This document shows positions 1-64,000 of a stretch of 64,000 bases of DNA, piece by piece. The notes under the pieces were generated by a model. That model was not told where the DNA came from, did not search any database, and worked only from the letters and a program-made list of their open reading frames with translations. This DNA comes from Fibrobacter sp. UWH6 (GTDB lineage Bacteria; Fibrobacterota; Fibrobacteria; Fibrobacterales; Fibrobacteraceae), in contig NZ_FRAX01000002.1 of the NCBI RefSeq assembly GCF_900142465.1, forward strand, positions 1-64,000, in the 5' to 3' direction. Numbering within the stretch: the stretch's first letter is position 1; every line of letters begins with the position of its first letter. A program made the position numbers and the translations under genes.

Positions 1-280
1 TGTAGATGTACAGATAGCCTACGAATGGGAATCGGAATCGAGAGAATCATCTAGCAAGGCTGCCTAAATGCTTCCACACATGTTGATGATGCCTCTTTTA
101 TTTATACTATTTTGCTTTATTTTTGCGACGGCTCCTGGAATGCCTCATACGAAGATTCATTTTTTCAGGCTTGTGGAGACGTATACATGTTCTAGGCAAT
201 TCTCGTTCCGAGCATGGGCAGACTCTCTACTAAAACTAACAATGTAATCCAGACTTTGCAGTAATAGAAAGAACGTAAAC
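1..280. other. Left-edge region with no recognisable gene
   Basis: I see no convincing coding frame, RNA gene or repeat here beyond a short run of GAATCG-like hexamers near 26-48. The region lies beyond the terminator of the first pilin cassette. It could be decayed sequence or the edge of a larger cassette array that continues outside the window. Confidence 0.4.
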
Positions 281-316
281 AAAAAAGGCTGCTCCTTCGT
301 AGGCGCGGCCTTTTTT
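281..316 (-). terminator. Rho-independent terminator after pilin cassette 1
   Basis: Read on the minus strand, a G+C-rich stem with single-base symmetric mismatches and an ACGA-like loop is flanked by A6 and T6. It lies 24 bp beyond the stop codon of the headless pilin cassette. The cassette therefore keeps a complete gene 3' end. Confidence 0.75.
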
Positions 317-339
317 ACGCTGTAATAGTGATTTTATGC

Positions 340-726
340 TTAGTTTGCAGTACCGAGGCTTTCAAAGTTCGGGGTCAAGCCCTTGCAGTCGGAAGCAGCA
401 GTTGCGGTCCACTGGTATTCACCTGCAGAACTTCCACTAGCCTGAGAAACCTGAAGAACCCAGTTAGGAGTAGTTCCCTGAACGCAATCGTTAAGTTTAA
501 CCTTGTTATTTGCAGTCCAGACAGTTGTTGCTGTTGCAGACAGAGCAGCAGTGTGCTTGCTTGCATCGTAGGAACCAGCCTGTGCAAATTCGAAGTTATT
601 GGTGGTACCAGTACAAGCGGAGTTGTCACAGGTAGCGCCCTTCTTGCCGATTGCATAGCCAATAACGTCCCAAGAACCATAGTATGCGCCAGTTTCTGCA
701 GTGAAAGCGTCCTGCAACTTCACGTA
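340..726 (-). pseudogene. Silent pilin cassette 1 (headless type IV pilin 3' part)
   Basis: The frame reads like the C-terminal globular part of the complete pilin at 3971-4453. It begins at Tyr-Val-Lys-Leu-Gln-Asp-Ala, keeps a Gly-x-Trp-x-x-Ile-Gly-Tyr block, the Leu-Asn-Asp-Cys block, a second Cys near the end, and a Leu-Thr-Pro-Asn-Phe-like tail. It has no prepilin leader and no hydrophobic N-terminal helix. Two codons before the Tyr codon the frame is closed by TAA. The GTG at 723 is the internal Val codon of a pilin, not a plausible start, and no ribosome binding site precedes it. Positions 707-726 match the same point of the complete pilin gene base for base. I infer a recombination donor. 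An alternative is a neutral remnant of a partial gene duplication. Confidence 0.8.
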
Positions 727-777
727 GGTTTAGTGTGATTTCTGAAAATCATTCTGAAAAAACACAGGTTGCCTATA

Positions 778-1290
778 TCAGATTTCTTCCTGAATAAACT
801 TACCGTTTCTGATTTCCGAAGACAACAATTCGTAATCATAGGCAGAGCTTTCTTGATATAGGCTAGTCTGCGGATTCTGCAGTTTTTCAAAAGTTTGCGA
901 ATTATAAATAACGTTTAGTGCTTCTGATAATGATAGGGATCGATCCTGGATGAGCCACAGAGCCATTTCACTTACAATACATTCTGCGAGGTATTGTTGC
1001 TTCGGGTTCATATTGACAGCCCCATCACCTCGTCTGATCGAAATATTCAAACGCTCCGTTTTTTTCTCTATAAAGTCGAATTTGACAATTGATTCGTTTT
1101 GCGAACAGATTGCAATCAAATCTTCAACAGTATCATCAAAGGATAGCAGATGTTCTGCACCATAGTGCTTTTGCAGAAACTCTATTCCTTTGAACAAGTT
1201 TAGGTAATTAAAAGCCTGTTTGATTGTAAGTTTTTTCGCTTTTGCGAATTCGCTTATAGCAGCTACGGTCCAAGAAATTTGCTTTTCCAT
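778..1290 (-). CDS. DUF3791-like small protein of a toxin-antitoxin-type locus
   Basis: A 170-residue soluble protein read from the ATG at 1290. The open frame continues upstream to 1389, but that extension looks unlike the rest and I exclude it. Residues about 1-65 resemble DUF3791 (an aromatic and Lys-rich helical segment ending in a Leu-Leu-Ser-Phe-Asp-Asp-type motif). Residues about 100-165 resemble a second small family that often travels with DUF3791 and DUF3990, with an Ala-Leu-Asn-Val-Ile-Tyr-Asn-Ser segment followed by Leu-Tyr-x-x-Ser-Ser. In such loci the DUF3990 gene, a putative ADP-ribosyltransferase, usually accompanies them; none is visible here. The gene is co-oriented with the toxin-antitoxin pair and follows it by about 130 bp. 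Function is unknown; the family calls are from memory of pattern. Confidence 0.5.
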   Translation of the reverse strand: MEKQISWTVAAISEFAKAKKLTIKQAFNYLNLFKGIEFLQKHYGAEHLLSFDDTVEDLIAICSQNESIVKFDFIEKKTERLNISIRRGDGAVNMNPKQQYLAECIVSEMALWLIQDRSLSLSEALNVIYNSQTFEKLQNPQTSLYQESSAYDYELLSSEIRNGKFIQEEI

Positions 1291-1419
1291 GGTTTGGAAT
1301 ACTAAAAAATATTGCCAATCGGACAATGCTTTGTACTTTAAAATACAGATTACTGCGTGAAACTGCAAAGGGCTCCGAACAGGAAGCAAACCGATAAGTA
1401 ATAGTTCAACAGCTTGAAT

Positions 1420-1686
1420 TTAGTAATGTCCGTAGACAGATATAACCAGAACTTGAACTACATCATCGTGGATTTGGTAGACAAGCCTGTGTTCTTTTGT
1501 TATGCGACGAGACCAAGTCTCTTCACTATAATGGCGCAGCTGTTCTACTTGGCCTGTTCCTGTTCGCGGATGTTCTCTTAGCTCATCGAGTAACTTCGCG
1601 AGTTTTTTTAAAGCTTGCGGAGCAGACCTTTGAAGATTTTGTAAATCTTCAGTAGCTTTGGGAGTAAAATTTACTTCGTATGGCAT
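1420..1686 (-). CDS. YoeB/Txe-family mRNA interferase toxin
   Basis: An 88-residue protein of the RelE/ParE superfamily. The block Trp-Ser-Arg-Arg-Ile-Thr-Lys-Glu-His-Arg-Leu-Val-Tyr near residues 58-70 is the signature of YoeB, and the C-terminal Tyr-Gly-His-Tyr supplies the conserved terminal His-Tyr pair. YoeB toxins bind the ribosome and cut mRNA in the A site. The gene follows the antitoxin gene and overlaps it by 16 bp, as expected for translational coupling of a type II system. Length and catalytic blocks look intact, so I expect a functional toxin. The substrate call follows from the family. Confidence 0.88.
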   Translation of the reverse strand: MPYEVNFTPKATEDLQNLQRSAPQALKKLAKLLDELREHPRTGTGQVEQLRHYSEETWSRRITKEHRLVYQIHDDVVQVLVISVYGHY

Positions 1687-1937
1687 AGAATTCTATCCAA
1701 AAATTCCTGACCTGATTCATTTGAAAGCATGCGGACTGTTCTGCCACGCTTTGCTGACGCTACTGAATCATCAAGTTTTTTGAAAAATTCCTGCTGGGTC
1801 ATACGAACCTTCGGTTTGTTGACAGTAACAGATGACACACCCTTTAGCATGGAAATCGCCTGTTTTATCGACTTCAAAAGCGAAGCGTCTTCCACATCGA
1901 CCACCAATTGCTGAACTGCATTTGCTGAAGTTATCAT
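1671..1937 (-). CDS. Antitoxin partner of the YoeB-type toxin
   Basis: An 88-residue protein encoded just upstream of the toxin, with a 16-bp overlap. The N-terminal half has a Leu-Leu-Lys-Ser-Ile-Lys-Gln-Ala helix and a Gly-Val-Ser-Ser-Val-Thr-Val strand, typical of small antitoxins of this gene arrangement. The C-terminal half is charged and probably disordered until it binds the toxin. The ATG at 1937 has an AGAGG ribosome binding site six bases upstream. A strong promoter with an overlapping inverted repeat lies at 1958-1986, which fits autorepression by the antitoxin or the complex. I do not recognise an exact antitoxin family; it is not clearly YefM/Phd. Confidence 0.7.
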   Translation of the reverse strand: MITSANAVQQLVVDVEDASLLKSIKQAISMLKGVSSVTVNKPKVRMTQQEFFKKLDDSVASAKRGRTVRMLSNESGQEFLDRILCHTK

Positions 1938-1957
1938 AAAAAACCTCTTTCTTAAGG

Positions 1958-1986
1958 AATATACAATTTGAAAACAATCGTTTCAA
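1958..1986 (-). promoter_or_regulatory. Promoter and candidate operator of the toxin-antitoxin operon
   Basis: On the minus strand TTGAAA (1981-1986) and TATATT (1958-1963) are separated by exactly 17 bp. TTGAAA at 1968-1973 and TTTCAA at 1981-1986 form an inverted repeat that overlaps the -35 box. This is the usual place for autoregulation in type II toxin-antitoxin operons. The promoter match is visible; repressor binding is inferred. Confidence 0.65.
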
Positions 1987-2025
1987 GGGTAATTCTTCGC
2001 ATGCTATCTGAAAAAAGACACTACC

Positions 2026-2400
2026 TACGTGAAGTTGCAGGACGCTTATGTGAGCGAAGTTGGTGTGTACGTTGGTAACTGGAAGGCTATTGGCTATAAG
2101 ATGGACCCTTCCTCCAATTTCAATTACTCCGAACCCGCTGCAAATACTTCTTGGGATAAGAACACTACTACTCTCAACGCAACTCAGGTTCAGGGTTGGG
2201 AAGCAACAAATGTTGCCGCATTGAACGATTGCGGTAACGGTGCAAAGTGGCAGATCTATGTTGAACAGAATGGAACCACTGGTGGTGCAGCTCTGTATGA
2301 CGCAAAGATTGTTGCTGGCGCAGCAGGCACTGCTTCTGACTGTGAAGTCTTGAATGCAAGCTTCGTCAAGATGGACACCAAAGATAAGTCCATTAATTAG
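2026..2400 (+). pseudogene. Silent pilin cassette 2 (headless type IV pilin 3' part)
   Basis: The second headless copy of the pilin globular domain, on the opposite strand from the complete pilin. It starts at the same Tyr-Val-Lys-Leu-Gln-Asp-Ala point, has Val-Gly-Asn-Trp and Ile-Gly-Tyr, then Leu-Asn-Asp-Cys, a second Cys in Ser-Asp-Cys-Glu, and a short hydrophilic tail. The DNA at 2026-2045 is identical to the complete gene and to cassette 1, and 2065-2082 is identical to the complete gene again. The middle of the domain differs strongly. In frame upstream there are only eleven unrelated codons before TAA, with no leader peptide or helix. A 22-bp-stem terminator follows. I infer a donor cassette for pilin variation. 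Confidence 0.8.
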
Positions 2401-2413
2401 AGGCGATTTCCCC

Positions 2414-2458
2414 AAAAATTGAAGAAGGCCTCCCATTGGGAGGCCTTCTTCAATTTTT
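2414..2458. terminator. Perfect bidirectional terminator between cassette 2 and the sulfatase gene
   Basis: Two perfect 22-bp arms (2414-2435 and 2437-2458) are separated by one base and flanked by A5 and T6. It can end transcription from the rightward cassette and from the leftward sulfatase-fold gene. Confidence 0.9.
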
Positions 2459-2485
2459 TGAAATGCCTAAATAAAATTTTAAACT

Positions 2486-3913
2486 CTACCTGTTCAAAAT
2501 AACCAAAGGCACCCATTTAAAATAGAATGACGCGACAAAACCAGATTCTTCCATAGACCCCATCGGGCGATGGTCTCCTTTTAGAATAAATCGATATTCA
2601 GGGTGATTTTTCGCTAATTTCTTTATGAATCTAATAGTATTGCTCTGCCTGGTTAAATAAACGCATTCCGTATTGCTTAAGGAGTTATTTTTGCAAATAT
2701 TATTCTCGTCATTGACGTGTTGTCCTTCATAAGGTGGATGCGCATCAAGAGTTGTCCAATAAACAAATTTTGGTTTTCCGGACAAAAGAATTTTGTCCAA
2801 CCAGTTCACAATGCTAGAATCACAAATTCCAGAGAAACCATAACTACACCCCTGCAAAGAAATGTTTAAAAAATGTTCCTTAAACATTAGCGAGTCGAAT
2901 CCCATATTTCCATAGGAAGACTCTCGATGGTAAAAGTCCCCGTCATACCCATGAATGAACCAGGTTTCAAAACCACGGTCTTTAAATATTTGAGGAATCG
3001 TTTTATTTGAAGGATTATCTTTGTCAAAATCTTCCCATTCCGCACCTTGGGTAAATGAGCTAAACCTTGAAGATATGCCGACAAATTCGGCATTTTCATA
3101 GGAACCATCAAAACCATTAACAATAAGGTCTGTAAAAGAAATTTTTTGATTCACGCCCCAACTTTCCATAAGAATGAAAACAGTTGGCCGATTAAAATCA
3201 AAGATATTGTCTTCTAAATTCCAGATGTCAAAATGATCCTTTGTATCCTTATTCAGTAGTGAACTATGGCTAATCACACCTGGAGTGCAAACTCGCCAAA
3301 AAAATTTAGGCACGGAAAATTCCAAAATTGGCTGACGTTGCTGCATTTCATTTGCAACAAAATGTAATCCCAAAATTCCGATTAAAGCCGTTAACGCAAG
3401 CCTACATGATAAAAATTTAGGTTTGGATAGTAAAAATCTATAGGAAAAAAACACATTCAAGGCGACAACTATCAACGGAGTCCCAATAAATAGTAGAATT
3501 CCCCACCAATAGAAAGACGCAGAATCCCATACATTGCCTAAATCCATTGATAGTGTTGAAAACGAAAAATTTTCTGCAGCGAAAATGGACAACAGTAAAT
3601 AAAAGAATATTGATAACAGGAATTTTACTTTTATGCAGCTGAAAATAATGGTGAGAATTAAAATAAATCCATAAAATAGGCTGCTTGCATAGGATTCTGG
3701 AGTACCGCAAATTAACATATATGCTAAAATTCCCCCAAAGAAAGGAAGCCTATAAGCAATTTTTCCTTGAGGCAAAAGAATCGTTAGCAAAAAGAGAAAT
3801 ACTTCTCCTGACGCCAATCCGTAAGACTCTGGTGAAGCGAATAGTTCCTGAACCAATAAAAGCGGAACAGAGAATAAGATTGCAAGAAATGATATGGAAA
3901 GAATGCGTTTCAT
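2486..3913 (-). CDS. Membrane sulfatase-fold transferase (LtaS/EptA-like) next to pilin
   Basis: A 475-residue protein with several hydrophobic segments in the first 210 residues, then an alkaline-phosphatase-superfamily domain facing the periplasm. Candidate metal and nucleophile sites are Glu in Phe-Ile-Leu-Met-Glu-Ser-Trp, Thr in Ser-Ser-Phe-Thr-Gln-Gly-Ala, His in Asp-Ala-His-Pro-Pro-Tyr, and Asp447-His448 in Gly-Asp-His-Arg-Pro. Relatives transfer phosphoethanolamine or phosphoglycerol from lipids to lipid A, glycans or pilin. The gene starts 5 bp after the T-tract of the pilin terminator and no ribosome binding site is visible, so its expression may depend on read-through from the pilin promoter. 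I infer pilin or surface-glycan modification. A true sulfatase is less likely because the sulfatase Cys-x-Pro-x-Arg motif is absent. Confidence 0.65.
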   Translation of the reverse strand: MKRILSISFLAILFSVPLLLVQELFASPESYGLASGEVFLFLLTILLPQGKIAYRLPFFGGILAYMLICGTPESYASSLFYGFILILTIIFSCIKVKFLLSIFFYLLLSIFAAENFSFSTLSMDLGNVWDSASFYWWGILLFIGTPLIVVALNVFFSYRFLLSKPKFLSCRLALTALIGILGLHFVANEMQQRQPILEFSVPKFFWRVCTPGVISHSSLLNKDTKDHFDIWNLEDNIFDFNRPTVFILMESWGVNQKISFTDLIVNGFDGSYENAEFVGISSRFSSFTQGAEWEDFDKDNPSNKTIPQIFKDRGFETWFIHGYDGDFYHRESSYGNMGFDSLMFKEHFLNISLQGCSYGFSGICDSSIVNWLDKILLSGKPKFVYWTTLDAHPPYEGQHVNDENNICKNNSLSNTECVYLTRQSNTIRFIKKLAKNHPEYRFILKGDHRPMGSMEESGFVASFYFKWVPLVILNR

Positions 3914-3918
3914 AAATC

Positions 3919-3944
3919 AAAAAAGGGAACCCCGAAAGGTTCCC
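3919..3944 (-). terminator. Pilin terminator/attenuator ahead of the sulfatase-fold gene
   Basis: Stem GGGAACC/GGTTCCC (3925-3931 with 3938-3944), six-base loop, then six T on the minus strand. It ends only 5 bp before the start codon of the next gene, so incomplete termination would set the ratio of pilin to modifying enzyme. Confidence 0.8.
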
Positions 3945-3970
3945 CTACTTTATATTCCCTAATACTTAAA

Positions 3971-4453
3971 TTAGCGAGTCAGCTTCTTGAAGCTCGGAGT
4001 CAGAGGATCGCATTTGGATCCTGCGCTATAAACGGCTTCATAAGTAACTGCACCACCGGAAGAAGAGTTGCCAGAAACCTTGATGGACCAAGTAGCATCC
4101 TTCGGGCAATCATTCAAGGCTGCGATGGCCTTTGCCTGCCAACCAACTTTTCCAGAAAGACCCACAATGGAAGTTGTTCCATTGGTGCCGGTTTTGAGAT
4201 CAATGTCATCGTAGGTAAACACGGTGGTATTACCCATCGTATAGCCAATCTTGGCCCAGTTACCAACGTACACGCCAGTTTCAGCAACGTATGCGTCCTG
4301 CAACTTCACGTATTCACCGGCTGCGGGGCCGACTTCGGAGGCCTTGGACTTTGCGATCATGCCGAACAGCTTAGGAACTGCAACAGCGGCCAGGATGCCC
4401 ATGATAACGATCACGACCATCAATTCAATAAGGGTAAAACCTTGCTTCTTCAT
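3971..4453 (-). CDS. Type IV pilin (expressed major pilin-like gene)
   Basis: A 160-residue prepilin. The leader is Met-Lys-Lys-Gln-Gly, cut before Phe, followed by Thr-Leu-Ile-Glu with the conserved Glu at mature position 5 and a hydrophobic helix to about residue 30. The start at 4453 is chosen because it gives the class IVa leader and has AAGGAG six bases upstream; the longer frame to 4495 would bury the leader. The globular part has two Cys (Leu-Asn-Asp-Cys and Ser-Lys-Cys-Asp) that could close a D-loop. After about residue 50 the gene is similar to the two silent cassettes. Pilins of this type form surface fibres for adhesion or twitching; in Fibrobacter a role in fibre attachment is plausible but not shown here. 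No pilus assembly genes lie in this window. Confidence 0.92.
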   Translation of the reverse strand: MKKQGFTLIELMVVIVIMGILAAVAVPKLFGMIAKSKASEVGPAAGEYVKLQDAYVAETGVYVGNWAKIGYTMGNTTVFTYDDIDLKTGTNGTTSIVGLSGKVGWQAKAIAALNDCPKDATWSIKVSGNSSSGGAVTYEAVYSAGSKCDPLTPSFKKLTR

Positions 4454-4546
4454 AGTGTACTCCTTGTTATTGTGACACATTCTTTTGAGATTCACAGCTC
4501 TTGAAGCGTTTGTGTTTCAGAGTGTTTACTCTCGTTTACATTGATA

Positions 4547-4574
4547 AATATACCTCAATTTTTTCGAAAGTCAA
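4547..4574 (-). promoter_or_regulatory. Predicted sigma-70 promoter of the pilin gene
   Basis: TTGACT (minus strand, 4574-4569) and TATATT (4552-4547) are spaced 16 bp apart. The leader RNA would be about 90 nt and contains an AGAGT/ACTCT hairpin around 4515-4535. I see no sigma-54-type GG/GC signature, although pilin genes often use one. Confidence 0.55.
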
Positions 4575-4577
4575 TAG

Positions 4578-4630
4578 TTTTGTCAAACTTTTTTGCACTT
4601 TTGTCAAAGTTTTTTCACGTTTCTGTCATA
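4578..4630. repeat. 21-bp direct repeats just upstream of the pilin promoter
   Basis: TTTTGTCAAA recurs at 4578 and 4599, exactly 21 bp apart, each followed by a T-rich stretch and CAC. A weaker TTCTGTCA copy follows near 4621. Spacing of two helical turns places the copies on one face of the DNA. I infer activator or nucleoid-protein sites; nothing identifies the protein. Confidence 0.5.
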
Positions 4631-4863
4631 GAACTGTCATGAAATTTTACTTTGTACCAAAAGAAGTCTTCCAAAACCGTCTAAATTTCTTAAAAAACGG
4701 GGGATTTCCTCAATTTTTTTGATGGACTTAAGTATACAAATATTTTTCATCTGTGTGAGGCATTCATAAAAAAAATGTGAGAAAAAGTTATTCTTATTTG
4801 GAATATTGTGAAGTTTTTCACACAATTCCCATTTTACGCTTTCGTTCAAAATGCACTCGATCC

Positions 4864-5283
4864 GATAAATAGCCCTCAAAAAGTTCTTTTAAACCGCCCT
4901 ATATCCTGCGAATTCGCATCAAAATATCTTTTAATTTCCATCGGCACGATCGATAGCGCATCAAAATATCTTTTGATTGACTTTGTATCCGACAAAAGCG
5001 AATTAAAAGTTCTTTTTATCCACTTTGCATCCGGCAAAAGGGCTTTAAAAGTTCCTTTAATCGGCATCGGCACGATAAATACCGCCTAAAAATTTCTTTT
5101 GATTCGCCCTGCATCCGACAAAAGCGGGTTAAAAGCTCTTTTAACCGGCATCGGCACGATAAATAGCCCTCAAAAAGTTCCTTTTAAGCGCCTTGCATCC
5201 TGCGAATTCGCATCAAAATATCTTTTAATCCCCTTCGGTACGATAAATAGCGTTCCAGAAGTTCTTTTTAAGCGCCTTGCATC
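4864..5283. repeat. Ten-copy 42-bp imperfect tandem array
   Basis: The 420-bp block divides exactly into ten 42-bp units. Each has a near-palindromic AAAAGTTCTTTT or AAAATATCTTTT core. Alternate units carry GGCAC-GATAAATAG-like or GCATCC-TGCGAATTC-like spacers, so an 84-bp higher-order unit starts at 4864, 5074 and 5158, with a 126-bp version at 4948. Because 42 is a multiple of three, a frame from 4808 to 5290 shows a 14-residue period (Lys-Tyr-Leu-Leu-Ile and Lys-Val-Leu-Phe blocks), broken by a single TAA at 5087-5089. I see no ribosome binding site or domain and favour a DNA element over a gene. It lies about 290 bp upstream of the pilin promoter. Confidence 0.85.
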
Positions 5284-5565
5284 GGATTAATCGAATTTCA
5301 GCAATTCCCGGCAAGGGCATAGCCATCGACACCATCCAGCACGCCACATTTTTGACCGCAATTGCTTTCGATAATAAACAGCATGAAAGTTCACCCAGGA
5401 ACAAATCATCGGATTCCTTGTTATTCCCCCATTCCCTTCTAGAACCAAGAAAAGCTCTTCTTGATTTCACACCAAGGCAATAGTCCGAAATTAGACGAGA
5501 TTCCGAAACAAGTTCGGAATGATGTTTTACTGGAGTCCTCCTTTATTTTCTATTATATAGTCACT
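5284..5565. other. Intergenic region before the HIT gene
   Basis: No gene is recognised. Frames are open on both strands but without family features or start signals. At 5499-5524 there is an imperfect inverted repeat of the form GATTCCGAA-ACAAG-TTCGGAATGATG. A related sequence occurs at 58820-58843. The region presumably contains the promoter of the following gene. Confidence 0.5.
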
Positions 5566-5922
5566 ATGAGTGAAAACTGCCTTTTTTGCAAGATTATCAA
5601 GGGTGAAATCCCTTCCAAGAAGATTTACGAAGATGACGATGTGTTCGCCTTCTACGATATCGCCCCCCAGGCACCGGTTCATTTCCTGGTGATTCCCAAG
5701 AAGCATATTTCCAGCATCATGGATATGCAGGCCGAAGACTGCGAACTGGTGGGTAAGCTTTTGTTCCAGGCTCAGCGTATCGCCAAGGAGCTTGGTCTCG
5801 AAGAATCCGGCGCACGTTTCGTGTTCAACTGCAAGGCTGACGCAGGCCAGACCGTTTTCCACATCCATCTGCATGTGGTTGGCGGTCAGGTGATGGGCTG
5901 GCCTCCGTTCCCGGCTAAGTAG
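5566..5922 (+). CDS. HIT-family nucleotide hydrolase (HinT-like)
   Basis: A 118-residue protein with the whole HIT fold. Residues 5-9 have Cys-Leu-Phe-Cys-Lys, followed by Ile-Ile-x-Gly-Glu-Ile-Pro. The active-site triad His-Ile-His-Leu-His is near residue 100, followed by Val-Val-Gly-Gly. HinT-type enzymes hydrolyse AMP-lysine and other purine nucleoside phosphoramidates. The ATG at 5566 gives the normal family length; an upstream in-frame start at 5461 would add a tail unrelated to the family. The gene is followed after 30 bp by recO. Confidence 0.9.
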   Translation: MSENCLFCKIIKGEIPSKKIYEDDDVFAFYDIAPQAPVHFLVIPKKHISSIMDMQAEDCELVGKLLFQAQRIAKELGLEESGARFVFNCKADAGQTVFHIHLHVVGGQVMGWPPFPAK

Positions 5923-5952
5923 AATCCGGCCATTCGAGCGGGCTGCGCGATT

Positions 5953-6795
5953 ATGATTGTCAAGTCCCGGGCCATTGTACTGCACCGGTTCCCTTATAGT
6001 GATTCCAGCTGGATCGTGAAGGTTTTAACCCAGGAATGCGGCGTGGTTTCGTTTATCGTAAAGGGAGGCAAACGCAAGGAGTCTCCTTTTAAGGGCGCTA
6101 TGGATCCGCTGTCGCTGTGCGAGGTGGTTTTTAACCAGAATCCACAGAAGGCGGGTGGCGGGGACTTGCAGTTCATAAAGGAAGCGACGCTTCTTGACTG
6201 GCATGCGGGTTTAAGGGCGGACCTGATGAATCAGGCGGTGGCCCAGGTGATGACCGAGATTCTGCTGAGGTACGCTCCCCAGGGGGTGCCGCTGCAAGAC
6301 GAGTTCGAACTGTTGGAACAGGCGCTTAGGGACTTGAATTCTGGCGAAGGCTCCAACGGCGCCGCGACGGAATCGCGGGAAGAACTGCAGCCGCGAAGGG
6401 TGCCTTCGGATGAGGTTTTCGCCCGGTGGCTGCTGGATACTTGCGACTTGTGGGGTTACCACCTGGATCTGGATGTCTGCAGCCGTTGCGAACGCCCTCT
6501 AGAAGAGCCGGCGGCGGACTTTCACCCGGAAACGGGCGGCTTGATTTGCAAGGCCTGCCTGGGCGTGGATTCTGCCAGGGCCAAGCCCGAAACTTTGCTG
6601 GGTTTATGGAAGCTTAGGGGCGGAACTTCCCCCAACTCCCCTGCCCTATCTTTAAAGTCTGCTGGGTTCGCCCGCGTATTCGTAGAAAATGCGCTCCTGG
6701 CCTACCTGCGGAATCATATCGGTTTCTTAAAAGAGATTCATTCACTAACGCATTTACAGGAGATTCGGAAATTATGCTCAGTCCAGTCGACATAA
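5953..6795 (+). CDS. recO: DNA repair protein RecO
   Basis: A 280-residue RecO homologue. The N-terminal OB-fold begins with Ile-Val-Lys-Ser-Arg-Ala-Ile-Val-Leu-His and contains Val-Val-Ser-Phe-Ile-Val-Lys-Gly. A helical domain follows, then a zinc ribbon with Cys-Ser-Arg-Cys and Cys-Lys-Ala-Cys near residues 177-212. RecO works with RecF/RecR to load RecA on SSB-coated single-stranded DNA. An Asn/Gly/Glu-rich insert around residues 132-148 is not typical of the family. Its ATG overlaps a GGCTGCGCGATTATGA sequence that resembles the core of the heptamer element at 18531-18557. It overlaps panB by 22 bp. Confidence 0.88.
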   Translation: MIVKSRAIVLHRFPYSDSSWIVKVLTQECGVVSFIVKGGKRKESPFKGAMDPLSLCEVVFNQNPQKAGGGDLQFIKEATLLDWHAGLRADLMNQAVAQVMTEILLRYAPQGVPLQDEFELLEQALRDLNSGEGSNGAATESREELQPRRVPSDEVFARWLLDTCDLWGYHLDLDVCSRCERPLEEPAADFHPETGGLICKACLGVDSARAKPETLLGLWKLRGGTSPNSPALSLKSAGFARVFVENALLAYLRNHIGFLKEIHSLTHLQEIRKLCSVQST

Positions 6796-7517
6796 TGGCA
6801 AAGAAAGCCCGTGGTGAAAAGGTTTCAATGATTACGTCTTACGACTACGCTTTCGCGCAAATGGCGGAGGCTGCAGGCGTAGACCAGATTCTTGTTGGCG
6901 ATAGTCTGGCCAACACCATGTTAGGTTATAAGAAAACCAGCGAGATCGGTATGGCCGAGATGCTGATTTTCGTGGCGGCGGTTTGCCGTGGCGCGCCAAA
7001 CACCCATGTGGTAGCCGACATGCCGTACCTGAGCGACAAGGATCCGCAAACGGCTTATGACAACGCCCGTCGATTCCTGGATCTGGGAGCCGCTTCGGTA
7101 AAGCTGGAAGGTACGCCCGAGGGCGTGATTGAATTTTTGCGTGCCCACGATGTTCCGGTGTGTGCCCATCACGGTTTGCTGCCCCAGACTGCGGCGAACT
7201 TCAAGCAGAAGGGTCAGACCGATGAAGAGGCTGCAGCCATCATGGCGGCGGCGAAGTTCACCGACGAACTGGGCTGTTTCGAGATGGTGCTGGAGCATAT
7301 TCCCGAAGCCTTGGGTACGGCTATCACTCAGCAGGTGAAGGGCGTTACCATCGGCATTGGCGGCGGCAAGTTTACCGACGGACAGGTGCTGGTAATGCAC
7401 GACGCCCTGGGCATGCACAGTCGCAAGAATCCCCCCTTCGCCCCGAAGTTCGTAGACATGTACACGCTGGGTGTAGAAGGCTTCAAGAAATACATTGACA
7501 GTGTGAACGGCAAGTAA
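6774..7517 (+). CDS. panB: 3-methyl-2-oxobutanoate hydroxymethyltransferase
   Basis: A 247-residue enzyme of pantothenate synthesis. It transfers a hydroxymethyl group from methylene-tetrahydrofolate to 2-oxoisovalerate, giving ketopantoate. Diagnostic blocks are Met-Ile-Thr-Ser-Tyr-Asp-Tyr near residue 19, Val-Gly-Asp-Ser-Leu near 42, Lys-Leu-Glu-Gly near 105 and a Gly-Ile-Gly-Gly-Gly loop near 199. Length is slightly short for the family but no key block is missing. The start lies inside recO, so the two are translationally coupled. No panC or panD is adjacent. Confidence 0.93.
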   Translation: MLSPVDIMAKKARGEKVSMITSYDYAFAQMAEAAGVDQILVGDSLANTMLGYKKTSEIGMAEMLIFVAAVCRGAPNTHVVADMPYLSDKDPQTAYDNARRFLDLGAASVKLEGTPEGVIEFLRAHDVPVCAHHGLLPQTAANFKQKGQTDEEAAAIMAAAKFTDELGCFEMVLEHIPEALGTAITQQVKGVTIGIGGGKFTDGQVLVMHDALGMHSRKNPPFAPKFVDMYTLGVEGFKKYIDSVNGK

Positions 7518-7545
7518 GGCCGTCAAACGATTTTGTAACAAAGCA

Positions 7546-7574
7546 AAAAGCCCCGCTTTTAAAGCGAGGCTTTT
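7546..7574. terminator. Bidirectional terminator between panB and the OmpA-family gene
   Basis: AAAAGCCCCGCTTTT pairs with AAAGCGAGGCTTTT around a tight loop, with T runs on both strands. A second perfect 9-bp inverted repeat (ACCCCGAGA/TCTCGGGGT) lies at 7589-7607. The genes on either side converge. Confidence 0.8.
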
Positions 7575-7618
7575 CTGCTATTTAGCCGACCCCGAGAGTC
7601 TCGGGGTGAACAGCCAGA

Positions 7619-9853
7619 TTACTTCTTCTTGCCCTTCTTAGCAGGCTTCTTTGCGGACTTCTTGGAAGCCTTAGCAGCCTTCTTGGACTTTGCGGGCTTT
7701 TCGGCAGCAGGAGCTTCTGCGGCAGGAGCGGCAGCAGGTTCTGCAGGAGCGGCTTCAGCAGCCGGAGCAGGAGCTGCAGGCTGAGCTGCGGGTGCCGGAG
7801 CGGCAGCGGGCTGAGCAGCCGGAGTCATTGCGGGTGCCGGAGCTGCTTCAGTCTTCTTGGGCTGCTTTACGTGAGAAGCAAATACAACGCGGTTGTTCTT
7901 CGGGTTGCTCTTGGCCTTCTTCTTACCCTTCTTGTCGGTCTTGGGGAGAACCAGGAGCTGAGTATCACCGAAAGCGGCGGCACGAACGTGCTTAGAGGGA
8001 ACGCCCTTCTTAACCAGGTAGTCTACAACGGCGTCTGCACGCTTCTGAGACATATCCTTGTTCTTTTCAGAAGTTTTCTGGTCATCGGCGTGGCCCTGGA
8101 TTTCAATGCGCAGGTTATCACGGTGGAGCATGATGCCAGCCAGCTGATCGAGAGCCTTGGTTGCACCCTTATTGAACTTGGCGGTCCCCTTCTTGAAGGT
8201 CACCAAAGACTGGAGGTATTCCAGGTCTTCATTCTTGTTAGTGGGGCAGCCATCGCCGTCAACGGCAGCTTCGCTAATGGTCCTGGGGCACAGGTCCTGA
8301 GCGTTAACAACGCCGTCACCGTCGTCGTCGAATTCGCAGCCGTTTGCGTCAACCGGAGCAGCTTCGTTAGATCCCGGGCACTTATCCTGAGAATCAACAA
8401 CGCCATCGCCATCGGTATCCACTTCGCAACCATCTGCACCGACCTTCAGGCCAGGCAGAGTACCCGGGCACTTGTCGACCATGTTGGGAACGCCGTCCTT
8501 GTCATCGTCGCCAGAGAGCTTGGCCAGGGAGTCATTGACTGCGGCGACAGAATCAAGTCTTGCTCTGTTCACGGAGTCCGCCACCATGTCAATCACCTTG
8601 ATGGTGTCAACAGTGGTAATTGTGTCGATCTTGGCGACGGTATCGACCTTGGCAATGGTATCAACCTTGGCAATAGTGTCGACCTTAGCAACAGTATCGA
8701 TCTTGGTGGTAGTGTCGATGGTTGCCATGATAGAATCCACCTTCACCTTGGCCAGAGAATCGGCACGGACCTGGATCAGGGAGTCTACGTTAACTTCGGG
8801 CTTATCCACCTTGCTGCCAAAGCGCCAGACAAAGGAGAGAGAGCCAGAAACAATAGGAGTAGAGGAATACTTGTAGGTATAGACTTCACCATCGCCCACA
8901 TCATTGCGAACGTCAAAGCCTTCCTTGCCCTTGAGATCCTTGTCAGCAGTAAAGTCCAGGTTCTTGAACATACGTCCGGCAATATCCACACCCAAAGCAA
9001 TATCCATATTCTTGCCGGCATGGAAACGCACACCCGGTGTAATCAGGAGCGGATCAACCGTAGGATCAATGGGAGCTACGTCATCATCCAGGTGCATTTC
9101 GCCGGAGAGTTCCAGGAAGATGTCCAGGAGGCTGATGGGAGAAAAGTTAAAGCCGGTGCTATAGGAAAGAACATCAGACTCATTATGATCCACTACGCGG
9201 ATATAGCTAGCCTGGGTATTCCAACGGAGAGGAGCACCAACGCTGTTAAAGTCAAAGGTGAAAACGAGACCACCACCAAAGGCAAAGTCACCTGCGGTGT
9301 AAGGCTTGGTATCGTGCTTGCTCAGGTACCAAGCGTGACGGGGACGTACACCGGCATCTTCGCTACCGGTGGGAGCATAGAGCTGACCCAGAATAGCGAG
9401 TTTGAACAGGGATTCGTCGTTACCGACAGCGCGAACCTTGAACCAGGCTTCCAAATCGCCCAGACCCGGAGAGCGCATATCGGAGTCGCTCAAACGGTCT
9501 TCGTGGTCGCCAACAATATCCATGTTAAAAGGAAGGACAACACCCAAGTCCAGCCAATTGGTAAAACCCATGGCCAGATTTACATTTCCGGAAAGAGCTA
9601 CAGCTTCATCGTTAAGCACAAAACGGTCGCCGTTCTTGTCGTGCATTTCGCCACCGGCAGCCATGGACCAGCAGTCCAGAGATGCATTTCCGCCGAGACC
9701 GAACGACACATTCCATTGACCGAGGGTATTGGCACCAATCTGATGCAGACCATCCTGACCACCAGCCATACCGCTCTGTGCGGACGCCATACCGGCAGCC
9801 CCAAGCACAAGCAAGGAGCCCGCAAAAATTGAACGCAGTAAACTTGTCTTCAT
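7619..9853 (-). CDS. OmpA-family outer-membrane protein with TSP3 repeats and Lys-rich tail
   Basis: A 744-residue secreted protein. The order is: signal peptide to about residue 25; an N-terminal beta-barrel-like region to about 345; a linker of hexapeptides of the type Lys-Val-Asp-Thr-Ile-Ala repeated about seven times; calcium-binding thrombospondin type 3 repeats with Asp-x-Asp-x-Asp-Gly and Cys; an OmpA C-terminal peptidoglycan-binding domain with Gly-His-Ala-Asp-Asp and Arg-Ala-Asp-Ala-Val; a Pro/Ala/Glu tail; and a final Ala/Lys/Ser-rich segment. The ATG at 9853 is preferred over the GTG at 9862 because AAGGTGG lies seven bases before it. It probably tethers the outer membrane to peptidoglycan. 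The basic tail is unusual. Confidence 0.85.
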   Translation of the reverse strand: MKTSLLRSIFAGSLLVLGAAGMASAQSGMAGGQDGLHQIGANTLGQWNVSFGLGGNASLDCWSMAAGGEMHDKNGDRFVLNDEAVALSGNVNLAMGFTNWLDLGVVLPFNMDIVGDHEDRLSDSDMRSPGLGDLEAWFKVRAVGNDESLFKLAILGQLYAPTGSEDAGVRPRHAWYLSKHDTKPYTAGDFAFGGGLVFTFDFNSVGAPLRWNTQASYIRVVDHNESDVLSYSTGFNFSPISLLDIFLELSGEMHLDDDVAPIDPTVDPLLITPGVRFHAGKNMDIALGVDIAGRMFKNLDFTADKDLKGKEGFDVRNDVGDGEVYTYKYSSTPIVSGSLSFVWRFGSKVDKPEVNVDSLIQVRADSLAKVKVDSIMATIDTTTKIDTVAKVDTIAKVDTIAKVDTVAKIDTITTVDTIKVIDMVADSVNRARLDSVAAVNDSLAKLSGDDDKDGVPNMVDKCPGTLPGLKVGADGCEVDTDGDGVVDSQDKCPGSNEAAPVDANGCEFDDDGDGVVNAQDLCPRTISEAAVDGDGCPTNKNEDLEYLQSLVTFKKGTAKFNKGATKALDQLAGIMLHRDNLRIEIQGHADDQKTSEKNKDMSQKRADAVVDYLVKKGVPSKHVRAAAFGDTQLLVLPKTDKKGKKKAKSNPKNNRVVFASHVKQPKKTEAAPAPAMTPAAQPAAAPAPAAQPAAPAPAAEAAPAEPAAAPAAEAPAAEKPAKSKKAAKASKKSAKKPAKKGKKK

Positions 9854-9955
9854 GTTTTCCACCTTAAATTTTTATTGATTGTAGCATAAAATTAACCTAA
9901 AAAATGGTTTTTGTCCAAACAGGCCGTCAAAATGTATAGGAAAATTGACAAAAGG

Positions 9956-9971
9956 TTGTCACAATAGACAA
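9956..9971. promoter_or_regulatory. Inverted repeat upstream of rfbB
   Basis: TTGTC and GACAA flank a six-base spacer, 23 bp before the rfbB start, in the divergent region shared with the OmpA-family gene. TTGACA lies just upstream at 9945-9950. It could be a promoter part or an operator; the evidence is weak. Confidence 0.3.
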
Positions 9972-9994
9972 TTCTCATTTTTATATTATAAGAT

Positions 9995-11128
9995 ATGAAG
10001 AATATTGTCATTACCGGCGGCGCAGGCTTTATCGGAAGCCATGTAGTACGCCTTTTCGTGAATAAGTACCCCGAATACAACATCATCAACCTGGACAAGT
10101 TGACTTACGCAGGCAATCTGGCCAACCTGAAGGACATCGAAGGCAAGCCTAACTACAAGTTCGTGAAGATGGATATCTGCGACTTCGACGCCTTCTACAA
10201 GCTGATGCAGGACGAAAAGATCGACGGTATTATTCACCTGGCCGCAGAAAGCCACGTGGACCGTTCCATCAAGGATCCGTTCACCTTCGCCCGCACAAAC
10301 GTCATGGGCACCCTGGCTCTGCTCCAGGCCGCAAAGCTTTATTGGGAATCCCTGCCCGAAAAGTACGAGGGCAAGCGCTTCTACCATATTTCTACTGATG
10401 AAGTCTACGGTGCCCTCAAGATGAACCATCCGGAAGGTATCGAGCCGCCGTTTACCACCACTGCCTCCAGCTCTGAACACCATCTGGCATACGGTGACGA
10501 CTTCTTCTACGAAACCACCAAGTATACTCCCCATTCTCCGTATAGTGCATCCAAGGCTGGCTCCGACCATTTCGTCCGCGCCTTCCACGACACCTACGGC
10601 ATGCCTACCATCGTGACCAACTGCTCCAACAACTATGGCCCCTACCAGTTCCCGGAAAAGTTGATCCCGCTGTTCATCAACAACATTCGTCACAAGAAGC
10701 CGCTGCCGGTTTACGGCAAGGGCGAGAACGTTCGCGACTGGCTCTTTGTCGAAGATCACGCCCGCGCTATCGACGTTATCTTCCACAATGGCAAGATTGC
10801 CGAAACTTATAATATCGGCGGTTTCAACGAATGGAAGAACATCGACATCATCAAGGTGGTCATCAAGACTGTGGACCGTCTGCTGGGCCGCGCCGAGGGC
10901 GAAGACATGGACTTGATCACTTACGTTACCGACCGTCTTGGCCACGACGCCCGCTACGCCATTGATAGTAGTAAGTTGCAGCGCGAGCTCGGCTGGGAAC
11001 CTTCCCTCCAGTTCGAGGAAGGTATCGAGAAGACCGTGAAGTGGTACTTGGACAACCAGGAATGGCTGGACAATATTACTAGCGGTGAATACGAAAAATA
11101 TTACGAGAACATGTATAATAGAGTGTAA
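9995..11128 (+). CDS. rfbB: dTDP-glucose 4,6-dehydratase
   Basis: A 377-residue short-chain dehydrogenase/reductase of the extended class. Gly-Gly-Ala-Gly-Phe-Ile-Gly-Ser near residue 8 binds NAD, Ala-Ala-Glu-Ser-His-Val-Asp-Arg near 84 is typical of RmlB, Ser-Thr-Asp-Glu-Val-Tyr-Gly near 131 carries the catalytic Thr-Asp-Glu, and a Tyr-x-x-x-Lys pair follows at Tyr-Ser-Ala-Ser-Lys. It makes dTDP-4-keto-6-deoxyglucose for rhamnose-type sugars. It is more than 40 kb from rfbA and rfbC (51.7-53.1 kb), so the pathway is split. The last codons run into a heptamer repeat block. Confidence 0.93.
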   Translation: MKNIVITGGAGFIGSHVVRLFVNKYPEYNIINLDKLTYAGNLANLKDIEGKPNYKFVKMDICDFDAFYKLMQDEKIDGIIHLAAESHVDRSIKDPFTFARTNVMGTLALLQAAKLYWESLPEKYEGKRFYHISTDEVYGALKMNHPEGIEPPFTTTASSSEHHLAYGDDFFYETTKYTPHSPYSASKAGSDHFVRAFHDTYGMPTIVTNCSNNYGPYQFPEKLIPLFINNIRHKKPLPVYGKGENVRDWLFVEDHARAIDVIFHNGKIAETYNIGGFNEWKNIDIIKVVIKTVDRLLGRAEGEDMDLITYVTDRLGHDARYAIDSSKLQRELGWEPSLQFEEGIEKTVKWYLDNQEWLDNITSGEYEKYYENMYNRV

Positions 11129-11185
11129 AGTGTAAAGGTTAAAGTGGAAAGACTTTAACCTTCAACCTTTAACCTTTAACCTAAA
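11123..11185. repeat. Heptamer repeat block between rfbB and tex
   Basis: Exactly nine heptamers cover 63 bp. The first four are of the GTGTAAA/GGTTAAA/GTGGAAA type and the last five of the complementary ACCTTTA type. The first heptamer includes the stop codon of rfbB. GGTTAAAGT (11137-11145) pairs perfectly with ACTTTAACC (11152-11160), giving a hairpin. Confidence 0.85.
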
Positions 11186-11209
11186 AATGACACTCCAGTG
11201 TCATTTTTT
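11183..11209 (+). terminator. rfbB terminator
   Basis: Perfect 12-bp arms (AAAAATGACACT and its complement) with a CC loop, then T6. It directly follows the heptamer block. The remaining 110 bp before tex contain a GGCCTAGGCC palindrome near 11260 but no riboswitch that I recognise. Confidence 0.85.
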
Positions 11210-11321
11210 ATTGTTATATTCTCCCTTACTCCCCTGATGGGAGCTGTTGTAAACCAGGGCCTAGGCCGAGACTCCTAGTTAAAGGCTGCCGGACCCTATA
11301 AATCAAACTGGAATTAGAATT

Positions 11322-13727
11322 ATGGATTTTTCTGCTGTTATTGCTGAAGAACTGAACCTGGAAGTATGGCGTGTCTCCAAGGCACTTGAATTGATGGACC
11401 AGGGTGGTACCATCCCCTTTATCGCCCGCTACCGTAAAGACCAGACGGGCACCCTTAATGAAATTGAACTCCGCGACATCAGCCACCGTCGCGACTATCT
11501 GCAGGAACTGGTTGACCGCAAGGAAACCATCCTGAAGAGCATCGAAGAACAGGGCAAGCTTACACCGGAACTGAAGGCTCAGATCGAAGCCTGTAAGGAC
11601 AAGACCCTGCTGGAAGATATTTACGCCCCCTACAAGCCCAAGAAGCGCACCCGCGCAACCATCGCAAAGGAACTGGGTCTTGAACCGTTGGCTCGCCTCA
11701 TGTGGGCTCAGGAAGAAACCGGCAACACCGCCGAACAGATCGCCCTCATCTACCTGTCCGAAGAAAAGGGCCTGGCAGATCCGAAGGCTGCACTCAAGGG
11801 CGCTTGCGACATTCTGGCCGAAGAAGTTGCAGACAACACCGAATTCCGTCAGTACCTCCGTAGCAAGGTGGAAAAGACTGGCGTCATGATTTCCAAGGTG
11901 AAGAAGGACTTCGAAAAGGAAGAAACCAAGTTCAAGGACTACTACGACTTTAGCGAACAGGTGAGCAAGATTCCGTCTCACCGTATGCTGGCCCTGCGCC
12001 GCGGCGAAAAGGAAAAGGTGCTCCGTCTTTCCATCGAAGTTCCCAACGAAGAAATGGTTGGCTACCTGAAGGCAAACGTCATCAAGGGCAACACCACCTG
12101 GACCCCCTATCTTGAAGCTATGTGCCAGGATGCCTGGGACCGCCTGCTGGCTCCCAGCATGGAAAGCGAAGTCCGTCTGCTTTTGAAGGACGCCGCCGAA
12201 GAAGAAGCCTTCAAGGTGTTCTCCAAGAACCTGCAGGACGTTCTGCTGGCTGCTCCCGCCGGCCACAAGGCAGTTCTCGCTCTCGACCCGGGTTTCCGTA
12301 CCGGCTGTAAGGTGGCAGTCCTTGACGAAAACGGCAAGTTCATGGACCACGGCATTATCAAGCCCCACGAACCCTGGAATGACAAGGCCGCCTCTGCAGT
12401 TTACCTCATGGGCCTTATCGACAAGTACAAGATTGACTTGATCGCTATCGGTAACGGTACCGCCAGCCGCGAAACCGACGCCTTCTGCGCCGAAATGGCA
12501 GCAAAGTTCAAGGGCAAGGTTCCGCCCCGCGTTATCGTTTCTGAAGCAGGTGCATCTGTCTATAGCGCAAGCATGATCGCTATCCAGGAATTCCCCAAGG
12601 AAGACGTTACTACCCGCGGCGCCATCTCTATCGGCCGCCGCCTGCAGGACCCGCTGGCAGAACTGGTGAAGGTTGACCCCCAGTCCATTGGCGTGGGCCA
12701 GTACCAGCACGACGTGAACCAGCGCGAACTGAAGAAGCGCCTGGACGAAGTGGTGGAATCCTGCGTGAACATGGTGGGTGTGGATGTGAACAGCGCTTCC
12801 GCCCCGCTGCTTTCTCACGTTGCAGGCCTCAGCAATACTCTTTCCGAAGCCATCGTCAAGCACCGCGAAGCTAACGGCGCCTACGCCAGCCGCGAAGACC
12901 TGAAGAAGGTGAAGGGCTTTGGCCCCAAGGCTTTCGAACAGGCTGCAGGCTTCATGCGCATCCCGGGTGCAGAAAACCCGCTGGACGATTCCGCAGTCCA
13001 TCCCGAAAACTACGCCCTCATCGAAAAGATGGCCGAAAAGGCTGGCGTTCCGGTGAAGGAACTGGTGGGCAATGCCGATGCAGTCAAGGCCATCAACCTT
13101 GAAGAATTCCTTTCCGACGAAGTGGGTAAGGAAACCCTGCAGGACATCATGCGCGAACTTCAGAAGCCCAGCCGCGACCCCCGTAAGGAATTCCGTTACG
13201 CAAAGTTCGACGACAAGATCAAGGAAATCAACGACCTGATTACCGGTAGCTGGATGGAAGGTGTGGTTACCAACGTGGCTAACTTCGGTGCCTTCGTTGA
13301 CATCGGCGTTCACCAGGACGGCCTTGTACACGTTTCCGAAATCAGCGACAAGTTCGTGGAAGACGCAAAGACCGTTCTTACCGTGGGCGACGTGGTGAAG
13401 GTACGTGTTGTTGCCGTTGACGCCAAGCTGAAACGTATCAGCCTTTCCATGAAGACCGAACAGGTTGATGGTGTGGCCGGTGCAGGCGTTAGCGGTCCTC
13501 GCGGCCAGCGCGTCGGTGGTCCCCGTGGTCAGGGCAATGGTCGTGGCGGCTTTGGCGGTCGCGACAATGGTCAGAACCGCGGCAGCCTCCAGGGTCACGC
13601 CACCATCGCAGATCTCAAGGCAAAGATTGCAGGCAAGGGCACTCCGGGACAGGGCAACCGCAACGCCCCCGCTCAGCCCGCCAAGGTCAACCCCCTCCTC
13701 AAGTCTATGATGAAAAAGATGAAATAG
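11322..13727 (+). CDS. tex: Tex-family S1 RNA-binding protein
   Basis: An 801-residue protein with the complete Tex order: N-terminal helical domain with Ile-Pro-Phe-Ile-Ala-Arg-Tyr-Arg-Lys, YqgF/RNase H-like domain with Leu-Asp-Pro-Gly-Phe-Arg-Thr-Gly near residue 320, helix-hairpin-helix domains near 490-560 (Lys-Gly-Phe-Gly-Pro-Lys), and an S1 domain near 640-712 (Gly-Ala-Phe-Val-Asp-Ile-Gly). The bacterial family binds nucleic acids and affects transcription or RNA processing; it resembles eukaryotic Spt6. The tail after residue 720 is rich in Gly and Arg (Arg-Gly-Gly-Phe-like), an addition that would favour RNA binding. Confidence 0.93.
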   Translation: MDFSAVIAEELNLEVWRVSKALELMDQGGTIPFIARYRKDQTGTLNEIELRDISHRRDYLQELVDRKETILKSIEEQGKLTPELKAQIEACKDKTLLEDIYAPYKPKKRTRATIAKELGLEPLARLMWAQEETGNTAEQIALIYLSEEKGLADPKAALKGACDILAEEVADNTEFRQYLRSKVEKTGVMISKVKKDFEKEETKFKDYYDFSEQVSKIPSHRMLALRRGEKEKVLRLSIEVPNEEMVGYLKANVIKGNTTWTPYLEAMCQDAWDRLLAPSMESEVRLLLKDAAEEEAFKVFSKNLQDVLLAAPAGHKAVLALDPGFRTGCKVAVLDENGKFMDHGIIKPHEPWNDKAASAVYLMGLIDKYKIDLIAIGNGTASRETDAFCAEMAAKFKGKVPPRVIVSEAGASVYSASMIAIQEFPKEDVTTRGAISIGRRLQDPLAELVKVDPQSIGVGQYQHDVNQRELKKRLDEVVESCVNMVGVDVNSASAPLLSHVAGLSNTLSEAIVKHREANGAYASREDLKKVKGFGPKAFEQAAGFMRIPGAENPLDDSAVHPENYALIEKMAEKAGVPVKELVGNADAVKAINLEEFLSDEVGKETLQDIMRELQKPSRDPRKEFRYAKFDDKIKEINDLITGSWMEGVVTNVANFGAFVDIGVHQDGLVHVSEISDKFVEDAKTVLTVGDVVKVRVVAVDAKLKRISLSMKTEQVDGVAGAGVSGPRGQRVGGPRGQGNGRGGFGGRDNGQNRGSLQGHATIADLKAKIAGKGTPGQGNRNAPAQPAKVNPLLKSMMKKMK

Positions 13728-13766
13728 GTTATCAAGCGCAAGTGCTTGCACTTGCATTTGATAACC
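13727..13766. other. Long near-perfect hairpin starting on the tex stop codon
   Basis: GGTTATCAA and TTGATAACC form the outer 9-bp stem, and GCAAGTGC/GCACTTGC form an inner 8-bp stem around TT, with one 2-bp mismatch between them. It begins on the last base of the stop codon and lacks a T-tract. It may be an RNA-stability element or a protein site. The direct repeat GTTCAAATAG follows at 13798 and 13815. Confidence 0.6.
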
Positions 13767-13847
13767 GCCACATCTAGCACTGCGAAGCTGTGCCAAGTTC
13801 AAATAGAGTCTAGTTCAAATAGCCGCAAGGCTGAGGTTGAAATTGAA

Positions 13848-13876
13848 AGTCCGGGAGTTTTGCTCCCGGGCTTTTA
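13848..13876 (+). terminator. tex terminator
   Basis: CCGGGAG (13851-13857) pairs with CTCCCGG (13863-13869) around TTTTG, followed by a T-rich tract. Confidence 0.85.
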
Positions 13877-13967
13877 TTTTGCCATTAAGTGAAATTTCTC
13901 ACGTTCAATCTTGTCTTAAATATGTAAACTTGTTTTCACTATCTACACTTCCTATATTGTTGTAATA

Positions 13968-14561
13968 ATGAATAAATTCGCTTTGAAATTCGCTTGTGGC
14001 CTAATCCTCATCACGGGACTCACCTTGCTGGTCCTGGCCATAACTGGAAATCATAAAAAACCCCGAAATATTGTTCGCGACTACTCTGTCGTACCTGAAG
14101 GCTTTGCGGAACAGCAGAAACTGGCCAACAGCAACTCTTCCGAATCCTTTACCGGTACAGTCATCATGCCCACCATCGACGAAATATCCGTCCACGGCAA
14201 TATGGAAGGCGGCATGGCAGAAATCGAAAAGTTCATGAAGGACCGTACCAACGGCCTGAATTACATCTACAAGAAATTCCAGAAGCAGAACCCCGGCTTC
14301 GAAGGCAGCCTCTCCCTGGACGTTACGATCGACGTGTGTGGCGACGTAGTCGGCATGACCGAAATCGCCTCCACCACCGGCTACCCCAGATTCAATAACG
14401 AAGTCAAGAGTTCCCTCTCTAGGCAGAAGTACCCCAAGACGACCCAGGGGCACTACACCCTGTCATTCACCCTGAAGTTCGTGAACCAGGTTCCCGTTTC
14501 AGAAAAGGGCAATGTAAAGCCGTTGCCGCAGTCACCGGCGGATAGCGTTGCGGGAAATTGA
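13968..14561 (+). CDS. AgmX/TonB C-terminal-like envelope protein
   Basis: A 197-residue protein with one N-terminal membrane segment (about residues 7-27) and a periplasmic remainder. From about residue 95 it reads Gly-Leu-Asn-Tyr-Ile-Tyr-Lys-Lys, Gly-Ser-Leu-Ser-Leu-Asp-Val-Thr-Ile and a Ser-Thr-Thr-Gly-Tyr-Pro-Arg-Phe block. This order matches the AgmX/PglI C-terminal or TonB C-terminal-like domain common in myxobacteria and Fibrobacter. Such domains sit at the end of envelope-spanning proteins and bind outer-membrane partners. There is no Pro-rich linker, so it is not a classical TonB. Partners are unknown. Confidence 0.55.
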   Translation: MNKFALKFACGLILITGLTLLVLAITGNHKKPRNIVRDYSVVPEGFAEQQKLANSNSSESFTGTVIMPTIDEISVHGNMEGGMAEIEKFMKDRTNGLNYIYKKFQKQNPGFEGSLSLDVTIDVCGDVVGMTEIASTTGYPRFNNEVKSSLSRQKYPKTTQGHYTLSFTLKFVNQVPVSEKGNVKPLPQSPADSVAGN

Positions 14562-14577
14562 CGTAAGTTGTCAAAAA

Positions 14578-14663
14578 CGTGTAAAACTTTTTATCAAAAT
14601 TTAACGTTTTACACCCGACATTCCATAAAAATAACCGAAAAGAAATATTTCAGCGTGTAAAAT
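14578..14663. promoter_or_regulatory. Three CGTGTAAAA boxes before the TIGR02147 gene
   Basis: CGTGTAAAAC (14578-14587) and its inverted copy CGTTTTACAC (14605-14614) form a perfect inverted repeat, and CGTGTAAAAT recurs at 14654-14663, 18 bp before the start codon. This looks like an operator region. Binding by the encoded regulator itself is an inference. Confidence 0.5.
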
Positions 14664-14681
14664 TTGCTTATTTTACGGTTC

Positions 14682-15542
14682 ATGAGTATTGCTCTTGAAC
14701 GTTTGTTTGACTACGACGACTTCCGCAAGTTCCTGCAAGATTACTTCGAGGAACAGAAAAAGATGCGGGCCGTTTTCTCCCATCGTTTTTTTGCGGCAAA
14801 GGCCGGCTTCAGTAGCAGCTCCTACTGCCTGAACGTGATTCGTGGCCGGTTCAACCTGACCCAAAAATCCATCGAGAAGATCGCCAAGGCCATGGAATTC
14901 GAGCCCCTGCAGAAGTCCTACTTCGAGGCGCTGGTGCAGTACAACCAGGCCCATCAGGTAGACGAACGCGAAAACGCCTGGGAACAGATCCTGCAAATCC
15001 GCAAGCAGCTGGAATTTTCCCACATCACCACCCGAGAGCAAGTCTATTTTTCAAAATGGTACTACCCCATCGTCAGGGAACTGGCCGTTTCTTCTAACTG
15101 GAACGGCGACTATATGACCTTGGCCCGCCTGGTGGAACCCCAGATTACCACGGAAGAGGCACGGGAAGCCATCAAGAACTTGCAGGAAATGGGGATAATC
15201 AGACAGGTTGACGCAGACAATGGAGAAGTCCGTTTCGAGGAAACCGCCCAGATGCTGGATGCCACCCGCATCCCACCCATGGCCCTGCGACAGATCCGCC
15301 GCGAATATATGCAGCACGCCATCGGCGCCGTGGAATCCAAGCCCAAGCAGGAACGGTTCGCCGCATTCACCACGCTGGCCATGAGCGAAAGTTCCTACGA
15401 CTACGCAGTCGAAGTTCTGGAAGAAGCCCGCAAGAAGATCATCACCCGCGCCGCCAACGACCCCAACGTGGAGCGAGTCTATGAAATGATGCTGGTAGCA
15501 TTCCCCATGAGCAAGAAGGTTTCAAAGGAGGACAAGGTCTAA
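14682..15542 (+). CDS. TIGR02147-family (DUF4423) transcriptional regulator, copy 1
   Basis: A 286-residue protein. Residues 5-25 have Leu-Phe-Asp-Tyr-Asp-Asp-Phe-Arg-Lys-Phe-Leu, the usual opening of the family. Residues 35-75 form a Cro/XRE-like helix-turn-helix (Ala-Lys-Ala-Gly-Phe-Ser-Ser-Ser, then Asn-Leu-Thr-Gln-Lys-Ser-Ile). The C-terminal part matches DUF4423, with a Trp-Tyr-Tyr-Pro-Ile-Val block near 123. The family was first defined as a Fibrobacter paralogous group. The stop TAA shares its last A with the ATG of the next gene, so the downstream lipoprotein is coupled. Start 14682 is preferred to 14664 because it gives the family N-terminus. Target genes are not known; local regulation is inferred. 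Confidence 0.8.
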   Translation: MSIALERLFDYDDFRKFLQDYFEEQKKMRAVFSHRFFAAKAGFSSSSYCLNVIRGRFNLTQKSIEKIAKAMEFEPLQKSYFEALVQYNQAHQVDERENAWEQILQIRKQLEFSHITTREQVYFSKWYYPIVRELAVSSNWNGDYMTLARLVEPQITTEEAREAIKNLQEMGIIRQVDADNGEVRFEETAQMLDATRIPPMALRQIRREYMQHAIGAVESKPKQERFAAFTTLAMSESSYDYAVEVLEEARKKIITRAANDPNVERVYEMMLVAFPMSKKVSKEDKV

Positions 15543-16966
15543 TGAACATGCCGAATTTGAAATTCTTGCTGATTGGCGCTGCCATCGCCTCCTTCGTATT
15601 TAGCGTCACCGTACTTACCGGATGCTCCGATTCTAACGATGTGGCCGGCGGCGTTACCGACATTGGAAACTCCGTAGCTACAGGCATTGTCCTTGACGTG
15701 GCGGGAACCCCCGTGGCCCGCGCCCGTGTTGTAGCCTACTATGACAGCTGGCAACAAGATGGCATCGAGGATTCCGTAGAAACTGTAACCGACGCAGAGG
15801 GCAAGTTCGAACTGAACCTGGATGGCAACAAGGCCGCAGTATTGTTCGCCTCTGCCGGAGACAGCAGCGGTTTTGCAAAGCTGGTTCAACCCAAGATTAG
15901 CGCAAGATCCACTGAACAGCAGACTGTCACCATCGCCCAGCACAAGATTTACTCCGGCCAGATTGCCGACCGTAACACCGGCATAGTCCGCATCGTAGGC
16001 AGCAACGCCACCACCAAGCTGGACGCAGACGGTTACTTTATCTTCTACGACATGCCCTCTGGCGATATCACCCTGACCTACTCCGACACCAGCGCCACCT
16101 CTGACAACGGTCAGTTGCAATCCCACCTGGAATTCAACACCTACGGCGAAAAGCAGATTTACGTATTGCCCAAGATGAACTTCTGGGAAGCAGACACAAG
16201 CTGGCTCACCGTAAGCAGGATGGAATACTATAGCGAAAAGGGGCACGACGGCATTATAATCGCCGCCCCGGAATCCGAAGATTGGACGCCCGCAAGTTCA
16301 GCAAGCGCCCCCGCATCTTCCGATAGCGCCATCAACTTACTCTTAACCATGGACGGCTCCGAATCCGTCTATGACAATGACACCACTCCCGCAACCAAGG
16401 TCGAATACGTCGAAGGCGTCTCGGGCAAGGCCATCCTGCTGAAGCCGGGCCAGTTCATTAGCCTGGATTCCCTGGACCCCACCGGCGGCAACTTCACCCT
16501 GTCGCTCTGGACCAAGTGGAACGGTACCAACGGAAAGCACCAGATCCTATTCAGCCAGCGCGCCTACTGGAGCGACAGTACCTCCAGATTCCAGTGGCAC
16601 TTCGAACATTGCACCGGCTGGTTCACTGCCATGAAGAGCACCCCCGGCGATCCCTATGCCATCTACTTCGGCGACTCCTCCATCGTTCCCGTTGGCAAGT
16701 GGTCCCACCTGGCTTTGATTTCCAGGAACAAGAAAGTCAGCATGTATGTGAACGGCGAAGTCATGCACTTCAAGGATGAAAAAGGAGACGACTACACCGA
16801 GTGGAAGTTTGTTCCCAACGACCTAAAGCGCAAGGTTCCCTTCCGTGTCGGCGGCGATGAAGTCAGCACCGAAACCTGGAACGGGGCAATTGACGAAGTC
16901 CTAATCGAGACCGTCGCCCACGACGCCAACTGGGTTAAGGAACAGTACAAGAAATACACCAAATAA
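15542..16966 (+). CDS. Surface lipoprotein with LamG-like lectin domain
   Basis: A 474-residue lipoprotein. The signal peptide ends in Leu-Thr-Gly-Cys at Cys27. Two small beta-sandwich domains follow, with Gly-Ile-Val-Leu-Asp-Val and Thr-Asp-Ala-Glu-Gly-Lys-Phe, like carboxypeptidase-regulatory or CnaB folds. A Ser/Ala linker lies around residues 245-262. A concanavalin-like LamG domain then covers about 265-470, with Phe-Thr-Leu-Ser-Leu-Trp-Thr-Lys-Trp and Gly-Lys-Trp-Ser-His-Leu-Ala. It probably sits on the cell surface and binds glycans or proteins. It is translationally coupled to the TIGR02147 regulator. The same plan recurs at 38165-39421. Confidence 0.75.
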   Translation: MNMPNLKFLLIGAAIASFVFSVTVLTGCSDSNDVAGGVTDIGNSVATGIVLDVAGTPVARARVVAYYDSWQQDGIEDSVETVTDAEGKFELNLDGNKAAVLFASAGDSSGFAKLVQPKISARSTEQQTVTIAQHKIYSGQIADRNTGIVRIVGSNATTKLDADGYFIFYDMPSGDITLTYSDTSATSDNGQLQSHLEFNTYGEKQIYVLPKMNFWEADTSWLTVSRMEYYSEKGHDGIIIAAPESEDWTPASSASAPASSDSAINLLLTMDGSESVYDNDTTPATKVEYVEGVSGKAILLKPGQFISLDSLDPTGGNFTLSLWTKWNGTNGKHQILFSQRAYWSDSTSRFQWHFEHCTGWFTAMKSTPGDPYAIYFGDSSIVPVGKWSHLALISRNKKVSMYVNGEVMHFKDEKGDDYTEWKFVPNDLKRKVPFRVGGDEVSTETWNGAIDEVLIETVAHDANWVKEQYKKYTK

Positions 16967-16987
16967 AAAAACTCCCCCGAAAAAATT

Positions 16988-17012
16988 AAGGCGAGCCACA
17001 AGCCCGCCTTTT
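16988..17012 (+). terminator. Terminator after the LamG lipoprotein gene
   Basis: AAGGCG (16988-16993) pairs with CGCCTT (17005-17010) with an inner GC/GC pair, followed by a short T run. Its T-tract merges into the first copy of the 148-bp repeat. Confidence 0.6.
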
Positions 17013-17307
17013 GCATCTAAAAAAAGAAATCCTCCCCTGCGATGGGGAGGAATCAGAAGCCACCCGCGAAGGGGTGGGGTCCAGGGCGGACAGCACTTGG
17101 CAACTTGTTGCCTTAGTGCGCATGGTCCCCGAATGGGGAGGAGGGTGCGTAACCCTCCTTTGCATCTAAAAAAGAAATCCTCCCCTGCGATAGGGAGGAA
17201 TCAGAAGCCACCCGCGAAGGGGTGGGGTCCAGGGCGGACAGCACTTGGCAACTTGTTGCCTTAGTGCGCATGGTCCCCGAATGGGGAGGAGGGTGCGTAA
17301 CCCTCCC
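17011..17307. repeat. Tandem duplication of a 148-bp four-hairpin unit
   Basis: Copies at 17011-17159 and 17160-17307 are nearly identical; they differ by one base in an A run, one base in the first hairpin and the junction bases. Each contains CCTCCCC/GGGGAGG, CCACCC/GGGTGG, a nested GCACT..GGCAA/TTGCC..AGTGC stem, and GGAGGGT/ACCCTCC. The unit sits between converging genes (LamG lipoprotein and ferredoxin). No open frame of note is present. It may be a repetitive extragenic element or a structured RNA. Confidence 0.85.
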
Positions 17308-17317
17308 ATGCATCTCA

Positions 17318-17521
17318 TTAAGCTTCTTCGAACTTAATCACGCCAGCGGGGCAGCCTGCAGCTGCGTCCTTGATAGCGTCTTCGTTAGCAGCGAGATCAG
17401 CGTCAGCCTTAACCTGCATCTTTTCGGGAACGGTGAAAACTGCATCGCAAGTAGCTTCGCAAGCGCCGCAGGAAACGCATTCATCACTGGATTCGTCCAG
17501 CCAAACCTTAGTAATTGCCAT
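17318..17521 (-). CDS. Small [4Fe-4S] ferredoxin
   Basis: A 67-residue ferredoxin. The cluster motif Cys-Val-Ser-Cys-Gly-Ala-Cys begins at Cys15, and the last ligand is probably Cys57 in Gly-Cys-Pro-Ala-Gly. Cys25 is an additional Cys, so either a second incomplete site or a disulphide with another residue is possible. A single cluster is more likely because the C-terminal half has only one Cys. The middle is acidic, as in electron carriers for pyruvate oxidoreductase or hydrogenase. An AGAGG ribosome binding site lies before the ATG. It is monocistronic. Confidence 0.88.
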   Translation of the reverse strand: MAITKVWLDESSDECVSCGACEATCDAVFTVPEKMQVKADADLAANEDAIKDAAAGCPAGVIKFEEA

Positions 17522-17702
17522 AGTTATACCTCTTTGGGGTTGTTTGTAATTAAGTTTGGTTTAAATATAACAAAAAAAACATTGAGGGATGACAATGTTT
17601 TTCTAAATTTCCCACAACAGAATGAAGCCTGTGGCTTGCTATATATTGCGGGAGGTGCCCGCGACAGCCATATGCTTAAACTAAGTGAGGACATCACAAA
17701 AA

Positions 17703-18494
17703 ATGAAAAAAGTGGTTGTTAAAATTGGTGGCAGCCTGGCTATTGACGAAGCCAAGTTGGCCGATTTTGTGGCAGCAGTTTCCAAGCTTCCGGCTATGGG
17801 CTGCCAGGTCGCCGTTGTGCACGGTGGTGGCAAGGACATTAACGAAAACATTTCCCTGCTGCGAGAACAGCCCACTTTTATCGATGGCCTCCGAGTAACT
17901 ACACCCGGCATTATGAAGATGGTCGAAATGACCCTCTCCGGTCATGTGAACAAGAAGCTGGTCCGCATGCTTCTGAACAACGGCGTGAATTCCATCGGTC
18001 TTTCCGGTGTGGATGGCAAGCTGTTCGAAGTAGTCAAGAAGCAGGGCAAGGTAGACCTGGGTCTTGTGGGCGAAGTCAAGAAGGTGAACCAGAAGATCGT
18101 GGAAGACCTCTGGGCAGCCGGCTGGGTTCCTGTAGTTAGCCCCATTTCTTACGGTCCCGACGAAACTGGCGTAGGCGTCAGCTGGAACGTGAATGCCGAC
18201 ACTGCCGCAAGCGAACTGGCTGTGGCACTTCAGGCTGATCAGTTCGTGCTGGTGAGCGATGTTCCGGGCGTTATGGACGGCGAAAAGAATGTTATTCCTG
18301 AACTTTCTGAAAGTGATGCCGAAAAGCTCATTGAAGAAGGCGTTATCAGCGGTGGTATGATTCCCAAGGTCCGCGAAAGCTTCAAGTCTATCCGACGAGG
18401 CCTCAAGAGCATTCATATCGTAGGCTGGAAGGACGCCGAATCCTTCATCAAGCAAATCAACGGCGAACACAACTACGGAACTATTCAGCGCTAG
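17703..18494 (+). CDS. argB: Acetylglutamate kinase
   Basis: A 263-residue amino acid kinase of arginine synthesis, phosphorylating N-acetylglutamate. Motifs are Val-Val-Lys-Ile-Gly-Gly-Ser at residue 4, Val-Val-His-Gly-Gly-Gly-Lys near 40, Asn-Val-Asn-Ala-Asp-Thr-Ala near 166 and Gly-Gly-Met-Ile-Pro-Lys near 220. The ATG at 17703 is preferred; a GTG at 17685 is also in frame. It lacks the long N-terminal helix associated with arginine-inhibited forms, so it may be of the non-inhibited type. The next gene, argD, is separated by a heptamer repeat block. Confidence 0.93.
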   Translation: MKKVVVKIGGSLAIDEAKLADFVAAVSKLPAMGCQVAVVHGGGKDINENISLLREQPTFIDGLRVTTPGIMKMVEMTLSGHVNKKLVRMLLNNGVNSIGLSGVDGKLFEVVKKQGKVDLGLVGEVKKVNQKIVEDLWAAGWVPVVSPISYGPDETGVGVSWNVNADTAASELAVALQADQFVLVSDVPGVMDGEKNVIPELSESDAEKLIEEGVISGGMIPKVRESFKSIRRGLKSIHIVGWKDAESFIKQINGEHNYGTIQR

Positions 18495-18495
18495 A

Positions 18496-18585
18496 AGTGA
18501 TTAGTAAACAGTGGTTAGTAATCAGTGAAAATAAGGCGGCTGCGCCGCGATTATAAAACTAACCACCAACCACTAACCACTACAA
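18496..18585. repeat. Two-armed heptamer element between argB and argD
   Basis: Five heptamers of the AGTGGTT/AGTAATC type (18496-18530) start one base after the argB stop. A GC core AAGGCGGCTGCGCCGCGATTA follows, with a GCGGC/GCCGC hairpin. Four heptamers of the complementary ACTAACC type (18558-18585) end just before the argD ribosome binding site. AGTGGTTAGT (18510-18519) pairs perfectly with 18572-18581. Confidence 0.85.
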
Positions 18586-18594
18586 GGATTTTAT

Positions 18595-19788
18595 ATGTCT
18601 TTTATTGAACAAGATAAGAACGTCATTGCTCCGCTTTATGGCAAGGCTGACATTGAAATTGTAAAGGGCGAAGGATCTTACCTCATCGACTCCAAGGGCG
18701 ACAAGTACCTGGACTTCGTTGCAGGTATCGCTGTAAATGCCCTGGGCCACCAGAACAAGGCCATCAAGGAAGCGGTTGCAAAGCAAATGGATTGCTTCAA
18801 CCACATCTCCAACCTTTATGTGAATATGCCTCAGGTTGAACTGGGCAAGAAGCTTTTGGAAATCACTGGTTTCGACAAGGCTTTCTTCTGCAACTCCGGT
18901 ACCGAAGCTAACGAAGGCGCAATCAAGTTTGCACGTAAGTACTTCGATCGCAAGGGTGAAGCCAACAGGCAGAAGATCATCACCTTCGTGAACAGTTTCC
19001 ACGGCAGAACTTTCGCAGCTCTTTCTGCAACCGGTCAGCCGGCGCTCCGTCAGGGCTTCGGCAACATGCCGGGCGACTTCGTGCATGTGGCTTGGAACGA
19101 TTGCGCAGCACTTAAGGCTGAAGTCAACAAGGACACCTGCGCCATCATGCTGGAATCCCTGGCTGCTGAAGGCGGCGTCATGACCTTGTCTGCAGAAATG
19201 GTGGAAACCATCAACAGCCTCCAGAAGGAATTCGGCGTGCTGGTGATTGTCGACGAAGTCCAGGCAGGCTGCGGCCGTCTCGGAACCTTCCTCGGCTTTG
19301 AAAAGTACGGCTTGAATCCGGACCTGGTCTCCCTGGCCAAGGGTATCGGTGGCGGCCTCCCCCTGGGTGGCGTGCTGCTCCGTCAGAAGATTGCCGATGA
19401 ACTGAAGGCCGGCGACCACGGTACCACTTTCGGTGGCAATCCCATCGCTTGCGCTGCAGGTCTCGCTGTAGTGAACCAGGTTGCAGAACCCGCTTTACTT
19501 CAGAATGTTGTGGATAGGGCTGTGCAGATCCGCACCGCTCTGGCTGACATCAAGGCCAAGTACAGTGCCATCAAGGAAATCCGTGGTGAAGGCCTTATCG
19601 TCGGCCTTGCTCTGGATGAATCCTTGCCGGTGGGTAACGTTGTGGCTGCCGCCCGCGCCGAAAAGCTCATGGTGCTCAGCGCCAAGGGCAACGTGCTGCG
19701 TATGCTTCCGCCGCTGAACATCAGCGCTGCTGAAGTGGACGAAGCCATGGCAAAGCTCGCAGCCGCATTCGCAAAGGTCGCTGACTAA
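18595..19788 (+). CDS. argD: Acetylornithine aminotransferase
   Basis: A 397-residue class III PLP aminotransferase. Phe-Val-Ala-Gly-Ile-Ala-Val-Asn-Ala-Leu-Gly-His opens the domain, Asn-Ser-Gly-Thr-Glu-Ala-Asn-Glu near residue 100 binds phosphate, Val-Asp-Glu-Val-Gln near 217 holds PLP, and Leu-Ala-Lys-Gly-Ile-Gly-Gly-Gly near 246 carries the Schiff-base Lys. It converts N-acetylglutamate semialdehyde to acetylornithine. Closely related ornithine or succinylornithine enzymes cannot be excluded, but the argB neighbour supports argD. An AAGGA site precedes the ATG. Confidence 0.92.
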   Translation: MSFIEQDKNVIAPLYGKADIEIVKGEGSYLIDSKGDKYLDFVAGIAVNALGHQNKAIKEAVAKQMDCFNHISNLYVNMPQVELGKKLLEITGFDKAFFCNSGTEANEGAIKFARKYFDRKGEANRQKIITFVNSFHGRTFAALSATGQPALRQGFGNMPGDFVHVAWNDCAALKAEVNKDTCAIMLESLAAEGGVMTLSAEMVETINSLQKEFGVLVIVDEVQAGCGRLGTFLGFEKYGLNPDLVSLAKGIGGGLPLGGVLLRQKIADELKAGDHGTTFGGNPIACAAGLAVVNQVAEPALLQNVVDRAVQIRTALADIKAKYSAIKEIRGEGLIVGLALDESLPVGNVVAAARAEKLMVLSAKGNVLRMLPPLNISAAEVDEAMAKLAAAFAKVAD

Positions 19789-19825
19789 TCCGCGCCTCGC
19801 GAATCAAATCGCCTCCCCTAAAAAA

Positions 19826-20043
19826 GGCGGTGGAAATTGACTAAATCAGGTCTTTTCCACCGCCTTTTTATTATGTTATATTAAATCACACCATAAAAAT
19901 CAACCGTTCGCCAACCATATTGGGTGATTTAAGGACAAAATCACGTTCCAAAACACCTCTGCACCCCCTATTCTCGCCGCCAACCACAAACAAAATAAAG
20001 AAAAGGCAGTGGAGACCTCGCTAAAATAGCCGTTTCCACCGCC
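19826..20043. repeat. Paired-hairpin element, copy 1 (218 bp)
   Basis: The outer hairpins lie at 19826-19864 and 20005-20043. Each has GGCRGTGGA arms pairing with TTTCCACCGCC, an inner 4-bp stem and a following T run. The spacer contains CCAACCATATTGGGTGATTTAA-like sequence. Copy 2 at 21118-21335 has the same length. The first hairpin also serves as the argD terminator. The gap 20044-20226 before the next gene has only a CTGA/TCAG stem and an AACCAGA/TCTGGTT inverted repeat. Confidence 0.88.
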
Positions 20044-20226
20044 TTTTTTGCACACAGTCCAAGCTTTTCGCGCAGCCGCGCCTTATTTTCTATATTTTCA
20101 TTCGCATTATTATACATTCCCTATCTGATTACTCAGATTTTTTATTATATCGTCCCCCTAAATTTTCGCTACAACCAGACTTTAGAATTCTGGTTTTCAT
20201 CAAAAGCGTCATAACAAAGGATTATC

Positions 20227-21090
20227 ATGGAAAATGTATTAATACATTTGTCCAAAGACAGTGTGCTGTCTTCACTTCAGAAAAGAGTTGAAGAACTTGA
20301 CTCCGCAATAAGACAACTCGGGATTTGTTTAAAAAATTCTCCAACAGAAAAACTCAAGGTTTCACCACACAATGGAACATATCAGTATTATCTCATATCC
20401 TCAGAAACCGGTAAAAAAGGAAAATTCATTTCAAAAAAAGAATGGAACATTGCAGAACGAATCGCCCAACGCGATTACGATACCAAACTACTAGAGCAAT
20501 TAATCAACCAACGAACGGCATTACAGACATGCATCGCTACATATCACCCAGAAATTGCTGAAACTTTTTGGTCTGAACAACATCCAGGACGTCAAAAGCT
20601 AACACAACCCAGAATCATTTCTGATGATGAATACGCCAATGAATGGCAACTTAAAGAATTCTGCGGTCGTCCTTTTGACAAGACGGATCATGAGCTAAAA
20701 ACTGCTAGAGGTGAACGGGTCCGATCCAAGTCAGAAGTCATCATCGCAAACGCCCTAGATCATTTCAATGTGCCATATCGATATGAATTCCCGCATAAGT
20801 TGAAAATCACCCAACAATCTATCAAAGGAAAGTACAATTCAAAACGCATCAATATCTTTCCGGACTTCACCTGCCTCAACAAAAAAACTCGAAAAGAAAT
20901 CATATGGGAACACTTCGGGTTAATTGATGACAGCTCCTATGCACAGACAATGGCCTTGAAGCTAGAGGAATATCAGCAGAATGGTTTCTTCCTTGGAGAT
21001 AATTTCATCATGACCACAGAAACTAGTGAACATCCCTTAAGTTATGAAACCGTTGAAAAGCTTATCCGGCGATATCTATGCGAATCGTGA
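20227..21090 (+). CDS. PD-(D/E)XK nuclease-like protein bracketed by direct repeats
   Basis: A 287-residue soluble protein. The N-terminal 110 residues are helical and charged. From about residue 165 it has Arg-Ser-Lys-Ser-Glu-Val-Ile-Ile-Ala-Asn-Ala-Leu, Pro-Tyr-Arg-Tyr-Glu-Phe-Pro, Phe-Pro-Asp-Phe-Thr and Ile-Trp-Glu-His-Phe-Gly. This spacing fits the restriction-endonuclease-like core (Glu, Asp, Glu-x-His/Lys). The gene is visibly more A+T-rich than its neighbours and its codon choice differs, suggesting transfer. It lies alone between two 218-bp direct repeats. An AAAGGA site lies seven bases before the ATG. Substrate is unknown; no methylase or partner is adjacent. Confidence 0.6.
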   Translation: MENVLIHLSKDSVLSSLQKRVEELDSAIRQLGICLKNSPTEKLKVSPHNGTYQYYLISSETGKKGKFISKKEWNIAERIAQRDYDTKLLEQLINQRTALQTCIATYHPEIAETFWSEQHPGRQKLTQPRIISDDEYANEWQLKEFCGRPFDKTDHELKTARGERVRSKSEVIIANALDHFNVPYRYEFPHKLKITQQSIKGKYNSKRINIFPDFTCLNKKTRKEIIWEHFGLIDDSSYAQTMALKLEEYQQNGFFLGDNFIMTTETSEHPLSYETVEKLIRRYLCES

Positions 21091-21117
21091 GATTGTAAGA
21101 CGTTTTACCGCAAAAAA

Positions 21118-21335
21118 GGCGGTGGAAATTGACCAAATCAGGTCTTTTCCACCGCCTTTTTGTTACGTTATATTAAACTGTGTCACGAAAACCAACCGAT
21201 CGCCAACCATATTGGGTGATTTAAGGGCAAAATCACGTTCCAAAACACCTCTGCACCCCCTATTCTCGCCGCCAACCACAAACAAAATAAAGGAAAGGCA
21301 GTGGAAACCTCGCTAAAATAGCCGTTTCCACCGCC
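21118..21335. repeat. Paired-hairpin element, copy 2 (218 bp)
   Basis: Direct repeat of 19826-20043 with the same hairpins (21118-21156 and 21297-21335) and only scattered differences. In the first hairpin the inner stem is GACC/GGTC here and GACT/GGTC in copy 1. In the second, GTGGAAAC here is GTGGAGAC in copy 1. Both changes keep pairing if the element is RNA (G-U wobble). Confidence 0.88.
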
Positions 21336-21369
21336 TTTTTCCCACTCAAATTCCAACTTTTCGTGGAAT

Positions 21370-22881
21370 CTACTGCTTGATCGTAGGGGCTTGTCTTGCC
21401 ACGGGGGCCAGTTCGCCGTGCTTGCGGAACAGGTGTTTGACCAGGGTGTTGAAGCCGCGGAACACGCGATAGCGTTCACGGGGATTCTTGATGGCCATGA
21501 TGCCCTGACGCAGGATGTAGCTGGGGCGCAGGTAGAACTCGCGGCGAGCCTTGTCGCAGAAGTCCACCAGAGCCTGGCTGGTCAGTTCACCACGCTGGAT
21601 GGTAGTACGGTGGAAGCCGTCCTTGTCCAACCACTGGTTGTAATCCTTGGTCTGCAAGGCGCCACTTTCCAGAGCTTCCTTGTAGGCTTCGGTGCCGGGG
21701 TATGCCATGATCGGGTAGAACTGAGCCGTATTGGGATTCAACTTCTTGGCGTAGTCCAGAGTCATGCGGAGAGTCTGGGGAGTATCGCCGGGGTTACCCA
21801 CCATAAAGCAACCGTGAACCAGGAGACCAGCCTTGCGGGCATTCTTGGTAAACTCGATAGCCTTGTCGGTATTCTTGATACCCTTGCGGATATTCTGGAG
21901 TACTTCGGGAGATGCGCTTTCGAAGCCGACGCACATTTCACGGCAGCCAGCCTTCTTCATCAGCTTAAGCAATTCCAGGGGAACGTCTGCACGGGCATTG
22001 CAGCTCCAGGTAATCTTGAGACCGCGTTCCAGAATCAGGTTGCAGATGTCGCGAACATGCTGGTGGTTAGCGGTAAAGGTATCGTCTTCAAAGAAGACTT
22101 CACCCAGATCTTCAAAATTTTCCTTGATGTACTGCAGTTCGTCCACCACATCCTTGGGGTCGCGCATACGGAACACATGACCGTTCAGAGTCTGGGGGAT
22201 AACGCAGTAGCTACAGCGGTTGGGGCAACCACGACCGCTCAAGATAACAATCAGCGGGTTCAGGTTGGCGCCGTAGAAATACTTCTTGTAGCAGCTGTAA
22301 AGGTACTTGCGATAGACCTTGGAAACCCAGGGCAGTTCGTTCAAGTTTTCAATCTTCGGGCCTTCGGGCTGGAAGTCGGTAGTTCCGTCTTCCTTGCGGT
22401 AGGCAAGACCAGCAATCTGACCTACAGGGGCAGCACCTTCGTCACCACGGAGAGCGCGGGCCAGGTTGCGGCAAGTGTAGTCCGCTTCACCGATGACCAC
22501 GTAATCCAGACTGGGTTCCATTTCCAGGGATTCCAGAGGTTCTGCGGTGGCGTGGGTACCCATGATGGCAACCTTGGCACCAGGCATAGCTTCCTTGATG
22601 GCGTGAACTACCTTAAGATCATTTAAAATACTGGGGGTACTGGTGCTGCAAATAACCAGCTCCGGGGCAAACTTCTTCATGCCTTCCAGAGTCTGTTGCA
22701 GATCAAGTTCCATGGCGGGGCTGTCGATGAGCTGGATTTCGTTTCCGTCGGCTTCTGCGGTGCCGGCGGCATAGCTCAGGAACATGGGCCAATAGAGAGT
22801 ACTAGACTTCGTTACACACGGGCTGCGAGATTCGCGGCTGAACATGGGGTGGAACGGAGGATTTAAAAAAGTAATACGCAT
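21370..22881 (-). CDS. B12-binding-type radical SAM protein
   Basis: A 503-residue protein. The N-terminal third resembles a cobalamin-binding fold (Ile-Thr-Phe-Leu-Asn-Pro-Pro at the start, Ser-Thr-Ser-Thr-Pro-Ser near 85). The radical SAM core has Gly-Cys-Pro-Asn-Arg-Cys-Ser-Tyr-Cys near 222 and later Val-Gly-Phe-Glu-Ser and Met-Val-Gly-Asn-Pro-Gly. The usual Asp-x-His of methionine-synthase-type B12 binding is not seen, as in many of these proteins. Family members modify lipids, hopanoids, antibiotics or cofactors, so the substrate cannot be named. The ATG at 22881 is the likely start; TTG at 22893 is possible. It diverges from the gene at 22951. Confidence 0.8.
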   Translation of the reverse strand: MRITFLNPPFHPMFSRESRSPCVTKSSTLYWPMFLSYAAGTAEADGNEIQLIDSPAMELDLQQTLEGMKKFAPELVICSTSTPSILNDLKVVHAIKEAMPGAKVAIMGTHATAEPLESLEMEPSLDYVVIGEADYTCRNLARALRGDEGAAPVGQIAGLAYRKEDGTTDFQPEGPKIENLNELPWVSKVYRKYLYSCYKKYFYGANLNPLIVILSGRGCPNRCSYCVIPQTLNGHVFRMRDPKDVVDELQYIKENFEDLGEVFFEDDTFTANHQHVRDICNLILERGLKITWSCNARADVPLELLKLMKKAGCREMCVGFESASPEVLQNIRKGIKNTDKAIEFTKNARKAGLLVHGCFMVGNPGDTPQTLRMTLDYAKKLNPNTAQFYPIMAYPGTEAYKEALESGALQTKDYNQWLDKDGFHRTTIQRGELTSQALVDFCDKARREFYLRPSYILRQGIMAIKNPRERYRVFRGFNTLVKHLFRKHGELAPVARQAPTIKQ

Positions 22882-22950
22882 AAGCCTTCGCAAAATACAA
22901 AAATATAGCGGTATTAGCTACATTTTAAGTAATTGATAAGGGTTTTTCTT

Positions 22951-23577
22951 GTGTACAGAATGAAATATTTGATCCTCTTAACATTAATGCTGACTTTTAA
23001 CGAGGCAATCGCCCAGGATTCGCCTTCTAACCCCGAAGTCAGTACCGTTCTGGACACAATCCGCGAAGCCTATCCCGACGGCTCCCCCTCCAGAATCTAC
23101 ACCGTGCAGCACGGCACCACAATCCGCCAAGGCACGGCCATCAGCTACCACCCCAACGGCAAAGTGGCCGTAGAAGCACCCTATGTAGACGGCAAACTGG
23201 ACGGTGTATTCCACAGCTATTTTGAAAACGGTAAAACCTGGCAGACCATCGGTTACCGAAAAGGCATCGAAGAGGGCATCACTACCACCTACTTTGAAAA
23301 CGGTTTCAAGAAGAGCAAGGAAGTCTACCGCAGCGGCATCCTTCATGGTGACGTAGAAGAATATTACGAAAGCGGAAAGCTTCGCAGGCGCCTCCCCTAC
23401 ATTTTAGGACAGCTCCACGGTACCGCCAAGGTGTTTGACGAACTGGGGGCAGCCACCGAAGAGATGACCTTTGAAAAAGGTTTAAGGCACGGCCCCTACC
23501 GCAAATTCAACAAGGGCATCAAAACCTTCGAAGCAAAGTTTGCAAACAACCGCTGCGTAGAAAACTGCGACTTCTAA
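22951..23577 (+). CDS. YwqK-like repeat protein with signal peptide
   Basis: About 208 residues if the GTG at 22951 is used (AAGGG eight bases upstream), or 205 from the ATG at 22960. A signal peptide ends near Ala-Ile-Ala-Gln. The rest is a series of MORN-variant repeats of the form Tyr-x-Asn-Gly-Lys-x-x-x-x-x-x-Tyr-x-x-Gly-x-x-x-Gly, seen about five times. Such repeats occur in the YwqK family, which some annotations label antitoxin without proof. In Fibrobacter and Bacteroidota they are usually secreted or lipid-anchored. A longer relative is at 45377-46705. No toxin is adjacent. Confidence 0.65.
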   Translation: MYRMKYLILLTLMLTFNEAIAQDSPSNPEVSTVLDTIREAYPDGSPSRIYTVQHGTTIRQGTAISYHPNGKVAVEAPYVDGKLDGVFHSYFENGKTWQTIGYRKGIEEGITTTYFENGFKKSKEVYRSGILHGDVEEYYESGKLRRRLPYILGQLHGTAKVFDELGAATEEMTFEKGLRHGPYRKFNKGIKTFEAKFANNRCVENCDF

Positions 23578-23607
23578 TCCAGTCTAATACCCGCTCTAAA
23601 ATTCGGC

Positions 23608-24441
23608 CTAGTATCCGGCCCACTCGGCTGCAATGCTGGGGCTTGATTCGCGGAGTTTCTTCGCCTCGGGGGAATCGTCGGCAACGGCGATATCGCCGCT
23701 GGCAATACGTTCCTTAATATCGGTAAAAGTCTTGGGGCGTTCCGCCTCGGGCAACTTGTCGCCAGGCACCATGCAAGGGGCATCAATGGCGGTCTTCGCC
23801 TTGTCCTTAACCGGAGAATACTCGCGGGCGGCAGGAACCACGTAGAACTTGTCTTCTTCGGGGCACCAGGCAGTTAGCTTCTTGCCATAGACGCATCCAG
23901 AATCCAGGCCCACAAAACCGGGGCGACGATCCACGAAACCCATCTTGGCCCAATGCCCAAACACAACCGTCTTGTGCCAGTTCACTTGTTCGAACCAGGG
24001 AATATCATTCCAGTAGCGGACAGAAAGAATAACCTTGGGATCCATATCTTCGAGGCGGAACTTGCCCGGTTCAAGACCGGCATGTACCAGCAAGGCATGA
24101 GGCGTATCGCGCCACAGGGGCCAAGTCTTCACCTCGTCAAGGATGTAACGCCAGTCCTCAAGAGGGAGGCGGGAAAAACGGGCGCGCTGCTTTTCGGTCC
24201 ATTCGCTTTCGTCGGTTGCCATCATGCGGATCAGATGTTCCTCGTGATTACCGCGAACCGTCAGAATCCCATTTTTCTGGATAAACTTGAGAGCCCTCAA
24301 CATATCGGGTCCCTTGTTGATAATATCGCCGGTCTGGTACAGCGTATCCTTACCGCGGACAAAACCGAAAGCATCTACAATGCGTTCCAGTTCATCGGCG
24401 CAGCCATGGACATCCCCGATGTAGAGTGTGCGGGAACTCAT
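23608..24441 (-). CDS. Metallophosphoesterase (ApaH/PrpE/PPP-like)
   Basis: A 277-residue phosphoesterase. The dimetal motifs are in order: Gly-Asp-Val-His-Gly-Cys near residue 8, Gly-Asp-Ile-Ile-Asn-Lys-Gly-Pro near 37 and Gly-Asn-His-Glu near 62, then His in Leu-Leu-Val-His-Ala-Gly and Gly-His near 160. This order matches the PPP group, which includes diadenosine tetraphosphatase and serine/threonine phosphatases. A 60-residue C-terminal extension is unrelated. The start ATG overlaps the rluB-type stop in ATGA, so the genes are coupled. The substrate cannot be chosen from sequence alone. Confidence 0.8.
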   Translation of the reverse strand: MSSRTLYIGDVHGCADELERIVDAFGFVRGKDTLYQTGDIINKGPDMLRALKFIQKNGILTVRGNHEEHLIRMMATDESEWTEKQRARFSRLPLEDWRYILDEVKTWPLWRDTPHALLVHAGLEPGKFRLEDMDPKVILSVRYWNDIPWFEQVNWHKTVVFGHWAKMGFVDRRPGFVGLDSGCVYGKKLTAWCPEEDKFYVVPAAREYSPVKDKAKTAIDAPCMVPGDKLPEAERPKTFTDIKERIASGDIAVADDSPEAKKLRESSPSIAAEWAGY

Positions 24442-25157
24442 ACGTGAACTGCCTGACGGACCTTGTTCATTTCGTCGGCGGTCAGTTCGCGGAACTCGCC
24501 TGCAGGCAAGTCGCCCAGCTGAAGGCGGCAATAGCTAACGCGCTTCAAGTCGCGGATTTCATAACCCACGGCGCGCATCATACGACGGATTTCGCGGTTC
24601 TTGCCTTCAATAAGCACCAGTTCCACAAAACCCTTTTCCAGATAGACATCCGTTGCGAAAGCGATTTCTTCAACGTCGGAATCTTCATCGCGAATATCCA
24701 CGCCGTCTACCAGGCGCTGGGCGGCATGTTCGCTGAGGGGGCGATCCGTCCACACGAAATAGCTGCGGGGTACTTCAAAACTGGGATGAGTCAGACGATG
24801 GAGCAGTTCACCATCATCGGTAAAAAGCAGCAGGCCGCGGCTCTGCAAGTCCAGTCGACCCACATACTTCAAGGACTGGTAAGCCGGCGGCAAATAGTCG
24901 TAAACGGTGCGGCGACCCTGAGGATCGTCCTTGGTGCAAACGCAACCGGCCGGCTTATGGAACATGATGGTGGTGGTCTTCTTTGGAAGCTTGGCAACCT
25001 TGCCATCCACCAGGACCTGGTCCACATTTTCATCGATCTGATGACCCAAATCATCAATGACCTGACCATTCACTTCTACACGGCCATCGGCAATGAGAGC
25101 ATCTGCAGCACGGCGGCTGGCAATTCCACAAAGAGAAATAAACTTGTTTATACGCAT
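24438..25157 (-). CDS. RsuA/RluB-family pseudouridine synthase
   Basis: A 239-residue enzyme with an N-terminal S4 RNA-binding domain (Ile-Asn-Lys-Phe-Ile-Ser-Leu-Cys-Gly-Ile-Ala-Ser-Arg-Arg). The catalytic block Gly-Arg-Leu-Asp-Leu-Gln-Ser-Arg-Gly-Leu-Leu-Leu carries the conserved Asp, and Glu-Gly-Lys-Asn-Arg-Glu-Ile-Arg-Arg-Met is near the end. The family makes pseudouridine in 16S or 23S rRNA; RluB versus RsuA or RluF cannot be settled here. It lies third in a four-gene leftward operon. Confidence 0.85.
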   Translation of the reverse strand: MRINKFISLCGIASRRAADALIADGRVEVNGQVIDDLGHQIDENVDQVLVDGKVAKLPKKTTTIMFHKPAGCVCTKDDPQGRRTVYDYLPPAYQSLKYVGRLDLQSRGLLLFTDDGELLHRLTHPSFEVPRSYFVWTDRPLSEHAAQRLVDGVDIRDEDSDVEEIAFATDVYLEKGFVELVLIEGKNREIRRMMRAVGYEIRDLKRVSYCRLQLGDLPAGEFRELTADEMNKVRQAVHV

Positions 25158-25184
25158 AACGAGAAATCAGTGAATAGTGAACGG

Positions 25185-26363
25185 TTAACTGTTATTCTTC
25201 TTCAGCCAGGGAGGTGTACGCTTGGCCTTGGTTTTTTGTTCTGGTTCTACTTCGGGCGGGTACAGCAAACCGAACCTAAGTCCCGCAGTACTGATGCGGA
25301 AACTTTCAACGCGGAGTTTTTCAAGCAGGGACTTCAGCCAGAACAAACCGCAAATGATAATGTCATGACGACCGTTTTCGAGGCCCGGCAACATGGCGCG
25401 CAGTTCCTTGGACAGGTTGCTGATACGGGTCGTTACCGCATCCAGATCGCTAATGGAAAGTTCCAGTCCTTCGATAGCCTTGTAGTCGAACACCTGCTTG
25501 TTCAGGAACACCATGGCCAGGGCAAGGCCCGTCCCACCAATCAGGTAAACAGGCTTCTTGGTCATACCCTTGAAGCTTACATCCTTGAAGGCTTCCTTCA
25601 CAAACTTCTTGTACTCGGGTCCGGGAATGGGGCCCATCTCCTTGAACATCTTCAAGGCGCCCACCGGAATAGAGAAAGCCGTTTCGCCGTTGGACAGTTC
25701 CGTCGAACCGCCACCGATATCGATGGTCACCAGATCCTTGCCGTGCCATTCACGGACAGAACGGAAGGTGAGCTTGGCTTCTTCTTCGCCAGAAATAATG
25801 CGGGGGCGAACCCAGATCGCCTTTTCGACGGCAGCGATCACTTCTTCGGAGTTGCTGGCCTTGCGCATAGCCTCGGTCATGACAACAGCCTGCAGGTCTG
25901 CACCCAAGGCATGCAAGTCCATACGGAACTTGGTCATGATGGAAACCAGTTCAGCGATTTTCTTTTCGCTAATGGGGCGCTTGCCCTCTTCATCTTCGGC
26001 ATCGCCATCGTAGACATCGTCGCCCAGGCGACATACTTCAATTTTCTGGAGCTTTGGGACAAGAATCTTGCGAGGCGCAGTTGATGCGGCAGGTTCACTG
26101 GGGGCAGCCGGTTCGCTGACGGGTTCGGCGGCAGCAGGGTCTGCAGTTTCGGCAGATTCGGCGGAGGCTGCGGATTCCCCATGTTCAGACGATTCAGCGG
26201 ATTCATTAGCGGCAGATTCACTGGACTCGGCAGACTCAACGGCCTCTCCAGCCATTCCGCCAGCCATTTCGGCGACCTGCGCGGGAGCCTCTTCAAAAGC
26301 TGCAATCAGCATGATGCAGCTATGGCTTCCTATATCCACTGTAGCTAAAAGCTTGTTTTTCAT
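25185..26363 (-). CDS. Ppx/GppA-type phosphatase with Ser/Glu/Ala-rich insert
   Basis: A 392-residue ASKHA-fold enzyme. Ala-Thr-Val-Asp-Ile-Gly-Ser-His-Ser at residue 7 and Val-Thr-Ile-Asp-Ile-Gly-Gly-Gly-Ser-Thr-Glu-Leu near 210 are the phosphate-binding loops; Ile-Gly-Gly-Thr-Gly is near 275. Members hydrolyse polyphosphate or pppGpp. Residues about 30-97 are a low-complexity insert made of Glu-Ser-Ala-Glu-Ser-Ser and Ser-Glu-Pro-Ala-Ala type repeats, placed inside the first ASKHA subdomain where the family normally has a short hairpin. The insert is in frame and its flanks are intact. It follows a 141-residue partner gene after 13 bp; that protein also ends in an Ala/Glu/Ser tail. Confidence 0.82.
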   Translation of the reverse strand: MKNKLLATVDIGSHSCIMLIAAFEEAPAQVAEMAGGMAGEAVESAESSESAANESAESSEHGESAASAESAETADPAAAEPVSEPAAPSEPAASTAPRKILVPKLQKIEVCRLGDDVYDGDAEDEEGKRPISEKKIAELVSIMTKFRMDLHALGADLQAVVMTEAMRKASNSEEVIAAVEKAIWVRPRIISGEEEAKLTFRSVREWHGKDLVTIDIGGGSTELSNGETAFSIPVGALKMFKEMGPIPGPEYKKFVKEAFKDVSFKGMTKKPVYLIGGTGLALAMVFLNKQVFDYKAIEGLELSISDLDAVTTRISNLSKELRAMLPGLENGRHDIIICGLFWLKSLLEKLRVESFRISTAGLRFGLLYPPEVEPEQKTKAKRTPPWLKKNNS

Positions 26364-26376
26364 GACAATCTCGACG

Positions 26377-26802
26377 CTAACCGTTCTGTTCTGATTCGGC
26401 TACACGGCCATCGGCGGGAGTTTCGGCAGAGGCGGCGGGCGCAGAGTCAGCAGCATTGGCGGCTTCGGCAGCCTTGGCTTCAGCCTCTTCGGCCTTCTTC
26501 TTGAAGCCAGCCTTGATCTTTTCGGCAAGGGCGGCGGGATTCGTCAAAAATTCCTTTGCGGAAGCAATAGCCTCTTCCACAGTCCATTCAGAATACTTGC
26601 CCACCCAACTGGCCACCAGGTCGCCGGATTCGGAACCAAGTTCCTTTCCCTGGCGAAGTTCCTGACCCATCTTAAGGGCCAGAAGCAAACCCAATTCAAA
26701 AGGACGGGGTTCGGACTTTCCTTCCAAAAGCTTTTCTACACGGGAAATGCGTTCCTCGTAAGGAACACCCTCAAACTCAGCAAGATCTTTCTCTGAAATC
26801 AT
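26377..26802 (-). CDS. Unknown helical protein upstream of ppx
   Basis: A 141-residue soluble protein that I do not recognise. Residues 1-95 are predicted helical (Leu-Ala-Glu-Phe-Glu-Gly-Val-Pro-Tyr-Glu-Glu-Arg-Ile-Ser-Arg-Val at the start). From about 95 a Lys/Glu/Ala-rich coiled segment leads to an Ala/Glu/Ser/Pro tail. It is the first gene of the operon with ppx, the pseudouridine synthase gene and the phosphoesterase gene. No signal peptide or membrane segment is seen. Confidence 0.6.
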   Translation of the reverse strand: MISEKDLAEFEGVPYEERISRVEKLLEGKSEPRPFELGLLLALKMGQELRQGKELGSESGDLVASWVGKYSEWTVEEAIASAKEFLTNPAALAEKIKAGFKKKAEEAEAKAAEAANAADSAPAASAETPADGRVAESEQNG

Positions 26803-26832
26803 AGGGATAAAGATAGAAAAATGCGTTCATAC

Positions 26833-26862
26833 AAAAAGGGCCCTGGAACACGTCCAGGGTCC
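26833..26862 (-). terminator. Terminator of the Lys/Ala/Pro repeat gene
   Basis: On the minus strand GGACCCTGGA pairs with TCCAGGGCCC (one mismatch on one strand, G-U in the other reading) around a five-base loop, followed by T5. Confidence 0.85.
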
Positions 26863-26886
26863 ATAACAAGGAGGTAAATACAACGA

Positions 26887-27441
26887 TTACTTCTTCTTGG
26901 AAGCCTTCTTTGCAGCAGGCTTGGCGGCAGCCTTCTTGGCGACCGGCTTTGCGGCGGGCTTGGCGGCAGCCTTCTTGGCGACCGGCTTGGCGGCGGGCTT
27001 GGCGGCAGCCTTCTTGGCGACCGGCTTTGCAGCGGGCTTGGCAGCAGCCTTCTTGGCGGCCGGCTTTGCAGCAGGCTTGGCGGCAGCCTTCTTGGCGACC
27101 GGCTTTGCAGCGGGCTTGGCGGCAGCCTTCTTGGCGGCCGGCTTTGCGGCGGGCTTGGCGGCAGCCTTCTTGGCAGCCGGCTTTGCAGCGGGCTTGGCGG
27201 CAGCCTTCTTGGCGGCGGGCTTTGCAGCAGGCTTGGCGGCAGCCTTCTTGGCGACCGGCTTTGCAGCAGGCTTGGCGGCAGCCTTCTTGGCGGCCGGCTT
27301 TGCAGCGGGCTTGGCGGCAGCCTTCTTGGCAGCCGGCTTTGCGGCAGCCTTCTTGGCAGCCGGCTTTGCGGCGGGCTTGGCAGCAGCCTTCTTGGCGGCG
27401 GGCTTGGCAGCAGGCTTTGCAATTACAGTTTTTGTAGCCAT
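26887..27441 (-). CDS. Histone H1-like Lys/Ala/Pro repeat protein
   Basis: A 184-residue protein made of an 8-residue head, then twelve 13-residue units of the form Lys-Pro-Ala-Ala-Lys-Pro-(Ala/Val)-Ala-Lys-Lys-Ala-Ala-Ala, one 9-residue short unit and a Lys-Lys-Ala-Ser-Lys-Lys-Lys end. It resembles the tail of histone H1, chlamydial Hc2 and Pseudomonas AlgP. Such proteins bind DNA or RNA non-specifically and may compact the nucleoid. At DNA level it is a 39-bp tandem repeat, so copy number is likely to vary between strains. An AAGGAAGG site and its own terminator make it a separate transcription unit. Frames in other directions are repeat artefacts. Confidence 0.85.
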   Translation of the reverse strand: MATKTVIAKPAAKPAAKKAAAKPAAKPAAKKAAAKPAAKKAAAKPAAKPAAKKAAAKPAAKPVAKKAAAKPAAKPAAKKAAAKPAAKPAAKKAAAKPAAKPAAKKAAAKPAAKPVAKKAAAKPAAKPAAKKAAAKPAAKPVAKKAAAKPAAKPVAKKAAAKPAAKPVAKKAAAKPAAKKASKKK

Positions 27442-27607
27442 TTTTTCCTTCCTTATGGTGAGTTATTGTGAATTTATTGTTTATAAAATAAACTTCAATT
27501 CACAAATAATCAACACTTATTTAAACATTTTTTGTAAAAAAGTATTTCAGGCGACATTCATCACATTTTTTTATAAAAAATCAGCATAAACTATCGGCGT
27601 TAAAAAC

Positions 27608-27640
27608 AAAAAAAAGAGCTGCACCTTCTAGGTACAGCCC
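27608..27640 (-). terminator. Probable maeB terminator
   Basis: On the minus strand GGGCTGTACC and GGTGCAGCTC form a stem with two mismatches around TAGAA, then T8. It lies 177 bp beyond the maeB stop. Between them are AAAATAGGC/GCCTATTTT across the stop codon (27803-27823) and GCACTC/GAGTGC (27765-27780), so the 3' region is highly structured. Confidence 0.7.
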
Positions 27641-27816
27641 TTAAATTTTCGAGGCGTTTCAAACAACGACGGCGACGAACTTATCAATAACGAACTTGTC
27701 AGCGACAAATTCGCCGCACCACCTCAGATTACTTCTTCAGTACGCTTCGAGCCTTGTCGAGACGTTGCACTCTTACGAGTGCTAGGCTGTCGGCTCGGCA
27801 ATAAAATAGGCTACGC

Positions 27817-30117
27817 CTATTTTGCTGCACTCGCCTTATCAAGCCTTTCCTGAACGATAGCGTCGATAACGGCGGCAACGGTCAGGTTGAAGATGTCGTG
27901 GACAGAAGCTTCGGAGTCGGTGAAGTGAACCGGCTTCTTCAAGCCCATCTGTACAGGACCGATGGATTCGCCAACGCCCATTTCCAGGAGCATTCTGTAG
28001 GTGGTGTTTGCAGAAGAGAGGCAGGGGAAGATGAGGGTATTCACGTCCTGGCCCTTAATGGTATTGAAGGGGAACTTCTTGTCGCGGAGTTCCTTGTTCA
28101 AGGCCACGTTCACCTGCATTTCGCCATCCACGGCGTAGTCCGGATACTGTTCGTGAAGGATCTTCACGGCATCACGGACGCTACCAGCGGTACCCAGGCT
28201 TGCGTTCTTGTCGGCACCGAAGTTACCGTAGCTGAGCATAGCCATCACCGGTTCATGAGCAAAGAACTTCACGGCATCGTGAGTGAGCTTTGCAATGTCC
28301 ACCAGAGTTTCGGTATCCGGGTCGCGATTCACCAGAGTATCTGCCAGGAAGAAAGTACCCTTCTTGGTAGAGAGGATGTGCAGAGCGCCGAAGTGCTTGT
28401 AATCTTCGCGGATACCGATCATCTTCTTGGCCAGACCGATGTTGGTAGCGAAGGAGCTGTTGGAACCGGAAATCAGAGCGTCTGCGTCGCCGGTCTTCAC
28501 CATCATCATACCGAAGTGGTTGTGTTCCGGCATTTCGTAGGCGGCCTTTTCGAAGGTTTCGCCGTTACGGCCGTTTTCGGCAGCGTACATTTCGGCAAAC
28601 TTCATGCGGCGCTGGTATTCTTCCGGAGAACGGGGGTTCACAATTTCAATACCGGTAACATCCAGCTTTTCAGAAGCGGCCAGTTCCTTGATGCGTTCCG
28701 GGTTGCCCAACAGGATGGGGAATGCGATTCCTTCGTCCTTGGCCTGGATTGCAGCCTTGATCATGTTGACGCTGAGGCCTTCGGTGAATACCACGCGCTT
28801 GGGGTTGGAACGAGCCATGTTTTCGTATTCACGAATCAGCTTGTTGTCGTAACCCATCATGTCGCGGAGGCTATCGGCGTAGGCATCCCAGTCGGTAATG
28901 GGCTTGCGGGCCACGCCACTTTCGATAGCGGCTTTGGCAACGGCGATAGAAACGTCGGTCAACAGGCGCGGATCCAGCGGCTTGGGAATGATGTACTTGG
29001 GGCCGAAGCTGAAGCGTTCGGAGTTGTAGGCAATGTTCACTACATCGGGCACCGGCTTGCGGGCAAGAGCGGCAATGGCGCGGACGGCGGCATGCTTCAT
29101 GTGTTCGTTGATGGCAGTGGCGCGAACGTCCAGAGCACCGCGGAAGATGTAGGGGAAGCCGATAACGTTATTCACCTGGTTGGGATAGTCGGAACGGCCA
29201 GTAGCGAAGATGATGTCTTCACGGGCGCTGACGGCTACATCGTAGGAAACTTCCGGAGTGGGGTTTGCAAGGGCAAACACGATAGGCTTGCTTGCCATGG
29301 ACTGGATCATTTCCTTGGTGAGGATGTTGGGCTTGGAAAGGCCAAGGAACATGTCTGCACCCTTGATGGCTTCTTCCAGAGTCTTGACGTCGGTACGATC
29401 GGTAGCAAAGAATTCCTTTTCGGGAGTGAGCTTGCCGCGACCCTTGTAGATAACGCCCTTGGAGTCCAGCATGACCACGTTTTCTTTCTTGACGCCCAGG
29501 GAGAGGTACAGCTTGGTGCAAGCCACAGCAGCAGCACCGGCACCATTCACCACCAGCTTGATCTTGTCGATTTCCTTGCCGGCGATTTCGAGAGCGTTAA
29601 CGAGAGCGGCACTGGAAATAATGGCGGTACCGTGCTGGTCATCGTGCATCACGGGGATGTCCAGTTCCTTCTTCAGGGTTTCTTCGATTTCGAAGCATTC
29701 CGGAGCCTTGATGTCTTCCAGGTTGATGCCGCCGAATGTGGGAGCGATACCCTTAACGATTTCGATGAACTTCTTCGGATCCTTTTCGTTCACTTCGATG
29801 TCGAAAACGTCGACACCTGCGTAGATCTTGAACAGAAGGCCCTTACCTTCCATCACAGGCTTGCCGGCCATGGCGCCAATATCGCCCAGGCCAAGAACGG
29901 CGGTACCGTTAGAAATAACAGCGACCAGGTTGCCCTTACCAGTATAGTCGTAAGCGGTTTCCGGGTTCTTTTCAATTTCGAGACAGGGAACTGCTACGCC
30001 CGGGGTGTATGCCAGGCCAAGGTCGGTCTGAGTGCTATGGGGCTTGGTCGGAACAACTTCAATCTTACCCGGCTTGCCGTTAGCATGGTATGCAAGTGCC
30101 TTTTCTTCGAAGGTCAT
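27817..30117 (-). CDS. maeB: NADP-type malic enzyme with phosphotransacetylase-like domain
   Basis: A 766-residue two-domain enzyme. Residues 1-410 are malic enzyme: Tyr-Thr-Pro-Gly-Val-Ala near 38, [10 protein letters not shown] near 157 and Gly-Ala-Gly-Ala-Ala near 193 for NADP. Residues about 430-766 are a phosphotransacetylase-like domain (Pro-Ile-Leu-Leu-Gly-Asn-Pro, then Ser-Gly-Ser-Asn). It decarboxylates malate to pyruvate and makes NADPH; the second domain is thought to be regulatory, responding to acetyl-CoA. It has the standard length of this fusion family. Confidence 0.92.
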
Positions 30118-30224
30118 CTTTTACTCCTTGAGAGCCTGTGCAACAGATCCATTCAGCTAGATCACCCTTTAGGCTCAATTTTCGGCGCGCAAGATAGAAA
30201 TTTTCACAAAATTTGTAAAGTTTT

Positions 30225-30392
30225 TTATTCAGCAGTTTCGCCGTTCAAATCCTCAATTCCGGTAGAGCAATTCTCGGAGCTAGGATCCAGAAGGCATTCG
30301 TCTTCTTCTTCGGCATTAGCGGAGCCACCGCAGGCAGAGAAAGCGGCAACAATAGAGAGCAACAGGAACAGACCCAGGAATTTACGTTTCAT
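30225..30392 (-). CDS. Very small acidic lipoprotein
   Basis: A 55-residue precursor. The signal peptide Met-Lys-Arg-Lys-Phe-Leu-Gly ends in Phe-Ser-Ala-Cys, a usable lipobox, giving a 35-residue mature peptide rich in Glu and Asp with two further Cys (Asp-Glu-Cys and Glu-Asn-Cys). The ATG at 30392 is preceded by GAGG. No family is recognised. It stands between maeB and HU on the same strand, and small entericidin-like lipoproteins are a loose comparison only. Confidence 0.65.
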   Translation of the reverse strand: MKRKFLGLFLLLSIVAAFSACGGSANAEEEDECLLDPSSENCSTGIEDLNGETAE

Positions 30393-30430
30393 AAGAACCT
30401 CTTCTAATTCAATAACAGTCAACAAAATAC

Positions 30431-30463
30431 AAAAAAAATGCCAGGCTGAAAGCCAGGCATTTT
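30431..30463 (-). terminator. HU gene terminator
   Basis: ATGCC-A-GGCT pairs with AGCC-A-GGCAT with one mismatch, followed by T8 on the minus strand. Confidence 0.85.
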
Positions 30464-30494
30464 CAAAAGCTCTAAATCAAGCCAGCAAGAAGGA

Positions 30495-30800
30495 TTACTT
30501 CTTCTTGGAGTTCTTCTTAGCAGCAGCGGTAGCCTTGAGGCCAGCACCAACCTTGAAGGAAACAGTCTTGGAAGCCTTGATCTTGATGGTAGCGCCAGTC
30601 TGCGGATTGCGACCGGTACGTGCTGCACGTTCCTTAACCTGGAAGGTACCGAAACCGATCAGCTGAACGAGACCGTCCTTCTTGATACCAGCGGTGATAC
30701 CGTCGAGCACAGCGTCAACAGCGCGGCCAGCAGCAGCCTTGGATTCAATGCCAGCTTCCTTGTTGGCGAGAATTGCTTCGATGAGATCTTGCTTGTTCAT
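30495..30800 (-). CDS. HU-family DNA-binding protein
   Basis: A 101-residue HU/IHF protein. Met-Asn-Lys-Gln-Asp-Leu-Ile is the usual opening, Gly-Phe-Gly-Thr-Phe near residue 49 and Ala-Arg-Thr-Gly-Arg-Asn-Pro-Gln-Thr-Gly near 60 form the DNA-binding arm, and Lys-Val-Gly-Ala-Gly-Leu-Lys closes the fold. The end carries a short extra Ala/Lys tail (Ala-Ala-Lys-Lys-Asn-Ser-Lys-Lys-Lys). It bends and compacts DNA. AAGGAG lies before the ATG and a TATAAT -10 box before that. Confidence 0.93.
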   Translation of the reverse strand: MNKQDLIEAILANKEAGIESKAAAGRAVDAVLDGITAGIKKDGLVQLIGFGTFQVKERAARTGRNPQTGATIKIKASKTVSFKVGAGLKATAAAKKNSKKK

Positions 30801-30841
30801 TATATAACTCCTTGAGTTAGGTTGAGAATTTTTATGCGTAT

Positions 30842-30847
30842 ATTATA
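30842..30847 (-). promoter_or_regulatory. -10 box of the HU promoter
   Basis: A perfect TATAAT on the minus strand, 42 bp before the HU start codon. I see no good -35 box at 16-18 bp, so the assignment rests on the -10 match and its position. Confidence 0.45.
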
Positions 30848-30918
30848 CCTTTTTTTTGAAGCTCTGCGAGAGATTTTTCAAAAAGTTTTCAAAAAATTTT
30901 CACAAAACCCCAATAAAA

Positions 30919-32046
30919 TCAAGCCTTCGGCGCCGTTTCGTCCCCGCGATCCACGATTTCATCGGCCTTGCGCTGGATTTTCTCCACGTAGACCAGGCAC
31001 AGACAGGTAAAGGGAATGGCCACGATCAGCCCCAGGAATCCAAGCAACTTGCCCCAGATCGAAAGGGAAAGAAGGATTCCCACCGGCGGCAAATCCATAG
31101 AGGAACCCACAATTTTCGGCACCAGGAAAAAGTCCTGAATCACCTGCACCACGGCGTAGACCACCAGCACGATAATCGCCACTTCCCAGAAAGGCATGCC
31201 CGTATCCAGGGCGTAAACCACCGCCAGCAAGAGTGCCACGGGAATGGTGGTCAGCTGCAGGTAGGGCACCATGTTCAAGGCTCCCGAGAACAAACCGAAA
31301 GCTACACCCATAGGCAAGCCCACAATGCTAAAGCCGATGGCGTAAAGCACACCAACACTCAAGGCCACCAGGGACTGGGCGCGGAAATAGTTACCCATGA
31401 AGCGGTCCATTTCCTTGCCCACGGAACTGGCCGTATGCTTGAACCTGGAAGGCAAAACGCTCACCGCCGCACGACGCAGCTTAGGCATATCCAGCATGAT
31501 AAACACCAGGTACATGATTACCGCAATCACGCCAGAAATTCCCAGGAAGATGCTGGAGGTCTTCGAAAGCACACCCCAGGCGCCGGGCAAGATCTTTCCG
31601 GCCGCAGACTGCACTGCATTCCAGAAATCCAATGTCTTCATGGCATCGGCCACCTGGTCCCAGGAAATCAGGGAACGGGCAGTCCTCCACATATCAGCAG
31701 GCACGAAAGCCGTTAGACGACTACTCCAGGCAGAGTCACTGAACATGCGCGGGATCAGTTCCCCCAGGTGCCGCACTTCGTTCACCACCATCGGAATAAA
31801 GATCCACAGGGCTCCGGTTATAAGAAGCAACGCCACCAGCAGCACAATGATTACGGCCACGATACGATGTTTTACCTTTGTCTGCAATTTACAGACCAGC
31901 GGGTCCAGAATATATGCCATAAGGAAGGCGGCAAAGAACGGAGACAGCACCCCACTCAGGTAGTTCAAGACCCACAGGAGCGCCACCGCCCCGAGCACCA
32001 TGATCAAAAACCGCATAATGCGGTCCAGCGTCCAGATTTTCGTCAT
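30919..32046 (-). CDS. AI-2E (PerM)-family membrane transporter
   Basis: A 375-residue polytopic membrane protein with about seven to eight hydrophobic segments. Ala-Phe-Leu-Met-Ala-Tyr-Ile-Leu-Asp-Pro-Leu-Val near residue 40 and Gly-Leu-Pro-Met-Gly-Val-Ala-Phe-Gly with Pro-Tyr-Leu-Gln near 245-265 are typical of the family. Members export AI-2 or act as sodium/proton or other transporters; the substrate here is open. It follows two related periplasmic-domain proteins in the same direction at 11 bp, so all three may form one operon. Confidence 0.82.
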   Translation of the reverse strand: MTKIWTLDRIMRFLIMVLGAVALLWVLNYLSGVLSPFFAAFLMAYILDPLVCKLQTKVKHRIVAVIIVLLVALLLITGALWIFIPMVVNEVRHLGELIPRMFSDSAWSSRLTAFVPADMWRTARSLISWDQVADAMKTLDFWNAVQSAAGKILPGAWGVLSKTSSIFLGISGVIAVIMYLVFIMLDMPKLRRAAVSVLPSRFKHTASSVGKEMDRFMGNYFRAQSLVALSVGVLYAIGFSIVGLPMGVAFGLFSGALNMVPYLQLTTIPVALLLAVVYALDTGMPFWEVAIIVLVVYAVVQVIQDFFLVPKIVGSSMDLPPVGILLSLSIWGKLLGFLGLIVAIPFTCLCLVYVEKIQRKADEIVDRGDETAPKA

Positions 32047-32057
32047 TTTTCTTCTTC

Positions 32058-32825
32058 CTAGTTTTTGGAAGTACGGGCCACGGGCTTGCGAACAGAGAGG
32101 TACACGGAAAGTGCAAAACCAATAAGGGCGAGACCGAGGGCCAGGTACATCAAACTTTTAAAGGGGCGATTCTCGCCCCACAGACGGATGGAGCGCAGAA
32201 TGATTTCGTCAGGAATTCCGCGGAGGGTTCCTTCCCCATTATAGACTTCAAACAAAACGCCACGTTGCATATAACGTAAGCCATCATCTTCTTCAAGCCC
32301 CAGACCAGCCAACCACCACTCGGGCACCTTGAAATCAGACAAGGCGATACGGGCTTCCTGGTCAGCCTTCGCCGGAACAGGCACCGAGGCCACCAGCGGA
32401 CGATAGCTGGCATAGGACCCCTGACGGCTGTACACCGGGTCGTTGTTCATAAAGCGGAACGAAACCTTGGCCATTCTCCCTGTTTCAACCAAGACAGCCA
32501 TGGAATCAAAACGGGTAAAGTCAAAGAAATCCGCAGCAGGGCGATTATCTACCGAAAGCAAGTTCAGCCCCATACCCGCATAAGGGTAAGCCATGCCCGA
32601 ACGGATATTCACCCGGGCGCTAACCACAGAATCTGTACGAGAAAGTTCAGATGTTGAAAATCCGCCTACCACGCCATCGGTCAAGGCATAAACTTCGTGA
32701 TGTCCCGTAGGGAACAGCACCATGTGATTTTCGTGGAACTTTCCAAAAACAAAAATCCAAGCTACCAGGAACACCACCAGGCAGCCTACGGAAACAAGAA
32801 CTTTCTTGAGGGCAGACTTAGTCAT
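32058..32825 (-). CDS. Membrane-anchored periplasmic protein, paralogue A
   Basis: A 255-residue protein with an N-terminal membrane helix (about 10-28), a periplasmic domain of about 190 residues, and a second membrane helix near 222-242 with a short basic tail. The outer domain is rich in beta strands and has Trp-Trp-Leu-Ala-Gly-Leu-Gly and Phe-Asp-Phe-Thr-Arg-Phe-Asp-Ser segments, resembling a galactose-binding or CIA30-like jelly roll. It shares layout and motif order with the preceding gene and overlaps it by 8 bp. No kinase or cyclase domain is attached. Role unknown; ligand sensing or complex scaffolding is inferred. Confidence 0.6.
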   Translation of the reverse strand: MTKSALKKVLVSVGCLVVFLVAWIFVFGKFHENHMVLFPTGHHEVYALTDGVVGGFSTSELSRTDSVVSARVNIRSGMAYPYAGMGLNLLSVDNRPAADFFDFTRFDSMAVLVETGRMAKVSFRFMNNDPVYSRQGSYASYRPLVASVPVPAKADQEARIALSDFKVPEWWLAGLGLEEDDGLRYMQRGVLFEVYNGEGTLRGIPDEIILRSIRLWGENRPFKSLMYLALGLALIGFALSVYLSVRKPVARTSKN

Positions 32826-33540
32826 GATGTACCGAATGCTTGCGGCCCACAGCCACGATGGTCAAGACCAGCATAATGAACAGCACTCCGCCAAATACCT
32901 TGTTGCTCAGACCTTTGGCCTCGATCTTGTAAATCTTCAGGGAGAACGGCTTGCCATGGGGCTGGTTCCAGCCCGGAGCGATTTCAAGACGCACCATGGC
33001 CTCCTGATGACGGTCCACCAGAGAAGTATCCACGCGATTGTCGCTATACCAGAATTCGGGAGTGTAGAACTGATCCATGGGAATGGAAACACGCTGACGT
33101 CCCTGGACCAGAGGAAGTTCCTTCATGAGCAGACGGTAAGTCCTGGCCACATTGGTATCAGTAACCTCGGGATCGAAGGCCCACAACTTCAGCAGAATTT
33201 CAGAAGTGCCTTCGGCCTCCAGGTCAACGATAACGGAGTCTACAAAACTCCAGTCGCGATTGGCAAAACCAGCCTCATCCTTTTTGCGCAAGTCAAAAAG
33301 GATGCCGCACCAGCCGCCCTTTTCAGATTCGCCCAGGGCGCAGGTAAAGCGAATGCTGGATTCATCCGCTTCGGAAGAAACTACAGAGGCACCACCATCC
33401 GACCTATCATCATAAACAACGACAGAACCCTGGCATTCAAAGGGGAAAACACCATCTATAAAAAATCGTATGGGCAAATTGAAATACGCCACCAAGGTTG
33501 CGGCAGCAATTATCGCAAGAATGAAGCAAGTCTTTTTCAT
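32818..33540 (-). CDS. Membrane-anchored periplasmic protein, paralogue B
   Basis: A 240-residue protein with the same plan as its neighbour: N-terminal helix (about 5-20), periplasmic beta-rich domain, C-terminal helix (about 213-232) and a short His-rich end. Comparable segments are Trp-Ser-Phe-Val-Asp-Ser-Val-Ile-Val, Val-Ser-Ile-Pro-Met-Asp-Gln-Phe and Phe-Trp-Tyr-Ser-Asp-Asn. The two genes look like a tandem duplication that has diverged. The start ATG is followed by a Lys-Lys signal-anchor. No family name can be given. Confidence 0.6.
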   Translation of the reverse strand: MKKTCFILAIIAAATLVAYFNLPIRFFIDGVFPFECQGSVVVYDDRSDGGASVVSSEADESSIRFTCALGESEKGGWCGILFDLRKKDEAGFANRDWSFVDSVIVDLEAEGTSEILLKLWAFDPEVTDTNVARTYRLLMKELPLVQGRQRVSIPMDQFYTPEFWYSDNRVDTSLVDRHQEAMVRLEIAPGWNQPHGKPFSLKIYKIEAKGLSNKVFGGVLFIMLVLTIVAVGRKHSVHHD

Positions 33541-33569
33541 TATGCACCAAACAGCATTAGATTTTTCGG

Positions 33570-34085
33570 TTAGGTCTCATCAGGATCCACAACCGGCTTG
33601 ATATGAAGATTGTACTGTACCAGGTCCAACGGATCTTCGTCGGGCAGCTTTTCACCAAAAAGCTTATCCACCACATTAAATAATGCCCGGATAAAGAAGA
33701 AGTGGTGTTTCCCTTCTTTCTGGGGAGTCTGGAACTTGAATTCCAAAGTTCTCTTTAAAAGTTGGACGGTCTGGGAAGGGGGCAAGTGGAACATCTTGCA
33801 ACAATTGGTCACGTAGCCGTCAAATCCATAGTCGGGAACCTTGCCCCGTTCCAGCGGTTCACCATGATCAATGCACTTGGGATTTTCGATTACCGGATCC
33901 TGGACGTTTTTCTTGAGGAGCGCGTCTAACCACAGTTCGCGGGACTTGTCAGTCAGTTCGCCGCGAAAGGCCATGGTCTGGTCGCAAGGGAAAAAGGTGG
34001 AACAGCACTTGGGGCAAATACGAAGATCCAAGTGGCGGAATTTAATTTCGGCTACCTGGGAATTACAAAAGGGGCAATTACTCAT
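33570..34085 (-). CDS. Zinc-ribbon protein of unknown role
   Basis: A 171-residue protein read from the ATG at 34085. Cys-Pro-Phe-Cys at residue 4 and Cys-Pro-Lys-Cys at about 23 form a TFIIB-like zinc ribbon, and another Cys-Cys pair follows near 93. The rest is helical with many aromatic residues (His-His-Phe-Phe-Phe-Ile-Arg-Ala-Leu-Phe). The longer open frame upstream to 34787 is antisense to the thioredoxin-fold gene and is not used. The gene diverges from that gene at about 70 bp. Confidence 0.65.
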   Translation of the reverse strand: MSNCPFCNSQVAEIKFRHLDLRICPKCCSTFFPCDQTMAFRGELTDKSRELWLDALLKKNVQDPVIENPKCIDHGEPLERGKVPDYGFDGYVTNCCKMFHLPPSQTVQLLKRTLEFKFQTPQKEGKHHFFFIRALFNVVDKLFGEKLPDEDPLDLVQYNLHIKPVVDPDET

Positions 34086-34157
34086 GTTATGCAATATAAA
34101 AAATGAACAAAGAACATTGCCCGAAAAAAGCGCTCCCGCTTTACTATATTGCACCCC

Positions 34158-34982
34158 ATGGCAAAAGTTGTACAGATTACCGCAGAAAATTTTGAAACAG
34201 AAGTTGCACAGGCTTCTGAAACCCGTCCCGTTGCAGTCCTCTTCTCCTCCGCCGAGTATCCGGATTGCGCCCCCTATTCCCAGCTGGTGGGAAAGTTCAG
34301 CACCGAACTTGACTTTACCCTGGGCGTCGTCAGTTGCGACGATCGCGCCAACATGCAGCTGATCCAGGCATTCCGCGTACGTTCCGTTCCCGAAATCCAC
34401 GTGGTGGACAAAGGCCAGATTGCAGACGTTATCGCAGGTGTGCTGCCCGAAGACGAACTGAAGAAGCGTCTCGAAAAGTTCTACACCAGCGACGAATCCC
34501 GCTTTATGGAAGCCCTCGAAATCGCCATCGCCAGCAAGAACTACGAGGTCGCCCTGCCCATGCTCAACGAAGCCTTGCAGAAGACTCCCGACGACAAGAA
34601 GCTTTTGCTCCTGTGGGCCAAGGCCAGTCTCGGCATGGGCGATACCGAAAAGGCAAAGGAAATTCTGAAGAAGTTCAACGAAGCCGACGACCAGTATAAG
34701 GAAGCCAAGTCCCTGCTGGAACTTCTGGATTTCCATGCGGAAGCCGCCAAGAAGGATGTTCAGGGCAAGGAAGCCATCGTTTATCACGAAGCCTGCTGCA
34801 TGGCCGCCGCCGAAAATTTTGAAAGCGCCCTCCAGGCATTCCTTAATTTGTACGTAGAAGCCCCGGAATGGAACGACAGCGCAGCAAAGAAGGCTATGCT
34901 CACGCTATTCGGCGTTCTGGGACCCAAGCACGAACTGACTTGGAAGTACCGCGCCAAGCTGAACACGATCATGTTCATCTAG
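34158..34982 (+). CDS. YbbN-like thioredoxin-fold/TPR co-chaperone without CxxC
   Basis: A 274-residue protein. Residues 1-110 form a thioredoxin fold (Val-Ala-Val-Leu-Phe-Ser-Ser-Ala-Glu-Tyr, then Val-Arg-Ser-Val-Pro-Glu-Ile-His-Val with the cis-Pro). The usual Cys-Gly-Pro-Cys is replaced by Tyr-Pro-Asp-Cys-Ala-Pro, so it cannot act as a normal disulphide reductase. Residues 115-270 are TPR-like helices (Ala-Leu-Pro-Met-Leu-Asn-Glu-Ala-Leu-Gln). This is the plan of YbbN/CnoX, a holdase that works with chaperonin and DnaK. The ATG at 34158 gives the family N-terminus. Confidence 0.8.
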   Translation: MAKVVQITAENFETEVAQASETRPVAVLFSSAEYPDCAPYSQLVGKFSTELDFTLGVVSCDDRANMQLIQAFRVRSVPEIHVVDKGQIADVIAGVLPEDELKKRLEKFYTSDESRFMEALEIAIASKNYEVALPMLNEALQKTPDDKKLLLLWAKASLGMGDTEKAKEILKKFNEADDQYKEAKSLLELLDFHAEAAKKDVQGKEAIVYHEACCMAAAENFESALQAFLNLYVEAPEWNDSAAKKAMLTLFGVLGPKHELTWKYRAKLNTIMFI

Positions 34983-34998
34983 TTTAATATTTTTTAGA

Positions 34999-35655
34999 TT
35001 AATGTTTAAAGCAAAGATGGGATTCTAGGAATTCCGTCTTTTCTTTTTCAGTGAGATCGCCACGACAGACTCTAATTCCGTCAGCGTAATTAATCCCCAT
35101 GCCAACCAGGCCTGCGGTTCCACCAACAACTGTACCAACAGAGGCTCCAACAGCAAAACCAATGGGCAACATGGCAAACATCAAGGAGCCTACAACAGGA
35201 TTAGCGACAAAGGCATTCTCAGCTACGTTAAAAAAGAAATATCCTCCCCAATAGAGCCCCTTTTGGGCGCCCCCGGACAAATGATCAAGGAAAACCTTTC
35301 CATTACTTTTGGGAGTCCAAATTTCCGTTCCGCCTTCACAAATCTGAATTTTTTCTACCGGTATGGAAATGACGCTTTTCGAATCATTCGTCACGAACTT
35401 TAGGGCATCCTCTCCATAGCTGTAACAGTATCTGCTGGCTTCGAAAAAAGTCACCTGAGAACCGTACTCGTACCGGAAAGTCCTCTCATCACCATGCTGA
35501 ACTGCAGACTGGTAGGCTTTCAGATCTCTTTCATCTATGGGCTCTGCTTCCGAAAGTTTTTCTGAATTATCACTAATCGAACCAACCTTTGATGAGCTGG
35601 AACAGCCCAAAAGCACAGCGGAGCACACAATCAGAATCAAATTTAGACTTTTCAT
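34999..35655 (-). CDS. Lipoprotein with Gly-rich C-terminal hydrophobic region
   Basis: A 218-residue precursor with lipobox Leu-Leu-Gly-Cys at about residue 17-20, chosen by the start at 35655. A Ser-rich segment follows the Cys. The middle is a beta-rich domain with two Cys (Arg-Tyr-Cys-Tyr and Ile-Cys-Glu-Gly). Residues 145-195 are hydrophobic and Gly-rich (Gly-Ala-Ser-Val-Gly-Thr-Val-Val-Gly-Gly-Thr-Ala), like glycine-zipper lipoproteins. No exact family is recognised. It converges on the YbbN-like gene with 16 bp between the stops. Confidence 0.6.
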   Translation of the reverse strand: MKSLNLILIVCSAVLLGCSSSSKVGSISDNSEKLSEAEPIDERDLKAYQSAVQHGDERTFRYEYGSQVTFFEASRYCYSYGEDALKFVTNDSKSVISIPVEKIQICEGGTEIWTPKSNGKVFLDHLSGGAQKGLYWGGYFFFNVAENAFVANPVVGSLMFAMLPIGFAVGASVGTVVGGTAGLVGMGINYADGIRVCRGDLTEKEKTEFLESHLCFKH

Positions 35656-35706
35656 AATCAGACCTTCTAACCATTCCAAATCTACATTTTTTCTACATTT
35701 GATTTT

Positions 35707-36729
35707 ATGAATATTGATTTCAACCGCAGATTGTCTATCGCCCCGATGCTGGATTGCACCGACCGCCACGAACGTTATTTCTTGCGTTTGATTTCAAAGC
35801 ACGTGCTGCTGTACAGCGAAATGGTGGTGACTCACGCCCTGCTCCACGCCAAGCCCGAGATGTTCCTGGGGCACGAGGAATTCGAATACCCCGCCGTGCT
35901 GCAGCTGGGCGGAAGCAATCCCGCCGATTTGGCCAAGTGCAGCAAGATGGTGGAAGCCGCAGGTTTCCAGGAAGTGAACCTGAATTGCGGCTGCCCCTCG
36001 GATCGCGTCCAGAGCGGAAGTTTCGGAGCCTGCCTCATGAAGGACAAGAACCTGGTGGCCGACTGCTTCAAGTCCATGCAGGATGCCGTAAGCATTCCCG
36101 TTTCCATCAAGTGCCGCATCGGCGTAGATGAATTCGACAGTTGGGATTTTTTCCGGGATTTCGTGGGCACCATCGCTGATGCAGGCTGCAAGTACTTTAT
36201 TATTCACGCCCGCAAGGCCTGGCTGAAGGGGCTTTCGCCCAAGGAGAACCGCGAGGTTCCTCCCCTGCATTATGAGTTTGTTCATAAGTTGAAGACAGAA
36301 ATGCCCCAGCTGAATATTGCCATCAATGGCGGCATCCGCAGCATGGACCAGGTGCTTGCCCACCTGAATGGCGACCCCACTTCTGCTGGAACGGGTGTGG
36401 CGCTAGACGGCGTCATGGTGGGCCGCGAACCCTACGAAAACCCCTGGTTCCTGCACGACGCCGACGAACGTGTTTTCGGAGATACCGCTCCCGCCACCAA
36501 GTCCCGCAAGGCCGTCCTTGAAGCATACCTACCCTATGTAGAAAAGCAGTTCGCCGAAGGCTGCCCCGCCACCATCCTGGTGAAGCACATCTACGGCCTT
36601 TTCGCAGGCCTCCCTGGGGCCAGAAAGTTCCGCCAGATGCTTAGCGAAGGCGCTCCCAGAGCCAAAAATTACGGCGGACCCGCGGAATTAATCCGCAAGG
36701 CCATGGAATTTGTGGTGGAAGAAGTATAA
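35707..36729 (+). CDS. dusA: tRNA-dihydrouridine(20/20a) synthase
   Basis: A 340-residue FMN enzyme of the DusA group. Ile-Ala-Pro-Met-Leu-Asp-Cys-Thr-Asp near residue 11 binds FMN, Leu-Tyr-Ser-Glu-Met-Val is near 38, Asn-Cys-Gly-Cys-Pro-Ser-Asp-Arg-Val near 95 carries the catalytic Cys, and His-Ala-Arg-Lys near 165 contacts tRNA. Gly-Ala-Arg-Lys-Phe-Arg near the end is also typical. It reduces uridine 20 in the D loop of tRNA. The COX24-like gene follows after 117 bp with its own promoter. Confidence 0.92.
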   Translation: MNIDFNRRLSIAPMLDCTDRHERYFLRLISKHVLLYSEMVVTHALLHAKPEMFLGHEEFEYPAVLQLGGSNPADLAKCSKMVEAAGFQEVNLNCGCPSDRVQSGSFGACLMKDKNLVADCFKSMQDAVSIPVSIKCRIGVDEFDSWDFFRDFVGTIADAGCKYFIIHARKAWLKGLSPKENREVPPLHYEFVHKLKTEMPQLNIAINGGIRSMDQVLAHLNGDPTSAGTGVALDGVMVGREPYENPWFLHDADERVFGDTAPATKSRKAVLEAYLPYVEKQFAEGCPATILVKHIYGLFAGLPGARKFRQMLSEGAPRAKNYGGPAELIRKAMEFVVEEV

Positions 36730-36775
36730 AAACAGCTTACTTTAACCCGATTTTTCCCAAAAATTCCAAAACCCC

Positions 36776-36804
36776 TTGACAAACACCCCGAAATTTGCTC
36801 TATT
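36776..36804 (+). promoter_or_regulatory. Promoter of the COX24-like gene
   Basis: TTGACA (36776-36781) is a perfect -35 box, and TCTATT follows after exactly 17 bp as a moderate -10 box. The start codon is 43 bp further on. Confidence 0.6.
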
Positions 36805-36846
36805 TGGGGGCACAATTTTAAGTTTAACCTTTAACGGAGATACAAT

Positions 36847-36942
36847 ATGCCTTGCGGAAAGAAAAGAAAGCGCAGGAAGATTGCGACCCACAAGCGTAAG
36901 AAGCGCCGTCGTCGTGACCGTCACAAGAAGAAACTTCGCTAA
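36847..36942 (+). CDS. COX24/AURKAIP1-like 31-residue ribosomal protein (bS22/mS38 type)
   Basis: A 31-residue, extremely basic peptide: 19 Lys or Arg. It begins Met-Pro-Cys-Gly-Lys-Lys-Arg-Lys-Arg and contains Ala-Thr-His-Lys-Arg-Lys-Lys-Arg and Arg-His-Lys-Lys-Lys, the signature of the COX24 C-terminal/AURKAIP1 family of Bacteroidota and Fibrobacterota. The mitochondrial relative mS38 and mycobacterial bS22 sit in the small ribosomal subunit near the decoding centre. ACGGAGA lies before the ATG, and a promoter and a terminator frame the gene, so it is a separate unit. It is too short for most gene finders. Confidence 0.85.
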   Translation: MPCGKKRKRRKIATHKRKKRRRRDRHKKKLR

Positions 36943-36988
36943 TATCCGTTAGCATCTTTTGTGATTTTCCTGTAAAGGATATAGAAAG

Positions 36989-37019
36989 ACGGAGTGTTAA
37001 GCTCCGTTTTTCGTTTTTT
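36989..37019 (+). terminator. Terminator of the COX24-like gene
   Basis: ACGGAG and CTCCGT form a 6-bp stem around a 7-base loop, followed by a long T-rich run. Confidence 0.8.
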
Positions 37020-37068
37020 CGTTTTTTAACCGAGCAGTTCCTGAGCTCACCAAAATAAGGAATAGAAA

Positions 37069-38013
37069 ATGATCGATCGCAGCAAGCACTTCCTCCGCCT
37101 CGCCGACTGGAGCGAAGAAAGAATTCTCGAAACCGTAGCCATCGCTTCCCGCCTCAAGAAGGAAGTCCATGCAGGCCAGGTCTCCGACCGTCTCCACGGC
37201 CAGAACATCGGCATGTTCTTCGAAAAGCCGTCTCTGCGAACCATCACTACTTTCCAGGTGGGCATGAACCAGCTGGGTGGCCACGCCGTGCTGCTCTCCC
37301 CGGACTCCATCGGTCTTGGCAAGCGCGAATCCATCAAGGATGTGGCCCGCTGCCTTTCCCGCTGGGTAAACGCTCTCGTTGTCCGCTGCTTCAAGCAGGA
37401 CCTGGTGGAACAGCTGGCTGAATACGGTTCCATTCCCGTTGTGAACGCCCTGACCGACGACTACCACCCCTGCCAGGCTATCGCTTTCGCCCAGATGATC
37501 GAAGAAAATCTCGGTGGCATGAAGGGCAAGACTGTGGCCTTCATCGGCGACGGCAACAACGTTGCTAACTCTTTCCTCGCCCTCTGCTCCAAGGTGGGCA
37601 TGAACTTTACTTTGGCTTGCCCCAAGGGTTTTGAACAGCCGGCTCACGTGATCGAAGAAGCCCAGGCTGACTTCAAGCGCCACGGCTGCCAGTACCGCGT
37701 ATTCAACGACCCGAAGGAAGCTGTCAAGGACGCCGACATCCTTTATAGCGACGTATGGGTCTCCATGGGTCAGGAAGGCCAGAAGGAATCCAAGCAGAAC
37801 CACTTCTTGCCGTTCCGCATCGACGCAGACCTTTTGAAGTACGCTCCGTCCCATGTTAAGGTTTCCCACTGCCTGCCCGCTCACCGCGGCGACGAAATCA
37901 CCGACGAAGTGATGGACAACCTTGACCTGAACATGAGCTACGAAGAAGCCGAAAACCGCCTCCACGCCCACAAGGCCGTGCTGTGGCAGGTCATGCCCCC
38001 GTTCAACAAGTAA
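37069..38013 (+). CDS. argF: Ornithine carbamoyltransferase
   Basis: A 314-residue enzyme that makes citrulline from ornithine and carbamoyl phosphate. The carbamoyl phosphate loop reads Glu-Lys-Pro-Ser-Leu-Arg-Thr near residue 48, where Ser-Thr-Arg-Thr is usual in the family and Ser-Leu-Arg-Thr is a known variant. The ornithine site has Val-Asn-Ala-Leu-Thr-Asp-Asp-Tyr-His-Pro-Cys-Gln near 125 and His-Cys-Leu-Pro-Ala-His-Arg-Gly near 268. Because acetylornithine enzymes also occur in Bacteroidota with related motifs, that specificity is a possible alternative. argB and argD are 18 kb away. Confidence 0.88.
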   Translation: MIDRSKHFLRLADWSEERILETVAIASRLKKEVHAGQVSDRLHGQNIGMFFEKPSLRTITTFQVGMNQLGGHAVLLSPDSIGLGKRESIKDVARCLSRWVNALVVRCFKQDLVEQLAEYGSIPVVNALTDDYHPCQAIAFAQMIEENLGGMKGKTVAFIGDGNNVANSFLALCSKVGMNFTLACPKGFEQPAHVIEEAQADFKRHGCQYRVFNDPKEAVKDADILYSDVWVSMGQEGQKESKQNHFLPFRIDADLLKYAPSHVKVSHCLPAHRGDEITDEVMDNLDLNMSYEEAENRLHAHKAVLWQVMPPFNK

Positions 38014-38033
38014 TTGAACAGCGTAGACTTTTT

Positions 38034-38061
38034 AAAAAGGCTCCCTCTGGGGGCCTTTTTT
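38034..38061. terminator. argF terminator
   Basis: AAAAAGGC pairs with GCCTTTTT, with an inner CCC/GGG stem and a three-base loop. T6 follows. A second hairpin (AAAGGC-TG-GCTC with GAGC-CT-GCCTTT) lies at 38080-38109 and could serve the opposite strand. Confidence 0.85.
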
Positions 38062-38164
38062 CGTTTCCGTTAGAGTACAAAAGGCTGGCTCCCGCGAGAG
38101 CCTGCCTTTCTAACCACCAAATTCACTTTAGCTGTTCCGCACTCCGGCGCGTTCAGAACAGTCC

Positions 38165-39421
38165 TTACCTTAAGTCCTTTTCATTAACTCCATAAAATTT
38201 GATGTCATCAATCCAGATTTCCGTATCAAAATATGCGGAAACTGCGATGTTCGTAGCCTGCTTACTAACGTAATCCCAGCCCATGTTTCCATAGGTGCTG
38301 TCGCCCACCATAAAGTCGGAAGGTTTCACCACCACACGCTCCCATTCATCCGCACCACCAAGGGTGTCCAGGAACACTGCCTTGCCAGAAGTTCCGTCAA
38401 CAATGGCTTCAAGATTGAAGGAATAGGAGCCCATGCCACGAACGAAGTATTCCACGGAATCAATGCCGCTGAAGTCACAAGGATCGGAACTGGAGCAAAT
38501 CCACAGGCCCATGAAAGACCAATGTCCCTGCATTCCAGAAGTTGTCCAGTGGAATGCCTTGCCCTCGCGACCTGCACCGGCATCTACAACGGCCAGGGCG
38601 GCGCTATCTTCAACAGGAGACATGACCACCGTGGTGTCCGTAGGCTTCAAATAAAGTTCGCTAGAATCTCCGGCAAACAGGACGTTAGACTTCAATCCGT
38701 TTTCGAAATCCAGGACATTTAGGTATCCCAGGGGCGCGGAGGAACCCGGTTCCTCGTCGGATGAGGATTCCGACTCATCGCTGGAGGAACTTTCGGCAAT
38801 CTGACCACTAGACGAACTTTCAGGAGCCGCCAGAGGAACAGTCACCAGGTCCTCGACAATAGAATCGCCGGCGACGATTCGAACGCGGTAATCTGCAGGA
38901 GCAAGGCCCTCAATCTTATAGAAGCCTTCGCTATCGGTCTTGACCTTCCGATCGGTACCGTAAACCTGGATCCAGACGCCATCGCTGCCTTCGGGCAAGT
39001 CGATCCTACCCGACATGACACTCAGGGGGCTAACGGCAATTTCAGAGGAATCCCCCATCTTGATCTGATTGGCCAGGAGCAGGGCAAATGCGCCACGGCC
39101 TTCATCCATCACCTCGAGGGTCATGGAATCTGCAAACAATGTATCGACGCGGACAATGCCGACGGAATCCGAGGTAAAGATCCTGACGGCAGTTTCCTTC
39201 TTCAAGACTTCCAAGGCAGGCAGATAGTTCGCAGCCCTCAAGACTGCAGTGGCGTTGGCCACAGGGGCGCCACCTTCGTCCACCACCTGGACCACATAGG
39301 CGTTTTCTGTTTCGACAGTACTGACACCTGCCACCTCGCTATCCGTGGAACAGGCCACAAGCCAGCCGCCCACAAGCCCGGCAACAATGCACTTAAACAT
39401 CTTAACCATACCACACCTCAT
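38165..39421 (-). CDS. Surface lipoprotein with carbohydrate-binding-like C-terminal domain
   Basis: Up to 418 residues. The signal peptide ends in Leu-Val-Ala-Cys. Two small beta-sandwich domains follow (Val-Ala-Asn-Ala-Thr-Ala-Val-Leu, then Thr-Asp-Ser-Glu-Gly-Phe-Tyr-Lys-Ile), then a Ser/Glu linker around residues 195-225. The C-terminal 185 residues form a jelly-roll like CBM11/CIA30-type modules, with Val-Glu-Tyr-Phe-Val-Arg-Gly and Trp-Ile-Asp-Asp-Ile-Lys-Phe-Tyr-Gly. The first ATG at 39421 overlaps the regulator stop in ATGA; ATG codons at 39409 or 39400 are possible starts too. It has the same plan as the lipoprotein at 15542-16966 with a different lectin-like module. Confidence 0.75.
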   Translation of the reverse strand: MRCGMVKMFKCIVAGLVGGWLVACSTDSEVAGVSTVETENAYVVQVVDEGGAPVANATAVLRAANYLPALEVLKKETAVRIFTSDSVGIVRVDTLFADSMTLEVMDEGRGAFALLLANQIKMGDSSEIAVSPLSVMSGRIDLPEGSDGVWIQVYGTDRKVKTDSEGFYKIEGLAPADYRVRIVAGDSIVEDLVTVPLAAPESSSSGQIAESSSSDESESSSDEEPGSSAPLGYLNVLDFENGLKSNVLFAGDSSELYLKPTDTTVVMSPVEDSAALAVVDAGAGREGKAFHWTTSGMQGHWSFMGLWICSSSDPCDFSGIDSVEYFVRGMGSYSFNLEAIVDGTSGKAVFLDTLGGADEWERVVVKPSDFMVGDSTYGNMGWDYVSKQATNIAVSAYFDTEIWIDDIKFYGVNEKDLR

Positions 39422-40308
39422 TTTTTTACCCCTTTGGTGGCAGCGGCCTTGCCCGCCACACCTCCATTCTTGACAGCGGTCTTGCCCGCCACCGCGTCCA
39501 TGTCGGCCACCGGGAACAGCGAGAACATGAACTGCATCACCTTGGTAGGCTTCTGCACCTCTTCTACGCGTTTCTGCACCTGGCGGCGGAATTCCAAGGT
39601 CATTTCCTTCAGGTCGTTAAAGCAATCTTCATCTACGCCCACCAGCAGCGACGACATATTTCGCCGGTCAGGTTCGATGGTAGCCAGGGCATTCTGAGCC
39701 AGAGCCAGCAACTGGTTCTGGTAGCTGCGAATGGCAGTCACCTTGGCGGTACCCGACGAGGTAAAGTTAGCCTGCCCCACCGCAAACCGTTCCGACGCCA
39801 GGGGCGTAATCAGTTTTAGTTCCTTCAAGACGCGGATGGCTTCTTCCACCTGTTCCTTGGAAACCACAGGCGTAATCTGCTTCACCAGCTGGGACACCAC
39901 CGCCGAGCCGTTGTTCATCTCGATCAGGGTTCGCACCACCGGAATCCACCACTTGCCTAAAAACAGAAGCTCGTTGGTATTGAGTTGGCGCATCTTGACG
40001 TCCTTCAGGGACAGCGCCATCTTATAAAGCTTATCCTTCTTGGCGGGGGATTTCGTCTTGGAAGCCGCCACCAGGATTTCAAAAAGTTCGCCACTTCGGC
40101 CCTTCAGATCCAGCAGGTCCTTGACCAGGGGGATGCTGCGATTGGGCAAGTGAAGTTCCTTGTTCAGTACGCGGAACATCTGACTGGTTTCAAGGCCAAG
40201 TTTCTGCCCCATCATCTTATAGGAATACAGGGGCAACTCCAGCTTGCGCTGGGCATAGTAATTCTTCAGCAGATCCCTGTAATCACCAATTTCGTCGATA
40301 TTCAGCAT
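39418..40308 (-). CDS. TIGR02147-family (DUF4423) transcriptional regulator, copy 2
   Basis: A 296-residue paralogue of the protein at 14682-15542. The opening Glu-Ile-Gly-Asp-Tyr-Arg-Asp-Leu-Leu-Lys-Asn-Tyr-Tyr matches the family, a helix-turn-helix-like segment follows (Met-Gly-Gln-Lys-Leu-Gly-Leu-Glu-Thr-Ser), and Trp-Trp-Ile-Pro-Val-Val-Arg near 120 is the DUF4423 marker. The last 30 residues are an added Gly/Ala/Lys tail. The stop overlaps the start of a lectin-like lipoprotein gene, as in the first pair. A perfect inverted repeat lies 80 bp upstream. Confidence 0.8.
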   Translation of the reverse strand: MLNIDEIGDYRDLLKNYYAQRKLELPLYSYKMMGQKLGLETSQMFRVLNKELHLPNRSIPLVKDLLDLKGRSGELFEILVAASKTKSPAKKDKLYKMALSLKDVKMRQLNTNELLFLGKWWIPVVRTLIEMNNGSAVVSQLVKQITPVVSKEQVEEAIRVLKELKLITPLASERFAVGQANFTSSGTAKVTAIRSYQNQLLALAQNALATIEPDRRNMSSLLVGVDEDCFNDLKEMTLEFRRQVQKRVEEVQKPTKVMQFMFSLFPVADMDAVAGKTAVKNGGVAGKAAATKGVKK

Positions 40309-40387
40309 AGGCCCTTCTTAATTCTATATAATTTCCCATCTATAAGATAGATTCGCCTCCTGATTTTTTGCCCCCGTTAAAAAATGC

Positions 40388-40408
40388 CCTTTGCAAAAAT
40401 TGCAAAGG
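40388..40408. promoter_or_regulatory. Perfect inverted repeat upstream of TIGR02147 copy 2
   Basis: CCTTTGCAA and TTGCAAAGG flank AAA. A shorter ATCTAT/ATAGAT repeat lies nearby around 40339-40355. Both are in the promoter region of the regulator gene. A 27-codon frame at 40384-40467 on the plus strand overlaps but has no ribosome binding site and is probably chance. Confidence 0.5.
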
Positions 40409-40478
40409 ATTTGTTGGATCAAGGGGTTACCGCAGACGGTCAAGAAGCTAACTTAAAGGTATCGTAAAACCACACCAC

Positions 40479-40510
40479 AAAAAGCCCCGGGAAGGTCCCG
40501 GGGCTTTTTT
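40479..40510. terminator. Perfect terminator after the TIGR02145 lipoprotein gene
   Basis: Perfect 14-bp arms (AAAAAGCCCCGGGA and complement) with a three-base loop and T runs on both strands. It lies 25 bp beyond the stop of the leftward gene. Confidence 0.9.
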
Positions 40511-40534
40511 TAAACAGTCAGAATTCCCTACGGC

Positions 40535-41764
40535 TTACGGAGCGCTGTAATCAAACCAGTCGTAGTATTCCAGGTCTTCGTCATAGGTGCAGACCACCAC
40601 TACATCAAGATCTGCTATGTAGGCGGTAGTACCCTCCATATCTTCATCGCAAGCATACACACCCAAGTCGTCAACCTCATCCAGCACGAGATCATAGCTT
40701 CCGGAATCGCCACTAGAGCTGGCAGGAGTTACGCTGGAGCTAGAAGGCAGAGTGCTGGAGCTGGAAAGATTGCCGTCATCATCGTCGTCATCATCGTCGT
40801 CATCATCGCTGGAAGAAGAGCTAGGCGGAGTAATATCTTCTTCGTCCATCCACATGTAGTCTTCCAGGTCATAATCGTAAGCGCAGATCAATTCCTGCTC
40901 CACGTCCTTGATGTAGGCAGTCTGACCCTTGGTCTTTTCGGAGCAGGCATACTTAGAAAGATCAGAGGATGTCATCACTTCTACATCGTACTTGGAATTG
41001 ACAGACCTGTCATTGACACAACGCACGGAACGGTAGATGGACTTTTCCAGGGTATTCTTCCTGACACCGCCATCGGTGCTGGTAAAGCGCCAGCTGATAG
41101 CGTTTTTCAGGTCAAATTCATCGGAACTCCAGAAGGAGGCGTAATCATCCTGCTCCAAAAACTCGTTACCCTTCTTGTAGCCGGAAGCCAACACGCGGAA
41201 ACCATACTTGTCGGTTCCGTTACCGTCATCATCCCAGCTAAAGGTTGCCTTCAACTTCTTGCCGGGGTCACTTCCCACAGCGTCAAACAATTCCTGCCAT
41301 TCATCCTTAGAAGGCAAATGCCACCCATCGGGGCAGACATCCTGGGCATCGCCCCAGTAATACAGGGCGCCGTAATCTTCACAGTTGTCTGTCTTGTCAT
41401 CATAGCAGAAAGAATTGGAGGACTTGTAGTTCAGGTTTTCCGCCATCCAGAGCTGATTACCGATAGTCACGGTCTTGTAACGTTTATTATCGCGGCTGTC
41501 CTTAAAGTCACTGTAGGAAATGGCCGGATTGAATTCTTCAAAATCAACCTCTTCGGAAGAGGAACTCGCGCGCACGGAACTGCTGGATTCCAGATCGTCA
41601 TCAGCTTCGTTGTCAATCTTGGCGCTGGAAGAAGAAAGGATTTCTTCCTGTTCTTCGCTCGCACTACCGTTACCGCTATCGCCGCAAGCCACAAGGCCAA
41701 AAGTGAGGGCACTGCAAACGCCGGCCACACAGCCAACATAAAGAGCATTCTTCAAGATAGTCAT
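40535..41764 (-). CDS. TIGR02145 (Fibrobacter major paralogous domain) lipoprotein
   Basis: A 409-residue lipoprotein from the ATG at 41764, which has AGGAGG upstream; the open frame beyond is not used. The lipobox is Leu-Val-Ala-Cys, then a Ser/Glu/Asp linker. The TIGR02145 domain covers about residues 85-265, with Val-Thr-Ile-Gly-Asn-Gln-Leu-Trp-Met-Ala-Glu-Asn-Leu and Cys-Pro-Asp-Gly-Trp-His-Leu-Pro. Two related 45-residue modules follow, each with two Cys and ending Tyr-Met-Trp or Tyr-Asp-Trp, joined by a Ser-rich and eleven-Asp linker. The domain family is abundant in Fibrobacter outer-surface proteins; function is not established. Confidence 0.85.
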   Translation of the reverse strand: MTILKNALYVGCVAGVCSALTFGLVACGDSGNGSASEEQEEILSSSSAKIDNEADDDLESSSSVRASSSSEEVDFEEFNPAISYSDFKDSRDNKRYKTVTIGNQLWMAENLNYKSSNSFCYDDKTDNCEDYGALYYWGDAQDVCPDGWHLPSKDEWQELFDAVGSDPGKKLKATFSWDDDGNGTDKYGFRVLASGYKKGNEFLEQDDYASFWSSDEFDLKNAISWRFTSTDGGVRKNTLEKSIYRSVRCVNDRSVNSKYDVEVMTSSDLSKYACSEKTKGQTAYIKDVEQELICAYDYDLEDYMWMDEEDITPPSSSSSDDDDDDDDDDDGNLSSSSTLPSSSSVTPASSSGDSGSYDLVLDEVDDLGVYACDEDMEGTTAYIADLDVVVVCTYDEDLEYYDWFDYSAP

Positions 41765-41858
41765 AAAACCTCCTAATGATATCGCAAAGATAAAAAAATT
41801 TTTTGAGTCCTCCGTAAAAATGGATCCAACGACCTTTTTTTCTATCTTTTTTATCGCT

Positions 41859-42761
41859 ATGGCTAACATCGGATATAGTTTTCTGCTTATTCTGGCGGCC
41901 TTCATCTGGGGAACGACCTTTGTGGCCCAGGCAGAAGGCAATTCTGCAGGCCCCTTCGTTTTCACCTGCACCCGCAATCTCATTGCCGCCGCACTGCTTT
42001 TCGGCCTAGCCAAGACCCTTGATGCCACTGGCAAAAGCCCTCGGCGTCCCGCCACTCCTGCCCAGCGCAAGAAACTCTGGAAGGCAGGCATTCTCTGTGG
42101 CATCGCCCTAACCTTCGGAACCAACTTCCAACAGCTGGGACTGTACCTAGGGACTTCCGCCGGAAAATCCGGATTCCTGACCACCTGCTACATTATCCTC
42201 GTGCCGGTCTTAAGCGTATTCATCGGGAAAAAAATCAACTTAAAGTCCTGGATTTGCGTAGGCATCACATTGGTGGGCCTCTATATGCTCTGCATCAAGG
42301 ACGGCTTCACAGTCGAAGTTTCTGATGGGGTGCTGTTGCTGTGCGCGCTATCTTTCGCCATCCAGATCCTATTCGTAGACAAGTACGGCCCCGACGTAGA
42401 TAACGTCCGCCTTTCTGCCATACAGTGTCTAGTGGCCTGCGTCCTTAGTGCCGCCCCCATGTTCCTAGTGGATATGGAATGTTCGGCTGCGGGCATGGTC
42501 CGTGCCGTAGAAATTTACTCCCACGGATCCGCCTGGATTCCGCTGCTTTATGCCGCCGTACTTTCTAGCGGTGTGGCCTTTACCTTGCAAATTGTGGCCC
42601 AGAATAAAATCAAGCCCACCATCGCCTCGTTGCTCATGAGCCTGGAATCGGTGTTTGCGGTTCTGGGAGGCTGGGCCGTGCTGGGAGAACAGCTGACCCT
42701 TCGCGAGGGCCTTGGCTGCATCATCATGATGGTAGCCGTCATTCTCAGCATCAAGAAATAG
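41859..42761 (+). CDS. DMT-superfamily (EamA) transporter
   Basis: A 300-residue membrane protein with about ten hydrophobic segments in two EamA halves. Ile-Trp-Gly-Thr-Thr-Phe-Val-Ala-Gln near residue 15 and Gly-Gly-Trp-Ala-Val-Leu-Gly-Glu near 275 are characteristic. These proteins export metabolites, amino acids or drugs; the substrate is not predictable. The ATG at 41859 is preferred to 41820 because it places the first membrane segment as in relatives. The following paired-hairpin element probably ends transcription. Confidence 0.82.
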   Translation: MANIGYSFLLILAAFIWGTTFVAQAEGNSAGPFVFTCTRNLIAAALLFGLAKTLDATGKSPRRPATPAQRKKLWKAGILCGIALTFGTNFQQLGLYLGTSAGKSGFLTTCYIILVPVLSVFIGKKINLKSWICVGITLVGLYMLCIKDGFTVEVSDGVLLLCALSFAIQILFVDKYGPDVDNVRLSAIQCLVACVLSAAPMFLVDMECSAAGMVRAVEIYSHGSAWIPLLYAAVLSSGVAFTLQIVAQNKIKPTIASLLMSLESVFAVLGGWAVLGEQLTLREGLGCIIMMVAVILSIKK

Positions 42762-42788
42762 CTCGTCCGAAAGGACAGGGGGCAAAAA

Positions 42789-42995
42789 GGCAGTGGAAAA
42801 GAGAAATTCCACTCCATTTCCACCGCCTTTCTTTTAATTTGTATCAAACAAACTCTCAAAACAAGACAAATTTTACCTCAAACAGGGGTAAAAATGCAGA
42901 AAAACACAGCCTTACCCCACCTCTGGCCCCCAATTTTGCGAACGAACAAACAAAAAGGCAGTGGAAAATCGGTTCATACGCCCTTTTCCACCGCC
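42789..42995. repeat. Paired-hairpin element, copy 3 (207 bp, diverged)
   Basis: Hairpins at 42789-42827 and 42957-42995 have the same GGCAGTGGAAA/TTTCCACCGCC arms as the copies at 19826 and 21118, with T runs after them. The spacer keeps a recognisable CACCTCTG-CCCCC-ATTnT-CG and AACAAACAAA pattern before the second hairpin, but is otherwise changed. It lies between the transporter gene and tRNA-Leu. Confidence 0.8.
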
Positions 42996-43036
42996 TTTTT
43001 TCATTACCTCCGCGAGGCATCTCCATCTCCAAGCAT

Positions 43037-43069
43037 AAAAAAAAGACCTCTCTTTCGAGAGGTCTTTTT
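43037..43069 (-). terminator. tRNA-Leu terminator
   Basis: GACCTCTC pairs with GAGAGGTC around a TTTC/GAAA tetraloop, with T8 on the minus strand directly after the tRNA 3' end. Confidence 0.9.
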
Positions 43070-43072
43070 CAG

Positions 43073-43156
43073 TGCGGATGAGAGGACTTGAACCTCCACA
43101 ACCTTGCGATTACTAGAACCTGAATCTAGCGCGTCTACCAGTTCCGCCACATCCGC
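43073..43156 (-). tRNA. tRNA-Leu (anticodon CAG)
   Basis: An 84-base class II tRNA. The acceptor stem GCGGATG pairs with CATCCGC with discriminator A. The D arm has GGCGGAACTGGTAGACGC, the anticodon stem CTAGA/TCTAG encloses TTCAGGT with CAG, a variable arm of leucine type follows, and the T loop reads GGTTCAAGTCC. CCA is not encoded. TTGACA lies at 43200-43195 on the minus strand as a possible -35 box, with no clear -10. Confidence 0.95.
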
Positions 43157-43220
43157 ATGTTCGTGTGCCCAAATTTTGAAAATTATTTGCGATTTGTCAA
43201 GGGTAAAGGGCAAATTTTAT

Positions 43221-44000
43221 TCATTTTTCATTAAAAATTTCCAAAATCCAGTCTTTTTGATGACTTTTCCAGTAACTCCAGTCATGTTCACCGGCCGGAT
43301 CGAACTTCATATCGCACTGAAGAGAGGAATTTGCCTCCGCTCCCTGGTCCAGGGAATTGCAAAAGCGGGTAATCCAGGGAACTGTCACATCGGCAGGATA
43401 CAGCCGGTCGGAACCGCCCTGAATAAAACGCCAACGTCCGGTTTGCAGACGACGTTCCCGGGCAATTTCTGCGGCATCGCCAAAGGCGGCCCCATAGGAA
43501 CTGATCAGCAGTCTGGATTTCACCTGTCGACGGCCCCACAGGGAATAAGCCATTACACCCAGCGCCCCGTCTGAAATTCCCACCAGGTAGATGTTATCGA
43601 TAGGGTAACCACGACGCCCCGCAATGGAATCCAGGGCCGCATCCACCCAACCAACAGCCACGGGAGTTACCCAATGGTCCTGCTTACAGGCAGACGCACT
43701 CATTACGATAAAACCGGGAAGCAGCTCCGCCATATCGCCGCCTGCAACCAACCCCTTTTCACAATTGCCGCTAGTCATACCGCCGTGGAACCACACGGCA
43801 ACAGAACGGTGATCATTGCCCTTGTTTTGTCCGTTAGACTTTAAATTCCAGACGCCCACCAATCCCTTTTTAGGAGCAGACATGCCCGAAGCTGAGCCAT
43901 AGGCGACCACGTTCAAGGTATCTTCGGCGGAGGATCCCCAGCACGAAGCCGCAAGGCCCACCACAAGAAATAGCGCCCAGACGGACTTAAAAAATTTCAT
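43221..44000 (-). CDS. Secreted alpha/beta-hydrolase-fold protein
   Basis: A 259-residue exported protein. The signal peptide ends around Ala-Ala-Ser-Cys, a weak lipobox. Phe-His-Gly-Gly near residue 72 could be the oxyanion region, Gly-Ile-Ser-Asp-Gly-Ala-Leu-Gly near 141 is a nucleophile elbow (Gly-x-Ser-x-Gly), and Gly-Glu-His-Asp-Trp-Ser-Tyr-Trp near 238 supplies the His. The layout is like polyhydroxybutyrate depolymerase or feruloyl-esterase-type proteins. A cell-wall acyl ester is a plausible but unproven substrate. It is the last of three leftward genes spaced 0-3 bp apart. Confidence 0.68.
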   Translation of the reverse strand: MKFFKSVWALFLVVGLAASCWGSSAEDTLNVVAYGSASGMSAPKKGLVGVWNLKSNGQNKGNDHRSVAVWFHGGMTSGNCEKGLVAGGDMAELLPGFIVMSASACKQDHWVTPVAVGWVDAALDSIAGRRGYPIDNIYLVGISDGALGVMAYSLWGRRQVKSRLLISSYGAAFGDAAEIARERRLQTGRWRFIQGGSDRLYPADVTVPWITRFCNSLDQGAEANSSLQCDMKFDPAGEHDWSYWKSHQKDWILEIFNEK

Positions 44001-44003
44001 TGG

Positions 44004-44534
44004 CTATGCCCGCTTTTTAACAAGCCACATGATCAAGAGCACCAGCGCAGCCAGGGCCATCGACCCCACAATGCCGCAACCGATAAAGGCATAATAGACC
44101 TGGTAATCCATCACCAGTTCATCAAAGCTCAGTTCCCCATCCATAGACGAAATGGAGTGTACTACAAACAAATTGCTTTTTACTCGTACAGCCGTAATCT
44201 GCAACGGAATATCCCCAGCATCCATAGCGGCAAAACTGTACCATTCAGCCATATCATCCATCATGTCCTTGGAAGCATACAGCACGAAATTCACATTGTC
44301 GTCACCGTTAATCTGGAAGTTGGTCTTGTCAAAAAAGGGAATGTCCGTTCCGCCAAAGATGCTTGGAATCGAGGCGTGGGTCACCGTACCATAGAAAAGC
44401 TTGTCTTCTTCCGTAAATCCCTTGAGGGCAGGCATCATATAGGAAAGCAGCCAGCCCGCCAAGAACAGCAGCAGGAAGGCGAAATGCAAATAGGCCGGTT
44501 TACGGGAGGTATAGAAACAGAACATAAAACCCAC
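44004..44534 (-). CDS. Two-helix membrane protein of a three-gene operon
   Basis: Up to 176 residues from the GTG at 44534, which overlaps the previous stop in TAGTG; an ATG at 44525 is also possible. A helix near residues 15-33 and another near 147-169 bracket a periplasmic domain of about 110 residues with many acidic and aromatic residues. No family is recognised. The layout matches its upstream neighbour and suggests a membrane complex. Confidence 0.55.
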   Translation of the reverse strand: MGFMFCFYTSRKPAYLHFAFLLLFLAGWLLSYMMPALKGFTEEDKLFYGTVTHASIPSIFGGTDIPFFDKTNFQINGDDNVNFVLYASKDMMDDMAEWYSFAAMDAGDIPLQITAVRVKSNLFVVHSISSMDGELSFDELVMDYQVYYAFIGCGIVGSMALAALVLLIMWLVKKRA

Positions 44535-45343
44535 TAGTCAATATTTTTAGAACGGAAGATAAAGAAAAATGTAGAAAGCAAAAGCACCAGACTCAAGAAA
44601 TAGAAGGCCATGGGAATCCTGGATTTCAGGGAAAGCTCATCCATATTCTGGGACTGGAAGAACTGGATCATGTCTTCACAATACATAGCCGCCATGGAAT
44701 TGTCGAAACGGCTCCAGGCCAGGGCAAGTTCCTCGTTTTCACGAGACAGCTTGATAAAGTCCGTCTTCAAGTTCTGGGGCAAGCGGGCAATTTCATCTTC
44801 ACTTAGAGATCCCAAGCCCACCAGGTATCCGGCACGCATGGAATCCAGGGACATCACCATCTTTTGATGAAGGGAGCCTTCCAATTCCATAACCTGGGAC
44901 CGCACCCCTTCCAGCTGATGATTCCAGGCCATTCGACCGGTCGTATAGCGGCGCATTCCCGCCACCTTGCTCAGCACTTCCTTTTCAAAGCGGGACACGG
45001 ACTCGTAGGACGGGACCTTTACACCAAGACCGCGAATGTTATCCATTTCCCTTGAAAAGGAAACGGCCATTTCCCGCAGGTTCATGGTCTGGGCCTGCAC
45101 AAAAACAGAATCCGCTCCAAAGCCGATGCGGACACGTTCCATGCCGCGCATGGTAAAAGCTTCCTGCAGCTGGTAATCCGTCAGAGATTTCAGATGACGG
45201 GAGTAGATAACCAGTTGCGGCTTCTGGGAAAAATAGAACAGCGCCGTAAGCCCAACCGTAATGGCCAGGACAAGCCAGACCCAGGGCGTACGGACCCGCG
45301 TATTGAAGGTATCGGCAAGCTGTTTATTCTTAATATCTAACAC
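44534..45343 (-). CDS. Two-helix membrane protein with helical periplasmic domain
   Basis: A 269-residue protein starting at GTG 45343 with AAAGG upstream. One membrane helix lies near residues 20-40 and a second near 240-262. The periplasmic part is mainly helical (Met-Asn-Leu-Arg-Glu-Met-Ala-Val-Ser-Phe, Met-Glu-Leu-Glu-Gly-Ser-Leu) and may form a coiled coil. No family is recognised. It is the first gene of the operon and diverges from the YwqK-like gene. Confidence 0.55.
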   Translation of the reverse strand: MLDIKNKQLADTFNTRVRTPWVWLVLAITVGLTALFYFSQKPQLVIYSRHLKSLTDYQLQEAFTMRGMERVRIGFGADSVFVQAQTMNLREMAVSFSREMDNIRGLGVKVPSYESVSRFEKEVLSKVAGMRRYTTGRMAWNHQLEGVRSQVMELEGSLHQKMVMSLDSMRAGYLVGLGSLSEDEIARLPQNLKTDFIKLSRENEELALAWSRFDNSMAAMYCEDMIQFFQSQNMDELSLKSRIPMAFYFLSLVLLLSTFFFIFRSKNID

Positions 45344-45376
45344 AACACGAAATTACCTTTTTCTACTTTAGTTCGT

Positions 45377-46705
45377 ATGAGAGCTTTTCGATTTACAGCT
45401 GTTTTTCGGGTCATTTCCCGCTTTTCTGCAACCTTTGCCGTCTGCGGAGCACTCTGCAGTTGCACAATCGAACGAGCCGAAGAAACCATTCTGGCCACCC
45501 ATGCCAATGGCGCCAAGAAAACTTCCATCTGGGTTTACCCCAATGGCGAAATTCTAAAGCGCAACGAATGGTACTCCGACGGAATCAAGGAATACGAAAT
45601 TCCCTACAAGGATAACGAGCCCGACGGTGAATTCAAGCGCTGGACGGGCTACGGTGACCTGGTTCTCGAAGGGGAATACAAGAAGGGCTTACGCCACGGA
45701 AAATGGATCAGCTATTACGGCGGACATTTCAACAAGAAGAAGGAAGCCATCCGTTACTACAAGGAAGACCACCCTGTAGGCGACTGGGAAGGCTGGCACT
45801 TTAATGGTGAAAAAGCATTTGAAGAACATTATAACGAGAACGGAGATTCCGTTGGCGTCTGGAAGAAATGGGACGAAAACCGAACCTTGGTTGAAGAAAA
45901 TAGCTGTTTTGGAAATTCAGGAAAGGACATTGAAACTATCGGGCCGCAGAGTTTCTTCAAAAGATATCGTCCCGACGGGACCCTGGAAATGTTCTACACA
46001 TGCAAGCACGGCAACAAAAACGGCATCAGCTATAGCTATTACTCCGACGGCAAGAAAGTGGAAATCTCCGAAACCTGGAAAGACGGCAGACTGAACGGGC
46101 CTCGTACTCTTTATTATGGCAATGGACAAGTTCAAAAACAGGAATATTGGAAACACGGTATTCGAGATTCCCTTTGGATTTGGTTCGACATAGACGGAAA
46201 TCGAATTGCAAGCAGTATAGTCCACAACGGCGATCGTTACTCACCCTATCGTGTAGATTACGGAATTTGCGGAAGCGAAATTTGCGCAGAATCCACATTT
46301 GTAAAGGTATGGACAGAAAATCATGAATTACGCAACTTGAACGTACACCATGAATTCGTTCTGAACAGGACATTGTGGTTCGTAAAAGAAAACAAATCTC
46401 TGCGCTACGAAGAGATTTGGGATAAGGGCGTCTTACGGCAGAGTCGCAGCTTTTTTCCTGACACGACAAATAGCGGCGTGGAATACACGAAACTCGCCAA
46501 TGAAGGTTTCTGGGAAGGAGGAAAGCGAAACGGCATCTGGCGCAACTGGTACAAGAACGGCGTGCTGAAGGATTCCCTCACCTACGTCAACGGCGAGCGC
46601 GTTGGCGAGCAATTCGGCTACGATTCCACCGGCAAGCTGACCATCCACAAGACCGAGAACGGGAAGAACAGGCCCGTTATCATGCACATTCCAGGAGTCA
46701 ATTAA
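45377..46705 (+). CDS. YwqK-like lipoprotein with many MORN-variant repeats
   Basis: A 442-residue lipoprotein. The signal peptide ends in Leu-Cys-Ser-Cys with basic residues at the start. The body is about ten repeats of the pattern Tyr-x-x-Gly-x-x-x-x-x-x-x-x-Trp-x-x-Gly, with Gly-Lys-Trp-Ile-Ser-Tyr-Tyr-Gly and Gly-x-Trp-x-x-Trp blocks. A less repetitive part covers about 285-375, and two repeats close the protein. The family label antitoxin is traditional and not supported by context: no toxin is nearby. It is a larger relative of the protein at 22951-23577. Confidence 0.7.
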   Translation: MRAFRFTAVFRVISRFSATFAVCGALCSCTIERAEETILATHANGAKKTSIWVYPNGEILKRNEWYSDGIKEYEIPYKDNEPDGEFKRWTGYGDLVLEGEYKKGLRHGKWISYYGGHFNKKKEAIRYYKEDHPVGDWEGWHFNGEKAFEEHYNENGDSVGVWKKWDENRTLVEENSCFGNSGKDIETIGPQSFFKRYRPDGTLEMFYTCKHGNKNGISYSYYSDGKKVEISETWKDGRLNGPRTLYYGNGQVQKQEYWKHGIRDSLWIWFDIDGNRIASSIVHNGDRYSPYRVDYGICGSEICAESTFVKVWTENHELRNLNVHHEFVLNRTLWFVKENKSLRYEEIWDKGVLRQSRSFFPDTTNSGVEYTKLANEGFWEGGKRNGIWRNWYKNGVLKDSLTYVNGERVGEQFGYDSTGKLTIHKTENGKNRPVIMHIPGVN

Positions 46706-46735
46706 AAAATACTCCGTACGCGCAGAACTTTTTCA

Positions 46736-46763
46736 TTATCAATCATCAATCATCCATTATCAA
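46736..46763. repeat. Heptamer repeat block before pheS
   Basis: Four heptamers in a row: TTATCAA, TCATCAA, TCATCCA, TTATCAA, and a degenerate TTTCTAA after them. It lies 20 bp before the pheS start codon. Only one arm is present. Confidence 0.75.
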
Positions 46764-46782
46764 TTTCTAAATTTTTTGCACT

Positions 46783-47805
46783 ATGAGTGAAGCTATTAAT
46801 AACGTAAAACAGGCATTTGACGCAGAACTTGCTCAAACTGACCTCACTAATCAAGAAGCCGTTAACAACCTCCGCGTGAAGTACCTTGGCAAGAAGGGCA
46901 TGGTAACCGACCTGATGAAGCAGATGGGTTCCCTTTCCGCAGAAGAAAAGCCGGCTTTCGGCAAGCTCGTCAACGAACTTAAGGTGGCCGTCTCCGAAGA
47001 AATCGAAAAGGCCATTGCTACCGCCAACGAAGCCGCCCTCCAGAAGAAACTTTCCAGCGGCAGCGTCGACGTATCCCTCCCCGGCGCAGGCATTCCGTCT
47101 GGCTCGACCCACCCGCTGTACGACGTCCGCGAAGAGATCATCGACTTCTTCAGCCAGATGGGCTTTGAAGTGGACTTCGGCCGCGACATCGAAACCGACT
47201 GGTACAACTTCGAAGCATTGAACACTCCTCCCGACCACCCGTCCCGCGACATGCAGGACACCTTCTACGTGGACGACAAGGTGATGCTCCGTACCCACAC
47301 CAGCGGCACCCAGATTCATTACATGGAAACCCACAAGCCGCCTTTCCGCATGATCGCTCCGGGTCACGTATTCCGCGTCGATAACGATGCTACCCACGCC
47401 CCCATGTTCCAGCAGTGCGAAGGTCTGGTGGTAGACGAAAACATTTCCTTTGCAGACCTGAAGGGCGTCCTCCAGGTGTTCATGAACAAGCTCTTCGGTG
47501 AAGGCGTCAAGACCCGTTTCCGCCCCAGCTTCTTCCCCTTCACGGAACCTTCCGCTGAAATGGACGTGAGCTGCGTGTTCTGCGGTGGGGTCGGCTGCCG
47601 TCGTTGCAAGGGCACCGGTTGGATGGAAATCGGTGGCTGCGGCTCCGTGGACCCCAACGTGTTCAAGAACTGCGGTATCGACGGTGAAAAGTACACCGGC
47701 TTTGCATTCGGCTTCGGTCTAGACCGTATCGCCATGCTCCGCCACGCTATCCCGGAAATCGGCTTGCTCACCGGCAACGACCAGCGTTTCCTGGACCAGT
47801 TCTAG
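46783..47805 (+). CDS. pheS: Phenylalanyl-tRNA synthetase alpha subunit
   Basis: A 340-residue class II synthetase subunit. The N-terminal coiled-coil tRNA arm covers residues 1-85. His-Pro-Leu in Gly-Ser-Thr-His-Pro-Leu follows. Motif 2 includes Pro-Gly-His-Val-Phe-Arg-Val-Asp, and motif 3 is Ala-Phe-Gly-Phe-Gly-Leu-Asp-Arg-Ile-Ala-Met-Leu. A Cys-rich insert Cys-Val-Phe-Cys-Gly-Gly with Cys-Arg-Arg-Cys, seen in several bacterial PheS proteins, lies near 266. pheT does not follow: a terminator and a convergent gene do, so the beta subunit must be elsewhere. Confidence 0.95.
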   Translation: MSEAINNVKQAFDAELAQTDLTNQEAVNNLRVKYLGKKGMVTDLMKQMGSLSAEEKPAFGKLVNELKVAVSEEIEKAIATANEAALQKKLSSGSVDVSLPGAGIPSGSTHPLYDVREEIIDFFSQMGFEVDFGRDIETDWYNFEALNTPPDHPSRDMQDTFYVDDKVMLRTHTSGTQIHYMETHKPPFRMIAPGHVFRVDNDATHAPMFQQCEGLVVDENISFADLKGVLQVFMNKLFGEGVKTRFRPSFFPFTEPSAEMDVSCVFCGGVGCRRCKGTGWMEIGGCGSVDPNVFKNCGIDGEKYTGFAFGFGLDRIAMLRHAIPEIGLLTGNDQRFLDQF

Positions 47806-47824
47806 TCCGAGCCAAAAGCTTTAC

Positions 47825-47853
47825 AGGGCCTCGCCTTTGGCGAGGTCTTTTTT
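47825..47853 (+). terminator. pheS terminator
   Basis: GGCCTCGCC pairs with GGCGAGGTC (one G-T pair) around TTT, followed by T6. Confidence 0.88.
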
Positions 47854-47871
47854 ACGTACAAAATTACGAAC

Positions 47872-47905
47872 AAGAAAGGCGGACCTTGCAAGGTCCGCCT
47901 TTCTT
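47872..47905. other. 34-bp perfect palindrome between convergent genes
   Basis: The two 17-bp halves are exact complements and meet at TTGCAA with no spacer. As RNA it gives a stable hairpin with a TTGCAA loop and a T-rich side, so it is likely the terminator of the leftward beta-barrel gene. Confidence 0.75.
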
Positions 47906-47940
47906 TAATAGTTTGCTATCTCGTTTAAGACGTCCAACAA

Positions 47941-48525
47941 TTAGCGCTGCTTAAACCAGTAGCTAAGACCGATTTGGATACCGAAACGGTTTGAATCCAC
48001 ATTATCCAAATCAAAAACATTGGTCAAACCGTAGGTAATACGGCCATCAATGCCCAGACCGAACTTGAACACATAGCCCAAGCCTGCAGCGAAGTCTACG
48101 TTAAATCCACTGGCCTCATCTATGGATTCTGCATCGGTAGACCTACTTCCATATTCAGCCCAGCTCAAGGTAGTCAGGTTAAGGCCCAGGTTAACACCCA
48201 GATCCATGAAGAAACCCGGAGTAAAATTCAGACGGGCCAGTACGGGGATACTCATGTCAACATACATGATGTATCTATGGTAGTCATCATAATCATCCAC
48301 ATCAAAGTCATATATGGCGTATTCAATACCTGCACCGGTATGAATGCCGAAATTTTCGTTAACCGGGAAGAGCATTTCGAAAGTGAAAGCATCACCGGTA
48401 CCGATGTTACCATCGGCATCACCCATCAGGGAACCAACGATAAAAGCATCTCGGAGACCGAGACCCACAGCAAAGCTCTGCACGGCGGCAAAAGCAACGA
48501 AAGCAAGAACGATTAGTTTTTTCAT
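47941..48525 (-). CDS. Small outer-membrane beta-barrel protein
   Basis: A 194-residue precursor with signal peptide cut near Ser-Phe-Ala. The mature part is a string of amphipathic strands (Phe-Gly-Ile-His-Thr-Gly-Ala-Gly-Ile-Glu-Tyr-Ala, Phe-Ala-Ala-Gly-Leu-Gly-Tyr-Val-Phe) and ends Leu-Ser-Tyr-Trp-Phe-Lys-Gln-Arg, close to the usual aromatic-ended last strand. It resembles the OprW/opacity or PorT-like eight-stranded barrels. The function is not predicted. GAGGA lies before the ATG. Confidence 0.7.
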   Translation of the reverse strand: MKKLIVLAFVAFAAVQSFAVGLGLRDAFIVGSLMGDADGNIGTGDAFTFEMLFPVNENFGIHTGAGIEYAIYDFDVDDYDDYHRYIMYVDMSIPVLARLNFTPGFFMDLGVNLGLNLTTLSWAEYGSRSTDAESIDEASGFNVDFAAGLGYVFKFGLGIDGRITYGLTNVFDLDNVDSNRFGIQIGLSYWFKQR

Positions 48526-48575
48526 GTTTCCTCCATATTTAATTTAAGGCGGAGCAAATATAAAAACTTATCCAT

Positions 48576-48610
48576 AAAAAAAAGGCCACGAAAGAAAATC
48601 TTTCGCGGCC
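48576..48610 (-). terminator. Terminator of the polysaccharide operon
   Basis: GGCC-G-CGAAAGA pairs with TCTTTCG-T-GGCC with one mismatch around a three-base loop, then T8. It follows the manC stop by 25 bp. Confidence 0.85.
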
Positions 48611-48635
48611 CATTATTGCTAAACAAACAGCTATG

Positions 48636-50015
48636 TTACTTTACACGATGGAAGTCATCTTCGACGCGGATGATATCGTCTTCGCCGGTGTATTCGCCCA
48701 CCTGGATTTCGACGATGACCAGCGGAAGCTTGCCTTCGTTCTGCAGGCGGTGTACTTCGCCAACAGGAATGTAGGTTGATTCGTTGGGACGGACGTAGAA
48801 CACCTTGTCGCCCACGGTGACGGTTGCGGTACCGCTGACTACGACCCAGTGTTCAGAACGGTGCAAATGCTTCTGCAGGGAGAGGCGCTTGCCCGGCTTC
48901 ACCACGATACGCTTCATCTTGTAGCGTTCGGAGGATTCCAGCACGGAGTAGGTACCCCAGGGGCGGTTCACCGTCTGAGGCACGCTGATCAGGTCAGAGC
49001 CGCGGACTTTCAGTTCTTCCACCACCTGCTTTACCTTCTGGCTGCTGCTGAGAGGAGCAACGAGAAGTGCGTCGGGAGTATCCACGATGAGCATCTTATC
49101 GAGATCGATGGTTGCGATGGCACGCTGGGAACCCATGACCAGGGAGTTCTTGGAACCCACTGCAATGTGGCGGGGGTTTACGTTGTTACCATTTTCGTCG
49201 TGGGGATATTCGCCATAGAGGCTGTCGAAGGAACCGAGATCGCTCCAGCCGATATCGCTGGGAACCACCTTCACCTTGTCGGACTTTTCCATGACGGCGT
49301 AGTCGATGGAATTGGAAGGAATGGCCATCATGTCATCCATAGAAACGCGGATGGGTTCCTTTTCTTCAATGGCGGTATTGGCCAGAGCCTTCTTGGAAGC
49401 GGCCAAAATATCCGGAGAATGCTTCTGGAGTTCGTCGAGGAAGGTCTTTGCCTTGAAGCAGAAGATACCGGAATTCCAGTAGAAGTTACCTGCCAGCAAA
49501 TACTTTTCGGCAGTGGCACGGTCCGGCTTTTCTACAAAACGCTTTACGTTTTCGCCATCGGCTTCGATGTAGCCGTAGCCAGTTTCGGGGCTGGTGGGAG
49601 TGATACCGAAAGTGACCAGGTTGCCTTCCTTGGCAAGTTCCTGGGCGCGGAGCAAAACAGCCTTGTATTCATCCTTCTTGCGGATCACATGGTCGGACGG
49701 AGAAACCAGGACGATTTCTTCGGGATCCAGGGTCAAGCAGGCCAGGGCGATGGCAGGGGCGGTATTACGGCCCACCGGTTCCAGCAGGAACTTGCCGCCC
49801 TTCTTGCCTTCGGCTTCCAGCTGGTCCTTAGCCAGGAAGAACTGGTCGGCGTTGGAAACGATGAACTGGGCTTCGCAGACTGCGGAGTTGGTCACCACGG
49901 TCTTGCGGAAGAGGGACTGTCCGTCAAAGAGCGGAGCAAACTGTTTCGGCATCAGGGAACGGCTTACGGGCCAGAGGCGAGTGCCGTTACCACCACAAAG
50001 GATAAGGTTGATCAT
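48636..50015 (-). CDS. manC: Mannose-1-phosphate guanylyltransferase / mannose-6-phosphate isomerase
   Basis: A 459-residue bifunctional enzyme. Leu-Cys-Gly-Gly-Asn-Gly-Thr-Arg-Leu-Trp-Pro near the start and Phe-Val-Glu-Lys-Pro-Asp near 140 belong to the GDP-mannose pyrophosphorylase. Arg-Pro-Trp-Gly-Thr-Tyr near 350 and a cupin with Gly-Lys-Arg-Leu-Ser-Leu-Gln-Lys-His and His-Trp-Val-Val-Val-Ser-Gly-Thr-Ala form the C-terminal isomerase domain. It supplies GDP-mannose for surface glycans. It is the last gene of the leftward operon, 35 bp after wza. Confidence 0.93.
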   Translation of the reverse strand: MINLILCGGNGTRLWPVSRSLMPKQFAPLFDGQSLFRKTVVTNSAVCEAQFIVSNADQFFLAKDQLEAEGKKGGKFLLEPVGRNTAPAIALACLTLDPEEIVLVSPSDHVIRKKDEYKAVLLRAQELAKEGNLVTFGITPTSPETGYGYIEADGENVKRFVEKPDRATAEKYLLAGNFYWNSGIFCFKAKTFLDELQKHSPDILAASKKALANTAIEEKEPIRVSMDDMMAIPSNSIDYAVMEKSDKVKVVPSDIGWSDLGSFDSLYGEYPHDENGNNVNPRHIAVGSKNSLVMGSQRAIATIDLDKMLIVDTPDALLVAPLSSSQKVKQVVEELKVRGSDLISVPQTVNRPWGTYSVLESSERYKMKRIVVKPGKRLSLQKHLHRSEHWVVVSGTATVTVGDKVFYVRPNESTYIPVGEVHRLQNEGKLPLVIVEIQVGEYTGEDDIIRVEDDFHRVK

Positions 50016-50050
50016 TGAGTTACACCCTATAAATTAAACTTAGAGAATTA

Positions 50051-51193
50051 TTACCGTCCCCACTGACCGCTGGACATCAACTGGATATTACGTCCAGTAC
50101 TTGCAGCATTGTTAAGCAGAGCACCGGTCGGAGCAATCAAAGAAATGATACGGTTCCAGGTTGCAAGGCCAGAAGCGTCCACATAGACCACGTCATGAGA
50201 AGACAGGTTGAAGCGTTCTGCCATAGCAAGGGCCATGGCATTCTTGGCATTCAGCAGATAGACATCGATTGTCGTCTCATTGGAATTGCGAATCACATAC
50301 ACGGAACGGGAATCCGCATTCAAGGCATTCAGACCACCGGAAGAAGCCAAAGCTTCTACAAGGCTCAGCTTGCCATTGTTCACATCTACGGTTCCTACAC
50401 GGCCAACTTCGCCAAGAACGTAAACCTTGTTGCTCTTCTGAGTTTCCTTCAGAGCGGGAACAAAGATCTGGTCACCGGGGCGGAGCAGAATCTTTTCAAG
50501 AGCTAGATTGTTCTGGAAAGCATCCAGATAGTTGATACTATAAACCTTGCCATCGCGGCGGAACTGCATGGCGGAAGGATCGGCATATTCATCAAATCCA
50601 CCCACAAGGGAAATAGCGTCGGGCAAAGTCATGGGCTTTTCATCAAAGCCTACAGCACCGGGCTTGTTCACGGCGCCAGAAACAAAAGCCTTGCGACCAT
50701 TGTAACCCGTCACACGCACGTCCACCTGGGGATCGTTCAAAATCTTATCGGAGAGGCGCTTTGTAATTTCTAAACGAAGTTCCTGTGCAGTCAAGCCAGC
50801 GACATTCAATTCACCGGCATAGGGGTAGAACAGCTTACCATCGGTAGTGACCTTCTGACCGGCAGGCTGGTACTGACCCATAGGAGAAGTCAGTTCCGGA
50901 TGTTCCCAAACCACGATCTGGACCATATCCAGAGGTCCAATATGGTATTCCAGCTGAGGCAGGGAATCCACCATCAAATCCTTGAGATTGCCTGCGGCAG
51001 ATTCTTCTTCAGCAGAGGCGGCGGCAACGTTTGCCTTGCCCAGATCGCCCTGATCAATGTAGTGAACACGAACGGTATAACCATTATACTCGGCAGAATC
51101 GCCAGGCAGAGCCATCTGCATCTGGGGACCAGCGGCGCATCCAGACAAGAGGGCTGCAGCAACACCGCAAAGTCCCAAACAAATCTTCTTCAT
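50051..51193 (-). CDS. wza: Wza-type polysaccharide export lipoprotein
   Basis: A 380-residue outer-membrane lipoprotein with Leu-Leu-Ser-Gly-Cys near residue 19. The polysaccharide-export domain has Tyr-His-Ile-Gly-Pro-Leu-Asp-Met-Val near 85, and three SLBB domains follow (Lys-Ala-Phe-Val-Ser-Gly-Ala-Val, Lys-Val-Tyr-Val-Leu-Gly-Glu-Val). The end carries the amphipathic helix region typical of the outer-membrane pore. It partners with the Wzc kinase at 53146-55245. A 20-residue Ala/Glu segment around 45-70 is unlike E. coli Wza. Confidence 0.88.
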   Translation of the reverse strand: MKKICLGLCGVAAALLSGCAAGPQMQMALPGDSAEYNGYTVRVHYIDQGDLGKANVAAASAEEESAAGNLKDLMVDSLPQLEYHIGPLDMVQIVVWEHPELTSPMGQYQPAGQKVTTDGKLFYPYAGELNVAGLTAQELRLEITKRLSDKILNDPQVDVRVTGYNGRKAFVSGAVNKPGAVGFDEKPMTLPDAISLVGGFDEYADPSAMQFRRDGKVYSINYLDAFQNNLALEKILLRPGDQIFVPALKETQKSNKVYVLGEVGRVGTVDVNNGKLSLVEALASSGGLNALNADSRSVYVIRNSNETTIDVYLLNAKNAMALAMAERFNLSSHDVVYVDASGLATWNRIISLIAPTGALLNNAASTGRNIQLMSSGQWGR

Positions 51194-51211
51194 AAATTCC
51201 TCACACCAGGC

Positions 51212-51658
51212 CTAGGCCTGGCCCTCACTCTGTTTAATTTTTTCGACCCAGTAGGGTGTCAGCTTGGAGATGTAATTCCATGCAAGAACAAATGCATTTT
51301 CCGGACGGCGATAGGGGTCAGGTACGTCGACCCTCATGTTTTCGCCATAACGGAAAACCTTGCCTTCCATAAAGGGATAGCGGGCAAGAATATCCATCTT
51401 CTGACCGTTTTCCATAGTTAGAATCAAGTCGGCCCACTTTACAATATCCAGGTTGATCTGACGTGCACGATGGGCACTCATATCTACACCATGTTCCAGG
51501 GCAATCTTCTGGCTGATTTCGTGAGCAGGGTGATCCACCAGGGCACCCAGACCAGCACTCATCACATTATAATCGGGGCCGAGTTCCTTCTTGAGAAGGT
51601 ATTCGCCCGTGGGGCTACGGCAAATATTGCCGGTACATACAACAAGAATATTTTTCAT
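51212..51658 (-). CDS. wzb: Low-molecular-weight protein tyrosine phosphatase
   Basis: A 148-residue enzyme. The P-loop Val-Cys-Thr-Gly-Asn-Ile-Cys-Arg-Ser-Pro starts at residue 7, giving the Cys-x5-Arg-Ser signature, and Val-Pro-Asp-Pro-Tyr near 112 has the general acid Asp. Wzb enzymes dephosphorylate the Wzc kinase and allow chain polymerisation to cycle. The ATG at 51658 gives the usual start; the longer frame to 51709 overlaps rfbC. Gene order with wza and wzc supports the role. Confidence 0.9.
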   Translation of the reverse strand: MKNILVVCTGNICRSPTGEYLLKKELGPDYNVMSAGLGALVDHPAHEISQKIALEHGVDMSAHRARQINLDIVKWADLILTMENGQKMDILARYPFMEGKVFRYGENMRVDVPDPYRRPENAFVLAWNYISKLTPYWVEKIKQSEGQA

Positions 51659-51686
51659 CAGGTCAATAATAAAAAAATTAGGCCGA

Positions 51687-52250
51687 TTACAATTCAAAAG
51701 CGAAGCCAAGATCCTTCAACAGAGGGTTCTTGGTGTCCTTTTCGCTGAGAAGCGGTTCAAAACCATTTCCCACAGGCCACTCGATTCCGATGGCCGGGTC
51801 ATTCCAGAACAGACCGCCTTCATCCTTGGGATCATAAAGGCGTGTACATTTGTACACAAAGGTTGCAGTTTCACTCAAAACCACAAAACCGTGAGCAAAG
51901 CCTTCGGGAATGTAGAACTGGCGCTTGTTTTCGGCAGAAAGCACCACACCTTCGTACTTGCCGAAAGTGGGGCTGCCCTTGCGCAGGTCCACAGCCACGT
52001 CATAAACTTCACCTTCCAACACGCGGACAAGCTTGCCCTGGGGATTCTTTTTCTGGAAATGAAGGCCGCGAAGGACACCCTTCTTGGAGCGGGATTCATT
52101 ATCCTGAACAAAAACCATATCAAGACCGGCTTCATCAAATTCGGCCTTGTTATAGGTCTCCATGAAGTAACCGCGATGATCACCATAGACGGTGGGTTCA
52201 ACGATAGTTACGCCTTCAATACTGGTCTTTATAAAATTGAACTTTCCCAT
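51687..52250 (-). CDS. rfbC: dTDP-4-dehydrorhamnose 3,5-epimerase
   Basis: A 187-residue cupin enzyme. Tyr-Gly-Asp-His-Arg-Gly-Tyr-Phe near residue 23, Val-Leu-Arg-Gly-Leu-His-Phe-Gln near 56, and Ile-Pro-Glu-Gly-Phe-Ala-His-Gly-Phe near 118 are the substrate and catalytic blocks (His, Tyr). It epimerises dTDP-4-keto-6-deoxyglucose from RfbB. rfbD is not in this window. Confidence 0.93.
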   Translation of the reverse strand: MGKFNFIKTSIEGVTIVEPTVYGDHRGYFMETYNKAEFDEAGLDMVFVQDNESRSKKGVLRGLHFQKKNPQGKLVRVLEGEVYDVAVDLRKGSPTFGKYEGVVLSAENKRQFYIPEGFAHGFVVLSETATFVYKCTRLYDPKDEGGLFWNDPAIGIEWPVGNGFEPLLSEKDTKNPLLKDLGFAFEL

Positions 52251-52258
52251 ATGATTAC

Positions 52259-53146
52259 CTAATATCTAATCTTTCCTTCGGCGACTTTACGCAGGTGCTG
52301 GCCATAGGGGCTCTTACCATATTTGGCAGCAGATTCCAGCAACTTGTCCTTGCTGATCCAGCCATTGATGTAGGCAATTTCTTCTATGGCGCTGATCTGG
52401 ATGCCCTGGCGATTTTCCACCATACGAACAAAGTCTCCAGCCTCGATCAGGCTGTCCATGGTACCGGTATCCAGCCAGGCAAAACCGCGACCCAGCAACT
52501 TCACATCCAAGTCACCCTGATCCAGGTAGGTCTTGTTCAGGTCCGTAATTTCCAGTTCTCCGCGAGCGCTGGGTTTCTGGGACTTGGCATATTCGACCAC
52601 GCGGTTGTCATAGAAATACAAGCCGGTAATGGCATAATTGCTCTTGGGTTCCTTGGGCTTTTCTTCTACAGAAATCACCTTTCCGGCTTCGTCAAATTCC
52701 ACAACACCGAAACGTTCGGGATCATCCACATAGTAACCGAACACACTGGCGCGACTGTTCTGTTCGGCGTTCTTGACGGCAGCCTTCAGAAGGGGACTAA
52801 AGCCGTTGCCGTAGAAAATATTGTCGCCGAGAACCATGGCGCAGCAATCATTTCCAATAAATTCCTCACCCAGAATAAAAGCCTGGGCTAGGCCATCAGG
52901 GCTGGGCTGAACCTTATAGCTAAGGTTGAGACCCATCGAGGAACCATCACCCAACAGACGTTCAAAATTGGGAAGGTCCGTCGGAGTGGAAATAATCAAA
53001 ATATCACGGATTCCCGCCAACATCAAGGTAGACAGCGGGTAATAGATCATGGGCTTGTCGTAAACAGGCAACAGCTGTTTCGAAGTCACCATGGTCAGGG
53101 GATAAAGTCTAGTACCGGAACCACCGGCGAGCACAATACCTTTCAT
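52259..53146 (-). CDS. rfbA: Glucose-1-phosphate thymidylyltransferase
   Basis: A 295-residue nucleotidyltransferase. [11 protein letters not shown] near residue 6 binds dTTP, Gln-Pro-Ser-Pro-Asp-Gly-Leu-Ala near 82 and Glu-Lys-Pro near 162 are typical, and Trp-Leu-Asp-Thr-Gly-Thr near 224 closes the site. It makes dTDP-glucose, the substrate of RfbB. Its ATG shares its first base A with the TAA of wzc, so translation is coupled. Confidence 0.94.
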
Positions 53147-55245
53147 TAGTATTTCCCGTACTTGTAGCCGTAACCTTCGGTGCGGCTATGTTCATACTTG
53201 TTGATGACAATAGAAGCATGTGCAGTACTGTTGCCCTTGAGGATCTGACTCATACCTTCCTGAATGGCTTCAATAGAATGCCTATTGTATTCGATGACCA
53301 TAACGATCTGGGCAGCCAGGCGGCAAGCCAGGGCAGCATCCGTCACCAGCATGATCGGCGGAGTATCCACAATCACCAGATCATACTCAGACTTAAATCT
53401 TTCAATCAAATCGGCATAATGCCTGGAGCCAAGAAGTTCAGCCGGGTTGGCAGGGACATTGCCGCAGGGGATCACAAACATGTTTTCCACTTCGGTGGGG
53501 TGAATAACTTCTTCCACCTGGACTTCACGGAGCAGCACCTGGGAAAGACCGTTGCCGCGCTTGATTCCGAATTCCTTATGGAGGCGACCCTTACGGAGAT
53601 CCGCATCAATGAGCAAGACCTTCTTGCCCAGACCTGCAAACAAGGCTGCCAAGTTCACAGAAATAAAGCTCTTGCCTACGCCGGGAATCAGGCCGCTAAC
53701 ACCAATGACAGAACCATTATCGTCCATCATAGAGAATTCCAGGGAAGAACGGAGAGCACGGAGGGATTCCACGGCCACGTCGTCGGGTTCCACCACGGCC
53801 AGCGGTCTTGTGCCCTTGGTTCCCTGGGGATTGCCCTTGGGCACCTTTGCATAAACCGTAAAACCAGTTTCCTTTTCGATAAAGCTAGCGCTCTTTACAC
53901 CGCTGCTGAACTTGGTCTTCAGAGAAATAATCAAAGTACCAAACAGGAAGCCAAGGAACAGGGCGACAGCAACAATCAGCTTGGGCTTGGGCTTAGTGGG
54001 TCTGAGAGCCTTTTCAGCAAAGTCCACAATACGCACGGAGCCCACTTCACCGGCAGAAACAAGACGCAGCTGCTGGATATTGTTCAGCATGGTGGTGTAG
54101 AGAATCTTGCTCTGTTCCACTTCGTTTGTCAGTTTTAGCACTTCCTGCTGAGTGGTGGGAAGTTTCTTTACCTGGCTGGCGGTTCCTGCCAGTTCACGCT
54201 TCAAGGCATCTTCCTGATCTTCCAGAGTCTTTACAGTAGGATGTTCAGAATGGAAAAGTCGAATCGCTTCCTGCTTACGCTGTTGCAAGGCAAGAATGTC
54301 CTGTTGCAACTTCATGCGGCGCTGAAGCACCAACTGAGTTTCTGCATTCACGTCTACAGAACCCACGCGGTTACGATAGGCGTTCAAGTTCATGAGAGAG
54401 GAATCCATCTGGGCCTTCACATCAGGCAGCTGCTTTTCCAGGAATTCCAACGTCTTCTGGGCTTCAGCATTACGTTCTTCCACATTCTGACGTAAATAAG
54501 AAGAGGCTACCTCATTCAATACGGCCATGCCACGATCCGGATAGATATCCTGATAGGTAAATTCCAGGATTCCAGTCTTTTTACCCTTTTCCTTTACGTC
54601 AAAGGCGCTACGGAACGAACTGATGGCATCGAGACGCTTACGCTTACGGACGACAAAACGCTGACCCGGGCGAACATCGCAGCTGATAATGCCAAATGCG
54701 GCAGAATCACCGGCATAGGGAAACTTGTAGGTATGGCCAGGTTCACCCGATAGAACAACTTTATCAAGGTGGTCATACAGGTCAAAACGACCAGTACTGT
54801 CCTTGATTTCCACTTCCCATTCCTTAATCTTGTCAGTCTTGGGGACGCTATCCCAGGGGACTTCAATCTGCGCAAGGTCAAGTCTGCCTTCCCTATGGAG
54901 AAGACGGTCCAGGAAATTCAAGGGTTCAGCCTCGTACTGCAGGCGCATCTTTTCGACAGCGGCACCCATCACCTGACGGCTACGAATCAACTCAATTTCT
55001 GTTTCGGCAGGAGAAGCGTTGGAGAAAAGGGCTCCAAGTCCACCCATCATACCCATAGAGTTCTTGCTGTTTTTCGATTCAATCTGAAGAAGAGCATCTA
55101 CCTGGTAAACAGGCCTAATCCACAAGGAGACAAAGACACCTACAATGCCAGCAACCACTAAGCAAGGCAGCATGATATACCAATTTTTGGCAACATCCTT
55201 AAGCAATTCAGTCAAGTCGGTTTCTTCTTTCTTTTTCGATGCCAT
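53146..55245 (-). CDS. wzc: Wzc-type polysaccharide co-polymerase and BY-kinase
   Basis: A 699-residue inner-membrane protein. Membrane helices near residues 18-38 and 430-450 bracket a Wzz-type periplasmic domain with coiled coils. The cytoplasmic kinase has Walker A Gly-Val-Gly-Lys-Ser, Walker A' Leu-Leu-Ile-Asp-Ala-Asp-Leu-Arg and Walker B Leu-Val-Ile-Val-Asp-Thr-Pro-Pro. The last residues carry a Tyr cluster (Tyr-Gly-Tyr-Lys-Tyr-Gly-Lys-Tyr) for autophosphorylation. It controls chain length and export with Wza and Wzb. It is the first gene of the six-gene operon and has its kinase fused, unlike the split form of Firmicutes. Confidence 0.92.
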
Positions 55246-55336
55246 AAAGACCCTTATCTAGAACGAGTTTAAATTCACACCAATGAACTCAAATTTAAAA
55301 AATCAGACGTTCCCTCAAAAAACTATCTTTACTTTT

Positions 55337-57931
55337 ATGACTGAAAAAGCCCCCGTTTCTTTAAAAGACTACTTGACTAAAGCCGATTCCGATGTATCAT
55401 CTGAAGCCCTGCTGGAAAACTTTCTGGCCTGGGCTGATGCCAAGGGTACTACGCTGTACCCCGCCCAGGAAGAGGCAATCCTTGAACTTTTAGACGGGAA
55501 AAACGTTATTCTAAATACGCCTACGGGTTCAGGAAAATCCATGGTAGCCCTGGCGCTCCATTTTGACAGTCTGGCCCACGGCCGACGCAGCGTCTACACC
55601 TGCCCCATCAAGGCCCTGGTCAACGAAAAGTGGATGGCCTTGTGCAAGGAGTTCGGTCCCGAAAATGTAGGACTTTCTACAGGAGACGCCACCGTCAACC
55701 GCGACGCCCCCATCATCTGCTGTACCGCAGAAATCCTTGCCAACATGGCCCTCTGCGAAGGGGAACAGTCCACCATTTCTGACGTGGTCATGGACGAATT
55801 CCATTACTATTCCGACAAGGAACGCGGTGTCGCCTGGCAGGTTCCTCTTTTAACCATGCCCAACACCCGCTTTTTGCTCATGAGCGCCACCGTAGGCGCC
55901 ACGGAATTTTTCGAAAAGGAAATGACCAAGCATACGGGCAAGGAATCCGTCACCGTTCGCTCCACCCAGCGCCCCGTACCCCTGGATTTTACCTACTCCG
56001 AAACCGAAATTTCCAACACAGTTCAGCGACTGATCAACGAAGGGAAGGGCCCTGTTTACGTGGTTCACTTTACCCAGGCCGCAGCCGCTACCAACGCCCA
56101 GAACTTCATGAGTCTGGACCTTTGCACCAAGGAAGAAAAGGTGGCCATTAACGAGGCCATCAAGGAAATGCGTTTCAGCAGTCCTTACGGCCCCGAAGTA
56201 AAACGTTGGCTGAAGCAGGGCATTGGCATCCACCATGCGGGTCTACTTCCCAAGTACCGCATCCTGTGTGAAAAACTGGCCCAAAAAGGTCTGCTGAAGG
56301 TCATCTGCGGAACAGACACTCTTGGCGTAGGCGTGAACGTTCCCATTCGTTCCGTGCTGTTCACCCAGCTTTGCAAATATAGCGGCGACAAGACCGCTAT
56401 TCTAACCGCTAGAGACTTCCACCAGATTGCAGGCCGCGCAGGCCGCAAGGGTTTTGACGACATCGGTTACGTTGTGGCCCAGGCCCCGGAACACGTCATC
56501 GAAAATCTGAAACTGGAAGCCAAGACAAAACAGACCGGCAAGAAATTCCAGAAGAAGAAACCGCCCGAACACGGCTACGTTCCCTTCGACAAGAACACCT
56601 ACGAACGTTTGATCCAGGCCCAGCCGGAACCGCTGACCTCCAGTTTCCACGTCAGCCATGGCATGCTCTTGAACATTCTCAGCCGTCCCACCGACGGTTG
56701 CAAGGCCATGCGCAACCTGATCAAGGACTGTCACGAAACGGCCGCCAGCAAAAAGCAGTTGAGCAAGCGCGCCTTCCAGCTTTTCCGTGGTCTGGTAGAA
56801 GGCCATATTATCGAATTTGCCCCGCAAGTGGCACCGGGCTACAGCAAACTTCGCGTGAACATGGATCTGCAAGATGACTTTTCCATGAACCAGCCCCTTT
56901 CACTTTATCTACTGGATACCTTGCCCAAGCTGGATCGTGAAAGCCCCGAATACGCACTGGACGTCATTACTTTATGCGAAAGCATCGTTGAAAATCCCGA
57001 AGCCATTCTCCGCATCCAGATGAACAAGGCCAAGAACGCCCGCATGGAAGAACTGAAGGCCCAGGGCATGGAATTCAACCAGCGCATGGAAGAATTGGAA
57101 AAGGTGGAATACCCCAAGCCGTTGCGGGATTTCATTTACGACACCTACAATAACTTTGCCGAAACCCACCCCTGGGTAGACGTAAATGTGGAACCCAAGT
57201 CTATTGTCCGCGAGATGTTCGAAAACTTCAGCACCTTCAGCGGTTACATCAAGCAGTATGGTTTGCAGCGCATGGAAGCCATCTTGCTCCGACACCTGAA
57301 CGGGGTTTACAAGGTGTTGGCCCAGACCGTTCCCGACAGCTACAAGAACGAGGAACTCCACGACATGGAAGAATTCCTGGGCGATATGATCCGCAGAACG
57401 GACAGCAGCCTGTTGGAAGAATGGGAAAAGATGGCCCACCCCGAAGACTACCAGAAACGTATGGACGATGCAGGCGCCACCGAAATGGAAACCGCCTTCG
57501 GTGCCGACAAGGTGGCCGCAGACATTACCTACGACAAGAAGCGCTTTATCAACATGGTCCGCCAGCGCATTTTCCAGCTCATGAGTGCATTGCAGAAGCA
57601 GGCTTTTGGCGACGTATTGGATATGTTGGCAGACGACCTTGCAGAAGGCCAAATGCTAGTGGATGGCGAAGGCAAACCCTGGACCGAAAACCGTCTGATG
57701 GAAATCATGGCAGCCTACATTGCAGAACACCACAAGTTCCGCCTGGATGTGGAAGGACGTTCCGTACACCACACCATCATTACCTACGAAGGCGAAATCA
57801 TGCACGTCCAGCAGATGCTTCAGGACGAAGAAGATTTCAATGACTGGAGTATTGACTTCAAGATTGATCTAAAGGAATGCCGTGAGGCAGGCATGCCCCT
57901 CCTGAACATGGTCCGCATCGGAGAAGTCTAG
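55337..57931 (+). CDS. Ski2-like DExH-box RNA helicase
   Basis: An 864-residue superfamily 2 helicase. Motif I is Thr-Pro-Thr-Gly-Ser-Gly-Lys-Ser near residue 60, motif II Asp-Glu-Phe-His near 152, motif III Met-Ser-Ala-Thr near 177, and motifs V-VI are Gly-Thr-Asp-Thr-Leu-Gly-Val-Gly and Gln-Ile-Ala-Gly-Arg-Ala-Gly-Arg near 325-360. The C-terminal half has a long helical region typical of bacterial proteins labelled DUF3516. RNA turnover or ribosome maturation are family-level guesses. A longer frame from 55283 exists, but ATG 55337 gives the usual start. It diverges from the polysaccharide operon. Confidence 0.85.
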
Positions 57932-57947
57932 AACATCGCGCCGGCGC

Positions 57948-58670
57948 CTAGCAGTCTTTCACGCAGCGGATAGCAAAGGCGTCGGTCTTGTAGGTATAAT
58001 CGGCACCGATCTTTCCGCCACGAAATGAAATGCTGCGATATCTAGCATATTCATTTCCCATGCTGGTGGAAGTCCAGTAATAGGCAGACTTGTTCAAGTC
58101 ATAAAAGTAACCCATGCTATAGCGGCCGCCAGAAGGTATGGAAGCAAAACCTACGCTATCCTTGCCCACCACGGAGCCGTAGCATTCTTCCCAGTACTCG
58201 GAAGACTTTAGCATGGTTCCCGGCAGACCGTCCTGCAAGCTTCTGCAAAATTCGCACAGTTCATGCCATTCCTCTTCAGAAGGGATGTGCCAACCTTCGG
58301 GTGCGATTCCGCGGAACCTGCCCGACGTAATCAGCGATTCCCCTTCAGCGCCCAATTCGTCTTCGTTATAGCGGGGGCTTAAATTCATGGCGGCGGCCCA
58401 GGTATAAAGTCTACCGAACTTGCCCACATTTTTTTCCACCTCGCCGTAGGCGTAACTTCCCACATCGTCGTCGGCGGCACCGCCCTTACTCACATAACGA
58501 AGGTTTTCCGCCATCCAGATTTGGTTTCCGATTTTTACCGTACTGTAGATTTCACCGTCACGTTCGTCAACTAAGGAACCATAATCGAATTTCACGCCGT
58601 TTTTCATCAAGTATGCGGCATGCTCTTCGTCTTTTACAGTTTTCGTAAATTCAGTACGGTCAAAAAACAT
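57948..58670 (-). CDS. TIGR02145 domain protein without signal peptide
   Basis: A 240-residue protein that is almost entirely the Fibrobacter major paralogous domain: Val-Lys-Ile-Gly-Asn-Gln-Ile-Trp-Met-Ala-Glu-Asn-Leu near residue 45, Ile-Ala-Pro-Glu-Gly-Trp-His-Ile-Pro-Ser near 125, Tyr-Tyr-Trp-Thr-Ser-Thr near 200 and Ala-Ile-Arg-Cys-Val-Lys at the end. It starts Met-Phe-Phe-Asp-Arg with no signal sequence, whereas the relative at 40535-41764 is a lipoprotein. It may be cytoplasmic or a displaced module. It converges on the helicase gene with 16 bp between stops. Confidence 0.82.
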   Translation of the reverse strand: MFFDRTEFTKTVKDEEHAAYLMKNGVKFDYGSLVDERDGEIYSTVKIGNQIWMAENLRYVSKGGAADDDVGSYAYGEVEKNVGKFGRLYTWAAAMNLSPRYNEDELGAEGESLITSGRFRGIAPEGWHIPSEEEWHELCEFCRSLQDGLPGTMLKSSEYWEECYGSVVGKDSVGFASIPSGGRYSMGYFYDLNKSAYYWTSTSMGNEYARYRSISFRGGKIGADYTYKTDAFAIRCVKDC

Positions 58671-58912
58671 AATTTACACCCTATTCTTTACACTATTTGA
58701 AATCTTTTCATTTCTTTTCCAATTGGACGTCCCCTATACGCAAAACCCATGCCAAGGGAGGAGAAAGACTAGAGTGAAGAGGAATTATGAGACACAAAAG
58801 AAGTATGCTGAGCGGACTGTCATTCTGAACTCGTTTCAGAATCCCATGAACGCATGAGACCCTGAGCGCCCACAGGGCGACGCAAGGCGCCATCGGCGCG
58901 ATTATGATAATT
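58671..58912. other. Intergenic region between the TIGR02145 gene and nadA
   Basis: No gene is recognised. ATTCTGAAC-TCG-TTTCAGAAT at 58822-58842 is an inverted repeat related to 5499-5524. Next to the heptamer block, AAGGCGCCATCGGCGCGATTATGA (58882-58907) resembles the GC core between argB and argD. The promoters of both divergent genes must lie here. Confidence 0.5.
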
Positions 58913-58961
58913 CGTATCTCGTATCTGATATCTCATATCCTATATCTGGTATCCAATGTCT
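58913..58961. repeat. Heptamer repeat block before nadA
   Basis: Seven consecutive heptamers of the type CGTATCT, GATATCT, CATATCC, TATATCT, GGTATCC, AATGTCT. The third to seventh positions are most constant. A GC core precedes it as in the argB-argD element, but no complementary arm is seen. Confidence 0.85.
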
Positions 58962-59018
58962 CGCGGTTCTGGGGTGGGGACGCTGATGGGGTCCGTCTAA
59001 TTTTTTTATATTTAGGCC

Positions 59019-60035
59019 ATGACCGCAGAAGAACTTTACAATCGTCTTAAGAGTATCCAGCCTGGCGCTGTCCTTTGCACCTATTCCATGGAAAAAGTGG
59101 AACAGATGCTTCCCATCATCAACGAAATCAACGAACTGAAGAAGGAACGTGACGCCGTCATTCTCGCCCACAGTTACGTTGCCCCGGAAATCATCCTGGG
59201 TGTTGCCGACTACGACGGCGACAGTTTCAAGCTGAGCCAGGACGCCACCAAGGTGGAAGCAAAGACCATCGTCTTCTCCGCAGTCCGTTTCATGGGTGAA
59301 ACCGCAAAGATTCTGAACCCCACCAAGGACGTCTTGATTCCCGGACCCCTTACCGGCTGTAGCCTGGCCGACTCCATTACCGGAGCCGAAGTCCGCGCCC
59401 TCCGCGAAAAGTATCCGGATCACACCTTCGTCTGCTACATCAACACCACTGCCGACGTAAAGGCAAACTGCGACGTTTGCGTTACCAGCTCCAACGTGAT
59501 GAAGATCGTGAGCAGTCTCGAAAACGACAAGATTGTGTTCGTACCCGATGGACTCATGGGTCAGAACCTGATCGAAGAAATGAAGAAGCGTAACATCAAG
59601 AAGGAAATCGTGCTCCACAGCGGTTGCTGCTACGTGCACGAAACCTACGATTCCGAACTGATCAACTTCTTCCGCAGCCAGAATCCGGGTCTTAAGGTGG
59701 TGAGCCACCCCGAATGCCACCCGGGCGTAGCACTTCTCAGCGATTACGTGGGCAGCACCGGTCAGATGGTCACCTACATCAAGGACCAGCCCGAAGGCAC
59801 CCCGTTCCTGCTCCTTACCGAATGCGGTCTCAATGCCCGTATGCAGTACGAGTTCCCCAACAAGCGCTTTATTGGCAGCTGCAGCATGTGTAAGTACATG
59901 AAGTCCAACTCCCTGGAAAACATCCTGGAAACCCTCCGTCATCCGGAAGCAGCCCAGCATGTGGAACTGGACGAAGCCACCCGCGTCGCCGCCAAGAAGT
60001 GCATCGACGCCATGTTCTACTACGCAGCGAAATAG
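59019..60035 (+). CDS. nadA: Quinolinate synthase A
   Basis: A 338-residue [4Fe-4S] enzyme. Ile-Leu-Ala-His-Ser-Tyr-Val near residue 48 and Asp-Ser-Phe-Lys-Leu-Ser near 68 bind substrate. Cluster Cys candidates are in Ala-Asn-Cys-Asp-Val-Cys near 151, His-Pro-Glu-Cys-His-Pro near 234 and Ser-Cys-Ser-Met-Cys-Lys near 288. It condenses iminoaspartate with dihydroxyacetone phosphate in NAD synthesis. nadB and nadC are not adjacent. Heptamer repeats flank the gene on both sides and begin on the base after the stop. Confidence 0.92.
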   Translation: MTAEELYNRLKSIQPGAVLCTYSMEKVEQMLPIINEINELKKERDAVILAHSYVAPEIILGVADYDGDSFKLSQDATKVEAKTIVFSAVRFMGETAKILNPTKDVLIPGPLTGCSLADSITGAEVRALREKYPDHTFVCYINTTADVKANCDVCVTSSNVMKIVSSLENDKIVFVPDGLMGQNLIEEMKKRNIKKEIVLHSGCCYVHETYDSELINFFRSQNPGLKVVSHPECHPGVALLSDYVGSTGQMVTYIKDQPEGTPFLLLTECGLNARMQYEFPNKRFIGSCSMCKYMKSNSLENILETLRHPEAAQHVELDEATRVAAKKCIDAMFYYAAK

Positions 60036-60129
60036 TTGGAAGTTGGAAGTAGACAGTAGACTGTAGACTGTTTACTGGGGTAGAGTTATGCGAGGTGCCA
60101 AACTTTAACTCATTGCTCACCTCTCACAG
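60036..60129. repeat. Heptamer repeat block between nadA and the beta-barrel gene
   Basis: Six heptamers (TTGGAAG twice, TAGACAG, TAGACTG twice, TTTACTG) cover 60036-60077 and start immediately after the stop codon. A second arm at 60109-60129 has CTCATTG, CTCACCT, CTCACAG, of a different word. The gap holds GTTATGCGAGGTGCC. Confidence 0.82.
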
Positions 60130-60152
60130 CCCATCGCTTTTTGAGGAAATTG

Positions 60153-60830
60153 ATGAAGAAGTTTCTTTTTGTTCTGATTGCCGTGGTCGGTATGCTGTTT
60201 TCTCAGGCAGCTGCCGACGAGGGATACTGGCCCAAGTCCTACTTTGCAGAAGTAGGTTTCGGCATTATTGCATCTAAGGGCGACTTTAACGAAAGGTCGA
60301 CTGCAATCACAGATACCGCAGGCAAAAAAGGTCTCATTCACCAGCCCGCCCTGGATTTTCTGGCAACACCCGACCTTACCATCGGTGCCAACATCGCCCA
60401 GTTCACCCTAGCCCTGAATTTCCAGTATTGGACATCCAACCAGACCTTAGCCGGTTTTTCCGATGAATCCTACACGGCAGATTCCCGCATTTGGCGTCTC
60501 GGCTTTGAGTTTACATACAACTTATTCTGGCCCGACTATTTCCAGATCGGCCTCGGCGGCGGTTACTCCTACACAAGCATCAACACTAAAAATTCTGTCT
60601 ACTTCCAGGATGGAGGCGTCCAGAGTTCTGAACTGATGGGTTCTGCAGTAGGCTTTATCGCCAACCTCCATTACTACTTTACAGACCAGCTTTCCATGGT
60701 TCCGGCAATCAAGGTTTACGAAAACTGGTTCAAGAACGCATACAGCGGAAGAACCGACAATTGCGATCTGGATCCGTACCTGTGGCAGACCTTCGTGCTG
60801 GCCTCTGTCAGTCTGCAGTATACCTTCTAG
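60153..60830 (+). CDS. Outer-membrane beta-barrel protein
   Basis: A 225-residue precursor with a signal peptide ending near Gln-Ala-Ala-Ala. The mature part is strand-rich (Trp-Arg-Leu-Gly-Phe-Glu-Phe-Thr-Tyr-Asn-Leu-Phe, Gly-Leu-Gly-Gly-Gly-Tyr-Ser-Tyr) and ends Ser-Leu-Gln-Tyr-Thr-Phe, the classical C-terminal Phe of an outer-membrane barrel. GAGGA precedes the ATG at 60153; TTG at 60141 is in frame but unlikely. The next gene is another membrane protein in the same direction. Confidence 0.75.
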   Translation: MKKFLFVLIAVVGMLFSQAAADEGYWPKSYFAEVGFGIIASKGDFNERSTAITDTAGKKGLIHQPALDFLATPDLTIGANIAQFTLALNFQYWTSNQTLAGFSDESYTADSRIWRLGFEFTYNLFWPDYFQIGLGGGYSYTSINTKNSVYFQDGGVQSSELMGSAVGFIANLHYYFTDQLSMVPAIKVYENWFKNAYSGRTDNCDLDPYLWQTFVLASVSLQYTF

Positions 60831-60904
60831 ACAATACATCAACCTCGGACTTTTACATTTAGAGGCCGTGCAAAAAAGGTCGTCAATTTCTATCTTTGGC
60901 GACC

Positions 60905-62125
60905 ATGAAAACAATCTCTAGAATCGCTTTCGCTTTCAGCTGCCTCGCAGCAACCGCCAACACATTTGCCATGGACGCCAAGGGCTGGGCATCCACCTAC
61001 GAATCCATGGCCGCCTTCGAAGACAAGGGCGTACTCAACGAGTATTACAACAACCGCCCCGGCTATGTAAAGCCCATTATCGACAATCTGGGCAATGTGC
61101 TGAACAGCAACTGGTATGTAAGCGCAAACGTTCCCCAGAGTCTGACATTTGAAGTGGGCATGCCCTTCTCCATCGTCCCTATCGGAGATGATGACAGAAA
61201 ATTCTCCGAAACCTTTGACATCAACGGAACTCCCATGGCCTTCGATGTCCCCACCATTTTCGGCGAACACGGCAATCCCCAGGAAAACACCGGCCTAGTT
61301 TACGGTAACGAGACCTTGAACGGTCTGGGAGTTTTCACTTACCCCTATCTGCAAGTTGCAGGTAGTTTCTACCACGCACGCGTTGTCCTGCGCGGTATGT
61401 TCCTGCCCAGCATCAGCAACCTGACCAAGTTCAATCTTTTCGGTTTCGGTCTGCAGTATAGTTTCGGTCACCTGTTCCAGTATATGTTGCCTCCCGCAGC
61501 CCAGGGCCTTGACGTAAGCTTTGTCTTCGGCTACAGCACCAGCGGCATCGGCTACCGCCCCGACGAATACAAGGGCTCTCTCGACCTGGATGTTTCCGCC
61601 ACCACGTTTGACGTTGTCATTGGCTATAAGCCCATCAACTTTATCGAAGTGATGATGACCTTGGGTTACCAGAGCGCCACCATGAAGTCTTCTGGCCACA
61701 TGTACCAGGTTGCCGGAACAGATCCCTTCACCGGCGCTGAAATCGAAACCAACGTTATTAACCCCAACATTTCTGTAGACGGCAATAACGGTTTCAAGTT
61801 CGGCCTGGCCGTGGCCTTCCAGTTCGGTAGTTCCTTCCACCCGGTTCTCGGATTCGATTACGCCGGCAAGTCCAGCTACACAACCAACGTACTTTACTTC
61901 CGTCAGCAGTTGGGTCACGACAAGACCCCCGACGAAATCGCAAAGGAAAAGGGTTACGTTCGCGGCGCCGTGAACGAAAAGGAAGAATCCAAGGTTGAAT
62001 CAGTCCAGGAAGAAGCTCAGGATTCCTACAATGAAATGAATGACTCTGCAGAACAGATTTCCAACGAAGAACCTGTCGCAGATAATTCCAACGACGATTT
62101 CGACTCCCCGTCTTACGACGATTAA
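60905..62125 (+). CDS. DUF6588-like outer-membrane protein with acidic tail
   Basis: A 406-residue exported protein. The signal peptide ends near Thr-Phe-Ala. A barrel-like body covers residues 20-335, with strand pairs such as Phe-Asn-Leu-Phe-Gly-Phe-Gly-Leu-Gln-Tyr and a segment Gly-His-Leu-Phe-Gln-Tyr. The order and spacing recall the DUF6588 family of outer-membrane proteins, though I could not check this. The final 60 residues are acidic (Asn-Glu-Lys-Glu-Glu-Ser-Lys, then Asp-Asp-Phe-Asp-Ser-Pro) and probably disordered. cstA follows after 24 bp. Confidence 0.65.
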   Translation: MKTISRIAFAFSCLAATANTFAMDAKGWASTYESMAAFEDKGVLNEYYNNRPGYVKPIIDNLGNVLNSNWYVSANVPQSLTFEVGMPFSIVPIGDDDRKFSETFDINGTPMAFDVPTIFGEHGNPQENTGLVYGNETLNGLGVFTYPYLQVAGSFYHARVVLRGMFLPSISNLTKFNLFGFGLQYSFGHLFQYMLPPAAQGLDVSFVFGYSTSGIGYRPDEYKGSLDLDVSATTFDVVIGYKPINFIEVMMTLGYQSATMKSSGHMYQVAGTDPFTGAEIETNVINPNISVDGNNGFKFGLAVAFQFGSSFHPVLGFDYAGKSSYTTNVLYFRQQLGHDKTPDEIAKEKGYVRGAVNEKEESKVESVQEEAQDSYNEMNDSAEQISNEEPVADNSNDDFDSPSYDD

Positions 62126-62149
62126 TCAAATAAAACAAAAAGGCACAAG

Positions 62150-63703
62150 ATGATTACTTTCCTAATTGGCGTTGCTATCCTTATTGGCGGCTACTTCACT
62201 TACGGCAAGTTCGTAGAACACGTGTTCGGCCCCGACGACCGCAAGACTCCCGCCACCGAAAATCCCGATGGTGTGGACCGTCTGGTTCTCCCCCACTGGA
62301 AGAATATGCTGATCCAGCTTTTGAACATTGCCGGTATCGGTCCTGTGATTGGCGTGATTCTGGGCATCAAGTTCGGCGCCATCGTCTTCATCTTGCTGCC
62401 TCTGGGAAACGTGCTGGGCGGAGCCGTACACGATTACTTTAGCGGTATGGTCAGCATGCGCAACAACGGTTACAACGTGCCGGCCCTTTCCCGCAAGTTC
62501 ATGGGCAAGGGTCCTTCCAAGGTGGTAATGACCTTGATTTCCGTAGCCCTGATTTTGGTGGGCGCCGTATTCACCAACACCCCCGCCCAGCTGATCAACA
62601 CCCCCATCCTCGTCGGTAACGCCGTATCCCCCACCCTGTTCTGGATTGCGGTGGCCTGCATTTTCGTTTACTACTTCCTCAGCACATTCTTCCCCATCGA
62701 CAAGATTATCGGACGTATCTACCCGGTGTTCGGCGGTTTGCTGATTTTAGCCTCTCTCGCCATTCTCGTGGGTATCGCCCCCAACCTGAACGTACTTGAC
62801 GAAATCAACTTCAACGACTTCGGCAGCAACTTTACGCAACATCCGGCTCACCAGCCCATCTTGCCCATGCTGTTCGTAACCATCGCCTGCGGCATCATCA
62901 GCGGATTCCATAGTACCCAGAGCCCTCTGGTGGCACGTACCGAATTTACCGAAAAGACCGGCCGTCAGACATTCTACGGTATGATGATTCTGGAAGGTCT
63001 CATCGGTATGATCTGGGCTGCCGGCGGTATGTTCATCTATCACCTCCATCCGGAACTGATTACTGGCGCCAGCGGCGTCAAGGTCTTGAGCACCCTGGTT
63101 TCTACCGTGCTGCCCTTCGCCCCCATTTCTGTGCTGGTCGTGGTTGGCGTGATTGTACTTGCCATTACCAGTGGCGACACAAGCCTCCGCAGCCTCCGTC
63201 TGACCATTGCAGAACTTTTGCACATTGATCAGACTTCCGCCAAGAACCGTTTGTTCTTGACCGTTCCCATGTTCGCCATCTGCCTTGCCATTATCTTCTG
63301 GAGCAATCTGGACAAGGAAGGTTTCAACATCCTGTGGAACTACTTCAGTTGGAGTAACCAGCTCATGGCCGTCTGCAGCCTCTGCGTTACCGTGGTCTAC
63401 CTTCGCTGCAAGAAAAAGAATTTCTGGATTGCACTTCTGCCCTGCATGTTCATGACTTTCATTACCGCAGATTATATCCTCTGGGTCAGCCCCACCAACT
63501 TGAAGGGAGCTCCCGTAGGTTTCGGTCTGGACTATAACACCGCAAGAGTCATGGCCGTATTCGTAGCCATCGCCCTGGGCGTTTGGCTGGTCCGTCGCGG
63601 CAAGGAACTTTCCAGGAGGAACGAATTCAACCCCGACAAGTGGGACCACGAACTGGACAAGAAGAATAACTTCAATCCGCAGTTGCGCAGAAAACAAAAG
63701 TAA
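62150..63703 (+). CDS. CstA-family peptide/pyruvate transporter
   Basis: A 517-residue membrane protein with about 13-15 hydrophobic segments. The start Ile-Gly-Gly-Tyr-Phe-Thr-Tyr-Gly-Lys-Phe, Phe-Gly-Pro-Asp-Asp-Arg, and His-Ser-Thr-Gln-Ser-Pro near residue 250 are typical of CstA. It is the shorter class, lacking the long C-terminal part of E. coli CstA. Relatives import peptides or pyruvate under starvation. The substrate here is not fixed by the sequence. Confidence 0.88.
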   Translation: MITFLIGVAILIGGYFTYGKFVEHVFGPDDRKTPATENPDGVDRLVLPHWKNMLIQLLNIAGIGPVIGVILGIKFGAIVFILLPLGNVLGGAVHDYFSGMVSMRNNGYNVPALSRKFMGKGPSKVVMTLISVALILVGAVFTNTPAQLINTPILVGNAVSPTLFWIAVACIFVYYFLSTFFPIDKIIGRIYPVFGGLLILASLAILVGIAPNLNVLDEINFNDFGSNFTQHPAHQPILPMLFVTIACGIISGFHSTQSPLVARTEFTEKTGRQTFYGMMILEGLIGMIWAAGGMFIYHLHPELITGASGVKVLSTLVSTVLPFAPISVLVVVGVIVLAITSGDTSLRSLRLTIAELLHIDQTSAKNRLFLTVPMFAICLAIIFWSNLDKEGFNILWNYFSWSNQLMAVCSLCVTVVYLRCKKKNFWIALLPCMFMTFITADYILWVSPTNLKGAPVGFGLDYNTARVMAVFVAIALGVWLVRRGKELSRRNEFNPDKWDHELDKKNNFNPQLRRKQK

Positions 63704-63723
63704 GCCAACCTAAGTAAAGAGCC

Positions 63724-63800
63724 GTGAGCTATGAGCAGCGAGCTTAAAGCGGAAAGGTTTAAGCGGAAAGAGAAACTTTAACCTTTAAACTTTAAACTTT
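63724..63800. repeat. Heptamer repeat block before recD2
   Basis: Eleven heptamers over exactly 77 bp. The first three are GTGAGCT, ATGAGCA, GCGAGCT; four follow of the TAAAGCG/GAAAGGT type; the last four are AAACTTT/AACCTTT. The change from purine-rich to pyrimidine-rich words at about 63773 makes a hairpin (AAAGGTT with AACCTTT). It ends six bases before the recD2 start. Confidence 0.85.
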
Positions 63801-63806
63801 TAAACT

Positions 63807-64000
63807 ATGCAAATCCAGGGGACCATTAAATCCATCACATTCCACAGTCCGCAGAATGGCTTTACCGTTTTGCGCCTTAATGAGGCGGAATCCAAGAAGG
63901 TGGTAGTGGTCACGGGAACCCTCCCGGAACTGAACGTAGGCGAGAATATAAAGTTCGAAGGAGAATGGGGACGTCACCCCAAGTTCGGCACACAGTTCAA
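63807..64000 (+). CDS. recD2: RecD2-type ATP-dependent helicase, 5' part (cut by window end)
   Basis: The visible 64 codons read as the N-terminal OB-like domain of RecD2: Gly-Thr-Ile-Lys-Ser-Ile-Thr-Phe-His at the start, Asn-Gly-Phe-Thr-Val-Leu-Arg-Leu near residue 17, Val-Thr-Gly-Thr-Leu-Pro-Glu-Leu near 36 and Gly-Glu-Trp-Gly-Arg-His-Pro-Lys-Phe-Gly near 52. RecD2 proteins are 5'-3' DNA helicases not tied to RecBC. The helicase motifs lie beyond the window. Confidence 0.8.
   Translation, partial: MQIQGTIKSITFHSPQNGFTVLRLNEAESKKVVVVTGTLPELNVGENIKFEGEWGRHPKFGTQF

What the first reader, a model, noticed from the sequence alone, without database searches (positions are those of the whole stretch)
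19826..21335. Nuclease-like gene bracketed by 218-bp direct repeats made of paired hairpins
The A+T-rich gene (20227-21090) lies alone between two near-identical repeats of equal length. Recombination between them would remove exactly 1,292 bp, leaving one repeat between argD and the radical SAM gene. The gene has a PD-(D/E)XK-like core. This could be a homing-type or repeat-mobilised single-gene element, or a cassette captured by repeat-mediated recombination.
Basis: partly seen in the sequence, partly recalled or inferred. Interest (0 to 1): 0.68.

Follow-up and report, generated by a model that had tools for sequence, protein, structure and literature searches.

The report
Nuclease gene with helically phased palindromes
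A small nuclease gene in a rumen/gut bacterium (Fibrobacter), and its relatives in other phyla, nearly always sits beside its own set of mirror-image DNA sites spaced by whole turns of the double helix; this looks like a previously undescribed nuclease-plus-DNA-array system whose job is not yet known.

Summary
The repeats and gene are real: 237-bp direct repeats (92%, spacing 1,292 bp) bracket a 287-aa gene with a fully conserved PD-(D/E)XK core. The reading changes. Each repeat is an array of two palindromes (AGGCGGTGGA-N21-TCCACCGCCT) 179 bp (17 helical turns) apart. Across 94 Fibrobacter relatives, 81 carry such an array within 700 bp, against 0 of 107 control segments and 0 of 94 shuffles; 20 of 30 Firmicutes/Spirochaete relatives do too. 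Arms differ between nuclease lineages and track nuclease phylogeny; centres are variable in sequence but fixed in length. Spacings are multiples of 10.5 bp (R=0.92), and A+T content oscillates with the same period for 60 bp around each site: the signature of wrapped double-stranded DNA, not hairpins. Cognate arrays also lie dispersed between genes without the nuclease, up to 35 palindromes per genome. Direct repeats of at least 100 bp flank only 13 of 94 copies; empty sites hold no repeat. One array arrived in a ~600-bp conversion-like tract. I infer a nuclease that binds, wraps and probably acts at its own arrays, REPtron-like in logic but not HUH. No literature description was found. Binding is well supported by inference; cleavage and spread are not shown.

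The parts
20227..21090 (+). PD-(D/E)XK nuclease gene, 287 aa: helical/beta-hairpin N-domain (1-150) plus C-terminal nuclease domain (about 155-287)
   Evidence: ORF; core invariant in 93 homologues; AlphaFold2 pLDDT 95; PADLOC PDC-S68 C-terminal domain E=8e-23; no Pfam/NCBIfam family
20734..20913 (+). codons of the catalytic core: E170 (20734-20736), D213 (20863-20865), E228-H229 (20908-20913)
   Evidence: E170, E228, H229 in 93/93 and D213 in 92/93
19820..20056 (+). upstream copy of the array repeat
   Evidence: 92% to 21112-21348
19825..19865 (.). palindrome 1, AGGCGGTGGA-N21-TCCACCGCCT
20004..20044 (.). palindrome 2 (one mismatch), centre 179 bp = 17.0 turns from palindrome 1
21112..21348 (+). 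downstream copy of the array repeat
21117..21157 (.). palindrome 3
21296..21336 (.). palindrome 4 (one mismatch), centre 179 bp from palindrome 3
42788..42996 (.). solo two-palindrome array of the same family without nuclease (42788-42828 and 42956-42996, centres 168 bp = 16 turns), intergenic
   Evidence: not found at the orthologous intergenic region in G040

Best explanation
A two-part system: a PD-(D/E)XK nuclease and its cognate DNA arrays. SHOWN by sequence: the family is linked to arrays of 2-10 palindromes; the arm sequence is specific to the nuclease lineage; palindromes are spaced by whole helical turns; A+T content is phased over the whole array; arrays of the same type are dispersed in intergenic regions. 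INFERRED with good support: a nuclease dimer binds the two arms of each palindrome on double-stranded DNA, and neighbouring dimers on one face wrap the array into one complex. INFERRED with weak support: the bound nuclease nicks or cuts at or beside arrays (or on an array-less partner), and recombinational repair copies array and sometimes gene to other alleles, so that the pair persists as a homing- or REPtron-like selfish or semi-domesticated element. In the window a duplicated two-palindrome array brackets the gene; recombination between the copies could delete the gene and leave a solo array like the one at 42788-42996.
For: Linkage: 81/94 nuclease loci score above threshold against 0/107 control segments and 0/94 dinucleotide shuffles; 33 of 38 nuclease clusters; 20/30 loci outside Fibrobacter. 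Phasing: 126 spacings, R=0.92 at 10.5 bp; one spacing per nuclease cluster, n=27, R=0.88, p about 1e-9; dispersed arrays n=56, R=0.93; other phyla n=70, R=0.83. A+T oscillation of 10.5 bp out to 60 bp, flat in control. Copies agree at 87-91% in the arms but about 30-45% in centres and spacers. Nuclease identity against half-site similarity: Mantel r=0.53, 0/2000 permutations. Dispersed cognate palindromes, reversed-pattern control zero in all 71 genomes. Conversion-like tract: array plus about 400 bp of flank in G031 is G018-like (87-93%) inside an otherwise G110-like background. Sister-species occupied/empty site at argD|rSAM: G030 against G010 and G003.
Against: No binding, cutting or movement has been measured. 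Only one conversion-like tract was worked out, and ordinary recombination could give it. Many dispersed arrays sit at the same place in different species (e.g. L248/L249/L250; several between G037 and G057), which suits long-term maintenance more than active spread. Dispersed copies have unrelated centres and spacers, so they are not simple copies of one another. 13 of 94 nuclease loci show no array above threshold, including L147, whose own repeats the detector does not score.
Confidence: 0.45

Rival explanations
1. Chromosome-organising or regulatory protein: the former nuclease binds dispersed phased arrays to loop or wrap DNA or to regulate neighbouring genes and itself; no spread is involved.
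For: Helical phasing and wrapped-DNA signature; arrays kept at orthologous sites across species; 43 of 65 strict arrays lie upstream of the gene only.
Against: Catalytic residues are invariant, unexpected for a pure binder; several unrelated specificities per genome and patchy presence; 10 of 65 arrays are downstream only, poor for simple autoregulation.
Confidence: 0.25
2. Defence or addiction nuclease: the arrays sequester or switch off a toxic nuclease that acts on foreign DNA when released.
For: The C-domain resembles the C-terminus of PADLOC candidate PDC-S68; solitary, patchy, multi-specificity genes.
Against: Only the nuclease domain is shared with PDC-S68; no partner gene between the repeats here; dispersed arrays would be superfluous; no defence data.
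Confidence: 0.15
3. The palindromes are intrinsic terminators or RNA hairpins (for instance a type III toxin-antitoxin RNA).
For: In the window the arms are G+C-rich with A/T tracts, as in bidirectional terminators.
Against: Spacing in 10.5-bp units and phased A+T make no sense for RNA; other lineages have A+T-rich arms without T tracts; the terminator scan does not call them (its loop limit of 8 would miss such long loops, so this is weak); no Rfam family reaches its cut-off.
Confidence: 0.05
4. One reading: a cassette moved by recombination between its flanking direct repeats.
For: Repeats of 92% identity could recombine; solo arrays exist.
Against: Direct repeats of at least 100 bp in only 13/94 copies; empty argD|rSAM sites hold no repeat.
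Confidence: 0.07

Closest known systems
REPtron (TnpA_REP/RAYT with REP/BIME palindromes; PMC8266576)
   Same: One enzyme gene beside cognate palindromes; the palindromes are dispersed in intergenic DNA, often in pairs or tandem; palindromes co-evolve with the enzyme.
   Different: The enzyme is PD-(D/E)XK, not HUH/Y1; palindromes have long fixed-length centres and are helically phased on double-stranded DNA; no GTAG-type tag seen outside the arms; several nuclease genes per genome.
Free-standing homing endonucleases (PD-(D/E)XK and EDxHD types, PMC6083498)
   Same: Stand-alone nuclease, conserved core, patchy alleles with empty sister sites, one co-conversion-like tract.
   Different: Recognition sites lie beside the gene and elsewhere in multi-site phased arrays, not as a single target disrupted by the gene.
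Transposons with multi-site ends and TnsA-type nuclease (Tn7 family)
   Same: Multiple protein-binding sites; weak fold similarity of the nuclease domain to a TnsA-containing complex (E=0.09).
   Different: No partner transposase gene in the unit, no consistent two ends, no target-site duplication seen.
CRISPR arrays
   Same: Regularly spaced repeats beside a nuclease gene.
   Different: The repeat is two short arms with a variable centre; spacing varies in integer turns; the arms, not the spacers, carry the lineage-specific sequence.
PADLOC PDC-S68 C-terminal domain
   Same: Homologous nuclease domain (E=8e-23).
   Different: PDC-S68 models are about 1,200-1,270 positions long; here only the C-terminal 120 or so are shared.

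Membership tests
REPtron (RAYT-REP) | HUH/Y1 single-strand transposase | tested here: not met
   No Pfam match in the nuclease family; Y1_Tnp genes exist in G000, G018 and G034 but none in G033, G060, G055 or G030, which have arrays
REPtron (RAYT-REP) | enzyme gene adjacent to cognate palindromes | tested here: met
REPtron (RAYT-REP) | palindromes dispersed in intergenic regions | tested here: met
REPtron (RAYT-REP) | conserved GTAG-type tag next to the palindrome | tested here: not met
   Copy-to-copy identity falls to about 0.25-0.4 within 2-8 bases outside the arms
REPtron (RAYT-REP) | recognition of folded single-stranded DNA | not testable with these tools
   Helical phasing argues for double-stranded recognition
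free-standing homing endonuclease | intact nuclease core | tested here: met
free-standing homing endonuclease | occupied and empty alleles at one site in close relatives | tested here: met
   G030 against G003 and G010, flanks 91-93%
free-standing homing endonuclease | co-conversion of flanks | tested here: inconclusive
   One array tract, G031
free-standing homing endonuclease | cleaves the empty allele | not testable with these tools
   needs enzyme
insertion sequence / transposon | two defined ends and target duplication | tested here: not met
   Arrays on one side only in 53 of 65 strict cases; no duplication at the G031 insertion, local sequence replaced instead
type III toxin-antitoxin | tandem RNA repeats upstream of an RNase toxin | tested here: not met
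   10 of 65 arrays downstream only; helical phasing
known protein family | full-length match in Pfam, NCBIfam, PHROGs or PDB | tested here: not met

The most novel reading that the evidence does not exclude
An undescribed cross-phylum class of element in which a PD-(D/E)XK nuclease wraps double-stranded DNA on helically phased palindromic arrays of its own specificity and uses them to drive its own and the arrays' spread by gene conversion: a double-stranded-DNA counterpart of the RAYT-REPIN system.
Probability: 0.4. Interest if true: 0.93.

Novelty: categorically new. Interest (0 to 1): 0.85.

Why it matters
It would add a second enzyme class to the short list of proteins tied to dispersed bacterial palindromic repeats, whose dissemination mechanism is still open (PMC8266576). 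Because arm sequence, site spacing and nuclease lineage co-vary over dozens of natural pairs, it also offers a large natural catalogue of double-stranded DNA specificities for one fold, and a bacterial case of nucleosome-like sequence phasing outside the usual nucleoid proteins.

Tried and rejected
RNA-family search: only sub-threshold chance matches. Intrinsic-terminator reading: not supported, and other lineages lack terminator features. Simple direct-repeat cassette: repeats are the exception, not the rule. Hairpin-only model: abandoned once spacings proved to be multiples of 10.5 bp. My first flank-repeat script mis-oriented minus-strand loci and was redone. Nuclease remnants beside dispersed arrays: none by tblastn. 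RAYT in trans: Y1_Tnp is absent from four array-bearing genomes. Known fold for the N-domain: only weak prefoldin-like coiled-coil matches. Phage or plasmid origin: two distant phage-contig hits, no plasmid hit. Literature searches found no description; the held library lacks most subscription journals.

Full report
OBSERVATION. The 237-bp direct repeats (19820-20056 and 21112-21348, 92%, spacing 1,292) and the lone ORF 20227-21090 are as described, apart from the repeat length. The genus is Fibrobacter, judging by the titles of its nearest public records.

THE PROTEIN. 287 aa; no Pfam, NCBIfam or confident PHROG family; the C-terminal 120 aa match the C-terminus of PADLOC PDC-S68. In 93 homologues S167, K168, E170, Y186, E187, F214, W227, E228, H229, G231 and Y238 are invariant and D213 is present in 92. 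The AlphaFold2 model is confident (pLDDT 95, pTM 0.82): helix, beta-hairpin and long helix (N-domain), then an alpha/beta nuclease domain. Foldseek gives no full-length PDB match; the weak hits include restriction enzymes and a TnsA-containing complex. The N-domain alone has only weak prefoldin-like matches. N-domain identity between homologues averages 32%, nuclease domain 54%, as expected if the N-domain carries specificity (inference).

DISTRIBUTION. 40 of 101 relatives carry it, up to 7-8 matches per genome; it also occurs in Lachnospiraceae, Butyrivibrio, Treponema and Turicibacter records.

SITE. The argD|radical SAM intergenic region is variable. Seven genomes including the window's hold a homologue there (40-48% identical to the window's); others have no nuclease or other cargo. 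In G011 and G104 the homologue is also bracketed by about 214-290-bp direct repeats of different sequence. Sister species G030 (occupied) and G003/G010 (empty) share 91-93% flanks on both sides. Empty sites contain no array.

ARRAYS. Scanning all copies showed that direct repeats are only a special case (13/94). The constant feature is an array of palindromes with the same arms and centre length but different centre sequence. Strict detection: 65/94 loci against 1/105 controls. Scored detection: 81/94 against 0/107; 0/94 on dinucleotide-shuffled flanks; 33 of 38 nuclease clusters; 20/30 outside Fibrobacter. The control segments come from the argD/rSAM neighbourhoods of genomes without a nuclease there and are largely coding, hence the added shuffle control.

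HELICAL PHASING. Centre-to-centre distances fall at 52.5, 63.5, 74.5, 84.5, 95, 105.5, 117, 137, 147.5, 179, 189, 199.5, 211, 221 and 232 bp, with few exceptions: R=0.92 at 10.5 bp for 126 spacings. Arrays are related, so I repeated the test with one spacing per nuclease cluster: n=27, R=0.88, p about 1e-9. Dispersed arrays (n=56, R=0.93) and other phyla (n=70, R=0.83) agree. A+T content around 188 palindromes peaks at 0, 10-11, 22, 31, 42 and 52 bp from the centre; random positions in the same loci are flat. This is what wrapped or bent double-stranded DNA predicts; RNA or single-strand hairpins give no reason for it.

SPECIFICITY. Half-sites consist of a variable 6-9-nt core followed, in most lineages, by an inner (T)AAA. 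Half-site similarity follows nuclease identity (Mantel r=0.53; r=0.16 among pairs under 60% identical, still 0/2000 permutations). A second motif, ACAAACTAA, is shared by lineages with different arms, is about 100-fold enriched in Fibrobacter arrays, and lies 30 bp (or about 33 or 41) from a palindrome centre.

DISPERSAL. Exact palindromes of one type occur in 2-11 of 71 genomes with reversed-pattern controls at zero: up to 12 (GGGGCGTATAA), 15 (AGGACTAAAC) and 35 (GTACCTATAA) per genome; the window's type in G000 (5) and G054 (1). Those examined form mostly 2-7-site phased arrays between genes, without nuclease remnants. In G000 the solo twins are 15, 15, 16, 17, 17 and 17 turns apart. Some arrays grew by tandem duplication (about 190 bp in G033 and G018).

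GAIN BY CONVERSION. One dispersed array (G031, G018) is missing at the orthologous site in G048, G110, G008, G013, G012 and others. Against G110, G031 is about 89-95% left of the array, 59-80% for about 300-400 bp right of it, then 94-100%; against G018 it is 79-86% left, 93% in the array, 87-93% right, then 80%. A G018-like tract of about 600 bp entered a G110-like genome with its left edge at the array. This fits homing with co-conversion but is one case and fits ordinary recombination too. Other arrays are kept at orthologous sites across species, which favours long-term maintenance.

INFERENCE. Binding and wrapping of double-stranded arrays by the lineage-matched nuclease is well supported but not measured. 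Cleavage and its role are inferred from the conserved core. The logic resembles REPtrons (PMC8266576), but the catalytic class and the geometry of the sites differ, so it is not a member. Limits: most genomes are draft or metagenome-assembled, so duplicated arrays may be under-counted; loci are not fully independent; no experiment was possible.

Noticed in passing
argD|radical SAM junction, window 19789-21369; L099-L158: This intergenic region is a general hotspot: some genomes have 65-555 bp between the genes, others 2-3 kb or more of unrelated cargo.
   Followed up: partly
array spacers, e.g. L033, L197, L244: Motif ACAAACTAA (or ACAAAnTAA) enriched about 100-fold in Fibrobacter arrays, at fixed distance (30, about 33 or 41 bp) from palindrome centres, independent of the arm type; possibly a site for a common partner.
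   Followed up: partly
L284 (Lachnospiraceae) 5' flank: Ten TGGCGAAG-N24-CTTCGCCA palindromes, every 63-64 bp, upstream of a nuclease copy; could be mistaken for a CRISPR-like array.
   Followed up: partly
L248, L249, L250: AGGACTAAAC arrays kept at the same orthologous intergenic site in three species at 73-83% flank identity, suggesting selection to keep dispersed arrays.
   Followed up: no
G000 C7, C1, C5, C27 (L159-L163): Five further nuclease copies in the same genome, four with their own differently specified arrays (TGGCTGTC, TACTAACC, GGTTACTA, TACCTATA) and one (L160) with none detected.
   Followed up: partly
L101, oriented, about 2203-2263: A fragment resembling the nuclease 5' coding region lies upstream of the intact copy, suggesting repeated insertion or replacement at the site.
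   Followed up: no
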